From positions 62,001 through 126,000 of the forward strand of contig JAFQBB010000032.1 in NCBI GenBank assembly GCA_017416805.1: a stretch of DNA of 64,000 nt, in the 5' to 3' direction. Within the stretch, counting starts at the first letter, position 1; each line of letters opens with the position of its first letter. The notes beneath the pieces are model-generated. The model was not told the DNA's origin. It saw nothing but the letters and a program-made list of their open reading frames with translations, and did no database searches. Shown one piece after another: positions 1-64,000 of the stretch. This DNA is from Bacteroidaceae bacterium. Lineage in GTDB: Bacteria; Bacteroidota; Bacteroidia; Bacteroidales; Bacteroidaceae. The position numbers and the translations under genes are program-made.

Positions 1-836
1 CGCAGCAGGCAGGTTTCCAATGTGGCAGTGCCCGAAGTGACCAAAGCCGCTTGTGCATGGAAAAGAATCTGATAAGTGGCCCCAAAAACCACTTTTACGG
101 CATCTCCTTGGATATAGCGACTGTAATAGTCCGGCTCTATTCCTGGTGCTCCGGCCAGTACAACCTGGTATTCGGGAAAACGCGAAGCGGCTTCAATCAT
201 CTGAGGAAGATTGTCTTTGATTTCCTGCTTGCGGCTTCCTGCCAGCAAAGCGATGATGGGCTTTTCCGCATCCAGCCTGTTGGACGCAGCAAACTCCTGA
301 AATGTGGTCTTATATCCTTTCTTGAATGCCTCTACGGCATCGACACATGGATTCCCTACATATTCGATGGGGTATTGGTGTTTCTTCTCGAAAAAGTCGA
401 TTTCAAAAGGAAGGATTGAAAACAGGGCATCTACATGTTGTTTGATATCTTTAATCCGATATTCCTTCCATGCCCATATCTTGGGAGAAATATAGTAGAA
501 CACAGGGATTTGTGTGTGCTTCTTGACATATCTGGCAATATCCAAGTTGAAGCCGGGGTAATCAATAAGAATGACTACATCAGGATTCCACTCTCTGATA
601 TCGCGCTTGCACATCTTCATATTGGACAGAATGGTTGGCAAGTGCAATAATACGGGAATGAATCCCATGTAAGCCAGTTCACGATAATGCTTCACTCGGG
701 TTCCTCCTACTGAAGCCATCAGATCACCTCCGAAAAAACGGAACTGTGCTTCTTTGTCCTCCTGTTGTAAAGCCCGCATCAGATTAGAAGCATGCAAGTC
801 GCCTGATGCTTCACCGGCAATGAGGTAATATTTCAT
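1..836 (-). CDS. lpxB: Lipid-A-disaccharide synthase, C-terminus outside window
   Basis: Glycosyltransferase of lipid A synthesis. It joins UDP-2,3-diacylglucosamine and lipid X to make lipid A disaccharide at the inner face of the inner membrane. The minus-strand frame opens at 836 with MKYYLIAGEASGDLHA, the typical LpxB N-terminus, followed by FFGGDLM, a DYPGFN segment and YYISPKIWAWKE, all family hallmarks. About 278 codons are present and the frame is still open at base 1, so the last roughly 100 residues are missing. It starts 51 bp after the surE stop and is probably cotranscribed with it. Identification is firm; only the end is unseen. Confidence 0.95.
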   Translation of the reverse strand, partial: MKYYLIAGEASGDLHASNLMRALQQEDKEAQFRFFGGDLMASVGGTRVKHYRELAYMGFIPVLLHLPTILSNMKMCKRDIREWNPDVVILIDYPGFNLDIARYVKKHTQIPVFYYISPKIWAWKEYRIKDIKQHVDALFSILPFEIDFFEKKHQYPIEYVGNPCVDAVEAFKKGYKTTFQEFAASNRLDAEKPIIALLAGSRKQEIKDNLPQMIEAASRFPEYQVVLAGAPGIEPDYYSRYIQGDAVKVVFGATYQILFHAQAALVTSGTATLETCLL

Positions 837-887
837 AAATTTACAGAATCAATGTGGCTAATGTGAATATTAAAGGATCTTGAGAAT

Positions 888-1658
888 CTACCAGTCCCAT
901 TCCTGCATATCCTGCAACAGGGGGTATGCCGTCATGTCAATCTGAATGGGGGTGATTGCAATATACCCATTGTCGAGAGCCCATTTGTCTGTATCAGTAG
1001 ATTCCGGCTCGTGATTGGAGAAATGTCCTGTAATCCAATACAAGTCTGCCCCTCCACGAGGATGTGGACAACTGCACCATTCACGTTCCCAACATCCTAT
1101 GGTCTGCCTGCATATCTTTATGCCTTTATAAGGCGGATATTGTGGAAAATTCACATTGAGGCATGTGCCTTGTGGGAGTCCGTGATGCAATACCTTATGG
1201 ACGATTTCCCGTATAGGCTCCATTGTGGGTTCAAAATCCAAATCGGGATCATGGTCGCAAACGGAAAAGCCTATAGAGGGAATACCTTTCATGCATCCTT
1301 CAAGAACCACCCCCATTGTTCCTGAATAATGTACATTTACTGCCGAATTGTCCCCATGATTGATTCCACCGATAATCAAATCCGGACATCGGGGAGTCAC
1401 AGTCTCTAAGGCTAACTTTATGCAGTCAACAGGAGTTCCTGTACACCGGTAAATGGATAGTCCCTCTTCTTTGCTGACCGGCAAAAAGGAGATGGGATTT
1501 TGTGATGTGATGGCCGCAGCCATGCCTGACCGTGGTGAATCGGGAGCCATGACAATGAGGTCTGCGGCAGGACGGAGAAAACGTATCAGCTCATTAATGC
1601 CTTTGGCCGCAACTCCATCATCGTTGGAGATAAGTATAAGTGGTCTTCTTTGTTGCAT
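888..1658 (-). CDS. surE: 5'/3'-nucleotidase SurE
   Basis: Metal-dependent nucleoside monophosphate phosphatase acting in the cytoplasm. The N-terminus carries the metal-binding ISNDDG motif (about residues 9-14), and the body has GGINHGDN and YSGTMGV, both SurE signatures. The frame is open upstream to 1775, but the conserved N-terminus begins at the ATG at 1656-1658, and the predicted transcription start (about 1680) lies inside the extension, so 1658 is the chosen start. That gives 256 residues, the usual family size. lpxB follows after 51 bp on the same strand, a common Bacteroidetes pairing. Confidence 0.95.
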   Translation of the reverse strand: MQQRRPLILISNDDGVAAKGINELIRFLRPAADLIVMAPDSPRSGMAAAITSQNPISFLPVSKEEGLSIYRCTGTPVDCIKLALETVTPRCPDLIIGGINHGDNSAVNVHYSGTMGVVLEGCMKGIPSIGFSVCDHDPDLDFEPTMEPIREIVHKVLHHGLPQGTCLNVNFPQYPPYKGIKICRQTIGCWEREWCSCPHPRGGADLYWITGHFSNHEPESTDTDKWALDNGYIAITPIQIDMTAYPLLQDMQEWDW

Positions 1659-1686
1659 ATCTTTATGGAAATTTGATGAATAGGTG

Positions 1687-1717
1687 CAAAAATAATCAAA
1701 AAACCGTAATGCACAAA
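1687..1717 (-). promoter_or_regulatory. Promoter of surE-lpxB
   Basis: Reading the minus strand, a TTTG box (1714-1717) is followed after 19 bp by TATTTTTG (1687-1694). This matches the Bacteroidetes primary-sigma promoter (TTTG, 19-21 bp, TAnnTTTG). Transcription would start near 1680, giving a leader of about 22 nt before the surE ATG. Confidence 0.65.
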
Positions 1718-1724
1718 GGTGGAA

Positions 1725-1756
1725 TTGTATTATTTGTTGAAAATATACTATCTTTG
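1725..1756 (+). promoter_or_regulatory. Promoter of the parA operon
   Basis: TATCTTTG at 1749-1756 is a perfect -7 box. A TTG at 1725-1727 lies 21 bp upstream as a weaker -33 box. Transcription would start near 1763, leaving a leader of about 150 nt before parA. It is divergent from the surE promoter. Confidence 0.6.
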
Positions 1757-1806
1757 TGCCCATACTTGACCTCACTGGAGAATGCCAGGCATGGTTATGA
1801 CTGAGG

Positions 1807-1841
1807 TTATTAACAAAATGTGCAACTTATCAACAGTTGCA
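1807..1841 (+). promoter_or_regulatory. Inverted repeat with DnaA-box-like words in the parA leader
   Basis: TGCAACT (1821-1827) and AGTTGCA (1835-1841) form a perfect 7-bp inverted repeat around a 7-nt centre. TTATTAACA (1807-1815) and TTATCAACA (1827-1835) each differ from the DnaA box TTATCCACA at one or two positions. The site lies between the predicted transcription start and the parA ATG. It could be an autoregulatory operator or a hairpin; the role is inferred from position only. Confidence 0.3.
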
Positions 1842-1913
1842 ATAAACTCTTCAGCAATTATTCGGCGGTTTGACGAAAAGTCCGTTATTTCGCAGCAGCT
1901 AACAAATGAGTTT

Positions 1914-2675
1914 ATGGGAAAAATTATTGCTTTAGCCAATCAGAAGGGTGGAGTAGGAAAAACCACCACAGCCATCAATCTGGCCGCATCGTTGGCCACA
2001 TTGGAGAAGAAGGTCCTTTTAATCGATGCCGATCCGCAGGCAAATGCCTCATCAGGAGTGGGAGTGGACATCAAGCAGGTGGACACGTCTATCTATGAAT
2101 GCTTGGTGACTCAAACCGACATTCGTGAGGCTATTTATACAACGGATATAGAGGGCTTGGATGTCGTACCGTCACACATAGATCTGGTAGGCGCGGAGAT
2201 CGAGATGTTGAACATGACCGAACGCGAACGGGTCATGAAGAAAGTCCTGTCAACCATCGTTCCGGATTATGACTACATTCTGATAGATTGCTCACCGTCA
2301 TTAGGATTGATAACTGTCAATGCTTTGACTGCGGCCGATTCGGTAATCATCCCGGTACAATGTGAATACTTTGCACTTGAAGGAATCAGCAAATTGTTGA
2401 ATACAATCAAAATTATCAAGTCCAAATTGAACCCCTCGTTGGAAATAGAGGGCTTTTTGCTGACAATGTATGATTCACGTTTACGTTTGCATAACCAGGT
2501 GTATGATGAGGTAAGGCGCCATTTCCAAGAGTTGGTGTTCCGAACGGTGATACAGAGGAATGTAAAACTGGGAGAGGCTCCAAGCCATGGCATACCTGTT
2601 ATCCTGTATGACGCAGATTCGACAGGAGCCAGAAATCATTTGGCATTAGCCACAGAGATTGTAAAAAGAAATTGA
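1914..2675 (+). CDS. parA: Chromosome partitioning ATPase ParA (Soj)
   Basis: Walker-type ATPase that, with ParB, moves chromosome origins apart. The deviant Walker A motif KGGVGKTTT follows the start directly, DADPQAN comes next, and the Walker B region reads [10 protein letters not shown]. The frame is open upstream to 1782, but the family N-terminus [13 protein letters not shown] begins at the ATG at 1914, giving 253 residues, the normal Soj length. A long leader with an inverted repeat precedes it. parB follows 36 bp downstream, the standard pairing. Confidence 0.95.
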
Positions 2676-2711
2676 CCTGCATAGGTGGGTTCTATAAAGA
2701 TTTGCTAAAAT

Positions 2712-3599
2712 ATGGCAGTACAGAAGAAATATTCAGCATTAGGACGCGGATTGGACGCGCTTATTTCTACAGAAGAGGTAAGGACGCAGGGGTCTTCGTC
2801 TATCCATGAAGTTCCCATTGGGCAAATAAAAGCCAATCCCAACCAGCCCAGAAGGGAGTTTGATCTGGAGGCTTTACAGGAATTGGCAGACTCAATAGCA
2901 TCAATAGGCATCATACAGCCTATCACTTTACGGAAGGTGGCAGAAGATTCATACCAGATAATCGCTGGTGAACGCCGCTTCAGAGCCTCCCAACTGGCAG
3001 GTCTGGAATCAGTCCCTGCATATATCCGCACGGCAGACGATGAGAATGTAATGGAGATGGCTCTTATTGAGAATATCCAACGGGAGGACCTGAATGCATT
3101 GGAAATATCATTAGCCTACCAACACCTGATTGAACAGTATGGTCTGACACAGGAACGTTTGAGTGAACGGGTGGGGAAAAAGCGTACGACCATAGCCAAC
3201 TATCTGCGCTTGCTGAAACTCCCGGCACAGATACAAGTTGCCTTGCAAAACCGTGAGATAGATATGGGACATGCACGGGCTTTGTTGACATTGGACAATC
3301 CCACGTTGCAAATCCGTCTGTTTGAAGAAATACAACGTGAAGGCTATTCTGTGCGTAAAGTGGAACAGATGATCCGTGCATTGGATGGAAATGATGCAAA
3401 AAGAGGTGCCATAAAAAAAGAACAAAAAGATGAGATCGCGCCAAAGGATTATGACATGTTGAAACAACACTTGTCCGGATTCTTTGGCAGCAAAGTGCAG
3501 CTTTCCTGTTCTGCTAAAGGAAAAGGAAAAATCACAATACCTTTTGGTAGTGAAGAAGAACTGGAACGCATTGTTAGCATACTTGACAACTTGAAATGA
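2712..3599 (+). CDS. parB: Chromosome partitioning protein ParB
   Basis: Centromere-binding CTP-dependent clamp that loads on parS and stimulates ParA. The N-terminal LGRGLDALI motif is the ParA-interaction segment; NPNQPRREF, then GERRFRAS and the ENIQREDLNALE segment form the ParB/Srx box, followed by a helix-turn-helix (about residues 145-190, KKRTTIANYLRLLKLP). Length is 295 residues, as expected. The stop overlaps the start of the next gene by 4 bp (ATGA). I looked for a parS palindrome resembling TGTTTCACGTGAAACA near the locus and found none. Confidence 0.95.
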   Translation: MAVQKKYSALGRGLDALISTEEVRTQGSSSIHEVPIGQIKANPNQPRREFDLEALQELADSIASIGIIQPITLRKVAEDSYQIIAGERRFRASQLAGLESVPAYIRTADDENVMEMALIENIQREDLNALEISLAYQHLIEQYGLTQERLSERVGKKRTTIANYLRLLKLPAQIQVALQNREIDMGHARALLTLDNPTLQIRLFEEIQREGYSVRKVEQMIRALDGNDAKRGAIKKEQKDEIAPKDYDMLKQHLSGFFGSKVQLSCSAKGKGKITIPFGSEEELERIVSILDNLK

Positions 3600-4339
3600 G
3601 GCATTGTGAGATAACACACCGATTGATACTTGTGGCACTTCTATTCCTTACTGCATTTGAGGGGAATATTTGTGCCAAACAGCCTGTCCTGTCAGATTAT
3701 GACGAATGGGTTACTGACAGCATTTCCCATACGAATAGAGAGAACATGCAAGAGCAAGAGGCTCCTATAGATTCGACGGAGATACCTGTCCCCCTGTCAA
3801 TAGAAGAGCCTGAAAAAGTATCACGCTTGACGAAAGAGCAATTCATTCCCAATCCGGCAAAAGCAACCTGGCTGGCTGTAATATTCCCAGGTGGCGGACA
3901 GATTTACAACCGCAAATATTGGAAACTGCCCATTATATACGGAGGTTTTGTAGGATGTGCATACGCTCTCTCATGGAATGGCCAGATGTATGAAGACTAC
4001 TCACAGGCTTATCTGGACATTATGGATGATAATCCTAATACTGACAGTTTCATGGATTTGTTGCCACCGGGTTATAATGTGGATGCCAATCTGGATTATC
4101 TGAAAAGAGTCATCAAACGAAAAAAAGACTCATTCCGCCGTTATCGGGATTTGAGCATTTTCTGTTTCATCGGGGTTTATGCTGTTTCTATCATAGATGC
4201 ATACGTTGATGCAGAGTTGGCAAGTTTTGATTTGAGCAAAGATCTGACACTGAAAATGGAACCGGCCGTCATTAATAGTGGCCGACATGATTTGGAACAT
4301 GGCAACTCGTATGGACTGCAATGCAGTTTAAGATTCTAA
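3596..4339 (+). CDS. DUF5683 domain protein, exported
   Basis: Protein of 247 residues with an N-terminal signal sequence (about residues 8-28), a low-complexity acidic linker, then a DUF5683-like core with AIFPGGGQIYNRKYWK-type sequence (about 95-115) and a hydrophobic segment near FCFIGVYAVSIIDAYVDA. The family is widespread next to parB in Bacteroidetes and has no established function; the core suggests a membrane-associated envelope protein. It overlaps parB by 4 bp and precedes a lytic transglycosylase by 32 bp, so it is part of the parAB-mltD-relA operon. Confidence 0.85.
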   Translation: MRHCEITHRLILVALLFLTAFEGNICAKQPVLSDYDEWVTDSISHTNRENMQEQEAPIDSTEIPVPLSIEEPEKVSRLTKEQFIPNPAKATWLAVIFPGGGQIYNRKYWKLPIIYGGFVGCAYALSWNGQMYEDYSQAYLDIMDDNPNTDSFMDLLPPGYNVDANLDYLKRVIKRKKDSFRRYRDLSIFCFIGVYAVSIIDAYVDAELASFDLSKDLTLKMEPAVINSGRHDLEHGNSYGLQCSLRF

Positions 4340-4371
4340 TCCCCCTCAAATTATAAAGGAATAAACAGAGA

Positions 4372-5631
4372 ATGAGAAAATTTATACTATTAGTATTATC
4401 GTTCATTAGCGTCTCTTCTGTCATGTATGGTCACGAAGCGGACACGTTGGTAGTCCATAATCCTCGTACAGGCGCTCCAGAAGTCATTGATTTGCCAGAA
4501 GCTATGACTGAACGGCTTGACAGTCTGTTGAATGATTGGTTGGCAAAGAACTATTTGGACCCTTTAGCGGATTGCCAAGGAGGTTTTGCAAATCCTTCGT
4601 TCAATGATTCGGCATATGCCGACCGCCTGTCTCGGATTCCGTCTGTTATGGAAATGCCATACAACAACGTTGTACGTAAATTCATTGATCAGTATTCCGG
4701 CAAATTGAATGGCACAGTTTCTTATATGCTGGGAGCCATGAATTTCTATATGCCCATATTTGAAGAGGCACTCGACAAGTATAATTTGCCTAACGAGTTG
4801 AAATATCTGCCAATCATAGAGTCTGCTCTCAAACCGTCGGCCGTATCGCGTGCAGGAGCTTCCGGCTTGTGGCAATTCATGCTGAAAACGGCCAAACTGT
4901 ACGGACTGAAATCGAACAGTCTTATTGACGAACGGCGTGACCCGATAAAGTCAACTTATGCTGCAGCCCGCTATCTGAAGGAACTTTATGCCATGTATGG
5001 GGACTGGAATCTGGTGATTGCCGCTTACAACTGCGGTCCGGGCAATGTAAACAAGGCCATTCACCGTTCTGGGGGGGCTACTGACTATTGGACCATATAC
5101 AACCATTTGCCGCGTGAAACCCGTGGATACGTTCCGGCATTCATTGCTGCCAATTACATCATGAACTACTATTGCCTGCATGGCATATCGCCTATGAATT
5201 CTGAACTGCCTATGGCTACAGATACCCTCATGATTAGTCGCGATGTTCATTTCGGGCAGATCTCAGACCTGTGCAAGTTGGATATAGAGGTAATCCGTGC
5301 TCTTAATCCTCAGTACAAGAAGGATATGGTGCCGGGAAACAGCATGGAGTGCATCTTACGCCTCCCTTACGAAGCTGTTGCCACCTTTATTGATTATGGA
5401 GATTCTATCTATCAGCACAAGGCTGCCCAGTACCTGAAAAAGCGCCGGTATGTTGCCATCAAGGACGATGCCGGACTTTCTACAGGTAAAGCCCAGTATC
5501 ACAAGATACGGCAAGGCGAGACCCTTTCGACCATTGCCAGACGCTATGGGACAACTGTGAAGAAACTGCGCGCGTTGAATAATATGAGGAATAATAAAAT
5601 ACGGGCAGGAAAACGGTTGCGTGTGTTGTAA
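4372..5631 (+). CDS. mltD: Membrane-bound lytic murein transglycosylase D with LysM domain
   Basis: Cleaves peptidoglycan glycan strands to anhydro-muropeptides. A signal peptide (residues 1-20) is followed by an SLT domain (about 120-250) with the catalytic Glu in PIIESALKPSAVSRAG, then SGLWQFM and AAYNCGPGNV, all classic MltD motifs. One LysM repeat ends the protein (about 375-418, RQGETLSTIARRYGTTVKKL). At 419 residues it carries one LysM where E. coli MltD has two or more. It sits in the operon between the DUF5683 gene and the RelA/SpoT gene. Confidence 0.93.
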   Translation: MRKFILLVLSFISVSSVMYGHEADTLVVHNPRTGAPEVIDLPEAMTERLDSLLNDWLAKNYLDPLADCQGGFANPSFNDSAYADRLSRIPSVMEMPYNNVVRKFIDQYSGKLNGTVSYMLGAMNFYMPIFEEALDKYNLPNELKYLPIIESALKPSAVSRAGASGLWQFMLKTAKLYGLKSNSLIDERRDPIKSTYAAARYLKELYAMYGDWNLVIAAYNCGPGNVNKAIHRSGGATDYWTIYNHLPRETRGYVPAFIAANYIMNYYCLHGISPMNSELPMATDTLMISRDVHFGQISDLCKLDIEVIRALNPQYKKDMVPGNSMECILRLPYEAVATFIDYGDSIYQHKAAQYLKKRRYVAIKDDAGLSTGKAQYHKIRQGETLSTIARRYGTTVKKLRALNNMRNNKIRAGKRLRVL

Positions 5632-5654
5632 GGGTAACTATAAAAAAGACAATT

Positions 5655-7964
5655 ATGGAGGAGAACAAAAACCTTATGGATAAAGAGCGAGAAGATGAGA
5701 GAATGATAGATGAGGCTTTCCAAAGACTCTTGGAGACCTATCTGGCCTCAAAACACAGGAAGAAAGTCGAAATCATTACCAAAGCCTTCAATTTTGCAAA
5801 ACAAGCCCATAAAGGGGTACGTCGTCGGTCAGGCGAACCCTACATCATGCACCCTATTGCCGTGGCACAGATTGTTTGTGGCGAAATAGGTCTTGGTTCC
5901 ACCTCCATTTGCTCTGCCCTGCTGCATGACGTTGTTGAAGACACAGACTATACCGTAGAGGATATATCCAACATTTTTGGTCCTAAAATAGCACAAATAG
6001 TAGATGGACTGACAAAAATCTCCGGTGGAATTTTTGGAGACCGTGCTTCCGGGCAGGCTGAGAACTTCAAGAAACTGCTGCTTACCATGTCAGAGGACAT
6101 CCGGGTTATCCTCATAAAAATGGCCGACCGCTTGCATAATATGCGTACATTAGGGTCCATGTTGCCCAGCAAGCAATACAAGATTGCAGGCGAGACGCTC
6201 TATATCTATGCTCCCTTGGCCAACAGGTTGGGACTGAACAAGATAAAAAGTGAACTTGAAGACCTCAGTTTCAAGTACGAACATCCGGAAACTTATCAGG
6301 AAATAGTCCAGAAGTTGCAACTCACCCAATTGGAAAGACGGAATGTCTTTGAAGACTTCATAGCTCCCATCAAGAAACGGCTCGACGAAATGGGATTCAC
6401 CTATCGCATTGAAGACCGTATAAAGACTCCTTACTCCATTTGGAACAAGATGCAGAACAAGCACGTCGCCTTCGAGGATATTTATGACATTCTGGCCGTA
6501 CGTATCATCTTTACGCCCATAGTTCCGGAAGAGGAGTTGAACGAATGTTTTGACATATACGTCTCGATGTGCAAAATATACAAGTCGCACCCTGACCGCT
6601 TGCGCGATTGGATTAGTCACCCCAAGGCCAACGGTTATCAGGCCTTGCACACAACTTTGATGAGCGCACAAGGTGAATGGATAGAGGTACAGATTCGTAG
6701 CGAGCGGATGAACGATGTGGCTGAACATGGATTTGCTGCCCATTGGAAATACAAAGATGGTGACGGAGGAGAAGACGATGGCGAATTGGACAAATGGCTC
6801 TATACCATCAAAGAGATTTTGGACGACCCGCAACCCGATGCCATGGACTTCTTGGATACCATCAAGCTAAACCTTTTTGCATCCGAGATATTTGTCTTTA
6901 CACCCAAGGGGGAAATAAAGACTATGCCGCAAAACAGTACGGCACTCGACTTTGCATTCAGCATCCACACTTTCTTGGGGAGTCATTGTATCGGAGCGAA
7001 GGTCAATCACAAGCTGGTGCCGCTGAGCCATACTTTGCAGAGTGGTGACCAGGTAGAAATTATCACCTCCAAAAGCCAGCATGTGACATCGGCCTGGTTA
7101 AACTTTGCCACCACAGCCAAGGCAAAGACCAAGATTATGGCCATTTTACGCAAAGAGCAGCGCGTGGCTCAAAAGAGCGGTGAAGAAATTCTGACCCAAT
7201 TCCTTCAAAATGCCGATTTGGAGGTTACAACCCTTAACATTGAGAAACTATGTGCCTTGCACGAGGTTGATAACAGAGAGAGCCTGTTTACAGCCATCGG
7301 GCAAAAGAACATCATATTGGGAGATGAAGACTTGGCCGTGTTGCGCGAAAAGACTTCCAATGCATCCAAAGCATGGAAGAAATACCTGACATTCCCCTTC
7401 GTCGGAGGACGAAACTCTTCGAAAGGGAAAAACTCTTCTTCGCCAGAAAAAGCAAAGAAAGAGACTGATAAACCAGCATCTGGAAACAAGGTTGGCGACA
7501 TTGACCGCAAAAAGACTCTCCAACTGACAGAAGAGTCCATCAGGCAAAACAATTACATGATAGCCAAATGCTGCAACCCCATCCCCGGCGACGATGTATT
7601 GGGATTCATTGATGACAAGAATCACATCGTCATCCACAAACGGCATTGCCCCGTCGCTGCCCGTCTGAAAAGCAGTTTCGGTAACCGCATCCTGGCAGCA
7701 GAGTGGAACACGCATAAGACTCTCTTTTTCCCCGTCAGCCTTTCACTTGAAGGCATTGATGGCGTAGGTATCCTGAATGCCATCACCGAAGTCATATCCC
7801 GTCAGATGAATGTAAACATCCACCGTCTGTCGTTCGAAACCAACGACGGCATTTTTATCGGAAACATCCAACTCTACGTACACGATGTGGAGGATGTCAC
7901 TACCATCTGCAAGAACTTGAAGAAAATAGAACAAATCAAGCAGGTGAGCCGCGTAGAACGATAA
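5655..7964 (+). CDS. RelA/SpoT-type (p)ppGpp synthetase/hydrolase
   Basis: Stringent-response enzyme of 769 residues. The N-terminal HD hydrolase domain keeps its metal site (LLHDVVEDTD, about residue 90), so hydrolysis is likely. The synthetase domain (about 230-370) contains RLRD before HPKANGYQALHTT; this basic RxxD motif is the type seen in bifunctional SpoT-like enzymes rather than the acidic ExDD of synthesis-only RelA. A TGS domain (about 395-455) and a C-terminal ACT domain (about 690-765) follow. Bacteroidales often carry two such paralogues, so I leave the symbol blank. A palindromic repeat element lies 35 bp downstream. Confidence 0.93.
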   Translation: MEENKNLMDKEREDERMIDEAFQRLLETYLASKHRKKVEIITKAFNFAKQAHKGVRRRSGEPYIMHPIAVAQIVCGEIGLGSTSICSALLHDVVEDTDYTVEDISNIFGPKIAQIVDGLTKISGGIFGDRASGQAENFKKLLLTMSEDIRVILIKMADRLHNMRTLGSMLPSKQYKIAGETLYIYAPLANRLGLNKIKSELEDLSFKYEHPETYQEIVQKLQLTQLERRNVFEDFIAPIKKRLDEMGFTYRIEDRIKTPYSIWNKMQNKHVAFEDIYDILAVRIIFTPIVPEEELNECFDIYVSMCKIYKSHPDRLRDWISHPKANGYQALHTTLMSAQGEWIEVQIRSERMNDVAEHGFAAHWKYKDGDGGEDDGELDKWLYTIKEILDDPQPDAMDFLDTIKLNLFASEIFVFTPKGEIKTMPQNSTALDFAFSIHTFLGSHCIGAKVNHKLVPLSHTLQSGDQVEIITSKSQHVTSAWLNFATTAKAKTKIMAILRKEQRVAQKSGEEILTQFLQNADLEVTTLNIEKLCALHEVDNRESLFTAIGQKNIILGDEDLAVLREKTSNASKAWKKYLTFPFVGGRNSSKGKNSSSPEKAKKETDKPASGNKVGDIDRKKTLQLTEESIRQNNYMIAKCCNPIPGDDVLGFIDDKNHIVIHKRHCPVAARLKSSFGNRILAAEWNTHKTLFFPVSLSLEGIDGVGILNAITEVISRQMNVNIHRLSFETNDGIFIGNIQLYVHDVEDVTTICKNLKKIEQIKQVSRVER

Positions 7965-7999
7965 TATAAAAAGATAACAAAGAACCAAAAACACAGGGA

Positions 8000-8127
8000 G
8001 GGCGTGTCATAATTAACTTTTTAGACGCAGATGACGCGGATTTTTCTTGATTATTATACCCGATAGGTTATAATTTATCTGCGTCATCCGCGTCTAAAGA
8101 ATGAAAAGAAAGCATTTTGAAACATCC
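8000..8127 (+). repeat. Dispersed palindromic element, copy 1 (128 bp)
   Basis: A 128-bp element between the convergent relA and chromate-transporter genes. Outer ends are short imperfect inverted repeats (GGGCGTGTCAT and the complement of AACATCC). Internal arms of about 22 bp (TTTAGACGCAGATGACGC... and ...GCGTCATCCGCGTCTAAA) can pair around an A/T-rich centre. It lacks one 9-bp GGATGACGC unit in each arm compared with copy 2 (29055-29200). It could act as a bidirectional terminator. Confidence 0.85.
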
Positions 8128-8177
8128 ACTCTATCCGTTTCTCAGTAAAGACACTATAATCTGTCCTACCGACTATT

Positions 8178-8756
8178 TCAAATGCTATAGATGATACCTC
8201 CTATGGCTCCGCAGAGAATGATGAGGAGGATGGGGCTGACCTTGAATTTCCAAACAGCAATAAAGGAGGCCGCAAATAGTAACAGACTGATGCCGAACTG
8301 CATGGAGGAGGTGTCAGGGGAACCAAAATTCTCTGTATTCATCAGCAATAGGGCTGCAGAAGCTAATAAGCCGACTACGGCCGGACGTAGTGTGGCAAAG
8401 ATGGATTTGACTGTTGGATGATTCATATAACGCAGTAACAAACGGCTTAATGCCAGCATAATCAGGAATGAAGGCATTACAACGGCCAGTGTGGCCACGG
8501 CAGCACCTGCAATGCCAACCCAGGGTGCATAGCCTGCACTGACCACGGCAGAATAGCCTACATAGGTAGCTGAGTTGATGCCAATAGGACCTGGAGTCAT
8601 CTGGCTGACGGCTACGATGTCTGTGAATTCTGAAGCTGAAATCCAACCGTATCGGTTGACCACTTCGCCTTGTATCATGGACAGCATGGCATAGCCTCCA
8701 CCAAAACCAAAAAGGCCTATTTTGAAGAATGTATAGAATAGTTGCAGGAAGAGCAT
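8178..8756 (-). CDS. Chromate transporter family protein (half-size ChrA), second of pair
   Basis: Membrane protein of 192 residues from the CHR family. The motif FGFGGGYAML and the VSQMTPGPIGINSATYVG segment mark a single CHR domain; about six hydrophobic segments follow. Half-size CHR proteins generally occur as adjacent pairs that act together, and this one lies 103 bp downstream of another on the same strand. The substrate may be chromate or another oxyanion; the sequence does not decide. Its partner and the HTCS regulator lie directly upstream. Confidence 0.85.
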   Translation of the reverse strand: MLFLQLFYTFFKIGLFGFGGGYAMLSMIQGEVVNRYGWISASEFTDIVAVSQMTPGPIGINSATYVGYSAVVSAGYAPWVGIAGAAVATLAVVMPSFLIMLALSRLLLRYMNHPTVKSIFATLRPAVVGLLASAALLLMNTENFGSPDTSSMQFGISLLLFAASFIAVWKFKVSPILLIILCGAIGGIIYSI

Positions 8757-8859
8757 TTGTGAATTATGTTTTTTGAATTTTTATATATGGGGCTGGTCAA
8801 TGAGTCGTCTATAGCGAATAAGAATTCGTAGGTTTGTGGTCGTAGTCCGTAACCTTTTT

Positions 8860-9393
8860 TCATTCTTTAATTTTTTCATTATTAATTTTAAACCTACACA
8901 CATAGCCTAATATTCCTGCTGCAATGATAACCCACACGGGTGATACACCAAGCAGCCAAATGAGTAATGCACAAACAATGGGAATCCACACTGTGTGCCG
9001 ATTGATACCTGCCGTACGTGCCACATTGAATGTGGGGACAGCAATGAGCGCCACAACGGCAGGACGGATTCCTTTGAAGATGTTTTCGACAATTGTGTAT
9101 TCTTTGAACCGGTGAAAAAAGAGTGCGATGCCTAAAATGATGAGAAATGATGGGAGTACGGTACCCAACGCTGCAATTATACTCCCACGCAATCCACTGT
9201 GTTTATAACCAATAAAGATTGCCATATTGACGGCAAATACACCGGGAGTGGATTGTGCTATGGCCAAAAGGTCTGTAAATTCACGTTGGTCAATCCAAGC
9301 ATGGTGCTCAACTACTTCACGTTCGATAAGTGGAATCATGGCATAGCCTCCGCCAATGGTGAAAAGTCCTATTTTAAAGAATGTCCTGAACAT
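8860..9393 (-). CDS. Chromate transporter family protein (half-size ChrA), first of pair
   Basis: CHR-domain protein of 177 residues. FTIGGGYAMIPLIEREVVE and IAQSTPGVFAVNMAIFIGY correspond to the same motifs in its neighbour, with A/S-F-A in place of G-P-I-G, as expected for the two different halves of a CHR pair. Several transmembrane helices are visible. It starts 26 bp after the stop of the upstream HTCS gene, so the three genes may form one transcript. Anion specificity is unknown. Confidence 0.85.
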   Translation of the reverse strand: MFRTFFKIGLFTIGGGYAMIPLIEREVVEHHAWIDQREFTDLLAIAQSTPGVFAVNMAIFIGYKHSGLRGSIIAALGTVLPSFLIILGIALFFHRFKEYTIVENIFKGIRPAVVALIAVPTFNVARTAGINRHTVWIPIVCALLIWLLGVSPVWVIIAAGILGYVCRFKINNEKIKE

Positions 9394-9419
9394 GTGTGTG
9401 GTTGTACAGATTTATTTGT

Positions 9420-12400
9420 CTATTTCTCTTTCATTTTCTTGATGTATTCACCAGGTGTCATTGAATAGTATTTCTTGAATACTTCACGGAAATACTTGGG
9501 CTCGCTGAATCCCATGATGTCACTGACCTCTGAAATGGAGTGCTCGCCTGAAAGTAACATCTCACAGACCTTATGCATGCGAATATCACGGATTATGTCG
9601 CTTGGCTTCTGGTCTGTCAGAGCCTTTACCTTATTGTATAAGCTGGTGCGGCTCATTCCCATGAGTGAGCACAATTCATCAACGTTAAAATCGGGGTCAT
9701 TAATGTGGATTTTGATTTTATCCTTGACTTCTTTCAAGAAATTGTTTTCTTCTGCAGTTTGTTTCTGATTTTCTTTACTTTGATATAAGGCTTCATTCTG
9801 AAGCAGTTGTCTTCGCAATAGCTTTCTGTTCTCAATGATATTCATCAGAATGGCTTGTAACAGCTGCATGTCAAATGGCTTGCTGATATAATGGTCTGCA
9901 AGCATACCGAAGCCGTTGATGATACTTTCTCTGTCTTCATTGGTAGTCAATAAGATGATGGGGATATGGCTGGTTTCGTTATTAGACTTCAATAAAGTGC
10001 ACAAATCAGTCTTTCCGATACCTGATTGGTTAAATCCTGATATAATAATGTCTGGTTCCTGTTCTTTGACGATACTCAAAGCTACTTCTTGACTATGAGC
10101 AGTTTCTACATCCCAATTCTCAGATAAGGAATTGCCGAGGAATGATAAAATATCGGGATTGCTTTCCACTATAAGTATTGTGCCATATTTTTTGGAGGTA
10201 TTGTCTCTTTTTTCGTTTTTTCCCTTTAGTACAACAGGTAGTTTCTTGACAGATGAGAAGATAGAACTTCTTTCTTCTTCATTTTGGACAATTTCATATT
10301 TGATATATTTGGTGTGGTCTATGGGGAATGACACAGTAAAGAAATAGTTTGAAGGACCTGCACCTTTACTTTGTAACTTTCCAAGATGCCTGTCAACAAG
10401 CTGTTTGATAATGGAAAGTTCAGTTTTGAGTCGTTGTTGGTTCAGGTGTATTGCTTTTTCCCGTACAGACGACTTCACTGATTGCGTCAATTTATTGTTA
10501 TGCAGGCTGACGGACCAGTATTTTCCTTCTACTTTACTAGTGATGTGTACGAATTGTGATGTCTGGGCGTGGCGTATGACATTCGTAAAGAGGTTGTAGA
10601 AGATGATTTCGATTTTCCGAATATCGACCCATATTTTGGCATTTTCTGATTCGTCTTCATAATGCAGGGTTATGCCCTGTTGTTCGGCAAGAGGCTTAAA
10701 TATGTTGACGTAGTTTCCAATAAGTTCACTCAAAGAATGGCGGGTGGCATGTATTTTCTTTTCGTGACTTTCCTTCTCTATGTTCAAGAGATTGGTTACT
10801 GTCTGATAAAGTTTTTCTGCATTATAATTGATAAGTTGCAAGTAACTCCGGTTTTTGTCTGAGATATCCTCTTGTTGTTGGATTTCATTGACAGATGCTT
10901 TCATAAGCGACAATGATGTACGAAGATAATGGGTCGTCCGATTGAATAGTTTGACACGATTTCGTATAAACTTCCGTTCATTTCTCACCCAACTATATTT
11001 GATTCCTATAACAATGAGAGCTATTCCAATAAATAAGTAGGCAAATAAAGCCCATCCTGTTTGCCAGAACGAAGGGGTGACAATTATTTTCAGTTTCTTC
11101 TCTCCAAGAACCCGGTAGTCTTCTTTGGCTATACACTGTATTTCTAACAGATATTCTCCCGGAGCCAGATTGCGGAACTGTAACCAGTTATTATTGTCGG
11201 TAGTCCTCCAATAATCGTACAGTCCGTTCAGTTTCCATTGATAGTAGGTATATAGGGGATTTGAGTAATTTATAGAAGATATATGTAATCCTAAAGCTTT
11301 CTCATCTGGAGTTAAAGTCACAACATCAACACTGTCTTGCTGCTTGTCAATTTCTTTATGAATGGTAGCCAGACGGTTGTCTATCAAAATCCGGTCAATC
11401 AAAATGCGGATATTCTGAGGACGTTGAATTTTCATGGTGTCACTCCATTCGATGGCTCCATTATTGGTGCCGACAATGAATGTCCCCCTTGATGTATGTA
11501 TTCCTGCCCGCGGATTAAAGTTGGTCTTTATCAATCCCTGATCTTCTGTCCAGTTATAGAATTCTTTTTTCTCCGCATAGAACATGGCGATGTTCTGTTC
11601 TGTCGTCACAACCACTTCTTTTTCATTTTTTGGAATGATGCTATTGATAGTGTTTGACAGCAAGGAACTTGTCTGATACATGTAAATGTCATGCTGTCCG
11701 TCCGAATGAAGGACTACCAGTCCGGAGTTTGTCGTGCCAATGTAAAGGTCTCCATTCTTATGTAAGAACATGGCATTGATAGGTTGTGGGGCAAACGGCA
11801 TTTCTTTTCTTTCAAGAGTGTTACTTTCCTTGTCTAATACATATATACCATTGCCTGTGCCTATCAGCAGAGTAGTAGAATCTTTTTCAAGCAGACAAGT
11901 GACATAGCTGCCTATGTAGTAATCTTTGAATATCCGCTTCTTATTGTCGCTACATCCTAAATAATAATTTCCGCCAGTCCATACAAGTCCTTCGTTGTCT
12001 TGTAAGATCACACGTATGTATTTATTGCTGTTGTTCGGCCTGCTACTCTGCTCGTACGAATGTGGAGTAAGAATTTGGGCAGTCATACTTTCCTTGTCTA
12101 TACGATATATGCCGGTCATGAAACCACCAGCAAGAATCTGACCGTCTCTTGTTTCGTATAAGGACAAGAATATACAGTTCTTCAAACTTTCGGGATCTGT
12201 ATTATCCCGGTTAAAGACGTGTTGCCATGTATCCTTGCTTGGACTGTACAGGGTTAATCCATTGTTTGTGGCAAACCATATATCTCCGTCTGAATCTTCA
12301 AGAATGGCATTTACCAAGTCGTCATTCAGAGAATTCGGATTACCCAAATGATTCTTATACCATCTATAGTAGGGTAATGCTTTGTCATAAACTGTTATTC

Positions 12401-13361
12401 CCCGGGCATATACCGACATCCATAATCTTTTGTTTTCATCCATATAGATGTCACGTATGTTATTGCCATTCATCCTGTTGGGCTCGTTTGTCTCAACATG
12501 TAGGAACTGTTCCATTTTCTCTTCCCTCAAGTCGTACTGATATACACCAGCTCCTCGTGTAGAAATCAATACTTTGTTTTCTTCATAAGGAAGGAATTTC
12601 GTTATGGGAAAATCTTTGGCATAGGGATACAGTAACTCGGTTTTGTCACGTGTCAAATCATACACTATGATTCCACTATTCTCGCTATAAGCCAACAATC
12701 GGTTGGTTTTATGTACATAAATCCGCTTGGGAAGACTGAAAATCTTTGTAGGAATGATACACTGGGTCAGTATGAACTCATCATCAGTAAGTATGACACG
12801 GCAAATGCCATCTTCTGAACCGATGTAATAGGTATGTTTGTCGTATTGAAAAATGCAGGTAAGCCGCTTATGTTTATGATCCATCTTCATTTGCTTCACT
12901 TTCCGGGTATTCAAATCATAGACATAACAAAGGTCTTTGTTGCAATACCAGACTTCATCAAACGTAGTCATTTCAATCAATTCGAAAGTTGAAGCTGAAA
13001 TCTCTTCAGGAAGAAGTTCCTGTTTGAAAACATCATTATCGGCATTGTATCTGAAAAGTTCTCCTTCAGGCCCAATGACCCAGACATTCCCATTGCGGTC
13101 TGTCTCTAAAATATTTCTCTCCGAATGGAAAGACAGGTATCCTTTTTCTGTCTGTAAACGGTAATGTTTGACGTCTTTTCCATCATAACGGTCAATACCT
13201 GTGTAAGTGAGAAACCACATGAATCCCTTTCTATCTTTCTGTATGGACAATACGCGGCGATCGCTCAATCCTTCCGGTACACCGATATATTTGTATGCTT
13301 GTCCGAAAGAACTACAGATGCTTGTCAGGCAAAATATGATACAGGCAATGTAGAATCTCAT
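9420..13361 (-). CDS. Hybrid two-component regulator (HTCS) with degenerate kinase and receiver
   Basis: Single-protein regulator of 1313 residues. Order: signal peptide (1-20), periplasmic Reg_prop-type beta-propeller repeats (about 25-680), a Y_Y_Y domain (about 690-760), one transmembrane helix (about 765-788), a dimerisation/kinase region, a receiver domain (about 1057-1180) and an AraC helix-turn-helix (about 1215-1312). The start at 13361 (MRFYIACIIF) was chosen because a signal peptide begins there; the frame is open to 13478. His811 is kept (THYLRT) but the next residue is Tyr instead of Glu, the kinase glycine-rich ATP motifs are not recognisable, and the receiver Asp is Gly1109 (ISGF). 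The DNA-binding domain looks intact. Two chromate transporter genes follow after 26 bp. Confidence 0.9.
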   Translation of the reverse strand: MRFYIACIIFCLTSICSSFGQAYKYIGVPEGLSDRRVLSIQKDRKGFMWFLTYTGIDRYDGKDVKHYRLQTEKGYLSFHSERNILETDRNGNVWVIGPEGELFRYNADNDVFKQELLPEEISASTFELIEMTTFDEVWYCNKDLCYVYDLNTRKVKQMKMDHKHKRLTCIFQYDKHTYYIGSEDGICRVILTDDEFILTQCIIPTKIFSLPKRIYVHKTNRLLAYSENSGIIVYDLTRDKTELLYPYAKDFPITKFLPYEENKVLISTRGAGVYQYDLREEKMEQFLHVETNEPNRMNGNNIRDIYMDENKRLWMSVYARGITVYDKALPYYRWYKNHLGNPNSLNDDLVNAILEDSDGDIWFATNNGLTLYSPSKDTWQHVFNRDNTDPESLKNCIFLSLYETRDGQILAGGFMTGIYRIDKESMTAQILTPHSYEQSSRPNNSNKYIRVILQDNEGLVWTGGNYYLGCSDNKKRIFKDYYIGSYVTCLLEKDSTTLLIGTGNGIYVLDKESNTLERKEMPFAPQPINAMFLHKNGDLYIGTTNSGLVVLHSDGQHDIYMYQTSSLLSNTINSIIPKNEKEVVVTTEQNIAMFYAEKKEFYNWTEDQGLIKTNFNPRAGIHTSRGTFIVGTNNGAIEWSDTMKIQRPQNIRILIDRILIDNRLATIHKEIDKQQDSVDVVTLTPDEKALGLHISSINYSNPLYTYYQWKLNGLYDYWRTTDNNNWLQFRNLAPGEYLLEIQCIAKEDYRVLGEKKLKIIVTPSFWQTGWALFAYLFIGIALIVIGIKYSWVRNERKFIRNRVKLFNRTTHYLRTSLSLMKASVNEIQQQEDISDKNRSYLQLINYNAEKLYQTVTNLLNIEKESHEKKIHATRHSLSELIGNYVNIFKPLAEQQGITLHYEDESENAKIWVDIRKIEIIFYNLFTNVIRHAQTSQFVHITSKVEGKYWSVSLHNNKLTQSVKSSVREKAIHLNQQRLKTELSIIKQLVDRHLGKLQSKGAGPSNYFFTVSFPIDHTKYIKYEIVQNEEERSSIFSSVKKLPVVLKGKNEKRDNTSKKYGTILIVESNPDILSFLGNSLSENWDVETAHSQEVALSIVKEQEPDIIISGFNQSGIGKTDLCTLLKSNNETSHIPIILLTTNEDRESIINGFGMLADHYISKPFDMQLLQAILMNIIENRKLLRRQLLQNEALYQSKENQKQTAEENNFLKEVKDKIKIHINDPDFNVDELCSLMGMSRTSLYNKVKALTDQKPSDIIRDIRMHKVCEMLLSGEHSISEVSDIMGFSEPKYFREVFKKYYSMTPGEYIKKMKEK

Positions 13362-13395
13362 GTAGATTGCATGTGTGTGTAAAGTCTGTTTGCAA

Positions 13396-13512
13396 TTACG
13401 AACTACAGGTAATAACACCCGTAGTCCGTAATTGTTCATTTTAATGGATAAATAATTGTCAAACCAGTCACTGGTCACTCGTAGCTCATCACTCGTAGCT
13501 GGCGCTGGTCAC
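13396..13512. repeat. Phrase-like intergenic repeats (CGTAGCTC family)
   Basis: The gap between purL and the HTCS gene holds imperfectly repeated words such as CACTCGTAGCTC, ATCACTCGTAGCT and GTAGTCCGTAA. Related words appear at 8845-8853, 19866-19934, 22095-22119 and 42838-42862. They are non-coding and have no obvious fixed period. Confidence 0.6.
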
Positions 13513-13515
13513 TAA

Positions 13516-16500
13516 TCACTTCCTGTTCGCTTCCACCCACTTGCGTGCATTGACGAAGGCTTCAATCCATGGAGTCACTTCATCGTTAGGACGTGGGTAG
13601 TATCCGCATTGCCATGGGAAGATGGTACGCTCGGGGTGTGGCATGATAGCCAAATGGCGTCCGTCCTTGCTGGCTACGGCGGCTACGCTATAAGATGAGC
13701 CGTTGGGGTTGGCCGGATAACCATCGTAGGTAAACTTGGCCACCACATTGTACTCGTCTTCGGGAAGTGGCAAGTGGAATTTGCCTTCGCCATGAGCCAC
13801 CCATGTACCGATCTTGTATCCGCTCAGCGAACCGAACATCACGCTACGGTTCATCGGGATAGTCAGCGATACGAAGTTGCTTTCGAACTTGTGCGAATCG
13901 TTATGTAACATCTTGGCTTTCTTATCAGCCGGATGCTCGGGATTGATAAGTCCCAATTCTATCATCAGCTGGCAACCGTTGCAAACTCCCAGTGAGAGGG
14001 TATCTTCACGGGCATAGAAGTTGTCGAGAGCAGCTTTCGCCTTGGGGTTGTAGAGGAAGGCTCCTGCCCATCCCTTGGCTGAACCAAGAACATCGGAGTT
14101 GGAGAATCCGCCACAGAAGGCAATTACGTTCACATCCTCCAATGTCTCGCGTCCGCTGATAAGGTCGGTCATCGTCACATCTTTCACATCGAAACCTGCC
14201 AACCAGAAGCTATAGGCCATTTCGCGCTCAGAGTTGGTACCCTTTTCGCGGATAACGGCAGCCTTGATGCCTGAAGGTGTACGACGGTCAGGGTCAAGTC
14301 CCCATTGTTTCAGCTTACCTGTAAATTCGGGGCCGAAGGCGAGGTCAAGCGGTTGTTGCTTGTAGTTCTCGAAACGCTCTTTGGCCTTGCCATTGAAGCT
14401 CTGCTTGCGATCCATCAGGTATGAAGTAGAGTACCATACATCGCGCAGATGGTCGATACCGAACTGGTAGTCGTATCCATCCTTACTTACCATGATGTGG
14501 CGCTCGTCGGTGGGCACACCAATCTTCACGTAACCCACACCGGCATCGTCCAAAATCTTCTTCACACGAGCTGAATCCTTGTCAGACACCTGGATGACAA
14601 CACCCGGATTCTCAGCAAACAATGCCTGTACGATGTCGCAACCCTTCAGTTTGTCAAGGTTTACATCGATACCGCCTTCCATGTTGGCAAAACACATTTC
14701 CAGCAAGCAGGTCAGCAGACCACCGGCAGAGATGTCGTGTCCGGCCATGATGAGGCCTTCGTTCACCAATTGTTGTACGGCCAAGAAAGCATCGCGGAAA
14801 TATTCGGGATTCTTCACCGTAGGCACATCGCTACCCACCTTGTTGAGGCTTTGTGCAAAGGCCGAGCCGCCCAATTGCAAGGTATCGAATGAGAAGTCAA
14901 TATGGTAGAAACGGCTCTTCGGCTCGTTCTTCATCACGGGAGATACAATCTTGCGGATATCGCTCACCTCGCCTCCGGCAGAGACGATGACCGTACCCGG
15001 GCTGACAATCTTGCTTCCGTCGGGGTACTTCTGAGTCATGGAGAGTGAATCCTTACCCGTAGGCACATTAATCTGGAGTGAACAACAGAAGTCGCTCAAT
15101 GCCTTCACGGCGGTATAGAGACGTGCATCCTCACCCTCTTGGGCACGGCAGGGCCACATCCAGTTGGCTGAGAGGCTCACGCTATCCAATCCTTCGGCCA
15201 AAGGAGCCCACACAAGGTTGGTCAATGCCTCGCTCACTGAGAGCACCGAACCTGCGGCAGGGTCGGCAAGGGCTGCTTGCGGAGCATGACCGATAGAGGT
15301 AGCAATACCCTTGCGTCCGCGATAGTCAAGCGCTACGGCTCCCAGGTCGCTCAATGGCAATTGCAATTCACCCTGGCACTGCTGGCGGGCCACACGACCC
15401 GTCACACAACGGTCCACCTTGTTGGTCAACCAGTCCTTGCAAGCTACGGCCTCCAGTTGGAGTACACGTTGGATATATTCGTCGAGCTTGGTGATGTCGT
15501 AGGTCACTACGTCATACTTGCGCTCTACGGTCTTGTCAATCATGTATGTCTTGGGCGATGATCCGAACATCTGGTCAACGGCCAAGTCGAAGGGACGTAC
15601 ACCATCGGCTTGCTCGAAAGCAAAGCGCTGGTCGCCGGTAGTTTCTCCTACGGTGTACATAGGAGCGCGTTCACGCTCGGCAATCTGGCGCACATGTTCG
15701 ATAGCCGATTCGTCGATGAGCAATCCCATACGCTCCTGACTCTCGTTGGCAATGATTTCCTTGGCACTCAAGGTCTGGTCACCGATGGGGAGCTTGTCCA
15801 TGTGAATCAATCCGCCACACTCTTCCACCAGCTCGCTGAGGCAGTTCACGTGTCCGGCAGAACCATGGTCGTGGATAGACACGATGGGGTTGTTGTCCTC
15901 CTCGCAAAGGGCACGCACTACGTTGTATGCACGCTTCTGCATCTCGGCATTGGCACGTTGTACGGCATTCAGCTCGATACCTGAAGAGTAGCGGCCTGTC
16001 TCTACCGATGAAACCGAACCTCCACCGAGGCCGATACGGTAGTTGTCACCACCCATTACTACCACTTTGTTGCCTGGTTGGGGAGTACCCTTCAAGCAGT
16101 CGCGCTTGGTACCGTAGCCCACACCACCGGCCAACATGATGACCTTGTCGTAGGCATATTGTTCGCCATTTTCCTGATGTTCGAAGGTCAGGAGCGAACC
16201 GCAGATGAGCGGTTGGCCGAACTTGTTTCCGAAGTCGCTGGCACCGTTGCTGGCCTTGGTCAGAATCTGTTCAGGTGTCTGATAGAGCCATTTGCGCACG
16301 GGCAGGATATCTTCCCACTCGCGTCCTTCTTCACTGCGCGGATAGGAGGTCATATAAACGGCCGTACCGGCAATGGGCCATGACCCCTTACCACCACCCA
16401 TACGGTCACGGATTTCACCACCCGTACCGGTAGAAGCACCATTGAAAGGCTCTACGGTAGTGGGGAAGTTGTGTGTCTCGGCCTTCAGTGAGATGACACT

Positions 16501-17217
16501 CTCAATCTCCTTCACCTGGAAGTAGTCAGGCTTTGAGTGGTCAGCCGGAGCGAACTGCTCGATGATGGGGCCTTGTGCAAAGGCTACATTGTCCTTATAG
16601 GCTGATATAATCTTGTTAGGATTCTCCTGAGTAGTTTTCTTGATCATCTGGAAGAGGCTTGACTCTTTCTCTTCACCATCGATGATGAATGTACCTCCAA
16701 AAATCTTGTGACGGCAGTGCTCCGAGTTGATTTGGGCAAAGCCGAACACCTCACTATCGGTCAAGGGACGTCCGAGGTCCTGCTCCACCTTCTTCAGGTA
16801 GTCCATCTCTTCCTTGCTCAAGGCCAAACCTTCCTGCTCGTTGTAAGCCTCCAGGTCGGCAATGTGCACGATAGGTTGTGGTTGGATGTTGGTTTTGAAT
16901 ATTTCCTGTCCAAGTCCCTTGTACATGCGTTGGAGCATCGGGTCATGGTCGGCATTCTCGTCGGCTACGGGGAAATATTCCTCGATGCGGGCAACACCTT
17001 CCAATCCCATATTTTGGGTTATTTCTACAGCATTCGTACTCCACGGGGTAATCATCTCCTTGCGTGGGCCAACAAAATAACCTTTCAGGTTTTCTTCGCT
17101 TTCGGGCGTTGCATCGCCGAACAGCCAACAAAGCTTCTGGATCTCCTCTGTGTCGGCAACGTGATTCATCTCAATGGCAATCACGTTGTTAGAGGGGGTT
17201 CTGAAAAATAAAATCAT
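13516..17217 (-). CDS. purL: Phosphoribosylformylglycinamidine synthase (FGAM synthase)
   Basis: Fourth step of purine synthesis: FGAR plus glutamine plus ATP gives FGAM. This is the large single-chain form (1233 residues) with fused PurS-like N-terminus, two AIR-synthase-like halves and a glutaminase domain. Visible are SEHCRHKIF and KAETHNFPTTVEPF, GTGGEIRDRMGGGKGS, and in the C-terminal glutaminase the nucleophile region SLGVCNGCQLM with HGEGKF and PHPERTIFPWQ. It is transcribed alone from a promoter about 80 bp upstream; no other pur genes are in the window. Confidence 0.97.
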   Translation of the reverse strand: MILFFRTPSNNVIAIEMNHVADTEEIQKLCWLFGDATPESEENLKGYFVGPRKEMITPWSTNAVEITQNMGLEGVARIEEYFPVADENADHDPMLQRMYKGLGQEIFKTNIQPQPIVHIADLEAYNEQEGLALSKEEMDYLKKVEQDLGRPLTDSEVFGFAQINSEHCRHKIFGGTFIIDGEEKESSLFQMIKKTTQENPNKIISAYKDNVAFAQGPIIEQFAPADHSKPDYFQVKEIESVISLKAETHNFPTTVEPFNGASTGTGGEIRDRMGGGKGSWPIAGTAVYMTSYPRSEEGREWEDILPVRKWLYQTPEQILTKASNGASDFGNKFGQPLICGSLLTFEHQENGEQYAYDKVIMLAGGVGYGTKRDCLKGTPQPGNKVVVMGGDNYRIGLGGGSVSSVETGRYSSGIELNAVQRANAEMQKRAYNVVRALCEEDNNPIVSIHDHGSAGHVNCLSELVEECGGLIHMDKLPIGDQTLSAKEIIANESQERMGLLIDESAIEHVRQIAERERAPMYTVGETTGDQRFAFEQADGVRPFDLAVDQMFGSSPKTYMIDKTVERKYDVVTYDITKLDEYIQRVLQLEAVACKDWLTNKVDRCVTGRVARQQCQGELQLPLSDLGAVALDYRGRKGIATSIGHAPQAALADPAAGSVLSVSEALTNLVWAPLAEGLDSVSLSANWMWPCRAQEGEDARLYTAVKALSDFCCSLQINVPTGKDSLSMTQKYPDGSKIVSPGTVIVSAGGEVSDIRKIVSPVMKNEPKSRFYHIDFSFDTLQLGGSAFAQSLNKVGSDVPTVKNPEYFRDAFLAVQQLVNEGLIMAGHDISAGGLLTCLLEMCFANMEGGIDVNLDKLKGCDIVQALFAENPGVVIQVSDKDSARVKKILDDAGVGYVKIGVPTDERHIMVSKDGYDYQFGIDHLRDVWYSTSYLMDRKQSFNGKAKERFENYKQQPLDLAFGPEFTGKLKQWGLDPDRRTPSGIKAAVIREKGTNSEREMAYSFWLAGFDVKDVTMTDLISGRETLEDVNVIAFCGGFSNSDVLGSAKGWAGAFLYNPKAKAALDNFYAREDTLSLGVCNGCQLMIELGLINPEHPADKKAKMLHNDSHKFESNFVSLTIPMNRSVMFGSLSGYKIGTWVAHGEGKFHLPLPEDEYNVVAKFTYDGYPANPNGSSYSVAAVASKDGRHLAIMPHPERTIFPWQCGYYPRPNDEVTPWIEAFVNARKWVEANRK

Positions 17218-17296
17218 ATTGTCTGGAATATAAATTTGTAATATATTTTCTCTTTATCTTGTAAGGCTTCTTGTCCTATAGCCTCTTATTAGCGCA

Positions 17297-17327
17297 CAAA
17301 GTTACACAAAAGAGATTGTTCACGAAA
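17297..17327 (-). promoter_or_regulatory. Promoter of purL
   Basis: On the minus strand TAACTTTG (17297-17304) is a perfect -7 box. A TTTC (17324-17327), one base off the -33 consensus, lies 19 bp upstream. The leader would be about 73 nt; no riboswitch fold was recognised in it. Confidence 0.55.
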
Positions 17328-17453
17328 GAATAAGGAACTTTTTTTTGGCAGGTTGAAGAAAAAATAGGCGCAGACCTGTGCGTTTTTCGTGTCCGATGAA
17401 GTATTAACGCACAATGTGATATGGAATTCGTAAAGAGAAACTTATGGGAGTCT

Positions 17454-17486
17454 TGACAGAAGTATGCAAAATATATTGTATCTTTG
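17454..17486 (+). promoter_or_regulatory. Promoter of rnpB
   Basis: TTGA (17454-17457) and TATCTTTG (17479-17486) are separated by 21 bp, matching the Bacteroidetes promoter. The predicted start lies about 7 bp downstream, exactly at the first base of the RNase P RNA P1 helix. Confidence 0.7.
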
Positions 17487-17492
17487 CACGCT

Positions 17493-17853
17493 GAAAGCAG
17501 TTGGACGGCTTGTCGCTGCCCCATTAGGGGGAGAGGAAAGTCCGGGCAACAAAGGGCATCCCACTTGTTAACGGCAAGCAATCCGCGAGGGTTGAGCAGT
17601 GGAGAAGAAAATAACCGCCCCTTTTTCGGAAGGTGGTAAGGGTGAGAAGGTGAGGTAAGAGCTCACCAGTCGTGTGGTGACACACGAGCTGTCTGCCTTG
17701 GGAGTTGTAAGGTCATGTAAACCGGCGTTTGAGGGTAGCCCGCCCAAGCCGGAGGGTAGACCGCTGGAGCCACATCGGTGACGGGTGGCGTAGATAAATG
17801 ACAAGCACCTCTTTCGGGAGGCACAGAACCCGGCTTATAGGCCGACTGCTTTC
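17493..17853 (+). ncRNA. rnpB: RNase P RNA, bacterial class A
   Basis: Catalytic RNA that removes 5' leaders of tRNA precursors. The 5' end GAAAGCAGTTGG pairs with the 3' end CCGACTGCTTTC to form P1. The universally conserved GAGGAAAGTCCGGGC block is at about 17532-17546 and the matching 3' block ACAGAACCCGGCTTAT at 17823-17838. Length is about 361 nt. A promoter sits directly upstream. The YihY gene begins 28 bp after the 3' end, so it may receive read-through. Confidence 0.95.
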
Positions 17854-17881
17854 TTCTTTTTGAAAAATAATTCAGGAGTTG

Positions 17882-19204
17882 ATGAAACTGATAATGACCT
17901 TCAAAGACCTGCGCAACTTCCTCGACGAAGATATTTGGCGCGTGACGAAAGAGGATGTCAATCCCCTCACTTACCGGTTGTATAATATATTAAAGGTGTT
18001 GATGCTGACGGTGCAACGTTTTATGCGTGACCGCATTGTAAACCGTGCTTCGGCACTTACGTACAGCACATTGCTTTCCATTGTGCCCATTTTTGCCATT
18101 CTGTTTGCCATTGCCCGAGGTTTTGGATTTGCCAACCTGATGGAGATGCAGATTCGCCAAGGCTTTGAGGGACAGAGCCTCGTGGTAGAGACGTTGATGG
18201 GATGGATTGACTCATACCTCGAACATGCCAAGAGTGGAGTCTTCATCGGAGTCGGCCTTGTGATGTTGCTTTGGACGGTGCTGACATTGACAGATAACAT
18301 TGAGCGAAACTTCAACCAGATATGGCAAGTGAAGAAACCACGTAGCCTTTTCCGCAAGATTACGGACTACTTCTCCATTTTCCTTCTTTTACCCATTCTT
18401 ATCGTAGTGTCGGGCGGTCTCTCGGTGTTTATGACCACTATGCTTAAAGACCTCGAGCAGTTCGAGTTGATGGCGCCCTTTGTGAAGTTCCTTATCCGCT
18501 CCATCCCCTTTGCATTCACCTCCATGATGCTGATTTCGCTCTACGTGTTCATGCCCAACACCAAGGTGAAGCTTCGCAATGCCCTTTTGCCAGGTATTGC
18601 TGCGGGTATAGCCTTCCAGTTCTTGCAATACTTCTACATCAACAGTCAGATATGGGTGGCCAACTACAATGCCATCTACGGTTCGTTTGCCGCCATCCCA
18701 CTCTTCCTCCTTTGGACACAAATCTCGTGGTGTATCTGCCTCTTTGGTGCCCAATTGACCTATGCCAGTCAGAATGTGGAAAACTACAATTTTGAAAAAG
18801 ATGCACGCAACATCAGCCGGCGCTATCACGATTTCCTGTGTATATTGATGATGAGCGCCATCTGCAAGCGCTTTTCACATGGCGAACATCCTTACTCGGC
18901 GCAAGAGCTTTCGCGAATGCACCGCATCCCCATCCGCATTGTGAACGAGATTCTTTATGAACTTCAAGACTTGGATTTGCTCTATCCGGTGACGGAAGAC
19001 GAGAAGAGCGACAACACCATTTATCTGCCTGCTGAAGACCTTAACCGACTGACGGTGCGTGAAGTGTTGAAGCGCATCGACACCGATGGCTCAGAGAATT
19101 TCAAGATTGACCACACGGGTGAATACAGTCACGAATGGCAAGCCCTTGCACGTGCTAAAGAGGCATACTATCGCGAGAGTGAAGTGTTGTTGAAGGATTT
19201 GTAG
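17882..19204 (+). CDS. YihY/BrkB family membrane protein with C-terminal winged-helix-like domain
   Basis: Inner-membrane protein of 440 residues. The YihY/BrkB domain covers about residues 30-300, with RASALTYSTLLSIVPIFAILFAI and a YGSFAAIPLFLLW motif and about six membrane segments. The remaining 140 residues are soluble and include a helix-turn-helix-like stretch (about 330-385, YSAQELSRMHRIPIRIVNEILYELQD-type) resembling Rrf2 winged helices. E. coli YihY lacks such an extension. ATG at 17882 follows an AGGAG ribosome site; an immediately preceding TTG is also in frame. The function of the family is not established (the older RNase BN assignment was withdrawn). Confidence 0.85.
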   Translation: MKLIMTFKDLRNFLDEDIWRVTKEDVNPLTYRLYNILKVLMLTVQRFMRDRIVNRASALTYSTLLSIVPIFAILFAIARGFGFANLMEMQIRQGFEGQSLVVETLMGWIDSYLEHAKSGVFIGVGLVMLLWTVLTLTDNIERNFNQIWQVKKPRSLFRKITDYFSIFLLLPILIVVSGGLSVFMTTMLKDLEQFELMAPFVKFLIRSIPFAFTSMMLISLYVFMPNTKVKLRNALLPGIAAGIAFQFLQYFYINSQIWVANYNAIYGSFAAIPLFLLWTQISWCICLFGAQLTYASQNVENYNFEKDARNISRRYHDFLCILMMSAICKRFSHGEHPYSAQELSRMHRIPIRIVNEILYELQDLDLLYPVTEDEKSDNTIYLPAEDLNRLTVREVLKRIDTDGSENFKIDHTGEYSHEWQALARAKEAYYRESEVLLKDL

Positions 19205-19205
19205 C

Positions 19206-19312
19206 GGACCCTCCCCCCCCTGCCCTTCCACAAAGGAGGGGGAGTAGTCAGTTCTGCTATACATTTTACTCCTTCCCCTTGGGGAAGTAAGGGATGGGGT
19301 CCGTCCCTTTTG
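19206..19312. repeat. C/G-rich imperfect palindrome between convergent genes
   Basis: CGGACCCTCCCCCCCC (from 19206) is complementary to GGGATGGGGTCCG near 19291-19303, and an inner pair AAGGAGGGGGAGTA / ACTCCTTCCCCTT also matches imperfectly. A run of T follows. The whole stretch can fold as one hairpin between the YihY gene and the nitroreductase gene and probably terminates both. It may belong to a dispersed family, but no second copy is in the window. Confidence 0.55.
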
Positions 19313-19316
19313 TTTT

Positions 19317-19853
19317 TTAATACCTGTTATATGCCACCACCTTTTCTTTCGGTTTGCGTACCTTCTGTTTCTTCGGCTTCAGGGAGTAGCCGATGGTGAT
19401 GTCGAGCAAGAGACGTTTTTTCTGAGGGATGCCCAACAGGTCTTTGATACCCTTTTCGTCAAACCACCCGAGGATGCACGAGCCGAGTCCTTCGGCTTCG
19501 GCGGCCAGCGAGATGTGGCTGGCGGCAATGCCTATATCCACGAGGGGAAAATACTTGTCTTTGATTTTGCTACCCAGGAGCGAAGTGATGTTCATGCTCT
19601 CTTCCACAATAAGGATGTGTACGGGTGCATCCTTGGCAAACTTGTTCATGCCAAGGCCGGCCGATGCCTTGCCGACTTTTATGGCCAATTCAGGATCGGT
19701 CACCACCACAAACTTCCACGGTTGGGCATTGCAAGCCGAGGGAGCCAGGCGGGCTGCCTCCAATATCCGCTCAAGCTTTTCCGGCTCTACGGGGCGGTTC
19801 TTGTCATACGCACGGTCGCTCTGACGGGCTTTGACTAATTCAAGGAAATCCAT
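19317..19853 (-). CDS. Nitroreductase family FMN-dependent oxidoreductase
   Basis: Flavoprotein of 178 residues. The N-terminus has the FMN-phosphate contact ARQSDRAYDK (nitroreductase RRSxR type) and the LEAARLAPSACNAQPWKF segment; near the C-terminus, EAEGLGSCILGWF and KKRLLLDITIGY are typical. Physiological substrate is unknown; such enzymes reduce nitro compounds, quinones or flavins with NAD(P)H. It follows the riboflavin synthase gene by 91 bp on the same strand, which fits an FMN-linked role, but that is inference. Confidence 0.88.
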   Translation of the reverse strand: MDFLELVKARQSDRAYDKNRPVEPEKLERILEAARLAPSACNAQPWKFVVVTDPELAIKVGKASAGLGMNKFAKDAPVHILIVEESMNITSLLGSKIKDKYFPLVDIGIAASHISLAAEAEGLGSCILGWFDEKGIKDLLGIPQKKRLLLDITIGYSLKPKKQKVRKPKEKVVAYNRY

Positions 19854-19865
19854 ATTTAGTTATTG

Positions 19866-19934
19866 GTGACAAGCTACGAGCTACAAGTGGGTTGTTGGTG
19901 CCGTATGGTAACTTGTCACTCGTAGCTCGTAGCT
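19866..19934. repeat. Phrase-like repeat forming a hairpin between ribE and nitroreductase
   Basis: GTGACAAGCTACGAGCTAC (19866-19884) and ACTTGTCACTCGTAGCTCGTAGCT words (19911-19934) share complementary blocks and can pair. Same word family as 13396-13512. Confidence 0.55.
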
Positions 19935-19944
19935 CTTCTCTCTG

Positions 19945-20544
19945 TCAATACTGGTTAATCCGGCTGATATACTTGCCAATGATGTCAAATTCAATGTTCA
20001 CACGGCTTCCTACTTTGAACGCATGGAAGTTGGTGTGTTCGTAAGTGTAAGGGATGATGGCCACCTGGAAGGTGTCGTCCGTAGGGTTGCACACTGTCAG
20101 GCTCACTCCGTTTACTGTTACTGAGCCTTTGTCAACGGTCAAGTATCCGCGACGAGCCATCTCACGGTCAAACGTGTATCGGAAGGTGAAGTACCAGCTC
20201 CCCTCCGCATCGTCGATGGCAATGCACTCGGCCGTCTGGTCAACGTGGCCTTGCACGATGTGGCCGTCCAAGCGTCCGTTCATCATCATCGAGCGCTCCA
20301 CATTCACCTCGTCGCCCACGTTCAGAAGTCCCAAGTTTGAGCGTTCGATGGTCTCCTTCATGGCCGTCACCGTGTAGGTGCCGTTCTCTATTTTCACTAC
20401 CGTCAGGCACACACCATTGTGCGCCACGCTTTGGTCAATCTTCAGTTCGTCCACAAACGAACACTTCATCGTCAGGTGCAGGTTCTCCTGCTCCTTCACC
20501 AGTGCCACCACGGTGGCTGTTTCTTCTACTATTCCTGAAAACAT
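19945..20544 (-). CDS. ribE: Riboflavin synthase, alpha chain
   Basis: Dismutates two 6,7-dimethyl-8-ribityllumazine molecules to riboflavin, the last step of the pathway. MFSGIVEETATV is the diagnostic N-terminus; two lumazine-binding repeats cover about residues 1-97 and 98-195, with GVCLTVV and GVSLTVC at the corresponding places. Length 199 is normal. Its start lies 15 bp after the stop of a toxin gene on the same strand, so it probably lies on the toxin-antitoxin transcript. No FMN riboswitch was seen. Confidence 0.95.
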   Translation of the reverse strand: MFSGIVEETATVVALVKEQENLHLTMKCSFVDELKIDQSVAHNGVCLTVVKIENGTYTVTAMKETIERSNLGLLNVGDEVNVERSMMMNGRLDGHIVQGHVDQTAECIAIDDAEGSWYFTFRYTFDREMARRGYLTVDKGSVTVNGVSLTVCNPTDDTFQVAIIPYTYEHTNFHAFKVGSRVNIEFDIIGKYISRINQY

Positions 20545-20559
20545 ATATGTTGTCTGTTC

Positions 20560-20898
20560 TTATAATCCGTTTTCTTTCAATATGAGTTGTAATTCCTTAT
20601 CCGTAATATTCTCGCGTTCGGATTTGTCGTAGATGTAATGCAAACCTATCTCCTTTTCCTCTTCTGACAATGTGAGGATGAGGGTAATGACTCTTGCACC
20701 ACCGCTTTTCCCTTTCCCCTTTGAAGAGATACCCAAGCGGACTTTATGCATTCCATTTCCCAAATCGCTTCCCATATATGGATTTTCAAGAAGTTCTTTG
20801 GACAATAGAATCAGGTCTTGCTTTAAGGAGTTGTAGCGTTTGGCCAATCTTTTGACTTCTTTGTCAAATTTGCGATAAGTCTTGACTTTATAGTTCAT
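20560..20898 (-). CDS. RelE/ParE-superfamily toxin
   Basis: Small basic protein of 112 residues. It opens with YRKFDKEVKRLAKRYNSLKQDL, the two-helix start of RelE-type toxins, and has the beta-sheet core with GMHKVRLGISSKGKGKSGGARVI and a C-terminal YDKSERENI segment found in type II toxins that act on mRNA. The ATG overlaps the upstream antitoxin gene by 11 bp, the typical coupled arrangement. Target (ribosome-bound mRNA or gyrase) cannot be decided from sequence alone. Confidence 0.85.
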   Translation of the reverse strand: MNYKVKTYRKFDKEVKRLAKRYNSLKQDLILLSKELLENPYMGSDLGNGMHKVRLGISSKGKGKSGGARVITLILTLSEEEKEIGLHYIYDKSERENITDKELQLILKENGL

Positions 20899-21169
20899 TC
20901 AATAATTCTTCTATAGGTCTTCCTTCAAGTTTTCCTTCACGAGCAAGTTTGATGTCCTTGCACGCCTCGTCAAACCCTGCCAATATTTCGGCCTTGGTAT
21001 AATATGGTGCAGGCTCTTCTGCCGCTATGGAGAGAGCTGCATTGTCCTCATTTTCCCGTTGCTTCACCAGTTCCTTGATGTAGGCCAGCACCTTGTCCAT
21101 ATAGCTCTTTTCATCGGCTATATAGCTTAACTGACGGAAGATTTCGGCATTCAATTCCATTGTGGTCAT
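20888..21169 (-). CDS. Putative type II antitoxin
   Basis: Protein of 93 residues, helical and acidic, preceding the RelE-like toxin with an 11-bp overlap. The N-terminal part (MELNAEIFRQLSYIADEK...) recalls antitoxins with a short N-terminal fold; the C-terminus (DEACKDIKLAREGKLEGRPIEELLNEL) is the likely toxin-binding tail. A good AGGAG ribosome site lies about 9 nt before the ATG. Identity rests mainly on the gene context. Confidence 0.75.
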   Translation of the reverse strand: MTTMELNAEIFRQLSYIADEKSYMDKVLAYIKELVKQRENEDNAALSIAAEEPAPYYTKAEILAGFDEACKDIKLAREGKLEGRPIEELLNEL

Positions 21170-21204
21170 ACGAGTATTCTCCTTTCTCTATATAAATAAC
21201 GTGG

Positions 21205-21212
21205 CAAAGATA
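21205..21212 (-). promoter_or_regulatory. -7 promoter box of the toxin-antitoxin operon
   Basis: On the minus strand the sequence reads TATCTTTG, a perfect Bacteroidetes -7 box, 36 bp before the antitoxin ATG. No clear -33 box is present at the usual distance. Confidence 0.5.
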
Positions 21213-21274
21213 GTGAATTTTAATCAGAATCCTCTCCTGCCACATGAATTTCGTATTTCTTTTCGCAATGAATA

Positions 21275-21343
21275 GGTTCAAAGTTCAAGATTCAAAGTTC
21301 AAACAGATTTCTCTTGAACCTTGAGCCTTGAACTTTGAACCTT
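21275..21343. terminator. Long GTTCAAAG-repeat hairpin downstream of the sirtuin gene
   Basis: Left arm 21275-21302 repeats the word GTTCAAAG/GTTCAAGA; right arm 21314-21343 is its imperfect complement (CTTGAACTTTGAACC). Arms are nearly 30 bp. It lies between the sirtuin stop and the toxin-antitoxin promoter and should terminate sirtuin transcription. A related hairpin is at 34450-34500. Confidence 0.6.
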
Positions 21344-21348
21344 AATTC

Positions 21349-22047
21349 TCACCCCTTCAGCGTCTCCCAAAGTTCCTTCACTCCTTCCGAGGCACCCTTT
21401 TGGATGATGTTGATGGGTCGGTCGGCATTGACGCGCACCTCGTTCGGGTCGATGAGGAACACTTCGCATCGGGGAGAGGCGTAATGCAGCAATCCGGCGG
21501 CGGGATAGACGTTCATCGATGTACCGATGATGACCAGTATGTCGGCCTTCTCCACATAATCCACCGCTACTTCAATGGCCGGTACTGCTTCGCCGAACCA
21601 CACGATGAAGGGGCGCAGTTGGGAGCCATCCTTGGCCAAGTCGCCTATCTTCACTTCCCACTCCTCAGGCTTCAGTTCTTGGATGAAGTCCGGATTGTTC
21701 GGCTGGCGGCTCGATGTCACCTTCATCAGTTCGCCATGCAGGTGGATGACGTGTGAACTTCCTGCCCGTTCGTGCAGGTTGTCCACGTTTTGTGTGATGA
21801 TGGTGATGTCGAAGTCCTTCTCCATTTCGGCCAACAGACGGTGTCCCTGGTTAGGCTCCACGTGTTGCAACTGGCGTCGGCGCTCGTTGTAGAAGCGCGT
21901 CACCAACTCCGGGTCGCGTGCATATCCTTCGGGCGTAGCCACCGCCTCCACGGGGTATTGTTCCCAAAGGCCTCCCGCATCGCGAAACGTACTGATACCA
22001 CTTTCGGCACTCATGCCGGCACCTGACAAAACGACTAATTTCTTCAT
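21349..22047 (-). CDS. cobB: Sir2-family NAD-dependent protein deacylase
   Basis: Removes acyl groups from lysine using NAD+. Motifs are GAGMSAESGI and STFRD at the N-terminus, TQNVDNLHERAG, the catalytic His in HLHGELMK (about residue 110), and GTSMNVYPAAGL. FYNERRR supplies the Tyr-x-x-Arg pair found in SIRT5/CobB-type enzymes that remove succinyl or malonyl groups. The four zinc-binding cysteines are absent; the only Cys is near residue 196. Length is 232. It stands alone with its own -7 box at 22125-22132. Confidence 0.92.
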   Translation of the reverse strand: MKKLVVLSGAGMSAESGISTFRDAGGLWEQYPVEAVATPEGYARDPELVTRFYNERRRQLQHVEPNQGHRLLAEMEKDFDITIITQNVDNLHERAGSSHVIHLHGELMKVTSSRQPNNPDFIQELKPEEWEVKIGDLAKDGSQLRPFIVWFGEAVPAIEVAVDYVEKADILVIIGTSMNVYPAAGLLHYASPRCEVFLIDPNEVRVNADRPINIIQKGASEGVKELWETLKG

Positions 22048-22124
22048 ATTCCCATTACTTTTTATTGGCAGGTTAACGACTCATTGCTTTTTCTTGTAGC
22101 TCATCACTCGTCACTAACAATGCA

Positions 22125-22132
22125 CAAAGATA
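22125..22132 (-). promoter_or_regulatory. -7 promoter box of the sirtuin gene
   Basis: TATCTTTG on the minus strand, 78 bp before the ATG. No -33 match at the right spacing. A CGTAGCTC-type phrase repeat (22095-22119) lies just downstream of the predicted start. Confidence 0.5.
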
Positions 22133-22171
22133 GATGTTTCTGTCGGATAAATCGTGTTTCGGGGAAAAAAG

Positions 22172-22203
22172 TTTGCAACCGAAATGAAAATATAGTACAT
22201 TTG
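22172..22203 (+). promoter_or_regulatory. Promoter of the DUF6078-like gene
   Basis: TTTG (22172-22175), 20 bp, then TACATTTG (22196-22203): a full consensus promoter. The leader would be about 25 nt. Confidence 0.7.
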
Positions 22204-22235
22204 TACCCATTGCAAACGAATAAGACTGATATTTT

Positions 22236-22664
22236 ATGAATGAAAAATCGACCGTACCTTCCTATTACGACATGTGTGTGGTGAGCGAATGTCCCAAAGC
22301 CTCTACCTGCTTGCGCCATGTTGCTCTGCCAATGACGGGCGAGCAGAAAGTCCGCATCTTCAATCCCCACCTGCTCGACAAGACGGGCAAGTGTCCCCAC
22401 TACGTCAAGGCTGAAAAAGTGTTTCACGCCAAGGGGTTCAAGGAGGTGATGGAGAAGTTGCCTCATGGTACCTACAAACGAGCTGTTTCGGCCCTGATGT
22501 CCTACTTCAGCGAGCGCACCTATTACCGCATCCGCAAGGGTGATCGCCTGCTCTCTCCTGACGAGCAGAAGGCCGTGCGCCGCATCATTGCCCGCCTTGG
22601 ATACACCGAGCCGTGGGAGTTTGATGCCTACGTGGAGGACTACCTTTGGGAGCAATCCTTCTGA
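22236..22664 (+). CDS. Uncharacterised protein, DUF6078-like
   Basis: Protein of 142 residues, no signal or membrane segment. Conserved-looking cysteines near the start (SECPKASTCLRH and KCPHYVK) suggest a metal site. The rest is helical and basic (KRAVSALMSYFSERTYYRIRKGDRLLSPDEQKAVRRI). It resembles small Bacteroidales proteins grouped as DUF6078; no function is known. It has its own consensus promoter and a hairpin terminator downstream, so it is a single-gene unit. Confidence 0.7.
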   Translation: MNEKSTVPSYYDMCVVSECPKASTCLRHVALPMTGEQKVRIFNPHLLDKTGKCPHYVKAEKVFHAKGFKEVMEKLPHGTYKRAVSALMSYFSERTYYRIRKGDRLLSPDEQKAVRRIIARLGYTEPWEFDAYVEDYLWEQSF

Positions 22665-22693
22665 TGCATTTGCTGCCAACTTTCTGCCTCCGC

Positions 22694-22801
22694 CTTGGCA
22701 GTTCACTACAGCCGGCTTGGCAGCACACTACAGTCGGCTTGGCAGCGCACTACAGTCGGCTTGGCAGTACACTGACATCGGCTTGGCAGTAGCTTGGCAG
22801 C
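22694..22801 (+). repeat. Tandem array of 22-bp units
   Basis: Four full units of CTTGGCAG(n)CACTACAGTCGG type at 22694-22715, 22716-22737, 22738-22759 and 22760-22781, then a degenerate fifth with two further CTTGGCAG words. The period is not a multiple of three, so it is not coding. It lies between the DUF6078-like gene stop and a hairpin. Confidence 0.9.
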
Positions 22802-22817
22802 AAATCTTCAATGTAAA

Positions 22818-22866
22818 ACAACTCCCGCCAGCCTGATTCCAAGAGGAAAAGACTGGCGGGAGTTGT
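22818..22866. terminator. Hairpin between convergent genes
   Basis: ACAACTCCCGCCAG (22818-22831) and CTGGCGGGAGTTGT (22853-22866) form a perfect 14-bp stem. It separates the plus-strand DUF6078-like gene from the minus-strand pectinesterase and probably terminates both. Confidence 0.75.
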
Positions 22867-22886
22867 TCGGGAGTAGGGGAGATGTA

Positions 22887-23876
22887 TTACTCCTGCTTGA
22901 GTTCCCATTCGAGGGACGGAGTACAGTGCATGACATTGCCTATGGTCACCTCTTTGGCCTCCTTGTCGGTCAGTTGGCGGCTCCAACTGATACGTTTTCC
23001 GGTTTCTGCTCCAGGGCCGTAGTTCTTGTATTCCAAATAGGTCGTAGCAGATACGTTTTCCTTGTTGCTCCATTCTTTCCAACCGGCAGGGACAATGTGG
23101 CTGCCCAGCTCACAATTCATGAAGAGTGTATAGGCATAAGGACGCCAAGGGCGGCCAAGATATACTTTGTTGACACCTGCGTCGGCCGTAAGTCTGCAAC
23201 GGTTGAATATGTAGCCATATCTGATGCCTTGCGGAGTAGATGCTGCCGTAATATAACTGTTGCGTTTGCTATGGATGGTGCACTCCTCGAACCATGCGGT
23301 TGACGGTCCGAAGATGAAATCGGTAGTTCCTTCAATGTGGCATTTGTTGAATACAACCCGTGTGCCGGCTACGCCTGTATAGACGGTGTCCTGATTGCCC
23401 AGCAGACGACAGTTGACGAGGGTTATACGGTCACCTTCGGTGTGCAGGGCTACAGCTTGTCCCAATTGGGGGGCATTGTTTTCGATAGTCAAGTTCTTGA
23501 TAGTGATATCGCTACCTTCTATTTTCAATGTGTAGGTACGGAAAGTGCTTATCTTCAAGGTGGTATTCGGATAGACCATGTTGGCATGATCGTTGTGGGT
23601 AATAACGGTCGTTTCGGGATTTTCGCCACACAATTCCACGTTAGTCAGCCATGAGGGAATGACGATTTTCTCGGAGTAGGTTCCTTTCTTTATGTAGATG
23701 ACCTTGTGGTAATCCATAAAAGCACGGCAAACTTCTACAGCCTCGCTGATGGTGCGGAAATGTCCGCTTCCTGCATGGTCAACGACAATGGTGTCAGCAT
23801 TGTCATAGGGCGAAGCAGCCTGTGTGGCAAATATGCCCATCCATGCCAATACGATGATAATGAGTTGTCTTTTCAT
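22887..23876 (-). CDS. Pectinesterase (carbohydrate esterase family 8)
   Basis: Demethylates the methyl-esterified galacturonate of pectin, outside the cytoplasm. Residues 1-21 form a signal peptide. The right-handed beta-helix carries all catalytic motifs: LLGNQDTVY (Gln-Asp pair), GTTDFIFG (nucleophile Asp) and LGRPWRPYAYT (Arg). Length 329 is normal. The ATG follows the tyrA stop by a single base, so it is translated as the last gene of the aromatic amino acid operon, an unexpected place. No other pectin gene is in the window. Confidence 0.93.
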   Translation of the reverse strand: MKRQLIIIVLAWMGIFATQAASPYDNADTIVVDHAGSGHFRTISEAVEVCRAFMDYHKVIYIKKGTYSEKIVIPSWLTNVELCGENPETTVITHNDHANMVYPNTTLKISTFRTYTLKIEGSDITIKNLTIENNAPQLGQAVALHTEGDRITLVNCRLLGNQDTVYTGVAGTRVVFNKCHIEGTTDFIFGPSTAWFEECTIHSKRNSYITAASTPQGIRYGYIFNRCRLTADAGVNKVYLGRPWRPYAYTLFMNCELGSHIVPAGWKEWSNKENVSATTYLEYKNYGPGAETGKRISWSRQLTDKEAKEVTIGNVMHCTPSLEWELKQE

Positions 23877-23877
23877 G

Positions 23878-24651
23878 TTATTTGATGTTTTCTCTGATTC
23901 TTGTCAAATAGTTCTTCATTCTTCCGGCATCTTTCTCGGAAATGATTTCCAGCAATTCTTTCAACTCCCGCCGTATGTTTTCCACTTGTCCGGGTGTGCG
24001 GGGATTGAAGAGAATCTCCTGTAGCAGGTAGTCATCCTCGTTCATCAGTCCGCGGGCTATGTCCATGTGGCGTTTGAAGGTCGTTCCCGGAGCATCCTGA
24101 TGTTTCATGACCGCAGAAAACACGAAGGTTGAAACGAATGGAATGGAGAGCGAATAAGCCACCGTTTCATCATGCTCATCAAACGTGTATTCGAAGATGT
24201 TCAGCTTCAGCGAACTGTAAAGGTCCTTGAAAAATATGCGCCCCATGTAATCACCTTCGGATATGATGATGGCATTCTCCTTGCCCAAATTGTCGAGATT
24301 GGCAAATGTCGGACCGAACATGGGGTGGGTCGAAACATAACGGAATCCGCTTGCCTCGTAGAAGTCTTTCAGTCCGGTCTTGACCGAAGCAATATCGCTC
24401 AGGATGCATGTCGGGGGCAGTATGGGCATGACTTGCCGGAAAGCCTCTAACGTATATTTTACCGTAGCGGCATTAATCACAAGCTCCGGGGCGAACTCCT
24501 TTATTTCGTCCAGAGAGGTGAAACGGTAAGTGTGATAAACGAACCGCAGGCGTGCCGGGTCAATGTCATATACGGCTGTTTCGTGCTGGAAACTCAGTAC
24601 ATCTGTCAGGAAGGAGCCCATTTTCCCGGCTCCAAGAATCAGAATCTTCAT
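23878..24651 (-). CDS. tyrA: Prephenate dehydrogenase
   Basis: Oxidises prephenate (or arogenate) on the way to tyrosine. The N-terminal Rossmann fold starts with ILGAGKMGSFL; the catalytic His lies in VSTHPMFGPTFANL (about residue 128). The helical C-terminal dimer domain completes 257 residues; there is no chorismate mutase or ACT fusion. It is the fourth biosynthetic gene of the operon, 88 bp after the DAHP synthase gene, and the gap contains a hairpin. Confidence 0.93.
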   Translation of the reverse strand: MKILILGAGKMGSFLTDVLSFQHETAVYDIDPARLRFVYHTYRFTSLDEIKEFAPELVINAATVKYTLEAFRQVMPILPPTCILSDIASVKTGLKDFYEASGFRYVSTHPMFGPTFANLDNLGKENAIIISEGDYMGRIFFKDLYSSLKLNIFEYTFDEHDETVAYSLSIPFVSTFVFSAVMKHQDAPGTTFKRHMDIARGLMNEDDYLLQEILFNPRTPGQVENIRRELKELLEIISEKDAGRMKNYLTRIRENIK

Positions 24652-24677
24652 TGTTTCTTTCAGTTATATATAGGGAG

Positions 24678-24728
24678 AACGGGCTATAAGTAACTCTGGC
24701 AAGTTGGCATAGTTTCTTGTAGCCCGTT
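24678..24728. repeat. Hairpin inside the aromatic operon
   Basis: AACGGGCTATAAG (24678-24690) and CTTGTAGCCCGTT (24716-24728) pair with one mismatch. It separates the DAHP synthase gene from tyrA and could tune the distal genes by partial termination or RNA processing. Confidence 0.55.
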
Positions 24729-24739
24729 ACCCGTAGTTG

Positions 24740-25807
24740 TCATTTGTTGATTATTTCCATTTGCTGGCGCACACTCTCTTCATGGATGGCTTCAAACACC
24801 TTCTTGATGAAAGCTGCATCCATACCACACAGGGCACCTTGAGCCCCACGCTTGTCCAAGATTTCATTATAACGCCCTGTTTGCAAGATTGGCATATTGT
24901 GCTCCTTCTTGTAAGTACCGATTTCGCGGGCCACTCGCATACGTTTTGAAAGGACCTCGATCAGCGAGTTGTCACATTCGTCAATCTGTGAACGCAGTTC
25001 ATGGAGGTTCTCTGTCGTTTGTTTCTCCTTACGGATGACGAGCAGATTCAATATGTAGTCAAGAACGGCCGGGGTAACTTGTTGCGAGGCATCACTCCAT
25101 GCTTGGTCGGGGTTGCAATGACTTTCAATGATAAGTCCGTCGAATCCCAAGTCCATGGCCTGCTGGCAGAGGGGCGCAATGAGTTCACGCTTGCCACCGA
25201 TGTGGCTCGGGTCGCACAGGATGGGCAATGCGGGAATCCGGCGACGGAGTTCGATGGGGATATGCCATTGGGGCAGGTTGCGATAAATCTTTTTGTCGTA
25301 TGAAGAAAAACCACGATGGATGGCTCCCAACCGGCAAATGCCTGCCTGATTCAGACGCTCCATGGCTCCTATCCATAATTCAAGGTCAGGGTTTACCGGA
25401 TTCTTGACTAAAACAGGGATGTCCACTCCTTTCAGAGAGTCTGCTAATTCTTGCACGGCAAAAGGATTGGCCGACGTACGTGCACCAACCCACAACAGGT
25501 CTATACCGGCTTCAAGAGCAGCCTCCACGTGTTTGGCCGTAGCAACCTCTGTAGCGGTGTACATGCCGGTCTCTTCTTTCACGCGTTGTATCCAGCGAAG
25601 TCCTTCCACACCAATACCCTCAAAACCTCCGGGCTTGGTACGTGGTTTCCAGATTCCTGCACGGAATATCCTGGTACCCTTGGCTGCCAATTCATGGGCA
25701 GTGTTCATCACTTGTTCTTCAGTCTCGGCACTACAAGGTCCGGCAATGACCAAAGGGGCGTTAGGGTCAATGCCCGGAAGTGTGATAGGTTTTAAGTTCA
25801 GTTCCAT
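24740..25807 (-). CDS. DAHP synthase fused to chorismate mutase
   Basis: Bifunctional enzyme of 355 residues. The N-terminal domain (about 1-265) makes DAHP from PEP and erythrose 4-phosphate: VIAGPCSAETEEQV, FRAGIWKPRT, and CDPSHIGGKREL are type I-beta motifs. The C-terminal AroQ domain (about 270-350, LHELRSQIDECDNSLIEVLSKR) converts chorismate to prephenate. The fusion ties pathway entry to the branch point, and the operon supplies both outlets (pheA, tyrA). Confidence 0.94.
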   Translation of the reverse strand: MELNLKPITLPGIDPNAPLVIAGPCSAETEEQVMNTAHELAAKGTRIFRAGIWKPRTKPGGFEGIGVEGLRWIQRVKEETGMYTATEVATAKHVEAALEAGIDLLWVGARTSANPFAVQELADSLKGVDIPVLVKNPVNPDLELWIGAMERLNQAGICRLGAIHRGFSSYDKKIYRNLPQWHIPIELRRRIPALPILCDPSHIGGKRELIAPLCQQAMDLGFDGLIIESHCNPDQAWSDASQQVTPAVLDYILNLLVIRKEKQTTENLHELRSQIDECDNSLIEVLSKRMRVAREIGTYKKEHNMPILQTGRYNEILDKRGAQGALCGMDAAFIKKVFEAIHEESVRQQMEIINK

Positions 25808-25848
25808 ATTCTGTTCTTATTATGTGTTATTGTATATAATTCTTATTC

Positions 25849-27048
25849 TTAAAGTTGCTTTCCGGCCTGCATTTCTTTAATACGTTCCAACGCTTCTGCC
25901 AGTTTCTTTTTCTTTGCACATAGTGAGATGCGTATGTAGCGTGCACCATTCGAACCGAATATGAAACCGGGTGTGATAAAGACTCTTGCCTCGTGCAACA
26001 CCTGTTCAGTAAGTTGTTCTACATCGGTCAAATAGTCAGGAATACGTCCCCACAGGAACATACCTACCTGATTGGTGTCGTAAGAGCATCCCAACGTACG
26101 CATAATCTCTTCTGCCAAATCGCGGCGTTCACGATAAATGGTATAGTTGGCCTCATGATGCCACTCTTCGCTATTGTGATATGCTTCGGCTGCTGCCAAT
26201 TGGAGAGGCCGGAAGGTACCCGAATCAATATTGCTTTTTATTTTCAACACCCATTGTACAAACTGTGCATTGCTGGCCAACATACCGACACGCCATCCTG
26301 GCATGTTGTGGCTCTTGCTCATGGAGTTGAATTCGATACAGCATTCCTTGGCTCCGGGTATTTGTAAAATACTCAGAGGTTGTGTGTTAAGAATAAAACT
26401 GTACGGATTGTCGTTTACAATGACTATGTTCTTTCTGCGTGCGAAATCTACCAGTCGTTCGTATAACTCTTTTGTTGCATTAGCGCCGGTAGGCATATTC
26501 GGATAGTTGGTCCACATCAGTTTTACACGACTCAAATCCATGGCTTCCAGTGTGTCAAAATCTGGCATCCATCCTTTCTCTTCCAGCAGGTTATAGGTCA
26601 CGATGTCGCTTCCCAAGATGCGGTTAAGTGAAGTATAGGTCGGATATCCGGGATTTGGTACCAACACCTGGTCGCCAGGATTGACGAAGGCCAATGTGAC
26701 ATGCAGGATACCCTCTTTCGAGCCTATGAGCGGTTGGATTTCAGTATCCGGATTCAGCTCGACTCCATACCATTTGCCGTAAAAGTCGCTCATGGCTTTT
26801 CTCAGTTCCGGAATACCTACGGTGGGTTGGTAGCCATGTACGTCCGGGCGGCGTGCCTGCTCGCACAACACATTGATAGCTTCTTGGGAGGGTGGCATGT
26901 CAGGGCTTCCGATACCAAGGCTTATCACATCCTTTCCCTCGGCATTCATTTGTGCCACCTCTTTCAGTTTCCGGCTGAAATAATATTCACTCACATTGGC
27001 CAAGCGTCCTGCCGGCACAATATTATATACGTGATTTTCCTTCTTCAT
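25849..27048 (-). CDS. PLP-dependent aminotransferase (probably aromatic)
   Basis: Class I/II aminotransferase of 399 residues. SLGIGSPDMPPS, GYQPTVGIPELR, the NPGYPTY segment, and the PLP lysine in EFNSMSKSHNMPGWRVG (about residue 240) identify the fold. Its place between prephenate dehydratase and DAHP synthase points to the transamination of phenylpyruvate and hydroxyphenylpyruvate, but related enzymes act on aspartate or LL-diaminopimelate. It overlaps the 3' end of pheA by 26 bp. Confidence 0.88.
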   Translation of the reverse strand: MKKENHVYNIVPAGRLANVSEYYFSRKLKEVAQMNAEGKDVISLGIGSPDMPPSQEAINVLCEQARRPDVHGYQPTVGIPELRKAMSDFYGKWYGVELNPDTEIQPLIGSKEGILHVTLAFVNPGDQVLVPNPGYPTYTSLNRILGSDIVTYNLLEEKGWMPDFDTLEAMDLSRVKLMWTNYPNMPTGANATKELYERLVDFARRKNIVIVNDNPYSFILNTQPLSILQIPGAKECCIEFNSMSKSHNMPGWRVGMLASNAQFVQWVLKIKSNIDSGTFRPLQLAAAEAYHNSEEWHHEANYTIYRERRDLAEEIMRTLGCSYDTNQVGMFLWGRIPDYLTDVEQLTEQVLHEARVFITPGFIFGSNGARYIRISLCAKKKKLAEALERIKEMQAGKQL

Positions 27049-27865
27049 ATTCTCCTAACACTTTAAGTTCTTTAGTCAAGGGTGATACGGCGTCAATTGA
27101 TTGGCGGAAACGGAGATAGTCGTTGAAGATGACATCCACATAGAACAAATATTCCCATTCACGCCCAATGATGGGGAGAGATTGTATCTTGGTAAGGTTG
27201 ATTCTGTAAAATGAAAAGATGGAAAGCACTTGCGAAAGACTTCCTTCGTTATGTGGTAGAGAGAAGACTATATTTGCCTTGTTTGCGGCAGAACGTCGGC
27301 ATAACTCATCGGCTTTCCATGGGTCTGCAACCACCAGGAAACGGGTAAAATTGTGCTTGTTCGTTTCAATACCCTCTTCGAGCACCTTCATGTCATAGAG
27401 AGGAGCTGCAAACTTCGAACAAATGGCTGCATGTCCTTTCAGCTGCTTTTCACTGATGTTCTTGGCACTTCCCGCCGTATCATCCGTTTCCACAATCTTT
27501 AAATTGGGATGCTTCATCAGGAACTCCCGGCATTGTGCCAATGCTACGGGGTGAGAATTGACCTCTACCAAATCGTCCCAACTTTCACCGGGCAAACATA
27601 CCAGGCTATGGCTGATCCGCAGTTTGTGTTCACCAACAATGGTAGTGCCACTTTCGCGCAACAACTCATAATTGTGCAACAGGCTTCCGGCAATGGTGTT
27701 TTCGATCGCCGTCATGCCTATCACGTTGCTGTCTTGACGAATCTGTTCAAATACCTCCTCAAATGTGTTGCAACAAATGAGTTCTATATCCTCACCTTCG
27801 AAATATTGATGGGCCGCAATGTCGTGAAACGACCCGATCATTCCTTGTATCGCTACTTTTTTCAT
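27023..27865 (-). CDS. pheA: Prephenate dehydratase
   Basis: Converts prephenate to phenylpyruvate. The N-terminal domain (about 1-180) has AIQGMIGSFHDIAA, the TAIENTIAGS segment and the catalytic THR-like ETNKHNFTRFLVV; a C-terminal ACT domain follows (about 195-275). The usual Phe-binding motifs GALV and ESRP read GSLS and QSLP here, so feedback control may differ. It is the first structural gene of the operon, behind a Phe/Tyr leader peptide and terminator. Confidence 0.94.
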   Translation of the reverse strand: MKKVAIQGMIGSFHDIAAHQYFEGEDIELICCNTFEEVFEQIRQDSNVIGMTAIENTIAGSLLHNYELLRESGTTIVGEHKLRISHSLVCLPGESWDDLVEVNSHPVALAQCREFLMKHPNLKIVETDDTAGSAKNISEKQLKGHAAICSKFAAPLYDMKVLEEGIETNKHNFTRFLVVADPWKADELCRRSAANKANIVFSLPHNEGSLSQVLSIFSFYRINLTKIQSLPIIGREWEYLFYVDVIFNDYLRFRQSIDAVSPLTKELKVLGEYEEGKSRI

Positions 27866-27887
27866 CTCAATATGCTATCATGTAATC

Positions 27888-27924
27888 AAAAATCCCGCAA
27901 ATCCGAATAAAGGAAAAGCGGGAT
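27888..27924 (-). terminator. Attenuator terminator before pheA
   Basis: On the minus strand ATCCCGC (27924-27918) pairs with GCGGGAT (27898-27892) and is followed by TTTTG, an intrinsic terminator 27 nt before the pheA ATG. The left arm with its flank (TCCCGCTTTTC) can instead pair with GAAGCGGGA (27984-27976) at the end of the leader peptide gene, forming an antiterminator. Confidence 0.8.
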
Positions 27925-27947
27925 GTCATATCAGTCTAATCTATTTT

Positions 27948-28043
27948 TCATTTTTGATAAGGTACATACACGACCTCCCGCTTCACTTCATTGCTAAAGT
28001 AAAAGTAAAAGAAGAAGTAAAAAAATGTATGTAATGCTTTCAT
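27948..28043 (-). CDS. Phe/Tyr-rich leader peptide of the aromatic operon
   Basis: A 31-codon open frame on the minus strand from ATG at 28043 to TGA at 27948. Residues 7-16 are FFYFFFYFYF, ten aromatic codons in a row; Tyr also occurs at 26 and 29. It lies between the promoter and the pheA terminator. Ribosome stalling on Phe or Tyr codons would free the GAAGCGGGA segment just downstream to pair with the terminator's left arm. This is the classic leader-peptide attenuation design. The reading was checked codon by codon. Confidence 0.88.
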   Translation of the reverse strand: MKALHTFFYFFFYFYFSNEVKREVVYVPYQK

Positions 28044-28071
28044 TTTTCTAGTTTTTATTCAAAATCGAGGG

Positions 28072-28100
28072 CAAAAGTACAACATAATTTTGATATACAA
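28072..28100 (-). promoter_or_regulatory. Promoter of the aromatic operon leader
   Basis: On the minus strand TACTTTTG (28072-28079) matches the -7 box; a TTG (28098-28100) lies 18 bp upstream, one base short of the usual spacing. Transcription would start near 28065, about 22 nt before the leader peptide ATG. Confidence 0.55.
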
Positions 28101-28142
28101 TAGAAAAAAGACATTTTTTTATCATAAAATTCTCTTTATGGC

Positions 28143-28171
28143 TTGCTATTGGCAAAAAAGATGTATCTTTG
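28143..28171 (+). promoter_or_regulatory. Promoter of the 28211 gene
   Basis: TATCTTTG (28164-28171) with a TTG (28143-28145) 18 bp upstream. Start near 28178; divergent from the aromatic operon promoter. It excludes an in-frame upstream start for the next gene. Confidence 0.55.
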
Positions 28172-28210
28172 CAGGGAACAAAACATATAATTCAAAAAAC
28201 CAATAAAACT

Positions 28211-28480
28211 ATGGCAAAAAGAAGAATCCTGAAAAAGCGTGTCAACTACATTATAGGCGAGTTGTTTGCCGAGTGTATAGTCCTGCAGCACATTGTTCCC
28301 AATATTGATTCATCAAAGGTTGATGCCTTGATGGTGAACATTCTGGAAACCCAAGATGATTTTGTAAGCCGTATCAGTCATACGGAACCGGGTAATGTTA
28401 AAGGTTTCTATAAGGCTTTCCACAAGGATTTCCAAGCGAAAGTAGATGCCATTATTGATGAAATTGGCAAGATGCATTGA
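28211..28480 (+). CDS. Small conserved-looking hypothetical protein
   Basis: Protein of 89 residues starting MAKRRILKKRVNYI, basic at the N-terminus and helical after it, no signal peptide. I do not recognise a named family. It is 2 bp from the following acyltransferase gene and shares its promoter, so the two are likely coexpressed. The ATG at 28211 is preferred over an in-frame start at 28169 because the predicted transcript begins downstream of the latter. Confidence 0.75.
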   Translation: MAKRRILKKRVNYIIGELFAECIVLQHIVPNIDSSKVDALMVNILETQDDFVSRISHTEPGNVKGFYKAFHKDFQAKVDAIIDEIGKMH

Positions 28481-28481
28481 T

Positions 28482-29042
28482 ATGGGGATAAAGCAAAAAA
28501 TCTGTGGTTTTCTATATTATAAAGTATTAGGATGGAAAACCCATGTCACCGTGCCCGATTATCCTAAGTATGTCATCTGTTGTGGTCCGCATACCAGCAA
28601 TTGGGATTTGTTTGTCGGTAAGCTGTTTTATGCGGCTATTGGCAGAAAAACGCAATTCATGATGAAGAAAGAGTGGTTTTTCTGGCCTTTGGGTGTCATA
28701 TTCCGGGCTATCGGTGGAATTCCGGTGAATAGGGGAAGACGCAACTCCCTGGTAGAGCAGATGGTCGATGCCTGCAATAAGAATGAGGTTTTTCATTTGG
28801 CCATTACTCCAGAAGGTACTCGCAAGGCCAATCCTAACTGGAAAAAAGGTTTTTACCATATTGCCATGAAAGCGGGAATCCCTGTCGTTGTTATAGGTAT
28901 TGATTACAAGAAGAAACTTATCACGTGTGAAAAAGAGTTGTTCCCAAGTGGAGATATAGAGAAAGATATGCGTGAAATCAAGCTCTATCTGAAAGACTTC
29001 AACGGGCGTATTCCTCAAAACTTTACAATCGGAGAGGTCTGA
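28482..29042 (+). CDS. 1-acyl-sn-glycerol-3-phosphate acyltransferase family protein
   Basis: PlsC-type acyltransferase of 186 residues. The HX4D catalytic motif is PHTSNWD (about residue 34), followed by RAIGGIPVNRG and the substrate-binding TPEGTR motif. It probably acylates a glycerolipid or a related acceptor at the inner membrane; the exact acceptor is unknown. Start at 28482, one base after the preceding stop, because family homology begins with this Met. A palindromic repeat element follows 12 bp downstream. Confidence 0.88.
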   Translation: MGIKQKICGFLYYKVLGWKTHVTVPDYPKYVICCGPHTSNWDLFVGKLFYAAIGRKTQFMMKKEWFFWPLGVIFRAIGGIPVNRGRRNSLVEQMVDACNKNEVFHLAITPEGTRKANPNWKKGFYHIAMKAGIPVVVIGIDYKKKLITCEKELFPSGDIEKDMREIKLYLKDFNGRIPQNFTIGEV

Positions 29043-29054
29043 ATGTACTGGAGG

Positions 29055-29200
29055 GGATGTGTCAAAATGCTTTCTTTTCATTCTTTAGACGCGGATGACG
29101 CGGATGACGCAGATAAATTATAACCTGTCGGGTATAATAATCAAGAAAAATCCGCGTCATCCGCGTCATCTGCGTCTAAAAAGTTAATTATGGCACACCC
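29055..29200 (-). repeat. Dispersed palindromic element, copy 2 (146 bp)
   Basis: Same element as at 8000-8127, in opposite orientation and 18 bp longer: each arm has one additional 9-bp GGATGACGC unit. It fills the gap between the acyltransferase gene and the convergent DUF5103 gene. It reaches 17 bp into the DUF5103 coding sequence, supplying the final codons and stop. Confidence 0.88.
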
Positions 29201-30443
29201 CCTCTTTTATTCTGTTCATTCCTACCAGTTTGTCATATCTTCCTCCAAAAGGACGGTGATAAACAAGAATCAGGTATTCATTTTCTGTTTCATAAAAGTT
29301 TCCTGCAGCAGGAGCCGTTTCGCCTATACTTGCTCCGTCGGGAACAAAAAGGTAGAGCCAGTTATAGACACCTTGTTTCAGTAACTGGACTCCTTCATAA
29401 CGATGATTTTGTTCGTTGTAAGCCAAGGCATATTCGGGTGTGAACTCTCCGTAAGTAAACTCCCCATTCAAATAGAAGTTCCCATTGGGTAGGGGAGCTT
29501 CGAATTCTTCAAGCGTAAAGTGGACGAACAGATAGTCAGCCTCGGTATCATTGTCTTGTGCCATATCGTAGCGGATGAAATAGTGTCCGTTCTGGTCTTC
29601 GTCATAGCTGTAGTTGGTTCGTGGCATGTCAGGATAAAGAGTGGCATGATAATAGGGATTAAAGAATTGGATTTGTTCCACATCCTGATAACCATAATGC
29701 ATGTTGAAGATTTCAAAACGCCGGTATTCGTTTCCTGCCGGGAAAATGAGTTTCCTGTTATGGACAAATTGCATTTGTCCGGGTTGCAGATAGGTTGGTT
29801 GCACGTCGCTGACACAATTGTCTATACGCATATTCTGGTAAATACGTGCCTTGAACTCCGCTTGTGGCGACGTCACATTCATGCCCGGATAACTGACCGT
29901 AAAACTCACCTGTTGATGGCTCTCATTAGTGTCAATGTCTGTGTTGCTGCTCACTTGGGCCGATATTCCCACTTGTGGTTCAATAACTGAAAAACAAGCC
30001 TGGGCTACAGGATTCTCATCATCTTCTTCGCCATATATACTTACCATGTAATTCCCGGAGATGAGGAGTTGGGCTTCATCGTTTGGCAGATGGAAGCGAT
30101 AGTGAGTATAAAGCATCGTGGTATTCAAGGAGTTCTGACAATCTTCTATAACATTGTCGTTGAATCCCTGTAAATAGTCCGTATCGAAAAGGTCACTGGG
30201 TGTCCAATCTGCATTGCAATGTGTTATCTTGTAAGTATAGCGATGGTACTCGTGAGTCAGTTCGTCGAACGAGATTTCTATCACGTCAGGGCTGTTCAGA
30301 CGGATAACAGGGGGTACATCCCAATTGCCGTTAGCCTTTACCTGCAGCGTCTTGATGTGCGGTACCTTTACACTGTTCTTTTGTGCGATAACTGGTAGAT
30401 AGGCACATAAGGTAATCAGCAAATATAAGATATTTCTTCTCAT
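29184..30443 (-). CDS. DUF5103 domain protein, exported
   Basis: Protein of 419 residues with a signal peptide (1-20). The DUF5103-like body is beta-rich, with YKITHCNADWTPSDL, DYLQGFNDN and FHLPNDEAQLLISGNY segments, and is found across Bacteroidetes without a known role; an envelope or surface function is likely. The C-terminus ends inside repeat copy 2: the last five residues (GVCHN) and the stop are encoded by the element. It lies 67 bp after uvrB on the same strand. Confidence 0.85.
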   Translation of the reverse strand: MRRNILYLLITLCAYLPVIAQKNSVKVPHIKTLQVKANGNWDVPPVIRLNSPDVIEISFDELTHEYHRYTYKITHCNADWTPSDLFDTDYLQGFNDNVIEDCQNSLNTTMLYTHYRFHLPNDEAQLLISGNYMVSIYGEEDDENPVAQACFSVIEPQVGISAQVSSNTDIDTNESHQQVSFTVSYPGMNVTSPQAEFKARIYQNMRIDNCVSDVQPTYLQPGQMQFVHNRKLIFPAGNEYRRFEIFNMHYGYQDVEQIQFFNPYYHATLYPDMPRTNYSYDEDQNGHYFIRYDMAQDNDTEADYLFVHFTLEEFEAPLPNGNFYLNGEFTYGEFTPEYALAYNEQNHRYEGVQLLKQGVYNWLYLFVPDGASIGETAPAAGNFYETENEYLILVYHRPFGGRYDKLVGMNRIKEGVCHN

Positions 30444-30510
30444 GCTTCTTTTCTTTTTTTTATTATCGGTGTTTTTTTACTTTTGAACAACAGGGAAAGC
30501 GGAAAATGTT

Positions 30511-32547
30511 TTACTGCTCTTTACTTTTTATGATATCTTCCAATTTCAGTAATTCATCGCGATATTGCGCAGCCTCTATGAAATCCAACCGTTTGGCAGC
30601 CTCTGTCATAAGTTTTCGGGTACGCGCAATGCTCTTTTCCAGTTGCGGGCGCGACATATACTCGATAATGGGGTCGGCAGCCACAGGCATTTGTGGAACA
30701 TCTGTTCCGTAAGTCTTGGAAGAAACCTCTTTCTCTTTCTGGGGCGAAGCGGTATTGATAAGGTCGCCCATCTTTCGCTCTTTCCTGATTTGTTGTGGCG
30801 TTATGCCATTAGCTTCGTTGTAGGCCAGCTGCTTCTCTCGTCGCCGATTCGTCTCGTTGATAGTTTGGCGCATGCTGTCGGTCACTTTGTCTGCATACAT
30901 GATTACTTTTCCGTTGATGTTTCGGGCAGCCCGGCCTGCTGTCTGGGTGAGTGAACGGTGACTGCGCAAGAATCCCTCTTTGTCTGCATCAAGTATGGCC
31001 ACGAGCGATACTTCAGGCAAGTCCAGTCCTTCACGCAACAGGTTTACTCCTATCAGGACATCGTATAGCCCGGCCCGTAAATCATCCATAATCTTCACTC
31101 GTTCCAGCGTGTCAACATCGCTATGTATGTAGTTACATCGGACATCATTGTTGAGCAGGTATTCGGTCAGTTCTTCGGCCATACGTTTGGTCAGCGTAGT
31201 GACAAGTACACGCTCTTCGTGTTCAATGCGCAATTGGATTTCCTCCATGAGGTCATCAATCTGGTTCATGCTTGGCTTCACCTCAATGATTGGGTCCAAC
31301 AATCCTGTAGGACGGATAACCTGCTCTACAACAATTCCCTCGCTACGGACAAGCTCGTAGTCGGCTGGAGTCGCGCTGACATAGATGGTTTGTGGAGTCA
31401 TAGCTTCAAATTCCTCAAACTTCAATGGACGGTTATCTAATGCAGCCGGCAGGCGGAATCCATATTCAACCAGATTGATTTTGCGGGCACGGTCTCCACC
31501 ATACATGGCACGTATCTGTGGCACACTGACGTGACTTTCGTCAATGACTATCAGAAAATCCTTAGGGAAAAAGTCTAGCAGGCAATAGGGGCGGGTACCC
31601 GCTTCGCGTCCATCGAAATAGCGGGAATAGTTTTCTATTCCCGAACAATGTCCAAGTTCGCGTATCATCTCCATATCATACGTCACTCGTTCGTGCAGAC
31701 GTTTGGCCTCAAACTCCTTTCCTATTTCGCGGAAGTGATTCTCTTGTATCAATAAGTCATCCTCTATCTGATGTATGGCGCGCAGGGTGCTCTCCTTGGT
31801 CGTCATAAAAAGGTTGGCTGGGTATATCTTGTATTCCTCAAAAGAACCCAATCTCATGCCTGATACGGCATCAACCTCTTCTATGACGTCTATTTCGTCG
31901 TCCCAGAATACAACCCTCAGCAGGTTGTCAGCGTAGGCCAAATAAATATCCACCGTGTCTCCTTTGACCCGGAAGTTGCCTCGTTGGAAACTGATGTCGT
32001 TCCTGCTGTATTGCATATCCACCAGACGGCGTAAGAATACGTTACGGTTCAACAATTTTCCCCGTTTGACTTCGATGACATTCTCGTAAAAGTCTGAGGG
32101 GTTTCCCATGCCATATATGCACGATACGGACGATACCACAATGACATCTTTTCGTCCGGAAAGTAACGATGAAGTAGCCGCCAATCGCAATTTGTCAATC
32201 TCGTCATTGATGGCCAGATCCTTTTCTATATAGGTGTCGCTGCTGGGCAAATAGGCTTCCGGCTGGTAATAGTCATAATACGACACGTAATACTCAACGG
32301 CATTGTTCGGAAAGAAGCTCTTGAACTCTCCATAGAGTTGTGCTGCCAGAGTCTTGTTATGACTTAGGACTAAGGTTGGTTTGCCTAAGTTTTTGATGAC
32401 GTTGGCTATAGTAAAAGTCTTTCCCGAACCGGTCACTCCCAAAAGAGTCTGTGCTGGTATCCCTTGCTTGGCTCCTTCGGTCAGTTGGGATATGGCTTCA
32501 GGTTGGTCTCCTGTCGGTTGATAGTCAGAAATCAATTCAAAGTCCAT
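30511..32547 (-). CDS. uvrB: Excinuclease ABC subunit B
   Basis: Damage-verification helicase of nucleotide excision repair. Walker A GVTGSGKTFT (about residue 39), the beta-hairpin region YYDYYQPEAYLPSSDTYIEKD, helicase motifs DESHVSVPQ and QTAGRAARN, and a C-terminal UVR domain (about 635-675) that binds UvrC are all present. Length 678 is normal. A -7 box at 32579-32586 lies upstream, divergent from bamD. Confidence 0.97.
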   Translation of the reverse strand: MDFELISDYQPTGDQPEAISQLTEGAKQGIPAQTLLGVTGSGKTFTIANVIKNLGKPTLVLSHNKTLAAQLYGEFKSFFPNNAVEYYVSYYDYYQPEAYLPSSDTYIEKDLAINDEIDKLRLAATSSLLSGRKDVIVVSSVSCIYGMGNPSDFYENVIEVKRGKLLNRNVFLRRLVDMQYSRNDISFQRGNFRVKGDTVDIYLAYADNLLRVVFWDDEIDVIEEVDAVSGMRLGSFEEYKIYPANLFMTTKESTLRAIHQIEDDLLIQENHFREIGKEFEAKRLHERVTYDMEMIRELGHCSGIENYSRYFDGREAGTRPYCLLDFFPKDFLIVIDESHVSVPQIRAMYGGDRARKINLVEYGFRLPAALDNRPLKFEEFEAMTPQTIYVSATPADYELVRSEGIVVEQVIRPTGLLDPIIEVKPSMNQIDDLMEEIQLRIEHEERVLVTTLTKRMAEELTEYLLNNDVRCNYIHSDVDTLERVKIMDDLRAGLYDVLIGVNLLREGLDLPEVSLVAILDADKEGFLRSHRSLTQTAGRAARNINGKVIMYADKVTDSMRQTINETNRRREKQLAYNEANGITPQQIRKERKMGDLINTASPQKEKEVSSKTYGTDVPQMPVAADPIIEYMSRPQLEKSIARTRKLMTEAAKRLDFIEAAQYRDELLKLEDIIKSKEQ

Positions 32548-32578
32548 ACGCGGTTATTCTTCCATTGTCAGTATTCTG

Positions 32579-32586
32579 CAAAAGTA
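32579..32586 (-). promoter_or_regulatory. -7 promoter box of uvrB
   Basis: TACTTTTG on the minus strand, 32 bp before the uvrB ATG. No -33 match at the usual distance. I did not recognise an SOS box. Confidence 0.45.
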
Positions 32587-32649
32587 CATATAAAAAAGGA
32601 TTGGAAGCTATCATATCAGCCTGTTTTTTCATTAAAAAATATCAATTGA

Positions 32650-32680
32650 TTGTATAATTCGGTGAATCTCCGTAACTTTG
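32650..32680 (+). promoter_or_regulatory. Promoter of bamD-rpoZ operon
   Basis: TTG (32650-32652), 20 bp, then TAACTTTG (32673-32680). Start near 32687, about 13 nt before the bamD ATG, so the leader is very short. Confidence 0.65.
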
Positions 32681-32699
32681 CACCATTATTTCAGAAAAA

Positions 32700-33551
32700 A
32701 TGAAGAAAAATATAAGCATTTGTTTCCTGATGCTGTTTCTGCTTGTCTCTTGCAATAGTTATAACAAACTGTTGAAGAGTTCTGATTATGACTATAAATA
32801 CGAAGCAGCCAAGGAATATTATACATCAGGGAAGTATGAACGGGCTATAGTTCTGCTTGATGAGTTGATTGTCATCCTTAAGGGAACGGACAAGGCTGAG
32901 GAGGCACTCTATATGTTAGGTATGAGTTACTACGGACAAGGCGATTATGAAACAGCTTCACACTATTTCATCTCGTATTACAACAATTATCCGCGCGGTA
33001 TCTATACCGAGGAGGCTCGTTTCTATACAGGCAAAACACTTTATATGGCAGTGCCCGAACCCCGTTTGGATCAGTCCTCAACCATAAAAGCCATTCAGGA
33101 ACTGCAAATGTTTCTTGAATATTACCCTGAAAGTGAACGTAAGGAGTTAGTGCATGAAATGCTTTATGAATTGCAGAATAATCTGGCCGAAAAAGAATAC
33201 GAGTCAGCCAAACTCTATTTCAATTTGGGGCCTTATATGGGAAACTTTAGCCAGAATAGCGGTAACAACTATGAAGCATGCGTCATTACTGCACAGAATG
33301 CCATTAAGGATTATCCTTATTGCAAGCAGCGCGAAGACCTGGCCTTCTTGATATTGCGTGCGAAATATGAGATGGCGATCCAGAGTGTGACCGAAAAGAA
33401 AGAAGACCGTATGCGTGATGCCCTTGATGAATATTACGCCTTCAAGAACGATTATCCTGAAAGCAAACATGCATCTGAAGTCGAGAAGATATACAGGCGG
33501 ATAAACAAAAAGGGTGGTGATGTATTGGAAGAGAAAGAGATAGAAGATTAA
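32700..33551 (+). CDS. bamD: Outer membrane assembly factor BamD
   Basis: Lipoprotein of the Bam complex that inserts beta-barrel proteins. A lipoprotein signal ends in LVSC (Cys about residue 18); tetratricopeptide-like repeats follow (about 30-260), such as AAKEYYTSGKYERAIVLLDELI and EEALYMLGMSYYGQGDYE. Length 283 fits. It heads a compact operon with rpoZ (35 bp later) and a DUF4293 gene, a conserved Bacteroidetes order. Confidence 0.92.
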   Translation: MKKNISICFLMLFLLVSCNSYNKLLKSSDYDYKYEAAKEYYTSGKYERAIVLLDELIVILKGTDKAEEALYMLGMSYYGQGDYETASHYFISYYNNYPRGIYTEEARFYTGKTLYMAVPEPRLDQSSTIKAIQELQMFLEYYPESERKELVHEMLYELQNNLAEKEYESAKLYFNLGPYMGNFSQNSGNNYEACVITAQNAIKDYPYCKQREDLAFLILRAKYEMAIQSVTEKKEDRMRDALDEYYAFKNDYPESKHASEVEKIYRRINKKGGDVLEEKEIED

Positions 33552-33586
33552 ATCGAGATTAACAATAAACAAAATAAAGAATTTAT

Positions 33587-33937
33587 ATGGATTACAAGAA
33601 GACGAATGCTCCTACAAACACCGTAAATCGTGATTTGATGGATTTGTGTGAAGACACAGGAAATATCTATGAGACTGTGGCTATTATCGGCAAACGTGCC
33701 AATCAGATTTCTCAAGAGATAAAATCTGAACTTTCAAAGAAACTGTCAGAATTTGCTTCATACAACGATACATTGGAGGAAGTATTTGAAAACCGTGAAC
33801 AGATAGAGATTTCACGTTTCTATGAGAAGATGCCTAAACCTACACTGATTGCTGCGCAAGAGTATGTAGAGCATAAGGTCTATTTCCGCAATCCTTCCAA
33901 GGAAAAGGAAAAACTGCAACAGAGCACCAGTCTATAA
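33587..33937 (+). CDS. rpoZ: RNA polymerase omega subunit, Bacteroidetes type
   Basis: Small subunit of RNA polymerase, 116 residues. The core GNIYETVAIIGKRANQIS is the RpoZ/RPB6 signature; the rest is longer and more divergent than E. coli omega, as usual in this phylum. Its place between bamD and the DUF4293 gene supports the assignment. Confidence 0.88.
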   Translation: MDYKKTNAPTNTVNRDLMDLCEDTGNIYETVAIIGKRANQISQEIKSELSKKLSEFASYNDTLEEVFENREQIEISRFYEKMPKPTLIAAQEYVEHKVYFRNPSKEKEKLQQSTSL

Positions 33938-33943
33938 ACCGAT

Positions 33944-34417
33944 ATGGCACAGAAGTTATATCTGTTAGTTTCGGCTGTGCTGATGGCTGTCGTTTCTCAA
34001 AGCGCATTGGCTGAGTTTGTAGTACAAGGCGATGGTCTCCGTTACAGCCTTTCCTGTTTGAAACTGGCAGCAGGCAATGAAACATTGAGTTATGCACCTT
34101 GGGCTTTGATGGCATTGGCCGTACTCATCATTTTGTGTTCTCTGTTCACTCTCTTTCTGGTATTCTATCAGAATTATGCCCTGCAGAAACGCATGACCAT
34201 CTTTACCATGCTGGTAATTTTGGGCTTTATTCTTACATACGGTGGGTTCTTCTTCTATTACCAGAGCCAATTGGAAGCGGTAGCCTCTCAAATCACATGG
34301 TGGGCTGTAGCGGTTCCTGTAGTAGTGTTGATATTACAATTTATGGCCTTTCTTGCCATCCGTAAGAAAGAAGCAACCGTTCTGTTTGAGGCCTCTTCGT
34401 TCCGTTTGCGGGATTAA
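33944..34417 (+). CDS. DUF4293 family membrane protein
   Basis: Integral membrane protein of 157 residues with four predicted helices (about 1-22, 48-72, 84-106 and 115-138). Family role is unknown; it follows rpoZ by 6 bp in the conserved bamD-rpoZ-DUF4293 order. A strong hairpin closes the operon. Confidence 0.83.
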   Translation: MAQKLYLLVSAVLMAVVSQSALAEFVVQGDGLRYSLSCLKLAAGNETLSYAPWALMALAVLIILCSLFTLFLVFYQNYALQKRMTIFTMLVILGFILTYGGFFFYYQSQLEAVASQITWWAVAVPVVVLILQFMAFLAIRKKEATVLFEASSFRLRD

Positions 34418-34449
34418 TTTTCAAAGAAGAACAGAAACAATTTCGAATT

Positions 34450-34500
34450 CAAGGTTCAAAGTTCAAGGTTCAGTCCGTACCTTTTGAACTTTGAACCTTG
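34450..34500. terminator. GTTCAAAG-repeat hairpin ending the bamD operon
   Basis: CAAGGTTCAAAGTTCAAGG (34450-34468) pairs almost perfectly with CCTTTTGAACTTTGAACCTTG (34480-34500), and TTCTTTTTG follows. It is an intrinsic terminator built from the same word as the hairpin at 21275-21343. Confidence 0.75.
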
Positions 34501-34997
34501 TTCTTTTTGAAGCCCCCCAATATTAATTTCGTAAAATATTCATACACATTGAGCAAACATAGGGGAAGAGGTTGGGAAAGTATGGGACTTTGCCAGCCTT
34601 AGGTACGGCTTGAGGTAGGCAAAAGTACGTCTTTTCCAAGGTTTCCTTATGTCATCCTGTAAATCAACAAGTTACAGAGCAAACCATTTCAGCGACATTC
34701 TTTTACATTTATCAAAACTAAGAGTCTATTCAAACGGTGTTTGAACGATGGTCGAACACCATCTAAAGATGGAAATACGGACTATGGAAGTCTGCGTCTT
34801 GACTATGAAAGTGCAAGCATGGATTATGGAAGTTCATAATCAGACAATTGTTTGCTCATAGAATTGCCCGAACAACACGATTCACAAATACGATGTCCTG
34901 TCATAGAACGAGTTGGCTTTTTGTGCCTTTCTTTTCTATGACAGGACATACTCTCAAAAGCGATATACAAATCCTTGGAACAACCAATGGTTTCGTC
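34501..34997. other. Intergenic region, about 500 bp
   Basis: No convincing gene. Contains three similar words, GGACTATGGAAGT, TGACTATGAAAGT and GGATTATGGAAGT (about 34780-34832), of unknown meaning, and the inverted repeat at 34893-34949. A plus-strand open frame that starts at 34848 and crosses into the GH115 gene is antisense and rejected. Confidence 0.6.
34893..34949. repeat. Perfect 16-bp inverted repeat after the GH115 gene
   Basis: ATGTCCTGTCATAGAA (34893-34908) and TTCTATGACAGGACAT (34934-34949) are exact complements with a 25-nt loop. It lies 48 bp after the GH115 stop. There is no T-run, so it may stabilise or end the transcript only weakly. Confidence 0.75.
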
Positions 34998-37523
34998 TTA
35001 CTCTATCGGGAACAGATAGAACTTACGGTCCACATTGGGGTCAATCATCCATTGGTCAACCACAATGTGCGGGTCAAGAGCCTTAATCTTCAACGTGTGA
35101 CTGCCACTCTTGAGATTGAGTTTCAACTCACGCACAGCCTGCCCACGAAGCACGTTCTGTTTCCATCCTTCAGAGCGGAATTTCTCCTTCAATGTATAAA
35201 CAGTAGGTTCTGCGCCATCCACACTGACACTGAAACGGATGTCTCCGTCATCATTGGGTTGAGTAGGAATCAAGGCTACGCGCAACACAGATTCCTCTTC
35301 TTTATCAGTGGTAAAGCTATAAGTCAACTCGCCATTCTTGGGCAAAGCCACAGCGTTCATACTGTGACCAAGCATCTGCACAACCTCTGCCCCCTCACTT
35401 GCGTGGTCATAGTCACAGGCATTGCGCACCATTGCGCCATCAAGTTTAATTGGATGCTTTTCACGCTTGGGAGCTTTTTGCAAGAAATGCTCTACCTCCT
35501 TGTCTGTGAGCAACGTAGGCAACAAAGGAGCACCATGAACCGGAAGATCGCGTGGACGCATATGCATGGCGCGATCCCACTTCCCGTTGGCCATTGTCTT
35601 GTTGTAATACTCCGTCATGGAGCGTATATCCTGATAGGCTTTCTGACTCTTGGCTACAGCAATATAGAGATGTTCTTGACTGGCAAACATGTCACTTCGA
35701 GTACTTCCATTAGCATACTGGCGAGCACGCTGTGCCTCCAACATTTTGGTTGCATGGGCTGCAGCAGCCAACACCGGATACTTGATGGCTGCATAATAGG
35801 CATCCTTCAATTCGGGGCGAATATTACCTTCCTGCTCTTTCACCACCTGACAAACCTCCTCATAACGTTCCAAATAGCGGTCAAGTTCGTTGCCAAAAGC
35901 TTTCGTATTGAAGGCAGTGTTGCGTACTTGACTCAAACCACGGTCGTAAGTTGTCTTGCTGACCTCCACCTGACTCCATCCCATAAATTCAGGACGGCGC
36001 TCTCCACAAAGGCGGAAGAACTCGTGCATGGCAGGGAAGAGTTTCTCACCCACCTCGTTACCAAACTGACGGCAGAGCCATGCCTTATAGTGGTCGTTGA
36101 GGGTCTGGCCATTGACACAATCTATGTTCCAAGCCATATCAAGGAAAAGTTCCAAATCGTAACCAGCCACTTTGGGGTCGTGTACATTCACAATCCAAAT
36201 CTTTCTGACATTGTGGTCGTAAGCGGCACGCATTTCATTATAGACAAGTCCCGGTTGAGTGGTGGTCAGCCACATATAGTCGTGAGGACGCCCCCAGTAG
36301 CTCAAGTGATAATAGACACCACCGCCACCACTGCGTTTCTGTTCATCCGGGTCAGAGAGACGAGTCATGTATCCATAGTTGTCATCGCACCACATCAAGG
36401 TAACATATTCGGGCACCTTGAGTCCGCGTTCGTAAATCTCCAACACCTCCTTATAGGGCACAAACACTTGTGTCTGTTTCGACGGGTCGCCAATGTACTT
36501 CTTGAGCAGATCTTGCTGATCGTCAATCACCTGTTGCAAGGCATCAAACTTCTCCTTCATAGTCTTCACTCCCTCCATCGAACCATCGTGAATACCACGC
36601 ATACCGATGGTGAACATGTTGTTCTGTGACTTGCTGACCTCCTGCAGACGCTCAATCCAATAATTGTGCACTCCCTCCTTGTTGGTGATGTAGTTGAAAC
36701 GTCCGCGCGTCTTCTCGTCCCACTCATCTACATTATTACGCAACAACGGTTCGCAATGGCTTGTACCGATAACGATGCCACAGCTGTCGGCTACAGCCTT
36801 GGCACCCTCAATCTTAAAGAAAGCGGTCGTACCCGTATGCATTCCTGGCCAAATGGCATTGGCACGCAAACGCATCAGCAATTGGAAAATCTTCTTGTAG
36901 GTCTTGGGACCTATATCACCAAATCCTCGCGGTTCATAATTACCATAACTCCATGGGCGTACAGTCCAATCTTCGTCGTTCAAGAAGATACCCCGATACT
37001 CCACCGAAGCACCTTGTGTGGTCTTGAATTCGCTATCGATAGTAAGCACCTGTTTCTTCTCCGGCACCAGGTCGCCCCACCATATCCAAGGGCTTACACC
37101 TGCCATGCGCGAAAGTTCCAACACACCGTAAGCCGCACCCCGGCCATTGACACCGACAATGGTTATCTGGCCATTGATGACAGCAATATGGAAAGCGTCA
37201 GTCTTCGATTTCAGTTCATCAACGGGCACACCGGCCTTGGCAAGCACCTTCGCCACGCTGCCCGAAGCCTTGTCCAACTGTACCACACGGATGGCGGCCT
37301 GCTTCTCACCAGTCTTCACAGCCAACTTACCCGTAACGGCATCCATATCGCTGGCAAACATTTCAAGCGCAACGGTCACCACAGGATCGGCCTTTTTCTG
37401 TACAGAATATGTTACTGGATTCTTCCCGTCATACCATTTCACACTTTCGGCCATCGCCCCACCTGCAAGTGGAAACATTGCCGCAATTACCAACAATTTG
37501 ATTAAAAAAATTCCTTTCTTCAT
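34998..37523 (-). CDS. Alpha-glucuronidase, glycoside hydrolase family 115
   Basis: Removes alpha-1,2-linked (4-O-methyl-)glucuronic acid from xylan side chains. Signal peptide about residues 1-25. GH115 features include YRGIFLNDEDW, RLRANAIWPGMHTG, IGTSHCEPLLRNN, IGMRGIHDGSM, MWCDDNYGYMTR and WIVNVHDPK; a beta-sandwich domain forms the last part (about 680-841). At 841 residues it is a typical single-enzyme length. It has its own promoter and no neighbouring SusCD or xylanase genes. Confidence 0.92.
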   Translation of the reverse strand: MKKGIFLIKLLVIAAMFPLAGGAMAESVKWYDGKNPVTYSVQKKADPVVTVALEMFASDMDAVTGKLAVKTGEKQAAIRVVQLDKASGSVAKVLAKAGVPVDELKSKTDAFHIAVINGQITIVGVNGRGAAYGVLELSRMAGVSPWIWWGDLVPEKKQVLTIDSEFKTTQGASVEYRGIFLNDEDWTVRPWSYGNYEPRGFGDIGPKTYKKIFQLLMRLRANAIWPGMHTGTTAFFKIEGAKAVADSCGIVIGTSHCEPLLRNNVDEWDEKTRGRFNYITNKEGVHNYWIERLQEVSKSQNNMFTIGMRGIHDGSMEGVKTMKEKFDALQQVIDDQQDLLKKYIGDPSKQTQVFVPYKEVLEIYERGLKVPEYVTLMWCDDNYGYMTRLSDPDEQKRSGGGGVYYHLSYWGRPHDYMWLTTTQPGLVYNEMRAAYDHNVRKIWIVNVHDPKVAGYDLELFLDMAWNIDCVNGQTLNDHYKAWLCRQFGNEVGEKLFPAMHEFFRLCGERRPEFMGWSQVEVSKTTYDRGLSQVRNTAFNTKAFGNELDRYLERYEEVCQVVKEQEGNIRPELKDAYYAAIKYPVLAAAAHATKMLEAQRARQYANGSTRSDMFASQEHLYIAVAKSQKAYQDIRSMTEYYNKTMANGKWDRAMHMRPRDLPVHGAPLLPTLLTDKEVEHFLQKAPKREKHPIKLDGAMVRNACDYDHASEGAEVVQMLGHSMNAVALPKNGELTYSFTTDKEEESVLRVALIPTQPNDDGDIRFSVSVDGAEPTVYTLKEKFRSEGWKQNVLRGQAVRELKLNLKSGSHTLKIKALDPHIVVDQWMIDPNVDRKFYLFPIE

Positions 37524-37567
37524 GAATAATTGAGAATTTAATAAATAATATTAGTCCTTTTCAACGG

Positions 37568-37598
37568 CAAAGGTAGCGCTTTTATCCATATCATCAAA
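37568..37598 (-). promoter_or_regulatory. Promoter of the GH115 gene
   Basis: On the minus strand TTTG (37595-37598), 19 bp, then TACCTTTG (37568-37575), a full consensus. Leader about 37 nt. Confidence 0.7.
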
Positions 37599-37778
37599 AG
37601 ATAACAACAAAAATTATATAACTAATTGGGTTTTACTGGAGGTTTACTGAAAGAACCCAACTCTCTCTATTTCCGTGACAAGTTCATTACGCCAAAAGAA
37701 TATTTCTTTGAAGAAATGCATATTTACACATATAGTTTCTTAAAAATATCAAAACTTAAGGTTTTTCGACCGATGAAG

Positions 37779-37810
37779 TTCGTGTAGGCAAAGAAAAGAA
37801 TGTAACTTTG
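37779..37810 (+). promoter_or_regulatory. Promoter of rsfS-ftsH-cdsA
   Basis: TAACTTTG (37803-37810) with a TTCG (37779-37782) 20 bp upstream in place of TTTG. Leader about 60 nt. Confidence 0.6.
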
Positions 37811-37877
37811 CAACCTTTTTAAGGGGTAGATTGTATCTACTATGTTGTTATACTAAAGAATAAAAACTCTGAAAAGG

Positions 37878-38237
37878 ATGAACGACACAGAAAATCTGGT
37901 TCAGAAGATTGTAGAAGGTATTCAAGAAAAGAAAGGAAAAAACATCGTGGTAGCGGACTTGACCTCCATTCATGATACGATATGCAAGTATTTTGTCATC
38001 TGTCAGGGAAACTCGCCCTCGCAAGTCAATTCAATAGTGGATGAAGTGTGGGACTACGTGCGCGAACATGAAGGTTCAAAGCCTACTGCCATCGATGGAC
38101 AGGCCAATGCGCAATGGGTGGCTATGGACTACTCGGATGTCATTGTGCATGTGTTTCTGCCCGAGGTGCGTGAGTTCTATAACTTGGAACATCTGTGGGC
38201 TGATGCGAAATTGGAAAAAATAGCAGATTTGGATTAA
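37878..38237 (+). CDS. rsfS: Ribosome silencing factor RsfS
   Basis: Binds ribosomal protein uL14 and blocks subunit joining under starvation. The 119-residue protein shows the family core: KKGKNIVVADLTSIHDTICKYFVICQGNS, then ANAQWVAMDYSDVIVHVFLPEVREFYNLEHLW, which is diagnostic. It heads the operon; ftsH starts 5 bp after its stop. Confidence 0.95.
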   Translation: MNDTENLVQKIVEGIQEKKGKNIVVADLTSIHDTICKYFVICQGNSPSQVNSIVDEVWDYVREHEGSKPTAIDGQANAQWVAMDYSDVIVHVFLPEVREFYNLEHLWADAKLEKIADLD

Positions 38238-38242
38238 GGACT

Positions 38243-40246
38243 ATGAGCGAAGATAAGAAAAACGGTTACCAGAAAACCGAAAATGGGCGAGAACCTAAAA
38301 TGCCACCAATGCCCAAATTCAGACTCAATTGGCTGTATATCATTATTATTGCAGCTTTGGCTATGTTGTGGTTCAACGGCGGAGGCGAGGGAAAGGGCAA
38401 GCAGGTGGTTTATGACCCTCAATTCAAGGAATACATAGCCAAGGGGTATGCAAACAAGGTGGTGATATATGATGATCACACGTTGGAGATGTTTGTCAAA
38501 CCTTCGTACATAAAGGAGGTGTTCGGTCCTGAAGGTCTTAAAATGGGACCTTTCCCTTATGTGACTGTGCGCTACGGTTCAGAAGAGGGGCTTGAGCAGT
38601 ATCTGGAGAAGGAAAAGGCTGAAGGTCGTTTTGATGGAGCTATCGAGTATGATAAGCGACAGGATTATTTTTGGTCAATAGTGGGTAGCTTTGCTCCATT
38701 GTTATTACTGATTTTCTTCTGGATGTTCATTATGCGCCGCATGAGTGGGGGAGGCGGCATGATGGGCTCAGGTGGAGTGTTCAGTGTTGGTAAGTCAAAA
38801 GCAAAACTCGTAGATAAGGACCAACCCAATCGTATCACTTTTAAGGATGTGGCTGGTCAGAAAGAGGCTAAACAAGAGGTGGCAGAAATCGTGGAGTTCT
38901 TGAAGAATCCTGCCAAATTCACAGACTTGGGTGGTAAGATTCCCAAAGGAGCGTTACTTGTAGGCCCTCCGGGAACCGGTAAGACATTGTTGGCAAAAGC
39001 TGTGGCTGGTGAAGCGGATGTTCCTTTCTTCTCACTTTCAGGTTCTGATTTTGTAGAAATGTTTGTGGGAGTCGGTGCCAGTCGTGTACGCGACCTGTTC
39101 CGTCAGGCAAAGGAAAAGGCTCCTTGTATCATCTTTATAGACGAGATTGATGCTGTCGGACGTGCCCGTAGTCATGGCGCCACCATGGGAGGAGGTAATG
39201 ATGAACGTGAAAGTACGCTTAACCAATTGCTTACTGAGATGGATGGTTTTGGGACAAACAGTGGTGTAATCCTGTTGGCGGCAACAAACCGTGCAGATGT
39301 ATTGGATAAGGCTTTGTTGCGTGCCGGACGCTTCGATCGTCAGATACATGTAGATTTGCCGGATTTGAACGAACGTAAGGAAGTCTTTGCTGTTCATTTG
39401 CGTCCTGTAAAATTGGATGATACAGTGGATGTGGACCTCTTGGCCCGTCAGACTCCGGGATTTAGTGGAGCAGACATTGCTAATGTTTGCAATGAGGCGG
39501 CTCTTATTGCTGCCCGTCACGATAAGAAGGCGGTAGGTAAGCAGGATTTCCATGATGCTATAGATAGGATTATTGGTGGATTGGAAAAGAAAACCAAGGT
39601 CATGACAAATGATGAAAAGCGTACGATAGCTTTGCATGAGGCTGGTCATGCTACACTCTCGTGGTTCCTCGAATATGCTAACCCTCTCATCAAGGTGACT
39701 ATTGTACCGCGCGGACGTGCCTTGGGTGCAGCATGGTATATGCCTGAGGAACGTCAGATTACCACTAAAGAACAGATGCTGGATGAGATGTGTGCAACCT
39801 TGGGCGGACGTGCTGCCGAGGAACTCTTTGTAGGACGTATCTCTACTGGTGCCATGAATGATTTGGAACGTGTCACCAAGCAGGCATACGGTATGGTTGC
39901 CTATGCCGGTATGAGTGACCGATTGCCCAATCTTTGTTATTACAATAATAATGAGTATTCATTCCAACGTCCCTATAGCGAAAGTACTGCCCAACTTATT
40001 GACGAGGAGGTCAAACTGATGGTGAATGAGCAATATGCTCGTGCCAAACAGCTCCTTGACGAGCATCGCGAAGGACATGCCGCTTTGGCTGACTTGCTGA
40101 TGACCCGTGAAGTTATCTTTGCTGAGGATGTGGAGAAGATTTTCGGCAAACGTCCTTGGACTTCGCGTTCAGAAGAGATTATGGCTGCCGAAGAAGCTCC
40201 GAATGAGAAAGCTGAGCGAGTGGAAGAGACTGTTACTGAATTATAA
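38243..40246 (+). CDS. ftsH: ATP-dependent zinc metalloprotease FtsH
   Basis: Membrane-anchored AAA+ protease for membrane and regulatory proteins. Two membrane helices (about residues 30-48 and 148-168) flank a periplasmic domain; Walker A GPPGTGKT is at about 239, Walker [10 protein letters not shown] at about 296, the second-region-of-homology arginines in RAGRFDRQ, and the zinc site HEAGH at about 463. Length 667 is normal. It lies between rsfS and cdsA. Confidence 0.97.
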
Positions 40247-40284
40247 GGTTTAGGGTTTAAACTTTAAACATAGAATTTGAGCTT

Positions 40285-41139
40285 ATGAAATTGAATAACT
40301 TCATTACACGTACATTGACGGGCATATTATTTGTTGCCCTGTTGGTAGGAGGCATTTTGTACAATCCGCTGACTTTTGCACTCTTGTTTGCTCTTGTCGC
40401 AGGGTTGGCGGTCAACGAGTTTGCCGTGTTGATAAACAATAGCAGGCGGGCAGTCATTAATCGTAGTATCAGTGTTGTTGCCGGTGTTTACCTGTTCTTT
40501 GCGGTCTTTGGTTTCAGCAACGGAATCTCCGGGGCGGAAATTTTTGTCCCTTATCTGCTTACGCTTATTTATTTGCTGATAGCCGAGTTATATTTGCGTC
40601 AGCCTGATCCTGTAAGTGATTGGGCTTATACTATGATGAGCCAGCTCTACGTCGCCCTGCCTTTCGCCCTGCTGAATGTGCTTTATTCCTATCCTATTGA
40701 GGTGGTTGACGGAGATTCTGTATCGGTTGCTACAAGTCCGATTCTGCCTCTGTCTCTTTTCATCTTTTTATGGGCGAGTGATTCGGGAGCTTATATGGTA
40801 GGGTCTCTTATAGGCAAGCATCGCTTGTTCGAACGTATATCTCCCAAGAAATCTTGGGAAGGTTCTATCGGTGGGGGATTCTTGGCTGTCTTGGCTGCGT
40901 GGTGTCTTTGGTATTTCTTTCCTATCATGCCTTTATGGCAATGGATAGGTATGGCTCTTGTTGTGGTAGTGTTTGGTACATGGGGTGATCTTGTAGAGTC
41001 GCTTATGAAGCGCCAGCTTGGCATTAAGGACTCAGGTAACATATTGCCCGGCCATGGGGGAATCCTCGACCGTTTCGACAGTTCCATGTTGGCGATACCG
41101 GCTGTTGTCGTCTATCTCTATACCCTGTCGCTGATTTAG
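40285..41139 (+). CDS. cdsA: Phosphatidate cytidylyltransferase
   Basis: Makes CDP-diacylglycerol from phosphatidate and CTP in the inner membrane. About seven hydrophobic segments; the signature is SDSGAYMVGSLIGKHRLFERISPKKSWEGSIGG-like near residues 165-200, and GDLVESLMKRQLGIKDSGNILPGHGGILDRFDS near the end, which is the CDP-alcohol synthase pattern. Length 284. Third gene of the rsfS operon. Confidence 0.96.
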   Translation: MKLNNFITRTLTGILFVALLVGGILYNPLTFALLFALVAGLAVNEFAVLINNSRRAVINRSISVVAGVYLFFAVFGFSNGISGAEIFVPYLLTLIYLLIAELYLRQPDPVSDWAYTMMSQLYVALPFALLNVLYSYPIEVVDGDSVSVATSPILPLSLFIFLWASDSGAYMVGSLIGKHRLFERISPKKSWEGSIGGGFLAVLAAWCLWYFFPIMPLWQWIGMALVVVVFGTWGDLVESLMKRQLGIKDSGNILPGHGGILDRFDSSMLAIPAVVVYLYTLSLI

Positions 41140-41203
41140 AAGGGCAATAGTCTTGCTTGCATTCTCCCTGCACACTAATCCCAACACCTTAAATCTGTTC
41201 TAA

Positions 41204-42187
41204 TCAAGAAGAAGCAGATTTGCTGAATGTCAGCATGAAGGTGGCTCCTTCTCCACGGTGGTTGTGAAGAGTCAGGTCTCCACCGTGTTGCCTCATGATT
41301 TGTCGGCTCAGGCAAAGCCCTATACCCGTGCCTCCTGTTTTGGTGGTATAGAAAGGTAGGAATATCTTTTCAACCAAATCTTCCGGTATTCCGGCCCCAT
41401 TGTCGGATATCTGTATGTATGCTTCTCCATTGGATTCCGATGCTGTTACTTCTATGCGTGCGTCTGGTTTTCCTTTTGTAGCCTCGCGCGCGTTCTTTAT
41501 TATATTGGTCAATACGAGAGTCAATTGATCTATATCGGCAGTCACAGTAAGTCCGTGTCCCCATGAAAAGTGTAGCGATGGATGAGCCAGCAGCAGTTGT
41601 AGTTGCCCAAACAGTTTTTCGATATTGATTTCTCTCTTTGTCGGAGCAGGTAGGTGGGTCAGCTGATGAAATGCATCCAGGAAATTCTTTATACTGATAC
41701 ATTGCTTGTGTACTACTTCCATGCCTCGTAGAGTTCGTTCGGGAGTATATTTGTCAGGGGAATTCAGCATGTCGTTTGATAAAACTATGAGCGGTGTAAT
41801 AGAGTTGCGGAGTTCATGTGTCACAATGCGCTGCATCCGTTCTTGGAAATGTTGTTTGTATTCTATGTCTGTCAATTTGTCGCGATAAGTACTGATTATG
41901 TTATTCATATCCTTGTACATGCTGTCCAATTCGGCATCTTTTGTCTCAGGATACTGTATCATATAGTCGCCATTGAGTAGCGAACGTAAGAAGTAGTTTA
42001 CTTGTCCTGGTATTTGGTCGGCCTGCTTGATAAGTACTTTTATCAGCAGGTATCCTGTCAGGAGGATGAGTGGAAGGTAGAATACGATCCATCCCCGTAA
42101 GGTAAGCCATAATGCTATACCTCCCAATGGTATGAAGGCTATTGCCGGTAGGATGAACCTCAGGTGATAACGTCGGAATTTATTCAT
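41204..42187 (-). CDS. Sensor histidine kinase with no periplasmic domain
   Basis: Kinase of 327 residues. Two membrane helices (about 9-28 and 33-52) with almost no loop between them, so the signal is probably sensed in the membrane. A HAMP-like linker, the phospho-acceptor His in VTHELRNSITPL (about 124), N box NIIKNAREA, G1 SDNGAGIP and G2 GGTGIGLCL are intact. Its ATG overlaps the stop of the response regulator gene by 4 bp, so the pair is cotranscribed, and both are divergent from an ABC exporter. Confidence 0.92.
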   Translation of the reverse strand: MNKFRRYHLRFILPAIAFIPLGGIALWLTLRGWIVFYLPLILLTGYLLIKVLIKQADQIPGQVNYFLRSLLNGDYMIQYPETKDAELDSMYKDMNNIISTYRDKLTDIEYKQHFQERMQRIVTHELRNSITPLIVLSNDMLNSPDKYTPERTLRGMEVVHKQCISIKNFLDAFHQLTHLPAPTKREINIEKLFGQLQLLLAHPSLHFSWGHGLTVTADIDQLTLVLTNIIKNAREATKGKPDARIEVTASESNGEAYIQISDNGAGIPEDLVEKIFLPFYTTKTGGTGIGLCLSRQIMRQHGGDLTLHNHRGEGATFMLTFSKSASS

Positions 42188-42783
42188 ACGATAATACCGT
42201 GTTTCTTTAGTTGGTTATACAGTGTCTGCCTGTTGATGTCAAGACGCTTGGCTGCTTCGGTCAGATTTCCGTTGCATTCGTTCAGAATGTCTATGATATG
42301 TTTTTTCTTTATCTCATCGAGAGTCATTTGGCGTGTCGTATCCCGTTCCCCTTTCAATATGCCTGCTTCCTCGATTCTTTCCTTTTCTTGTTGTCGGGAT
42401 GTGTTTGTTCGGATGGCTTTTAATGTCTTTTTGATAAGCTCTTCGTTATCCCAAGGTTTGGTGATAAAATCTTCGGCACCTTCTTGAAGGGCTGTGACAG
42501 CCAAATCGATATTACCAAAAGCAGTCATCATCACCACGGCTGGTGCGTTGGTGCGTTTCTTTATATACTTCAGCCAACAGATTCCTTCAGCTCCATCCAG
42601 TTCTGGAGAATGGAAATTCATGTCTAATAAGACTGCGTCAATTTTTCCTTCATTCAGGATAGAGGGGAATAGGGATGGGTGTGAAAGAGTGACAATAGAC
42701 TCGAATTCTCCTTCAAGGGTCAATTTGAGTACATCCAATACGGCTTGATTGTCGTCTATGATGGCTAATTTATAGGGATACAT
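42184..42783 (-). CDS. Response regulator with Fis-type DNA-binding domain, no AAA+ domain
   Basis: Regulator of 199 residues. The receiver (about 1-120) has the acidic pair D10-D11, phospho-acceptor D54 (AVLLDMNF), the T in MMTAFG and K in TKPW. The C-terminus (about 155-199) is a Fis-like helix-turn-helix, EAAKRLDINRQTLYNQLKKHG. The sigma-54-activating AAA+ domain of NtrC-type proteins is absent, so the layout is like PrrA/RegA. ATG at 42783 was preferred; the frame is open to 42831 but that part is repeat-like sequence. Confidence 0.9.
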   Translation of the reverse strand: MYPYKLAIIDDNQAVLDVLKLTLEGEFESIVTLSHPSLFPSILNEGKIDAVLLDMNFHSPELDGAEGICWLKYIKKRTNAPAVVMMTAFGNIDLAVTALQEGAEDFITKPWDNEELIKKTLKAIRTNTSRQQEKERIEEAGILKGERDTTRQMTLDEIKKKHIIDILNECNGNLTEAAKRLDINRQTLYNQLKKHGIIV

Positions 42784-42785
42784 TT

Positions 42786-42862
42786 TTATGAGTTCTGAGT
42801 TTTGAGTTCTGAGTTTGGGGAGTTTGGACAATACTTGTCACCCGCAGCTCATCACTTGCAAT
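42786..42862. repeat. Phrase-like repeats before the response regulator gene
   Basis: GAGTTCTGAGTTTTGAGTTCTGAG (written in two words: GAGTTCTGAG, TTTTGAGTTCTGAG) is a near-tandem repeat of GAGTTCTGAG at about 42789-42812; a CGTAGCTC-type stretch (CACCCGCAGCTCATCACTTG) follows to 42862. Non-coding. Confidence 0.55.
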
Positions 42863-42874
42863 TCTTATTTTTTG

Positions 42875-42882
42875 CAAAAATA
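42875..42882 (-). promoter_or_regulatory. -7 promoter box of the regulator-kinase operon
   Basis: TATTTTTG on the minus strand, 91 bp before the regulator ATG. The usual -33 position (about 42902-42905) overlaps the edge of the palindrome at 42904-42920. Confidence 0.45.
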
Positions 42883-42903
42883 CGAACTTCCTATTGAATG
42901 GAG

Positions 42904-42920
42904 TGTCTAAAAATTAGACA
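42904..42920. promoter_or_regulatory. Candidate operator, palindrome TGTCTAA-AAA-TTAGACA
   Basis: Perfect 7-3-7 palindrome in the gap between the divergent regulator-kinase and ABC exporter operons. A Fis-type dimer would fit such a site. It overlaps the expected -33 region of the regulator promoter and lies upstream of the exporter genes, so both autoregulation and exporter activation are possible. This is inference from position and symmetry. Confidence 0.5.
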
Positions 42921-42980
42921 ATTTGCATGATGGAAAGTGCGATTTTGTAATTTCTTCTTTTTTTATTGGAAAGCTCTCTC

Positions 42981-42988
42981 TATTTTTG
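42981..42988 (+). promoter_or_regulatory. -7 promoter box of the ABC exporter operon
   Basis: TATTTTTG, 50 bp before the ATPase ATG. A -33 box is not evident, which would fit activator dependence. Confidence 0.4.
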
Positions 42989-43038
42989 CTTCAAAGTTAT
43001 TCCACTTTGGTGGAGATAATATATAATATGTATAGAGT

Positions 43039-43725
43039 ATGGCAAAACTTATTGTTGAGAACTTGGGAAAACAGTTTTGTACCGAATTGGTGAAAACTGT
43101 AGCTTTGAAGAATGTATCGCTCACGGTAGAGGATGGTGAGTTCGTTGCTGTTATGGGGCCTTCCGGCTGTGGTAAATCCACGTTGTTGAATATATTGGGA
43201 TTGCTGGACAATCCTTCGGAAGGGAGTTATTTCTTTGATGACCATGAAGTGTCTGGCTTGCGTGAAGGGGAACGGTCGGATTATCGGAAAGGGAAAATAG
43301 GTTTCGTTTTTCAGACTTTTAATCTTATAGATGAGATGACTGTGGAGGAGAACATAACATTGCCGCTCATCAATCAAGGTGTTCCTCGTAATGAAAGGCC
43401 CTCTCGTGTACGGGAGATTATGGATCGTGTAGGTATCAGCCATCGTGCCAAGCATTATCCCAACCAACTGTCGGGTGGACAGCAGCAACGGGTAGCTATT
43501 GCTCGTGCTGTAGTAGGTAATCCTGGTGTTATCTTGGCTGATGAGCCTACGGGAAATCTGGATTCAAAGAATGGGCATGAAGTGATGGAACTGTTGGCAC
43601 AACTTAATCGGGAAGGTGCCACCATTGTGATGGTAACCCATTCCCTGAAAGATGCCCAGTATGCTCATCGGATTATCAATCTTTTTGACGGGCAGATTGT
43701 AGATTCATTGACTAATAGAATGTGA
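43039..43725 (+). CDS. ABC transporter ATP-binding protein, LolD/MacB type
   Basis: ATPase subunit of 228 residues. Walker [10 protein letters not shown] (about 39-47), Q-loop in [14 protein letters not shown], signature LSGGQQQR (about 141) and Walker [10 protein letters not shown] (about 162) followed by NLDSKN are all intact and of the LolD/MacB/FtsE subclass, which drives mechanotransmission rather than direct transport. The permease follows after 1 bp. Confidence 0.94.
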
Positions 43726-43726
43726 T

Positions 43727-46078
43727 ATGAAGACTTTCTTTGTTTTTCTTTTAAGAAACAAACTCTATACGGCTATCAATTTTATCGGTTTGGCTATTTC
43801 GCTTGCTTTTGTATTTCTGATAGCCAGCTATACAGTGAAACAGTTGCAGACCGACAAATTTCAGGAACATGCAGACAGAGTCTATCTGTTAGGCAACAAA
43901 CGTGGGCATGGCAACGGGTTTTATTGGTTGCAGCGATTGTTGGTGGAACGCTATCCTGAAATAGAGTGTGCTATTTCGTTGGAGGCCGATAAACTTAAGG
44001 TCTATTCGGATGATCCGACGGCTTCTACCAGTGAACTTTGCTTGTTGGCAGATTCTGCTTATTTTGATATGCTGACCCATCGTATTATTGAGGGGGATGT
44101 CAAGAAGTTCAAGATAGCCCGGCAATATTGTGTGGTCAGTCAGAGCTATGCACGCCGGGTGTTTGGTAAAGACAGTCCGGTGGGAGAAAGGGTTACTGTT
44201 GTTGATGAGACTCGTGAATACAATTTTATAGTAGCTGCCGTTATGGAGGATATCGACAATAGTTTCCTGCCCAATGCCGACTTGATAGTACCTGCCGAGG
44301 ATATTATGCTAGCCCAATCGTGGGGAAATGGTCCGAATCTGTCCACTAATACCGTATGCTATACCCTTGTAAAAATTCATGAGGGGGCAGACATCCATGC
44401 CAAGTGCGATGAAATGGAGGCCTGGTTTAAGGAGATCTTATGGAACTACCGGCGAGGAAGCAGCCAATTGGTACGCTTTGTTCCGATTGATGAACTGTAT
44501 TTTGCCAAGACCTTCCGGCATGACAAACGTTCCCACTTTCAGGCCGGCGACCGTGAATTTGTCTCGGTATTGATTACCGTTGGGGTGGTCCTGCTGGTAT
44601 TTGCCCTGCTCAATTATGTCAATCTGACTATGGCCCAATCGGGTTTCCGTGCTAAAGAGATGGCCATGCGTCGGTTGTTGGGCACGCGCCGTTCTGTTAT
44701 TTTCATGCGTCTTGTTGCAGAATCTCTCGTTTTGAGTATTGGAGCTGCTTTGTTGGCTTTACTGTTGGCTTATGCACTGTTGCCTCATGCTTGCGATTTG
44801 TTGAAGTACCAGTTTGGCTTGTTCGACAGTTTCACAACGATGCATTACCTCTTGCTCACTGTTTGTGTCCTGCTTATCGGTTTGTCGGCAGGTATTTTTC
44901 CCGCACTGTTCATATCCGGATTCAATCCGATGGATGTGGTAAAGGGTACATTCCGTGTCAAGTCAAAAAACGTCTATGGTAAAGTGATGATAGGTGTCCA
45001 ATATACATTGGCTATTGTGATGTTGCTGATGGCCTGCACCATCCGACTGCAGATGCGTCATATCATAGAGGCTCCCCTTGGTTATAATACCGAAGATTAT
45101 ATGACCGTTAATCTTAGCGGTTACAAAGGATTGGACCATTCGGCTTTGCGTGCAGAACTCATGACCTGTCCGCAGGTGGAAAAGGTAGGGTTTGGCACAG
45201 GTCATCCTTATTATGTGGATATGGACAATACTCCTGTCACCTATCAGGGACGCACACTCTCCATGATGCATATCTATGGTGATTCGCTTTACTTTGACAT
45301 CTTGGGATTGCGTGTCAAACATGACAATAAGTTAGGGGAGCCCACTCCATTCCTTAATGAATGGGCCATAGAGTTTTTTGGCATGAAGGATACGGATGTG
45401 ATGACGCCTGAAGATGAGCATCATTATCCCTTCTCAGTGGGTGGAGTCTATTACAACTTTCATTTCCGTAACCGCTTGGCCAACAAACGTGGTGCCCGCA
45501 TTTATAATTTCGGCAGCGAGATTCCCCGTATGCTCCAGACGGCAGTCATCAAGACTGTAGGTCCTCATCGGGAAGCCCAACAGGCCGTTATCGATGTGTT
45601 CAATGAACTCTATCCCGGTGAGATGGAACTCTCTCCCGATAGAGCCCGTTATGTAGAGGAGAGTATTGCCAACGGCCTGTCTAAAGAGCGTCGTTTGTTG
45701 CAGATTGTAAGTATCTTTACTTTGTTGTCTCTCTTTGTCGCTACTTTGGGCCTTTTCGGTATGTCCACCTATTATGTCCGCCAACGTATGAGGGATATTG
45801 CTATCAAGCGTACCTTTGGCACATCCCGTCTGCGTATTGTTTGTGGACTGCTTGGACACTTCTTGCTCATTGTTGGGATTGCTTTTGTGGTGGCGTTGCC
45901 TATAGCCTTCCATATCACGGAGCAGTGGCTTTCGGGTTATGATTATCGGATGTCGCAGTCGGGGTGGTTATATCTCTTGGTCGGTTTGTTTGTCATTGTC
46001 ATTGCTTTCCTCACAGTGTTTGGCCTTTCCGTCAAGGCAGCCAATGCAAATCCTGTCGAGGTATTGCGTAAAGAATAG
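43727..46078 (+). CDS. ABC transporter permease, MacB/FtsX type
   Basis: Permease of 783 residues with two MacB-periplasmic/FtsX modules: a first helix at about 15-35, a periplasmic domain, three to four helices at about 280-425, a second periplasmic domain, and three helices at about 660-783. RAKEMAMRRLLGTRR and RMRDIAIKRTFGTSR are the paired FtsX motifs. No membrane-fusion or outer-membrane channel gene is adjacent. With the divergent two-component genes it looks like an envelope-stress or antimicrobial-peptide exporter; the substrate is not known. Confidence 0.9.
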   Translation: MKTFFVFLLRNKLYTAINFIGLAISLAFVFLIASYTVKQLQTDKFQEHADRVYLLGNKRGHGNGFYWLQRLLVERYPEIECAISLEADKLKVYSDDPTASTSELCLLADSAYFDMLTHRIIEGDVKKFKIARQYCVVSQSYARRVFGKDSPVGERVTVVDETREYNFIVAAVMEDIDNSFLPNADLIVPAEDIMLAQSWGNGPNLSTNTVCYTLVKIHEGADIHAKCDEMEAWFKEILWNYRRGSSQLVRFVPIDELYFAKTFRHDKRSHFQAGDREFVSVLITVGVVLLVFALLNYVNLTMAQSGFRAKEMAMRRLLGTRRSVIFMRLVAESLVLSIGAALLALLLAYALLPHACDLLKYQFGLFDSFTTMHYLLLTVCVLLIGLSAGIFPALFISGFNPMDVVKGTFRVKSKNVYGKVMIGVQYTLAIVMLLMACTIRLQMRHIIEAPLGYNTEDYMTVNLSGYKGLDHSALRAELMTCPQVEKVGFGTGHPYYVDMDNTPVTYQGRTLSMMHIYGDSLYFDILGLRVKHDNKLGEPTPFLNEWAIEFFGMKDTDVMTPEDEHHYPFSVGGVYYNFHFRNRLANKRGARIYNFGSEIPRMLQTAVIKTVGPHREAQQAVIDVFNELYPGEMELSPDRARYVEESIANGLSKERRLLQIVSIFTLLSLFVATLGLFGMSTYYVRQRMRDIAIKRTFGTSRLRIVCGLLGHFLLIVGIAFVVALPIAFHITEQWLSGYDYRMSQSGWLYLLVGLFVIVIAFLTVFGLSVKAANANPVEVLRKE

Positions 46079-46193
46079 CCTTCGTGATGAAGCCTTTGAG
46101 TGCATGAAATGAGTTTCTTCTATCAGAGTTTTATAGTTAGTTTATGCCATGTGGTGTCATGGCCGTAATATGGAAAGCCTCATAGTCATGCGT

Positions 46194-46219
46194 GGAGGGT
46201 GTGACGTTTCACACCCTCC
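46194..46219. terminator. Terminator after the ABC exporter operon
   Basis: GGAGGGTGTGA (46194-46204) and TCACACCCTCC (46209-46219) form a perfect 11-bp stem, then TATATTTT. It lies between the exporter and the convergent lipocalin gene. Confidence 0.8.
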
Positions 46220-46259
46220 TATATTTTAGGCATGGCTACCCATTGCCTGCAATTTAAAT

Positions 46260-46310
46260 GCTTAATTCTTAGTTCTTTAATTTTTTAATTCTTTAATTCT
46301 TAATTCCTCT
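46260..46310. repeat. Phrase-like A/T-rich repeats (TTAATTCTTTAATTC)
   Basis: TTAATTCTT, TTCTTTAATT and TTTTTTAATTC words recur in about 50 bp just after the lipocalin stop; a similar stretch is near 8867-8890. Non-coding. Confidence 0.5.
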
Positions 46311-46320
46311 GGTATATTCG

Positions 46321-46866
46321 TCACTCACTATCCTGATTGACATACACCAAGCGTGAGAGGTCGTATCCCCGCTTGCGTAAGTTGGCAAGTATGGCCTCTA
46401 ATTCTTGTTTGTCCATTTGGGGCTTTCGGCAAAGTATCCACAGGTATTTGTCCGAACTGCTGCCGATGACCGCATACTGATAATCGCCTCCCAACTCCAG
46501 GATATAATAATCGGAGTAGAACCACAGGAAGAATGACACTTCCAATCTTCCAGGGTATTCGGCCGGATTCGGTTGACGTACTTTGCCCTTGATATCTTTC
46601 GGCTTATCACCCTTCAAACCGCGATTTATCACTTGAATCTTTCCATCGGGCAGCAACGTATATTCGGCTGTCACATGCGACATTCCTTTTTCAAAATGAT
46701 GGTCATATCGTGCAATCTCATACCATTTTCCCATAAAACGGGTGAGGTCCAGTCGCTTCACCGTGGAGTTGTCCAACTTCGTCCGTTCACTTCCCAAACA
46801 TGAAGGTCCTGACAACAATCCTGCCAGTGTCAATACCCATACATACAGTTTGTTCATTTTCAACAT
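46321..46866 (-). CDS. Lipocalin family protein (Blc-like)
   Basis: Small beta-barrel that binds lipids or other hydrophobic ligands in the envelope. An N-terminal signal ends near GPSC, a possible lipobox, then the lipocalin signature GKWYEIARYDHHFEKGM (about residue 46), and ends with YLWILCRKPQM and a C-terminal helix. Start may be the Met at 46866 or the next in-frame Met at 46857. Length 181 or 178 is close to E. coli Blc (177). Confidence 0.9.
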   Translation of the reverse strand: MLKMNKLYVWVLTLAGLLSGPSCLGSERTKLDNSTVKRLDLTRFMGKWYEIARYDHHFEKGMSHVTAEYTLLPDGKIQVINRGLKGDKPKDIKGKVRQPNPAEYPGRLEVSFFLWFYSDYYILELGGDYQYAVIGSSSDKYLWILCRKPQMDKQELEAILANLRKRGYDLSRLVYVNQDSE

Positions 46867-46878
46867 AATCCTATCTAT

Positions 46879-46998
46879 TTATAAAACATGATGTACATGG
46901 TAACAGCCAGCCTCTTCAAAATGTTTTCGGATTAGCTCCCAGCAAACTTTCCTATAGGTAGGAACCACTTGAAGATATACTGGATTTAAGGTATGGTC
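46879..46998 (-). pseudogene. Possible coding remnant cut by repeat copy 3
   Basis: A minus-strand frame without a start runs from the edge of repeat copy 3 to a TAA at 46879. It encodes about 37 residues with protein-like character (VPTYRKVCWELIRKHFEEAG). It may be the tail of a gene whose front was replaced by the element. I cannot name a family; chance is possible. Confidence 0.3.
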
Positions 46999-47060
46999 GG
47001 GTATAATAATCAAGAAAAATCCGCGTCATCTGCGTCTAAAAAGTTAATTATGGTACACCC
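46996..47060 (-). repeat. Dispersed palindromic element, copy 3 (truncated)
   Basis: Left half of the element seen at 8000-8127 and 29055-29200, from the outer GGTGTACCATAATTAAC end to TATACCCGAC, with a single 9-bp unit. The other arm is missing, so it cannot form the long hairpin. It lies between the lipocalin and nucleotidyltransferase genes. Confidence 0.85.
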
Positions 47061-47103
47061 TCTATTGATGGAATTCAGTATATGCTTCAGTCGGCCTATA
47101 TCC

Positions 47104-47412
47104 TTAATTTTTTCTCTTATATATCAAGACTTTATCATGATTAACACTTTCGGCGGCAAAAGGAAGAAGACCTTCGTCCTCAACAATATCAACTCGTCTG
47201 CCCAACAATTTATTCAGCGAACACATAATACGGGATATGGTGAACAGTGTAATCTGTTCATCCCTTGCATACTGCACCAATATGTCCACATCGCTGTCTG
47301 CAGTCTCCTCACCGCGCGAACATGAACCAAAGATCCATGCCTTGTTTACAGGCTGACTTGCCAGATACGTCTGGATTTTAGGAATCATCTCCTTTACATG
47401 AGCACTGAGCAT
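47104..47412 (-). CDS. MNT-type nucleotidyltransferase, orphan
   Basis: Minimal nucleotidyltransferase of 102 residues. FGSCSRGEETADSDVDILV (about 28-46) is the complete GSxxxG...SDxD catalytic motif. Such proteins act as antitoxins or AMP-transferases with a HEPN partner encoded next to them. No HEPN gene is present on either side; the space where it would lie holds a truncated repeat element and a short protein-like remnant. Function alone is unknown. Confidence 0.85.
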   Translation of the reverse strand: MLSAHVKEMIPKIQTYLASQPVNKAWIFGSCSRGEETADSDVDILVQYARDEQITLFTISRIMCSLNKLLGRRVDIVEDEGLLPFAAESVNHDKVLIYKRKN

Positions 47413-47697
47413 ATTTCTTCCTTTTTACTTTCTGCCACAAAAATACACGTTTTCTTCTGAAGAAATAAACAATCCTGATTTTTATTTGCCGGGCACCAAT
47501 AAAAAGAGATATAAAAGATGTGACAGATTGTCTGTGCAGGGAGTTTGTCTCATGTCATTCTGTCTTGTTTTTCTCCTTGGCAATCCTCTTGTTGCTTATT
47601 TGGTATGAACGACACTTGTCCGCGAAACAAAGAATGTGGCACGGATGTTTGTCAAACAAGAGTATCGGTTAAATAATAAAGAAAGGAGAAGACAACT

Positions 47698-50286
47698 ATG
47701 AACTTTAACAATTTTACAATCAAATCGCAAGAGACTGTGCAAGAGGCCGTCAATATGGCTCGTGCCCGCGGACAACAGGCCATTGAACCAGCCCATTTGA
47801 TGGCTGCAGTCTTCAAAGTGGGAGATACAATAACCAATTTCCTCTTTCAGAAAATGGGAGTGAATGCTCAACAGTTGGCGACATTGGTTGACCGTCAGTT
47901 GGATTCCCTTCCTAAAGTGAGTGGGGGAGAGCCTTATCTGAGTCGTGAAGCCAATGAGGTGTTGCAGCGTGCTGTGGAACTCTCTAAGGAGATGGGCGAC
48001 CAATATGTAGCCCTTGAGGAGTTGATATTGGCTCTTTTCGCGGTAAAGAGTACGGTGGCTACCATGTTGAAAGATGCCGGAGTGACGGAGAAAGAATTGC
48101 GTTCAGCCATAGCAGAACTGCGTAAGGGAGGGAAGGTCACTTCGCAATCAAGCGAAGACACCTATCAGTCGCTCAGCAAGTATGCCATCAATCTGAATGA
48201 GGCAGCCCGTTCGGGTAAACTGGATCCTGTGATTGGGCGTGATGAGGAGATACGCCGTGTGCTTCAGATATTGAGCCGTCGTACCAAAAACAATCCTATT
48301 CTGATAGGTGAGCCTGGTACAGGAAAAACTGCTATAGTGGAAGGACTGGCCCATCGTATATTGCGTGGCGATGTTCCCGAAAATTTGAAGGACAAGCAAC
48401 TCTACTCACTCGATATGGGAGCATTGGTGGCAGGAGCCAAATACAAGGGCGAATTTGAAGAACGTCTCAAGGCTGTCATCAATGAAGTCATAGGGTCTGA
48501 TGGACAGATAATTCTCTTTATCGATGAAATTCATACCTTGGTAGGTGCAGGTAAAGGTGAGGGTGCTATGGATGCAGCCAACATTCTGAAACCGGCTTTG
48601 GCTCGTGGAGAACTCCGCTCCATTGGTGCCACGACATTGGATGAATATCAAAAATATTTTGAGAAGGATAAGGCTTTGGAACGCCGTTTCCAGACCGTGA
48701 TGGTCAACGAACCGGACGTGCTCAGCACCATATCTATCCTGCGCGGATTGAAAGAGCGTTATGAGAATCACCACAAAGTGCGTATTCAAGATAATGCCAT
48801 CATTGCCGCTGTGGAGTTGAGCAACCGTTACATTACCGAACGTTTTCTGCCCGACAAGGCCATTGACTTGATGGATGAAGCGGCTGCCAAGCTACGTATG
48901 GAGCGTGATTCTGTACCCGAAGAGTTGGATGAGCTGTCCCGCCGTCTGAAGCAGTTGGAGATTGAGCGTGAAGCCATCAAACGTGAAAAGGATGAGCCTA
49001 AGTTGCAACAGTTGAATAAAGAGATTGCCGAACTGAAGGAACAGGAAACGGCTCTGAAAGCCAAGTGGGAGAGTGAAAAGCAGTTAGTCAATAAGATTCA
49101 GTCCAACAAGCAGCAGATAGAGCAATTGAAGTTTGAGGCTGAACGTGCCGAGCGTGAAGGAGACTATGGTAAGGTGGCCGAGATACGATATGGACGTTTG
49201 CAGGCGCTGAATGATGAGATAGCTTCTGTCCAAGAGGAATTGAAGCAGATGCAGAGCGGTAATGCAATGATCAAGGAAGAGGTGACGGCTGATGATATAG
49301 CTGATGTTGTCAGCCGTTGGACAGGAATCCCTGTGAGCAAGATGTTGCAGAGTGAACGTGACAAGTTGTTGCATTTGGAAGAGGAACTTCATCTGCGTGT
49401 TGTCGGGCAAGATGAGGCTATCCGTGCTGTCAGCGATGCTGTACGTCGTAGTCGTGCAGGTTTGCAGGATCCACGTCGTCCTATTGGTTCCTTCATATTC
49501 TTGGGTACAACAGGTGTCGGTAAGACAGAACTGGCTAAGGCATTGGCAGAGTATCTTTTCGATGATGAACAATTGATGACACGAATTGATATGAGTGAGT
49601 ATCAGGAGAAACACAGTGTAAGCAGGCTTATTGGAGCTCCTCCGGGATATGTCGGTTATGATGAAGGTGGACAGTTGACCGAAGCTGTACGGCGTAAACC
49701 CTATTCAGTGGTTTTGTTCGATGAGATAGAGAAGGCTCATCCCGATGTATTCAATATTCTGTTGCAAGTACTTGATGATGGACGTCTGACAGATAATAAA
49801 GGACGGGTGGTGAATTTCAAGAACACCATTATCATCATGACCTCCAATTTGGGTAGCTCATACATACAGAGCCAGTTTGAAAGGATGACGGCTGGCAATC
49901 GTGAGCATCTTATTGAAGAGACGAAGAATGAAGTGATGGGCATGTTGAAGAAAACTATCCGTCCGGAATTCTTGAACCGTATTGACGAAACTATCATGTT
50001 TTTGCCATTGGATAAGGATGAAATTGAGCAGATTGTTCGTCTTCAGATTGAAAGCATACGTCGCATGTTGTCGGAAAATGGAGTGAATCTTCACCTGACA
50101 GATGCCGCTGTGGCCTTTATAGCTTCTGCAGGGTATGATCCGGAGTTTGGTGCCCGTCCTGTAAAACGTGCCATCCAACGCTATTTGTTGAATGACTTGT
50201 CTAAGAAACTCCTGGCGCAAGAGGTGGATAGTGCACGACCAATAACGGTAGATGTGGCCGGTGATGGACTAATGTTCAGGAATTAA
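47698..50286 (+). CDS. clpB: ATP-dependent disaggregase ClpB
   Basis: Hexameric AAA+ chaperone that rescues aggregated protein with DnaK. N domain (about 1-150), first AAA+ with Walker A GEPGTGKT (about 203), coiled-coil middle domain (about 410-525), second AAA+ with GTTGVGKT (about 602) and a C-terminal D2-small domain. Length 862 is typical. No TAnnTTTG promoter was found in the 285 bp upstream, so it may use another sigma factor. Confidence 0.97.
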
Positions 50287-50290
50287 TAGA

Positions 50291-50323
50291 AAAGAGGGTG
50301 CGTTCCGCGAACGCACCCTCTTT
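50291..50323. terminator. Bidirectional terminator between clpB and rpsP
   Basis: AAAGAGGGTGCGTT (50291-50304) and AACGCACCCTCTTT (50310-50323) form a perfect 14-bp stem with a 5-nt loop; the flanking A and T runs serve both convergent genes. Confidence 0.85.
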
Positions 50324-50360
50324 CTTGTTTGAGATAAAATTCTTTTTTAATAGTGCAGAA

Positions 50361-50903
50361 TTAAGCTTCTGCGGGAGCCTCTTCAGCCGGGGCTTCTGTA
50401 GCTTCTTCGGTTTCTGCTTCTGCTTCAGCCTTAGCTGCTGCCTCTGCAGCCTTCTTTTCAGCTACTTTCTTGGCGATTTCTTCGTTCACTTTCTTTTCTG
50501 CTTCCAAGCGTGCCTTAGCTTCAGCCTTCTTGGCCTCTTCGTTCTTGGCTACGAGTTGTGCCAATCCGTTCTGCTTGTCTTTTTTCCAAGCTTCGAACTT
50601 TGCCTGTGCAGCAGCTTCGTCGAAAGCGCCTTTCTTTACACCACCCTGAAGATGCTTCATCATGTAAACACCCTCGCGAGAGAGAATGTTACGTGCAGTG
50701 TCGGTAGGTTGTGCTCCACAATTTACCCAATACAAAGCACGCTCGAAATTCAAATCTACTGTGGCAGGATTGGTATTAGGATTGTAGGTACCAATCTTTT
50801 CAGTAAACTTACCATCACGTGGTGCTCTTGAATCAGCAATCACGATAGAGTAGAAAGCGTAGCCTTTACGTCCGTGACGCTGCAATCTGATTTTTGTTGC
50901 CAT
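50361..50903 (-). CDS. rpsP: 30S ribosomal protein S16 with long acidic tail
   Basis: Ribosomal protein of the small subunit body. Residues 1-80 are a normal S16 ([28 protein letters not shown]). About 95 further residues follow, rich in Lys, Glu and Ala: a helical, probably coiled segment (about 85-155), then an acidic Ala/Glu/Pro end. E. coli S16 is 82 residues; long tails are usual in Bacteroidetes. Own consensus promoter upstream. Confidence 0.95.
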
Positions 50904-50965
50904 TTTTTTTGTTTTTTTTATTGATTAATGATTTGAATTGTGCTAATAACCCGTATTAGCGGGCG

Positions 50966-50996
50966 CAAAATTACTGCTTTATTTTTATATGACAAA
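50966..50996 (-). promoter_or_regulatory. Promoter of rpsP
   Basis: On the minus strand TTTG (50993-50996), 19 bp, then TAATTTTG (50966-50973), a full consensus. Leader about 55 nt. Confidence 0.72.
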
Positions 50997-50999
50997 GTA

Positions 51000-51443
51000 T
51001 CCGGTGCATTTTTTGTAAAGTTTGGGGATTTAAAGAGGGAAGAGTGTGGTTGTTTGAGAAGTTGGAGTGTAGGGGACAAATGTGAGTTCCAAACTCTCAT
51101 CTGTTTTTTAAGTTGAGCTTGTTGGTCTTATATATAATAAGGTGTTCAAGCTTTGCAGGCTTAACCTTCAGGGATTAAAGAAATGCTGTCTTTTAGCATT
51201 ATTTCTCATATTTTGCAGGTTTTACAGTCTGTTGAGCCAAAAAGAAAAACAGATGAAACAAAATGCAAAACAGTGTAACAGATAGATAAATCGTGTAAAC
51301 AAGGTTGAAAACCTGTTAGGAAGTTAATCTCTAATTTTGCATCAGGAAAAATTTCGTTTCTTCCAATTTTTGAATACAAAGCGGGAGGATGTGATTTTGA
51401 AGAAAAAAAGAAAACATAAATAAACAAGAAAAACCAAAAAGTA
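51000..51443. other. Intergenic region upstream of the fasciclin/SusCD locus
   Basis: No gene seen. Contains hairpins AGCTTG...CAAGCT with an inner CTTAT/ATAAG pair (51116-51152) and AGAAATGCT/AGCATTATTTCT (51179-51206). A possible -7 box TAATTTTG lies at 51332-51339, about 105 bp before the first ATG, without a clear -33. The region could carry the control of the locus, but I see no recognised operator. Confidence 0.5.
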
Positions 51444-53993
51444 ATGAAAACCAAGAAACACATCTGGAGGTTTGGTCGGCATTGGATGCTGGCAGCCGGA
51501 GTACTGTTGGCTGGTGGTTTTGTTTGCTCTTGTGAAGATGAGTATGATTTGGATGAGCGTACTCCTGACGGATGGGGTGCCAGTATCTATAGTTGGCTCG
51601 ACGAACAAGGCAATTTCACCAATACGGTGCGCATGATTGAAAGCCTGAATTATCAGGATGTTTTGGCAAAAACGGGATCAAAAACCTTGTTTGTGGCCGA
51701 TGATGCTGCTTACGAACGTTTTTACCGTAACAATCCATGGGGAGTTTCCAGTTATGATCAACTTACTACGGCGCAGAAGCGCTTGTTGTTGTTCGGAAAT
51801 ATGCTCGACAATTCCATGCAGTTGAGCAACCTTCCGAGTACGGCAGGTACACCGCCTACCGAGGGTGACTGTATGCGGCGCTATTCATCGACTTCCATTT
51901 TCGATTCTGTGCCAGTACTGCTAAAGGATCAAATGCCCGACAATATCTATTGGCGTCGCTATAGGGAAAGCAATAAACCTATGGTATGTATGCAGGACAA
52001 TACCAATACGCCTCTTCTGTTCTTCATTGAGAAACAGTTAGTAAACAAGAAGATTACGAACGATGATTACAATTTCCTTTTCAATTACAAAACGAACCGC
52101 CAGCCTGGTGATGCCAGTGTAAATGGTGTGACTGTAACGGAAGGAAATATACGTTGCTCCAACGGATTTATTCATCGCATGGCTGAAGTTATCAGTCCGT
52201 TGCCTAACATGGCAGAGGTGATAGCCTCTAAGCCTAATACCAGTGCTTACAATGAGTTGTTGGAACGTTTTTGTGCGCCTTTCCCTGACCGGAATCCGAC
52301 AGCTAACGGTTCGGTAACCCAGCAGTATAACCTTGATTACGGGACTGCAGTAGATACGGTCTTTGTCAAACGTTTCTTTTCGGAAAAATCAGAAGGAGGT
52401 TCTCCTGTAAACCTTACGCCTGATGGGAAAGTGGTCAGTGAATTTGAAATGTTGAAATACGACCCGGAATGGAACTCTTATTATGCAGGTATCGACGAAC
52501 AAGGTGCAGAAATGGCCATGCAACGCAACATGGGTGTGATGATGGTTCCTTCCAATGAGGCTTTGGATCGTTATTGGAACGATGGTGCTGGTCGCGTATT
52601 GAAGGATTATTATGGCTCGTGGGATAAGGTTCCTAACGATATGATAGCTGAACTTATCAATGTCAACATGTTGGAATCATTCATTGGTTCTGTCCCCTCC
52701 AAGTTTGATGGGATCTTGAATGATGCCAACGACCCGATGGGCGTTTCTGTTAAACATGTGGATTCTGTATTCTTAGCCTGCAATGGAGCTGTTTATCTGA
52801 CCAATTATGTTTATTCTCCGACCTTGTTCATCAGTGTGCTCTATCCGGCTTGGATTAATGAGACTATGCATATCCTGCGTTGGGGTATCCAACAGTGTCA
52901 ATACAATGTTTATTTGAACTCACTGAATGCAGACTACAGTTTCTTTATCCCAACGAATAAGGCTTTGTTGGAATATATAGATCCTGTTTCGTATGGAAAA
53001 GAGGGTAAGACACAATTGTTCCGTTTCCGTTATGACAAAAAAGCTCAGACTGTTAAGGCCAGTATTTGGAATTATGATATGGCTACGCGGACTACAACCG
53101 ACAGTATCGGTGAAGCAAGTAGTGAGCAGATTGTAAACAGATTGAGAGATATTCTGGAAACTCATATTGTCATTGGCAATGTGGAAGATGGACATACCTA
53201 TTACCGCACGAAGGGTGGTACGGAAATCCGTGTAAACAATGTGGCCGATGGAGAAAAAGGTATGACTGTTGAAGGTAGTTTCCAAATAAATGAGGGCGAT
53301 CCTATCCCTGTCGTTCAGATTTACGACCAGACGAAGGATGGCGGAAATGGTAAAGCTTATATTTTGGACGGTGAGCCTATCATGGGAACTCGTCGGACCG
53401 TGTATGATGTGTTGGCTGAACATGAAGAGTTCTCCAAGTTCTACGAATTGATGCAGGGTAGTGCTCTGTTTGAGAGAGTCCATAATAAGAAGTATCCGTG
53501 CGGTGGCAATAATATTTCTGTCTTCAATACTTATCATTACACAGTTTATGTACCGACAAACGAAAGTATTGAGGCCTTGCAGCGCAGCGGAAAGCTCTCT
53601 TCATGGGAAAACGTGGCTGCTCATAAGGATAATGAAGATTTTGCAGCAGCGACAAGAGATTCGTTGGGTATTGTCAATTTCTTGCGTTACCACATTCAGG
53701 ATAATGCTTTGTTTATTGGTGCAGAGCCAGAGAAGGAGAACTTTGAAACTTCGCTTATGAACGAGCAGACCAAACGTTTCTACCGATTGGAGGTCAATTC
53801 GAATGGAAGTGGTATCTCTATTGAAGATGGTGCAGGCAACACTCGTCAGGTCCTGACTTCGGATGAAAGTCTTTACAACCTTATGGCAAGAGAGTACCAG
53901 TATAACGAAGGAGATGCAGCATCGGCTTCCCATATTGAAACAACGTCATCAGCTGTTATTCATCTCATTGACGGACCGCTGTTGGTTAAGTAA
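51444..53993 (+). CDS. Multi-fasciclin-domain lipoprotein
   Basis: Surface-type lipoprotein of 849 residues. Signal ends in a lipobox with Cys in FVCSCEDEYD (about residue 30), followed by acidic residues that favour surface export. At least three, probably four, FAS1 (fasciclin) domains follow, marked by SKTLFVADDAAYERFY, GVMMVPSNEALDRYW, YSFFIPTNKALLEYI and YTVYVPTNESIEALQ, each the H1-type start of a FAS1 fold. It opens the locus, 32 bp before a SusC gene. FAS1 domains mediate adhesion or ligand binding; the ligand is unknown. Confidence 0.88.
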   Translation: MKTKKHIWRFGRHWMLAAGVLLAGGFVCSCEDEYDLDERTPDGWGASIYSWLDEQGNFTNTVRMIESLNYQDVLAKTGSKTLFVADDAAYERFYRNNPWGVSSYDQLTTAQKRLLLFGNMLDNSMQLSNLPSTAGTPPTEGDCMRRYSSTSIFDSVPVLLKDQMPDNIYWRRYRESNKPMVCMQDNTNTPLLFFIEKQLVNKKITNDDYNFLFNYKTNRQPGDASVNGVTVTEGNIRCSNGFIHRMAEVISPLPNMAEVIASKPNTSAYNELLERFCAPFPDRNPTANGSVTQQYNLDYGTAVDTVFVKRFFSEKSEGGSPVNLTPDGKVVSEFEMLKYDPEWNSYYAGIDEQGAEMAMQRNMGVMMVPSNEALDRYWNDGAGRVLKDYYGSWDKVPNDMIAELINVNMLESFIGSVPSKFDGILNDANDPMGVSVKHVDSVFLACNGAVYLTNYVYSPTLFISVLYPAWINETMHILRWGIQQCQYNVYLNSLNADYSFFIPTNKALLEYIDPVSYGKEGKTQLFRFRYDKKAQTVKASIWNYDMATRTTTDSIGEASSEQIVNRLRDILETHIVIGNVEDGHTYYRTKGGTEIRVNNVADGEKGMTVEGSFQINEGDPIPVVQIYDQTKDGGNGKAYILDGEPIMGTRRTVYDVLAEHEEFSKFYELMQGSALFERVHNKKYPCGGNNISVFNTYHYTVYVPTNESIEALQRSGKLSSWENVAAHKDNEDFAAATRDSLGIVNFLRYHIQDNALFIGAEPEKENFETSLMNEQTKRFYRLEVNSNGSGISIEDGAGNTRQVLTSDESLYNLMAREYQYNEGDAASASHIETTSSAVIHLIDGPLLVK

Positions 53994-54025
53994 ATGAAAG
54001 TCAAGAATCAAGAAGTTTAAGAGTT

Positions 54026-57000
54026 ATGAAATCAAGAAGATTGACAAAAATAGTAGGATTGGCGGTTGTGGGCTGTTGGCTTGCAACTACTGGTTCCTAT
54101 GCCCAAAAAGCGGGCGACATCATCAGCGGTACGGTGAATGATGATTTGGGTCCTGTGTCATTTGCAAATGTAGTTGAATTGGATGCAACCAATCGTATTG
54201 TAGCAAATGCCGTAACGGACATGAACGGAAACTTCTCTTTCAGGTTGAAGAATCCGAAAGACAAATTGCGTGTCACTTTTGTGGGTTACAAGACGGTGAC
54301 ATTACCTATTAATAAAACTGTTTTCAAAATCCGGATGGTTGATGAACTCCAGATAGAGGAGGTGGTCATCACTTCCAAGAAGAAGGCTGAAGGTTCTGGT
54401 CTGGCTATCCCTATGGATGAGATTTCTACAGCCCGCCAGAGCATTGAGATGTCAGAGTTCGAGGGCTTGCCTTTGACTACGGTTGATGAGGCTTTGCAAG
54501 GACGTATTGCCGGACTTGACATCGTGGCCAACTCCGGTAACTTGGGTTCGGGAACATCCATGCGTCTGCGTGGTGTCTCTACAATCAACGGGTCCAGCGA
54601 ACCCCTCATTGTGGTCGATGGTAATGTGTTGGATACCAATACGGATGATTTTGATTTTTCATCGGCCAACGAGGAGAAGTTTGCCCAGTTGTTGAATGTG
54701 AACCCTGAGGATATCCAAAGCATTTCTGTACTTAAGGATGCGGCTGCAACGGCCATTTGGGGGTCGCAAGGAGCAAATGGTGTAATTGAAATCAAGACAA
54801 AACGTGGTTCACGTGGAAAAACTCGTGTAACCTATAGTTACCGATTGACAGGTACTTATCAGCCGGAAGGGTATAAGTTGCTGAACGGTGACGAATACAC
54901 CATGCTTTTGAAAGAGGAATATTTCAATCCTTCTCTCAGTCAGGAAGCCAGCGACATCAAGGAGTTGAACTATCAGAGCACCGGATTCTCGGAATATGAG
55001 ATGTACAACAACAATACAGATTGGCTCAAGGAGGTGAAAAAGGTCGGATGGCGTCAGAATCACTATGTGTCTTTGAGTGGTGGTGGCGAAAAGGCTCATT
55101 TCCGTATCGGTGCAGGATACGACCGTGAAACAGGTTCTATCATAGAACAGCAATTGGACCGTTTCACTTCACGTGTGAATTTGGACTATTTCGTTTCTGA
55201 CCGTATCAAGATTGAAACGAACATATCGCTTACTTATACGAAGAACCAGAAGAATCAGGGAGACCTTTTGGCTCTTGCCTACGTCCGTATGCCGAATCTT
55301 TCTGTGTATGCACAAGACCAGTATGGAAACGATTTGGACGAATACTACCACATGTTGCCGTCTGTATCAGATAAATTGCGCGACCAGATGGTTACAGGAA
55401 GTGGAAATAATCAACGACCTATCCCCAACCCTGTGGCATTGGCGCATGAGGCAAAGAATGATGAAACAAGTTACAGCATTGACCCGGAGTTTAAGCTCCG
55501 TTACGACTTGTTGGGACTTAGCGATGAAAAGACCCGTTTGAATTATGAAGGAAAGGTGTTGTTCAATATCTTCAACCGATACGAAGACCAATACATGCCG
55601 TCATCACTCAATACGTTGGGGTGGACCTCTAATCAGAGCAATCAGACTACGGCCTCTTCATCAAAGAGCTTTGCTATTACCACAACCCATACGTTGACTT
55701 TTACGCCGGCATTCCGCAACAAGGACCATTCGCTTTCCATGTTGTTGCGCGGACAGTTGCGTAGCGGAGAGTCCACATCGCAAAATACAGTAGTATGGGG
55801 AACACCTTCAGGTTCAATTCAAAGTACAGGTGTTCCGGGTATAATCAGTGGTATGAACACGGGTAGTGGTCAGTCTCGTAGTATCTATTTTACCTATTCG
55901 GCCCACTATGCTTACAAGGGGCGTTATATGGCAGACTTCTCAGTACGTCGTGACGGAACTACCAAATTCGGTTCTGACAAGCGTTGGGGTAATTTCCCCG
56001 CTTTCTCTATCCGTTGGAACGTAAGCCGTGAACCATGGTTCCAGAAGACGTTGCCTTGGATTTCTATGCTCTCTGTTCGTCCGGGATGGGGTGTCGTAGG
56101 TACACAACCTGGTGCAGAATACCTCTATTTCAGTAAGTATGCTAATGGTAAGGGGTATATGGGTGAAGGTTCTGTCTATCCGAAGAATATTCAGATGAAG
56201 AAACTCAAATGGCAGGAAAAGGAAACCTATAACTTGGGTGCCGACTTCGGCTTCTTTGACGATCGGATTACCGGTAATGTGGAGTTCTATTGGCAGTTTA
56301 CTTCCGACCTCTTGATGGCCAATAGAGGAATTCCTACTTCGTCAGGTTTTGCCACTCTTGATTGGCAGAATGTGGGTAACATGAAGAATATCGGTTGGGA
56401 GTTCAACTTGAATGGAAACCGTCTTCTCCATTTTGGAAAGTTTGAGATGGATATCAATATGACTTTTGCCAATAACAAGAATGAAATAACCTCGATGGAT
56501 GAGACCTGTTTGAGCAGTCTGAACCATGAATTCGATCAGAATAACGGTTCTTACATGACACGTGTTCAGGTAGGACATGCCTTGGGTAGCATTTATGGAT
56601 TCCGTTATAAGGGAGTATATCAGTATTCAGAATATTCACCCGAAGAGGTGAAGGGCGTAAGCGGACCCAATGCGCCTGTTGCCCGCGATGCGAATGGTGT
56701 TGTCATCCTTGACGAAAATGGAATGACGAAGCCTATGATGTTCTGTGCTGATACCCGTAACTATGAGTTCCGTGGTGGTGATGCTATCTACGAGGACATC
56801 AATCACGATGGAAATATCAACGAACTTGATATCGTTTATCTCGGTTCCTCATTGCCTAAGTTTACCGGAGGTTTCGGCTTCCGTCTCAAGTGGGGACGTA
56901 TTTCATGGAACAATCAGTTCAACTTCCGTTATGGCAACAAAATTATCAACAAGGCTCGTATGAATGTGGAGAATATGTACACAAACAACAACCAGAGTCG

Positions 57001-57343
57001 TGCCGTCAATTGGCGCTGGCGTGTTGAGGGAGATGAGACTTCTGTGCCTCGTGCACTCCGTCAGCATGGTTATAACTGGTTGGGAAGCGACCGTTTTGTA
57101 GAGGATGGTTCGTTCGTACGTTTGAACTACTCACAAATCAGTTATTCGTTCGATCCGAGATTCATCAAACAGTTCGGAATCCAAAGGCTTGACTTTTATG
57201 TGTCTGCCAACAACCTGTTCTGTCTGACAAACTATTCGGGAGCAGACCCTGAAGTGGGATACGGAGGATTGGGTGTTGTGACAGACAATGCACAGACACC
57301 GCGCTCCAAGTCTTTCACTGCCGGTGTGACAATACAGTTCTGA
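54026..57343 (+). CDS. SusC/RagA-type TonB-dependent outer membrane transporter
   Basis: Beta-barrel importer of 1105 residues. Signal peptide (1-26), CarboxypepD_reg-like domain (about 30-110, ISGTVNDDLGPVSFANVV), TonB-box-like EEVVITS, plug domain (about 125-260) with VDEALQGRIAGLDIV, SMRLRGVSTINGSSEPLIVVDG and SVLKDAAATAIWGSQGANGVIEIKTKRG, then the barrel ending in F. It pairs with the SusD gene 37 bp downstream. The imported substrate (glycan, glycopeptide or other) is not shown by the sequence. Confidence 0.94.
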   Translation: MKSRRLTKIVGLAVVGCWLATTGSYAQKAGDIISGTVNDDLGPVSFANVVELDATNRIVANAVTDMNGNFSFRLKNPKDKLRVTFVGYKTVTLPINKTVFKIRMVDELQIEEVVITSKKKAEGSGLAIPMDEISTARQSIEMSEFEGLPLTTVDEALQGRIAGLDIVANSGNLGSGTSMRLRGVSTINGSSEPLIVVDGNVLDTNTDDFDFSSANEEKFAQLLNVNPEDIQSISVLKDAAATAIWGSQGANGVIEIKTKRGSRGKTRVTYSYRLTGTYQPEGYKLLNGDEYTMLLKEEYFNPSLSQEASDIKELNYQSTGFSEYEMYNNNTDWLKEVKKVGWRQNHYVSLSGGGEKAHFRIGAGYDRETGSIIEQQLDRFTSRVNLDYFVSDRIKIETNISLTYTKNQKNQGDLLALAYVRMPNLSVYAQDQYGNDLDEYYHMLPSVSDKLRDQMVTGSGNNQRPIPNPVALAHEAKNDETSYSIDPEFKLRYDLLGLSDEKTRLNYEGKVLFNIFNRYEDQYMPSSLNTLGWTSNQSNQTTASSSKSFAITTTHTLTFTPAFRNKDHSLSMLLRGQLRSGESTSQNTVVWGTPSGSIQSTGVPGIISGMNTGSGQSRSIYFTYSAHYAYKGRYMADFSVRRDGTTKFGSDKRWGNFPAFSIRWNVSREPWFQKTLPWISMLSVRPGWGVVGTQPGAEYLYFSKYANGKGYMGEGSVYPKNIQMKKLKWQEKETYNLGADFGFFDDRITGNVEFYWQFTSDLLMANRGIPTSSGFATLDWQNVGNMKNIGWEFNLNGNRLLHFGKFEMDINMTFANNKNEITSMDETCLSSLNHEFDQNNGSYMTRVQVGHALGSIYGFRYKGVYQYSEYSPEEVKGVSGPNAPVARDANGVVILDENGMTKPMMFCADTRNYEFRGGDAIYEDINHDGNINELDIVYLGSSLPKFTGGFGFRLKWGRISWNNQFNFRYGNKIINKARMNVENMYTNNNQSRAVNWRWRVEGDETSVPRALRQHGYNWLGSDRFVEDGSFVRLNYSQISYSFDPRFIKQFGIQRLDFYVSANNLFCLTNYSGADPEVGYGGLGVVTDNAQTPRSKSFTAGVTIQF

Positions 57344-57380
57344 TAGAATCAAAGAAGTTTAAAGCTAAAAAGATAAAGTT

Positions 57381-59063
57381 ATGAAAAAACTTAAATATAT
57401 AGTTTGCGGCCTTTGCCTCACTACAGGACTGACCGGTTGTGATGACTTCCTGGAAATCCTGCCTATGAATGAGGTGGTGCTTGAAAACTACTGGACAGAA
57501 AAGCAAGATGTGACCAGTGTGGTAAACAGCTGCTATGAAACGATGGAAAGTGCAGATTTCCTGAATCGCATGGGCGTATGGGGAGAATTGCGCTCTGAAA
57601 ACCTGCGTATGGGTAGTAATGTTCCCAACGAGATTAATGACATCTTGAAGGAGAATTTGCTTCCTACCAATCCCTATTGCAATTGGTCGATTTTCTATAA
57701 GGCCATCAATTATTGCAATACGGTGTGCCACTATGCGCCCGAGGTGCAGCGGATAGACCCTAATTATACTGAGGCCGAGATGCGTGCCAATATTGCGGAA
57801 GTGACAGCATTGAGGTCGTTGTGTTATTTCTATCTGGCGCGTACGTTCCGCGATGTCCCCTATACGACACGTCCCAGCATTGACGATACTGAATCGTTTG
57901 CTATTCCTGCAATACCTTTTGAAGAAATGCTTGACACACTCATTACCGATTTGGAAAGAGTGAAAGATGATGCTGTGCGTCGTTATTACACTGATGACAG
58001 CCCCAACCAATATTATAATTCAAGCCGAGTAACCAGACAACTTGTTTATGCATTATTGGCTGATCTCTATTTATGGAAAGGTGATTGGGACAATTCCGTC
58101 AAGTATTGTGACCTTGTGCTTGATTTCAAGCGTCAGCAGTATGAAGAGATGTTGGCCCGAGAAGGGAATGATGTTTCTATCTATATTGAACTTTTTGGCG
58201 ACATCCCTATGATCTTGTCAAAACCCCAGGGACAGGATTTGGGAGGTTATGCTTATACAGATATTTTTGGTGCTGGTAATTCATTCGAAAGTATCTTCGA
58301 ACTCTATTTCGAAAGTAATCAAGACCAGAAAAATACATGGGTAAACGATTTTTATGGAAGCAGCTCAAACAATTATCGTGGTCGGTTGAGTGCCCCCGAC
58401 TTCTTACGTAAAGAGGTGATAGAGGGAACAAACACTGTTTTCTCGAAAACAGATGGACGTGCTTTTGAAAATGTCAGAGTCGAAGGAGCTACTTATGCTG
58501 TTTCAAAGTTTGTCTATCAGTCTATTGCTTATAAAACGAAATCTGTTACCTCTGAAAGTACGTTAGACTGGGCCGCAGTAACCCATTCTTCGGCAAAAAG
58601 TGCCCATTGGATGTTCTATCGTCTGACGGACGTGATGCTTATCAAGGCCGAAGCTTTGATAATGCGTGGTGGCAGTGAAGAAGACAGATTGGCAGCTTTT
58701 GAACTTATCAATTCGGTAAATAAGAGGGCAAACTGTGGAGCTACTCCGTTGGGAGATGCTTCAAAATACACCACAAAGGCTTCTATGGAAGAGTTGTTGA
58801 TGGCTGAACGTCACAGAGAATTCATGTTTGAAGGTAAGCGTTGGTTTGATCTTGTGCGTATAGCTCGCAGAGATGGAAACAACAGACGACTCGTTGAATA
58901 TGCTTCACGTAAGTACATTGAAAATATAAATGCTATCAAGATTAAGTTGGCCGATCCCAACATCATCTATTTCCCCTATGCCAAAAGCGAGCTGAAGGTA
59001 AATCCTTACCTCAAGCAGAATCCGGCATACGGCAAGGATGAAAATACGGAACTGACCAATTAA
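57381..59063 (+). CDS. SusD/RagB-type nutrient-binding lipoprotein
   Basis: Surface lid protein of 560 residues for the upstream SusC. Lipobox Cys in GLTGCDDFLE (about residue 20). SusD features: DFLEILPMNEV, the NYCNTVCHYAPEV helix, AEVTALRSLCYFYLARTFRDVPYTT, and the C-terminal LLMAERHREFMFEGKRWFDLVRIAR block. The SusC-SusD pair is the import unit of the locus. Confidence 0.94.
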   Translation: MKKLKYIVCGLCLTTGLTGCDDFLEILPMNEVVLENYWTEKQDVTSVVNSCYETMESADFLNRMGVWGELRSENLRMGSNVPNEINDILKENLLPTNPYCNWSIFYKAINYCNTVCHYAPEVQRIDPNYTEAEMRANIAEVTALRSLCYFYLARTFRDVPYTTRPSIDDTESFAIPAIPFEEMLDTLITDLERVKDDAVRRYYTDDSPNQYYNSSRVTRQLVYALLADLYLWKGDWDNSVKYCDLVLDFKRQQYEEMLAREGNDVSIYIELFGDIPMILSKPQGQDLGGYAYTDIFGAGNSFESIFELYFESNQDQKNTWVNDFYGSSSNNYRGRLSAPDFLRKEVIEGTNTVFSKTDGRAFENVRVEGATYAVSKFVYQSIAYKTKSVTSESTLDWAAVTHSSAKSAHWMFYRLTDVMLIKAEALIMRGGSEEDRLAAFELINSVNKRANCGATPLGDASKYTTKASMEELLMAERHREFMFEGKRWFDLVRIARRDGNNRRLVEYASRKYIENINAIKIKLADPNIIYFPYAKSELKVNPYLKQNPAYGKDENTELTN

Positions 59064-59104
59064 TGAATGACAAAAAAAAGAACTCATAAATAAAACGTAA
59101 AGAT

Positions 59105-61048
59105 ATGAAAAAAATCAAGCATATAATCTGTGCCTTGTGCCTCTTCACAGGAATGATAGCTTGTGTTGACAACGATGATATAGTGACGAACTACTATGTC
59201 TCGACCAAGGTGACAGCTTCCGGCTTTTTGGAAAATAATCCGGAACGTTTCAGTGAGTTTACCGGAATCCTTCGGAGAACTCCTTACTATTCGTTGTTAT
59301 CTACGTATGGAAAATATACCCTGTTTGCTCCTACAAACGAAGCTATCAGCCGTTATATGTCCAAAAATGGATATGGTTCGATAGAGGCCATTCCGGATGC
59401 CACATGTGACACATTGGCCCGTACTCACATAGTCAAGGATGGAGCCTATTACACAACGGATATCAGCGAGGGTGCGTTGCCTAAACTGAATATGGTTGAT
59501 GCCTACATCGTGTTGTCGAGCGATTCGGATGTATATAACAACAATGCGTTGGTATATTATATTAATAAGAACGCGCGCGTATTGGAGTATGATGACTCTG
59601 TGACCAATGGTGTGGTTCACGTGTTGGAGGATGTTATCGGTGCAACCAGCCTTTTGCTTCCTGACAAGATGGCCGAGGATTCAACGATAACCCTTTTCAC
59701 GCAAGCATTGCAGCTTACAGGATTGGCAGACTCGCTGATTCAGAATATAGATTATTCCTATTCATGTAGCAATGACTCTGTACATGAGGGTAAGATGGTG
59801 CGCTGTACCTCAGGAAGCCAGTTGTTTACCCGTTCCTACTGGCCGGAGAAGAGATATTTCAAATATACAGCTTTTGTTGAGCCGGATGAAGTCTATCATC
59901 GTTACGGGATTTATACAATCGATGACCTGATTGCTCATGCAAAGATGATATATGACCAGACTTATGATGAAGATGCAAATCTGTATGATAATGATCCTAC
60001 TCACAGGAAGAATCCGTTGAACCGCTTTGTCAGCTATCATTTGTTGCCTCGTATCGGCCAATATAATGATTGGGTGCAGTCGGGCGATTTGCGTGAGCAG
60101 TGCTGGTATACATCCATCAGCGACCCTGAAGAATTTTATCCTACCATGTGTCCGGGAACCATCATGCGTTTTGCCGGACCTCCTGCCGGTCTCTTTATCA
60201 ACCGGAAGGGAGTACAGAACAATGCTCCTATACCTGGAGTAAAGGTGTTGTCTCCGTCCGAGTCGGGTTCAATCGATCAGAATGCAGAGAATGGAGTTTA
60301 TCATTATATCGATGACATCCTGGCTTACACCCCGCAGGTTCGCGATGAGGTGCTGAACTGCCGCATCCGTATCGATGCTACGACACTCAGTCCTGACTTT
60401 ATCAATTGCAATGGTAAAGGACGTTATGGTGAGGACCTTTTGACTGGATTCAAGAATGATTATATTACCGATTGGGTCGTATCTCCTGAAACATACGTCG
60501 GGGTACACAGCGATGTAGGTTATTGGAACTCCTATTGTGCCAATGCGGTATGTATCAGTGGTGTGTTTGATGTCGCCTTCAAACTGCCTCCTGTTCCGTC
60601 AGGAACCTATGAAATCCGCTTGGGATACACATGTGGTGATGAGCGTGGTGTAGTACAGGTATATCTGAAAGAGGAAGAGAGTGGTAAAGGTTATCAGCCA
60701 TGCGGTATTCCTGTCGATTTGCGTGAATATGGCCCTGCGCCACATATTGGTTGGGTAGAAGATACAGACGATCCGGAACAGAATATCGCCAACGACAAGG
60801 CTATGCACAATCGTGGCTATATGAAAGCTATGGACAGCTATCGTTCCGGTGGTGCTGAAGGACCATTGAGAAACAATAACTGGAATCTTCGTCGTATTTT
60901 GGCTACGGAATACCTGAATGAGGCAAGTACTTATTGGCTCCGTTTCCGTCAGGTGCTGAATGATCCGCAACGTTATTGGTCGTTTGACTATATTGAACTT
61001 TGCCCCAGCGATGTGTATAAAAGCCCACAGGGTGAGGATACTCATTAA
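59105..61048 (+). CDS. Fasciclin-domain lipoprotein with C-terminal beta domain
   Basis: Lipoprotein of 647 residues. Lipobox Cys in GMIACVDNDD (about residue 20). A FAS1 domain with YTLFAPTNEAISRYM (about 40-180) is followed by a second fasciclin-like region (about 180-420) and a C-terminal beta-rich domain (about 430-640) with a GTYEIRLGYTCGDERGVVQVYL segment that looks like a ligand-binding sandwich. Similar proteins are grouped as DUF5108 in Bacteroides, from memory. It follows the SusD gene by 41 bp. Confidence 0.85.
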   Translation: MKKIKHIICALCLFTGMIACVDNDDIVTNYYVSTKVTASGFLENNPERFSEFTGILRRTPYYSLLSTYGKYTLFAPTNEAISRYMSKNGYGSIEAIPDATCDTLARTHIVKDGAYYTTDISEGALPKLNMVDAYIVLSSDSDVYNNNALVYYINKNARVLEYDDSVTNGVVHVLEDVIGATSLLLPDKMAEDSTITLFTQALQLTGLADSLIQNIDYSYSCSNDSVHEGKMVRCTSGSQLFTRSYWPEKRYFKYTAFVEPDEVYHRYGIYTIDDLIAHAKMIYDQTYDEDANLYDNDPTHRKNPLNRFVSYHLLPRIGQYNDWVQSGDLREQCWYTSISDPEEFYPTMCPGTIMRFAGPPAGLFINRKGVQNNAPIPGVKVLSPSESGSIDQNAENGVYHYIDDILAYTPQVRDEVLNCRIRIDATTLSPDFINCNGKGRYGEDLLTGFKNDYITDWVVSPETYVGVHSDVGYWNSYCANAVCISGVFDVAFKLPPVPSGTYEIRLGYTCGDERGVVQVYLKEEESGKGYQPCGIPVDLREYGPAPHIGWVEDTDDPEQNIANDKAMHNRGYMKAMDSYRSGGAEGPLRNNNWNLRRILATEYLNEASTYWLRFRQVLNDPQRYWSFDYIELCPSDVYKSPQGEDTH

Positions 61049-61164
61049 AATTAGGGATTCCACGAGCTTTTAGAATGATTAAAAAGTAAAAGATTAAAAA
61101 CAGGATTGCCAACCTGCTGTCTGTTCACGATAGCAGGAAGGCTTTCCAATAAGAATCAGAATTT

Positions 61165-62781
61165 ATGAAAAGAAATATATTGTATGCCATACCGTTGTTT
61201 GCAAGCTGTCTGATGGGCTGTACAGATTGGGACGACCATTATACTGGAAATGCAGGAAGTGCAGAAGGTGCGGATGCGACCTTGTGGCAACAACTCAAGG
61301 AAAATCCTTCGTTAAGTGATTTTTGTCAGGTCTTGGAGGAGACCAAAGTGTTCCGTCAACATAAGAAGACTCCTGTCAGCTATGCCCAGTTGCTTGATGG
61401 AGGACAGGCATTCACTGTTATTGCGCCTGTTAACGGGACTTTTGATAAAGAGGCCATATTGGAACAGGTAAAGACTGCCCAAGGCGATTCTGTCGTAGAG
61501 AAATCGTTTGTGCAGAATCACCTTTCACGCTTGCTGACTTCTGTTACGCCTGATGCAAAGCGTATGTTGCTGCTCAACTCGAAATATGCCGATATGGAGG
61601 ATGGCAAGATTGAAGGTGTAGCAATTTCCCATAAGAATCAGGTTGCCAAGAATGGTGTTATTCATGTGGTAGAGGATGATATTCCTTATGAACGGAATCT
61701 TTATGAGGCCTTATGTGATGATCCTGATTTATCTTTAATCGGAGAAGCATTGCGCAAATATGAAAAAGATGAGTTTAATGCAGACGCTTCTGTTTCAAGT
61801 GGAATTGTTGAAGGGGTACCTGTCTATATCGATTCGGTGATAACAGAACGTAATCTTATGTTGGAAGGTATCGGATATCTTAATCGTGAAGACTCGCTCT
61901 ATTGGGTTGTAGCTCCTACAGAGGCAGGATGGAAGCGGGCTTGGGATGAGGCTTCGTCCTATTTCCGTTTCCATGAGAAAATGCTTAAAGCCGATTCACT
62001 CCAACATTATTGGACTACCCGTGCATTGATGGAGGATGCCATATTCAATATCACACTCAATTCGCATCCCAATGATTCATTGATGTCTGTACCGTATGTT
62101 CGTGGAACAGTGCATGGTAAGCCTGTATATCACGTGTTCCACAAACCCTTTGAAGCAGGAGGAATCCTTAGTGGAGCGGTGAAAACAGAATGTAGCAACG
62201 GAGTTTTGTATAAGGTTGATGAATGGCCTTTCACAATAGAACAGAATTTCTTCAGAGAATTGTGGGTAGAAACTGAAAACGAGGCCTCCTACATTTTTGA
62301 AGAGAAAGGATGTTTTACCAATTCAAGACGTTTGGTAGGTGATAGTATTTCGGAAGATGCTTATCTGCAGATTCTTCATGAGACCGCAACATCTAACTGG
62401 GAAGTGAAATTCCGAGTAAACAATACGTTGAGTGGATACTATGATATTTATGCCATTGTGTTGCCTAAAACCATACAAGACCCTGAAGGAACGTTCAAGC
62501 CCAATAAATTCAAGGTTGTTATCAGTTATTTGGACGAAAAAGGGAATGAAAAAACAGAAACTCTCAAGAACAAACAGTTTCAGAATGATCCAACCCGTGT
62601 AGATACTATTATGTTGGCTGAATCATTCTATTTCCCTGCATGTAATTATGGCCAAAATAATAATTCGGTGAGTGTGAAATTGCAATGTTCTATTCTTCCG
62701 AAAGAGACATCGAGATTTGAACGGGAAATGTATTTGGATTGTATCTATCTGAAACCGAAGAAAGTCACGAATAACGAGTAA
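61165..62781 (+). CDS. Fasciclin-domain lipoprotein, shorter
   Basis: Lipoprotein of 538 residues. Lipobox Cys in CLMGCTDWDD (about residue 19). A FAS1 domain at about 40-175 (FTVIAPVNGTFDKEAIL, NGVIHVVEDDIPYE) and a second, more divergent one (about 180-375, LYWVVAPTEAGWKRAW, NGVLYKVDEWP); then a C-terminal beta domain (about 385-530). It lies 116 bp after the previous lipoprotein and 39 bp before a second SusC gene. Confidence 0.83.
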   Translation: MKRNILYAIPLFASCLMGCTDWDDHYTGNAGSAEGADATLWQQLKENPSLSDFCQVLEETKVFRQHKKTPVSYAQLLDGGQAFTVIAPVNGTFDKEAILEQVKTAQGDSVVEKSFVQNHLSRLLTSVTPDAKRMLLLNSKYADMEDGKIEGVAISHKNQVAKNGVIHVVEDDIPYERNLYEALCDDPDLSLIGEALRKYEKDEFNADASVSSGIVEGVPVYIDSVITERNLMLEGIGYLNREDSLYWVVAPTEAGWKRAWDEASSYFRFHEKMLKADSLQHYWTTRALMEDAIFNITLNSHPNDSLMSVPYVRGTVHGKPVYHVFHKPFEAGGILSGAVKTECSNGVLYKVDEWPFTIEQNFFRELWVETENEASYIFEEKGCFTNSRRLVGDSISEDAYLQILHETATSNWEVKFRVNNTLSGYYDIYAIVLPKTIQDPEGTFKPNKFKVVISYLDEKGNEKTETLKNKQFQNDPTRVDTIMLAESFYFPACNYGQNNNSVSVKLQCSILPKETSRFEREMYLDCIYLKPKKVTNNE

Positions 62782-62820
62782 TAGGAGAGAGGACAATTGA
62801 TAAGTTATAAATCATAAATC

Positions 62821-64000
62821 ATGAAAATTATGAAACTTTATAAAGCAATTTGTGTAGCTTTGGCGGTTGGTGCTTCTTTCACTGTGGCTGCACAAGAAAA
62901 CATGAATACCGTAGCTGGTAAGGTCGTTGATGCTGCAACGGGTGAACCTTTGGCCGGTGTCATCGTAACGGCATATGGCGATGCACGATATACAGCTATG
63001 ACGGACGAACATGGAAACTACGAATTGAAAGTGCCTTCTTATACACGTTCGGTTTCAATGAGAGTTGAAGGATACGATCTGTTACAGAAGGCTATATCTG
63101 ATAGTAGGGCTGATGCATGTTTGTATCACGAGGCTTTTTTTGATTCTTATAATGCTGAAACTACAGCCCAACTTGCGGCCAGTGCCTCAAACTTTGCAAA
63201 TACTTCAGAAATAAGTATTGATCCCCTTATCCAACAGCAATTGGGTGCTGATGTACATACTGTGTCACGTAGCGGGTTGCCTGGTATTGGCAGTATCATG
63301 ATGATGGCTGGAATCAATTCACTTCATGCTAATGCCCAGCCATTGGTGGTAGTGGATGGATTCATCATGGATATGCAGCAGGATCGTGAAATGTTGCACG
63401 ATGGATATTTCAACAATATGCTGGCAAATATCAATGTCAATGATATTGAAAGTGTGGAATTGTTGAAGAATGGAACAGCTCTTTATGGCTCGAAAGCGGC
63501 CGGGGGTGTACTTCTTATAAAGACCAAGCGCAGCCGTAGTATGGCAACGAAAATTGATGTTACAGTCAATGGCCGTTTCGAGTTGATGCCTAATTTTCCG
63601 CAAATGATGGGGGCTGAAGATTACCGTCTTTATGCTTCGGAACTTCTTTCGCGAAAGACATCATCGCTCGGTTCCATGAAGTTTATGAACAGTGATCCGA
63701 ATTATTACTATTATAGCCAGTATCACAACAATACAGATTGGAAGGATCAAGTGTATGAGGATGCCTTTTCGCAGAACTATGGCATCAATGTGCAGGGTGG
63801 TGACGATATTGCCTCTTACAACTTGTCGGTGGGATACTCGTTGGGTAACAGCACACTCAAACAGAATGAATTTTCCCGTTTCAACATGCGTTTGAATACT
63901 GATATTCAGATTATGTCTGGACTGGATGTCCGTTTTGATGCCTCTTATAGTGATGTGGACCGTTCGTTGCACGATGATGGTGCACCGGTTGACCCCTTGT
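62821..64000 (+). CDS. Second SusC/RagA-type transporter, C-terminus outside window
   Basis: About 393 codons are present and the frame is open at the window end. Signal peptide (1-24, ending in AAQ), CarboxypepD_reg-like domain (about 29-100, VAGKVVDAATGEPLAGVIV), then a plug with SLHANAQPLVVVDGF and SVELLKNGTALYGSKAAGGVLLIKTKR. The region before the plug has no clear EEVVVT box and no LQGR motif, so the plug is more divergent than in the first SusC. A SusD partner would be expected beyond the window. Start at 62821 or the in-frame Met at 62830. Confidence 0.9.
   Translation, partial: MKIMKLYKAICVALAVGASFTVAAQENMNTVAGKVVDAATGEPLAGVIVTAYGDARYTAMTDEHGNYELKVPSYTRSVSMRVEGYDLLQKAISDSRADACLYHEAFFDSYNAETTAQLAASASNFANTSEISIDPLIQQQLGADVHTVSRSGLPGIGSIMMMAGINSLHANAQPLVVVDGFIMDMQQDREMLHDGYFNNMLANINVNDIESVELLKNGTALYGSKAAGGVLLIKTKRSRSMATKIDVTVNGRFELMPNFPQMMGAEDYRLYASELLSRKTSSLGSMKFMNSDPNYYYYSQYHNNTDWKDQVYEDAFSQNYGINVQGGDDIASYNLSVGYSLGNSTLKQNEFSRFNMRLNTDIQIMSGLDVRFDASYSDVDRSLHDDGAPVDPL

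Follow-up and report, generated by a model that had tools for sequence, protein, structure and literature searches.

A probable ribosome-mediated Phe/Tyr attenuator upstream of pheA in the Bacteroidaceae and related families

The aromatic operon and its leader

The window, a 64,000-nucleotide stretch of DNA from a Bacteroidaceae bacterium, carries on its minus strand pheA, encoding prephenate dehydratase (27023..27865; PF00800, 1.2e-54), followed by genes for a class I/II aminotransferase (25849..27048; PF00155), a DAHP synthase - chorismate mutase fusion (24740..25807; PF00793, PF01817) and prephenate dehydrogenase, tyrA (23878..24651; PF02153). Because the operon holds these four genes, its products should be Phe and Tyr, and the Pfam matches thus bear out the original prediction that it makes both. 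A pectinesterase ORF (PF01095; 22887-23876, minus strand) starts 1 nt past the stop codon of tyrA and could share a transcript with the aromatic operon, and a bacterial class A RNase P RNA was located with Rfam at 17497-17853 on the plus strand.

A leader peptide ORF of 31 codons plus a stop codon was called between a Bacteroidetes-type promoter motif and pheA (27948..28043, minus strand; MKALHTFFYFFFYFYFSNEVKREVVYVPYQK), its end lying 82 nt from pheA. As had been predicted, this frame contains ten consecutive aromatic codons, FFYFFFYFYF (codons 7-16; 27996..28025, minus strand), and this candidate sensing run is kept in relatives. The promoter motif comprises a putative -7 box, TACTTTTG (28072..28079, minus strand), and, 18 nt upstream of it, a TTG (28098..28100, minus strand) that would serve as the -33 element under what we take to be its consensus. 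The -7 box follows the consensus TAnnTTTG as it appears in the consulted part of PMC9723704, and this motif was found at most 80 nt upstream of the leader ATG at 116 of 141 loci, versus 4.7% of mononucleotide shuffles.

The terminator expected before pheA is also present on this strand, with region 3 (AUCCCGC; 27918..27924, from fold and alignment) as its left arm, region 4 (GCGGGAU; 27892..27898, from the alignment) as its right arm and a U run (27888..27892) of which position 27892 also takes part in the stem pairing; the pheA start codon is located 22 nt beyond the U run. Region 3 is common to the terminator and to an antiterminator, the left arm of which is region 2 (GUGAAGCGGGA, 27976..27986; the fold extends this arm to about 27968). 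The segment GAAGCGGGA (27984-27976) is able to pair with the terminator left arm, and this alternative pairing, likewise claimed beforehand, is contained in the minimum-energy fold (-48.2 kcal/mol, z -3.3, equalled by 0 of 200 shuffles). The best fold of the strand consists of the antiterminator and a hairpin over the last aromatic codons, referred to here as the 1:2 hairpin, whose 5' arm is region 1 (UUUACUUU, 27996..28003, overlapping the last aromatic codons, with 8 of 8 pairs formed in the window) and whose 3' arm is GAAGUGAA (27982..27989, from fold and alignment).

We asked how often such an aromatic run would be met by chance. Among ATG-started ORFs of 12-50 amino acids, no second ORF with 7 of 10 F/Y residues was found in the window, and in 20000 Markov-1 sequences of intergenic composition, 88 reached 7/10 F/Y, 12 reached 8 and none reached 9. 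Seven consecutive aromatic codons occur at a single place in the genome assembly (3.16 Mb, 91% complete; four overlapping matches). The reversed aromatic pattern, used as a control, gave 8 matches in the same assembly, so that a U-rich run this long arising elsewhere by chance is not impossible. A chance U-rich tract as the origin of the leader was ruled out by the Markov-1 simulation together with a set of control windows, in which a leader plus terminator was called in 11 of 1998 cases. Conservation, described below, appears to be stronger evidence for the leader than these chance statistics.

Occurrence of leader and terminator before pheA

Within the Bacteroidaceae, we examined the best 80 of 565 related loci (titles such as Phocaeicola, Bacteroides, Prevotella and unnamed Bacteroidaceae). 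In 74 of these 80, a leader was called by the criterion of at least 6 F/Y residues in 12, and an F/Y-rich leader together with a terminator preceded pheA in 71. At L084 and L091 the run is visible by eye, but the locus is cut or mis-set, and at four others of the 80 (L086, L093, L094 and L102) no leader was found. Of 32 additional loci from the family and the order, 27 also had leader plus terminator; L116, scored as a miss, has a run by eye that would need a GTG start, and L146-L148, also scored as misses, carry only distant PheA matches. Outside the order, 28 of 29 loci had both elements (27 from the same class, 26 of them with a leader, and two from other classes, L179 and L184, both with one); these were the 29 best among 171 other genomes that gave a PheA match, and the sample therefore leans towards close relatives.

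Twenty more loci were hand-picked to cover other families, one from the same class (L249) and 19 from other classes. No leader was found in 17 of these 19, the other two being L231 and L232, which brings the total for other classes to 4 of 21 loci. Within the class, no leader was found at either locus of the family represented by L205 and L249. L214 likewise yielded no leader. From these comparisons, the element looks characteristic of the class and absent from one of its families. The pheA products of L179, L184, L231 and L232 are 41-47% identical to that of the window (E 5e-74 to 9e-60) and are closer to it than most leaderless ones, with the exception of G444 (45%). This higher similarity hints that gene and leader were transferred together, and movement of pheA to other classes along with its leader is thus possible. 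A model, R1, was also built from alignment A3 (59 of the 67 sequences of alignment A1, described below). Its count of 202 of 295 order genomes (E <=1e-3) was rejected as a tally of attenuators, since many of the matches were weak, covered only a hairpin part or fell on both strands.

Two F/Y leaders in series, each with its own terminator, were found before pheA at 12 loci from eight families (L138, L145 (=L223), L180, L192, L208, L210, L212, L213, L217, L219, L220 and L221); the pheA of L217 contains internal stops. Most of L208-L223 had been picked for the tandem arrangement, and among loci not so picked its frequency was 2 of 18 at the order level and 2 of 29 outside the order. L065 and L215 were also flagged as tandem by script, but the extra ORFs of L215 share one terminator. 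The Salmonella mgtCBR attenuators described in the consulted part of PMC3641672 resemble these loci in having two short ORFs in series, although they control other genes, and the two leaders at each pheA locus have aromatic runs of the same type.

Covariation, spacing and codon content

Alignment A1 combined the window with 66 of the 80 Bacteroidaceae loci, leaving out the six that lack a called leader and eight judged near-identical by eye. For the terminator, 91.3% of cells in the 67 sequences were paired, falling to at most 54.9% when the partner strand was slid, and 6 of 10 pairs had changed on both sides. Its covariation score was reached by 0 of 500 shuffles and its number of two-sided changes by 18 of 500. 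For the antiterminator, 89.5% of cells in the same sequences were paired (at most 49.9% when slid) and two pairs had changed on both sides; two of five measures were not above the shuffles (306/500 and 278/500), because the core is nearly invariant. We attribute this invariance to the constraint that regions 2, 3 and 4 can only change jointly. Two registers of the 1:2 hairpin were seen: Bacteroides-like leaders use UUUACUUU/AAAGUGAA, and Prevotella-like leaders use CUUUGCAN/NUGUGAAG. In alignment A2, made of 21 leaders selected for fitting the Prevotella-like register, 96.4% of its cells were paired, two pairs had changed on both sides and the score was reached by 0 of 500 shuffles, while the count of two-sided changes (56/500) and one further measure (390/500) were not clearly above them. 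The expectation that aromatic run and stems would be conserved and covary upstream of pheA in relatives was borne out by these alignments.

Between families the stem sequence differs altogether, and regions 2, 3 and 4 shift in concert. We compared the region 2 - region 3 duplex of each of 30 families, represented by one locus of our own choosing with a called leader and terminator, to duplexes in which the partner was swapped between families. The native duplex ranked at a median 5th percentile (Wilcoxon p 1.1e-6) and beat every swap in 9 of 30 families; at L130, L136, L140 and L219 it was no better than many strangers (0.52, 0.59, 0.38 and 0.24). Compared to shuffled sequences, the duplex was better than at least 95% in 28 of the 30.

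The position of region 2 is fixed with respect to the codons upstream of it. Its GCGG begins 13-16 nt past the last aromatic codon in every one of 75 leaders, a spacing that suits a ribosome halted on the aromatic run. The reading frame through this GCGG varies, being one frame in 48 leaders, another in 19 and the third in 1, while in 7 the GCGG follows the stop codon; thus, it is the RNA rather than the peptide that is conserved here, and conservation of the C-terminal part of the leader at the peptide level was ruled out by these frame changes. This result bears on the idea that the small ORF encodes a functional hydrophobic micropeptide and that the hairpin is only a boundary terminator. 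The leader peptide is indeed alike across many species of the family, as that idea would have it, but the stretch beyond the run is read in different frames, or is absent, although its RNA is retained, region 2 pairs with region 3, and the run is Phe-only in front of a stand-alone pheA, all of which make a micropeptide extremely improbable.

The codon content of the leaders was compared with the genes downstream. In G078, pheA lies apart and is preceded by the leader MTRFFTHFFFFFTQQ, and an operon of tyrA, aroF/CM and ORFs that by eye resemble aro genes carries MNNTFGYYAFYYYFFYNN. In G088 and G295, pheA also lies apart, behind a run of RFFFFFAFFF with two Tyr codons coming later, and the aminotransferase - aroF/CM operon (with tyrA seen next in G088) carries FAYFYYYFYF. 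Here, 'apart' means that the other three proteins were not matched within about 4-5 kb (G078, G088) or 1.5 kb (G295) downstream. In G201, the third genome of the G088/G295 genus, no leader was seen upstream of pheA, which lends the pattern no support. The stand-alone pheA leaders (L209, L215 and L216) have purely Phe runs, followed in L215 and L216 by two Tyr codons, and the separate tyrA/aroF leaders, from two families, are Tyr-rich. These observations suggest that leader codon content follows gene content, as judged from a small sample with two independent splits. A Trp codon was observed within the aromatic run at L138, L143, L144, L183 and L189; Trp codons in such distant leaders perhaps reflect a DAHP synthase that serves all three aromatic amino acids.

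The codons could also be read as sensing one amino acid alone, with the other kind merely tolerated. Drift between the two would be easy, as TTY and TAY are one base apart; however, all 28 leaders outside the order hold both F and Y, and the runs become purely Phe before stand-alone pheA and Tyr-rich before split tyrA/aroF, so that we regard sensing of a single amino acid as unlikely. Mixed, Phe-only, Tyr-rich and tandem leaders instead form a natural series for the study of codon-specific sensing. A riboswitch, T-box or protein-bound attenuator, in which the RNA would sense a metabolite, tRNA or protein and translation would be incidental, was considered as well. The arrangement of regions 2, 3 and 4 would fit any attenuator, but the only Rfam match up to E 5 was to a microRNA (E 4.2, on the other strand), alignment A1 displayed no extra conserved domain by eye, and the codon run is conserved, with a composition that follows the gene content. 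We consider such a sensing RNA hardly credible. A known Rfam element was excluded by the finding that no Rfam 15 family scored above its gathering threshold at the pheA leader.

Proposed mechanism and relation to known systems

Very probably, then, the element is a ribosome-mediated transcription attenuator that senses how much charged tRNA-Phe and tRNA-Tyr is available. The dual-product operon, the conserved run and the covarying stems support the Phe/Tyr leader-peptide attenuator originally proposed, and sequence comparison backs the leader, run, terminator, alternative pairing, covariation, spacing and match of codons to genes. Promoter use, leader translation, stalling, termination and pausing are steps that we infer as follows. 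Transcription would start from the TAnnTTTG promoter and the leader would be translated at once. When Phe or Tyr is short, the ribosome would stall on the aromatic run with its leading edge just before region 2, allowing region 2 to pair with region 3, so that no terminator would form and the pheA operon would be transcribed. When both are plentiful, the ribosome would pass over region 2, region 3 would pair with region 4, and transcription would stop before pheA. The 1:2 hairpin, having the last aromatic codons as its 5' arm, probably makes RNA polymerase pause, so that it stays in step with the ribosome, and probably helps to sequester region 2.

We modeled the effect of ribosome position on the RNA before region 4 is made, at 142 of 158 loci with a called leader and terminator (a few being one gene fetched twice), assuming a footprint of 15 nt behind and 14 nt ahead of the first base of the P-site codon. 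When the ribosome occupied the last three aromatic codons, the median antiterminator probability was 0.98 and was at least 0.5 at 137 of 142 loci. With the ribosome at the stop codon, the median was 0.04, and the drop was at least 0.3 at 113 of 142; the zero value for a ribosome covering region 2 follows from the mask itself and provides no evidence. A ribosome placed at the stop codon of the window's leader leaves region 2 unblocked (antiterminator 0.86 before region 4, terminator 0.06 at equilibrium), and shut-off there must therefore fall while the ribosome is over region 2, or occur by other means. Without a ribosome, the antiterminator was favored (median 0.83 across the 142 loci), and the terminator of the window stood at 0.05 at equilibrium.

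Full-length equilibrium folding of the window gave a terminator probability of 0.00 for a ribosome held at the run and 1.00 for one at most of the positions beyond. When the equilibrium occlusion model was applied to 30 species (L082 was left out, as it has no called terminator), a switch was seen in 5, and in most the terminator won in every state; hence, the model needs the antiterminator to form first. Altogether, one can tentatively picture an ancestral dual Phe/Tyr attenuator shared by the Bacteroidia, with ON as its default, in which the leader allows read-through as long as it is not translated and the operon is shut off only by a ribosome travelling over region 2, with switches in series sharpening the response in several families and with the cassette having moved with pheA into other classes. 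If this picture were correct, ribosome and RNA polymerase would be tightly coupled across the class. The leader offers a native reporter for the question of transcription/translation coupling in Bacteroidia.

Leader-peptide attenuators are known in Proteobacteria for pheA, trp and his. The element described here resembles them in its run of cognate codons, its 1:2, 2:3 and 3:4 helices and an intrinsic terminator before the first gene, and differs in lacking an Rfam match and in that two amino acids are apparently sensed together. Furthermore, folding predicts antitermination without translation at most of the present loci, which is the reverse of E. coli trp.

The original prediction held attenuation to be best known from Proteobacteria, with no Phe/Tyr attenuator described in Bacteroidales. 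This kind of regulation is in fact not unknown in Bacteroidota, as judged from RF01692 and the consulted part of PMC9723704, but the second part of the statement stood, in that no description of a Phe/Tyr attenuator in Bacteroidota was found in the open-licence literature among the matches listed. The consulted parts of PMC9723704 report strong hints of leader-peptide attenuation upstream of amino acid operons in Flavobacterium psychrophilum, and a structured element before pheA that is conserved in Flavobacteriaceae and lacks an Rfam hit; same-class loci in our sample also show leaders before pheA. For that element, the same parts mention neither a Phe/Tyr run nor an alternative structure, and they report neither covariation nor a wider distribution. 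In B. thetaiotaomicron, small ORFs that recall leader peptides are mentioned in the portion of PMC7366714 consulted.

Bacteroid-trp RNA, Rfam RF01692, is listed in a table of PMC2864571, in whose main text a term search for 'leader peptide', 'tryptophan' and 'attenuation' returned none of the three. It shares phylum and genome with the pheA leader, although the RF01692 covariance model matched the genome once, at the trp leader, and gave no match at the pheA leader. Given these precedents (Bacteroid-trp, PMC9723704 and PMC7366714, as far as the consulted parts go), the kind of regulation is not new; what is new is its widespread Phe/Tyr form before pheA. Going by the covariation, a large class of bacteria from the gut and the environment appears to use ribosome position as a permanent means of controlling aromatic amino acid synthesis through attenuation, something so far only hinted at for them in the literature found. 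A covariance model for Rfam and annotation of the small ORFs would follow directly.

Two further leaders were noted in the genome of the window. The Bacteroid-trp element lies about 370 bp to the left of the window (L115, G000:C63:61481-61628), with the leader MRTLSNTYWWWRRLQLQQS (YWWW) and an ORF after it that is trpB-like by eye. Finally, L250 (G000:C23:25888-25902) contains the leader MTQTFIHHHHHLPVD, after which come a hairpin and an ORF that is hisG-like by eye, and is likely a His attenuator.
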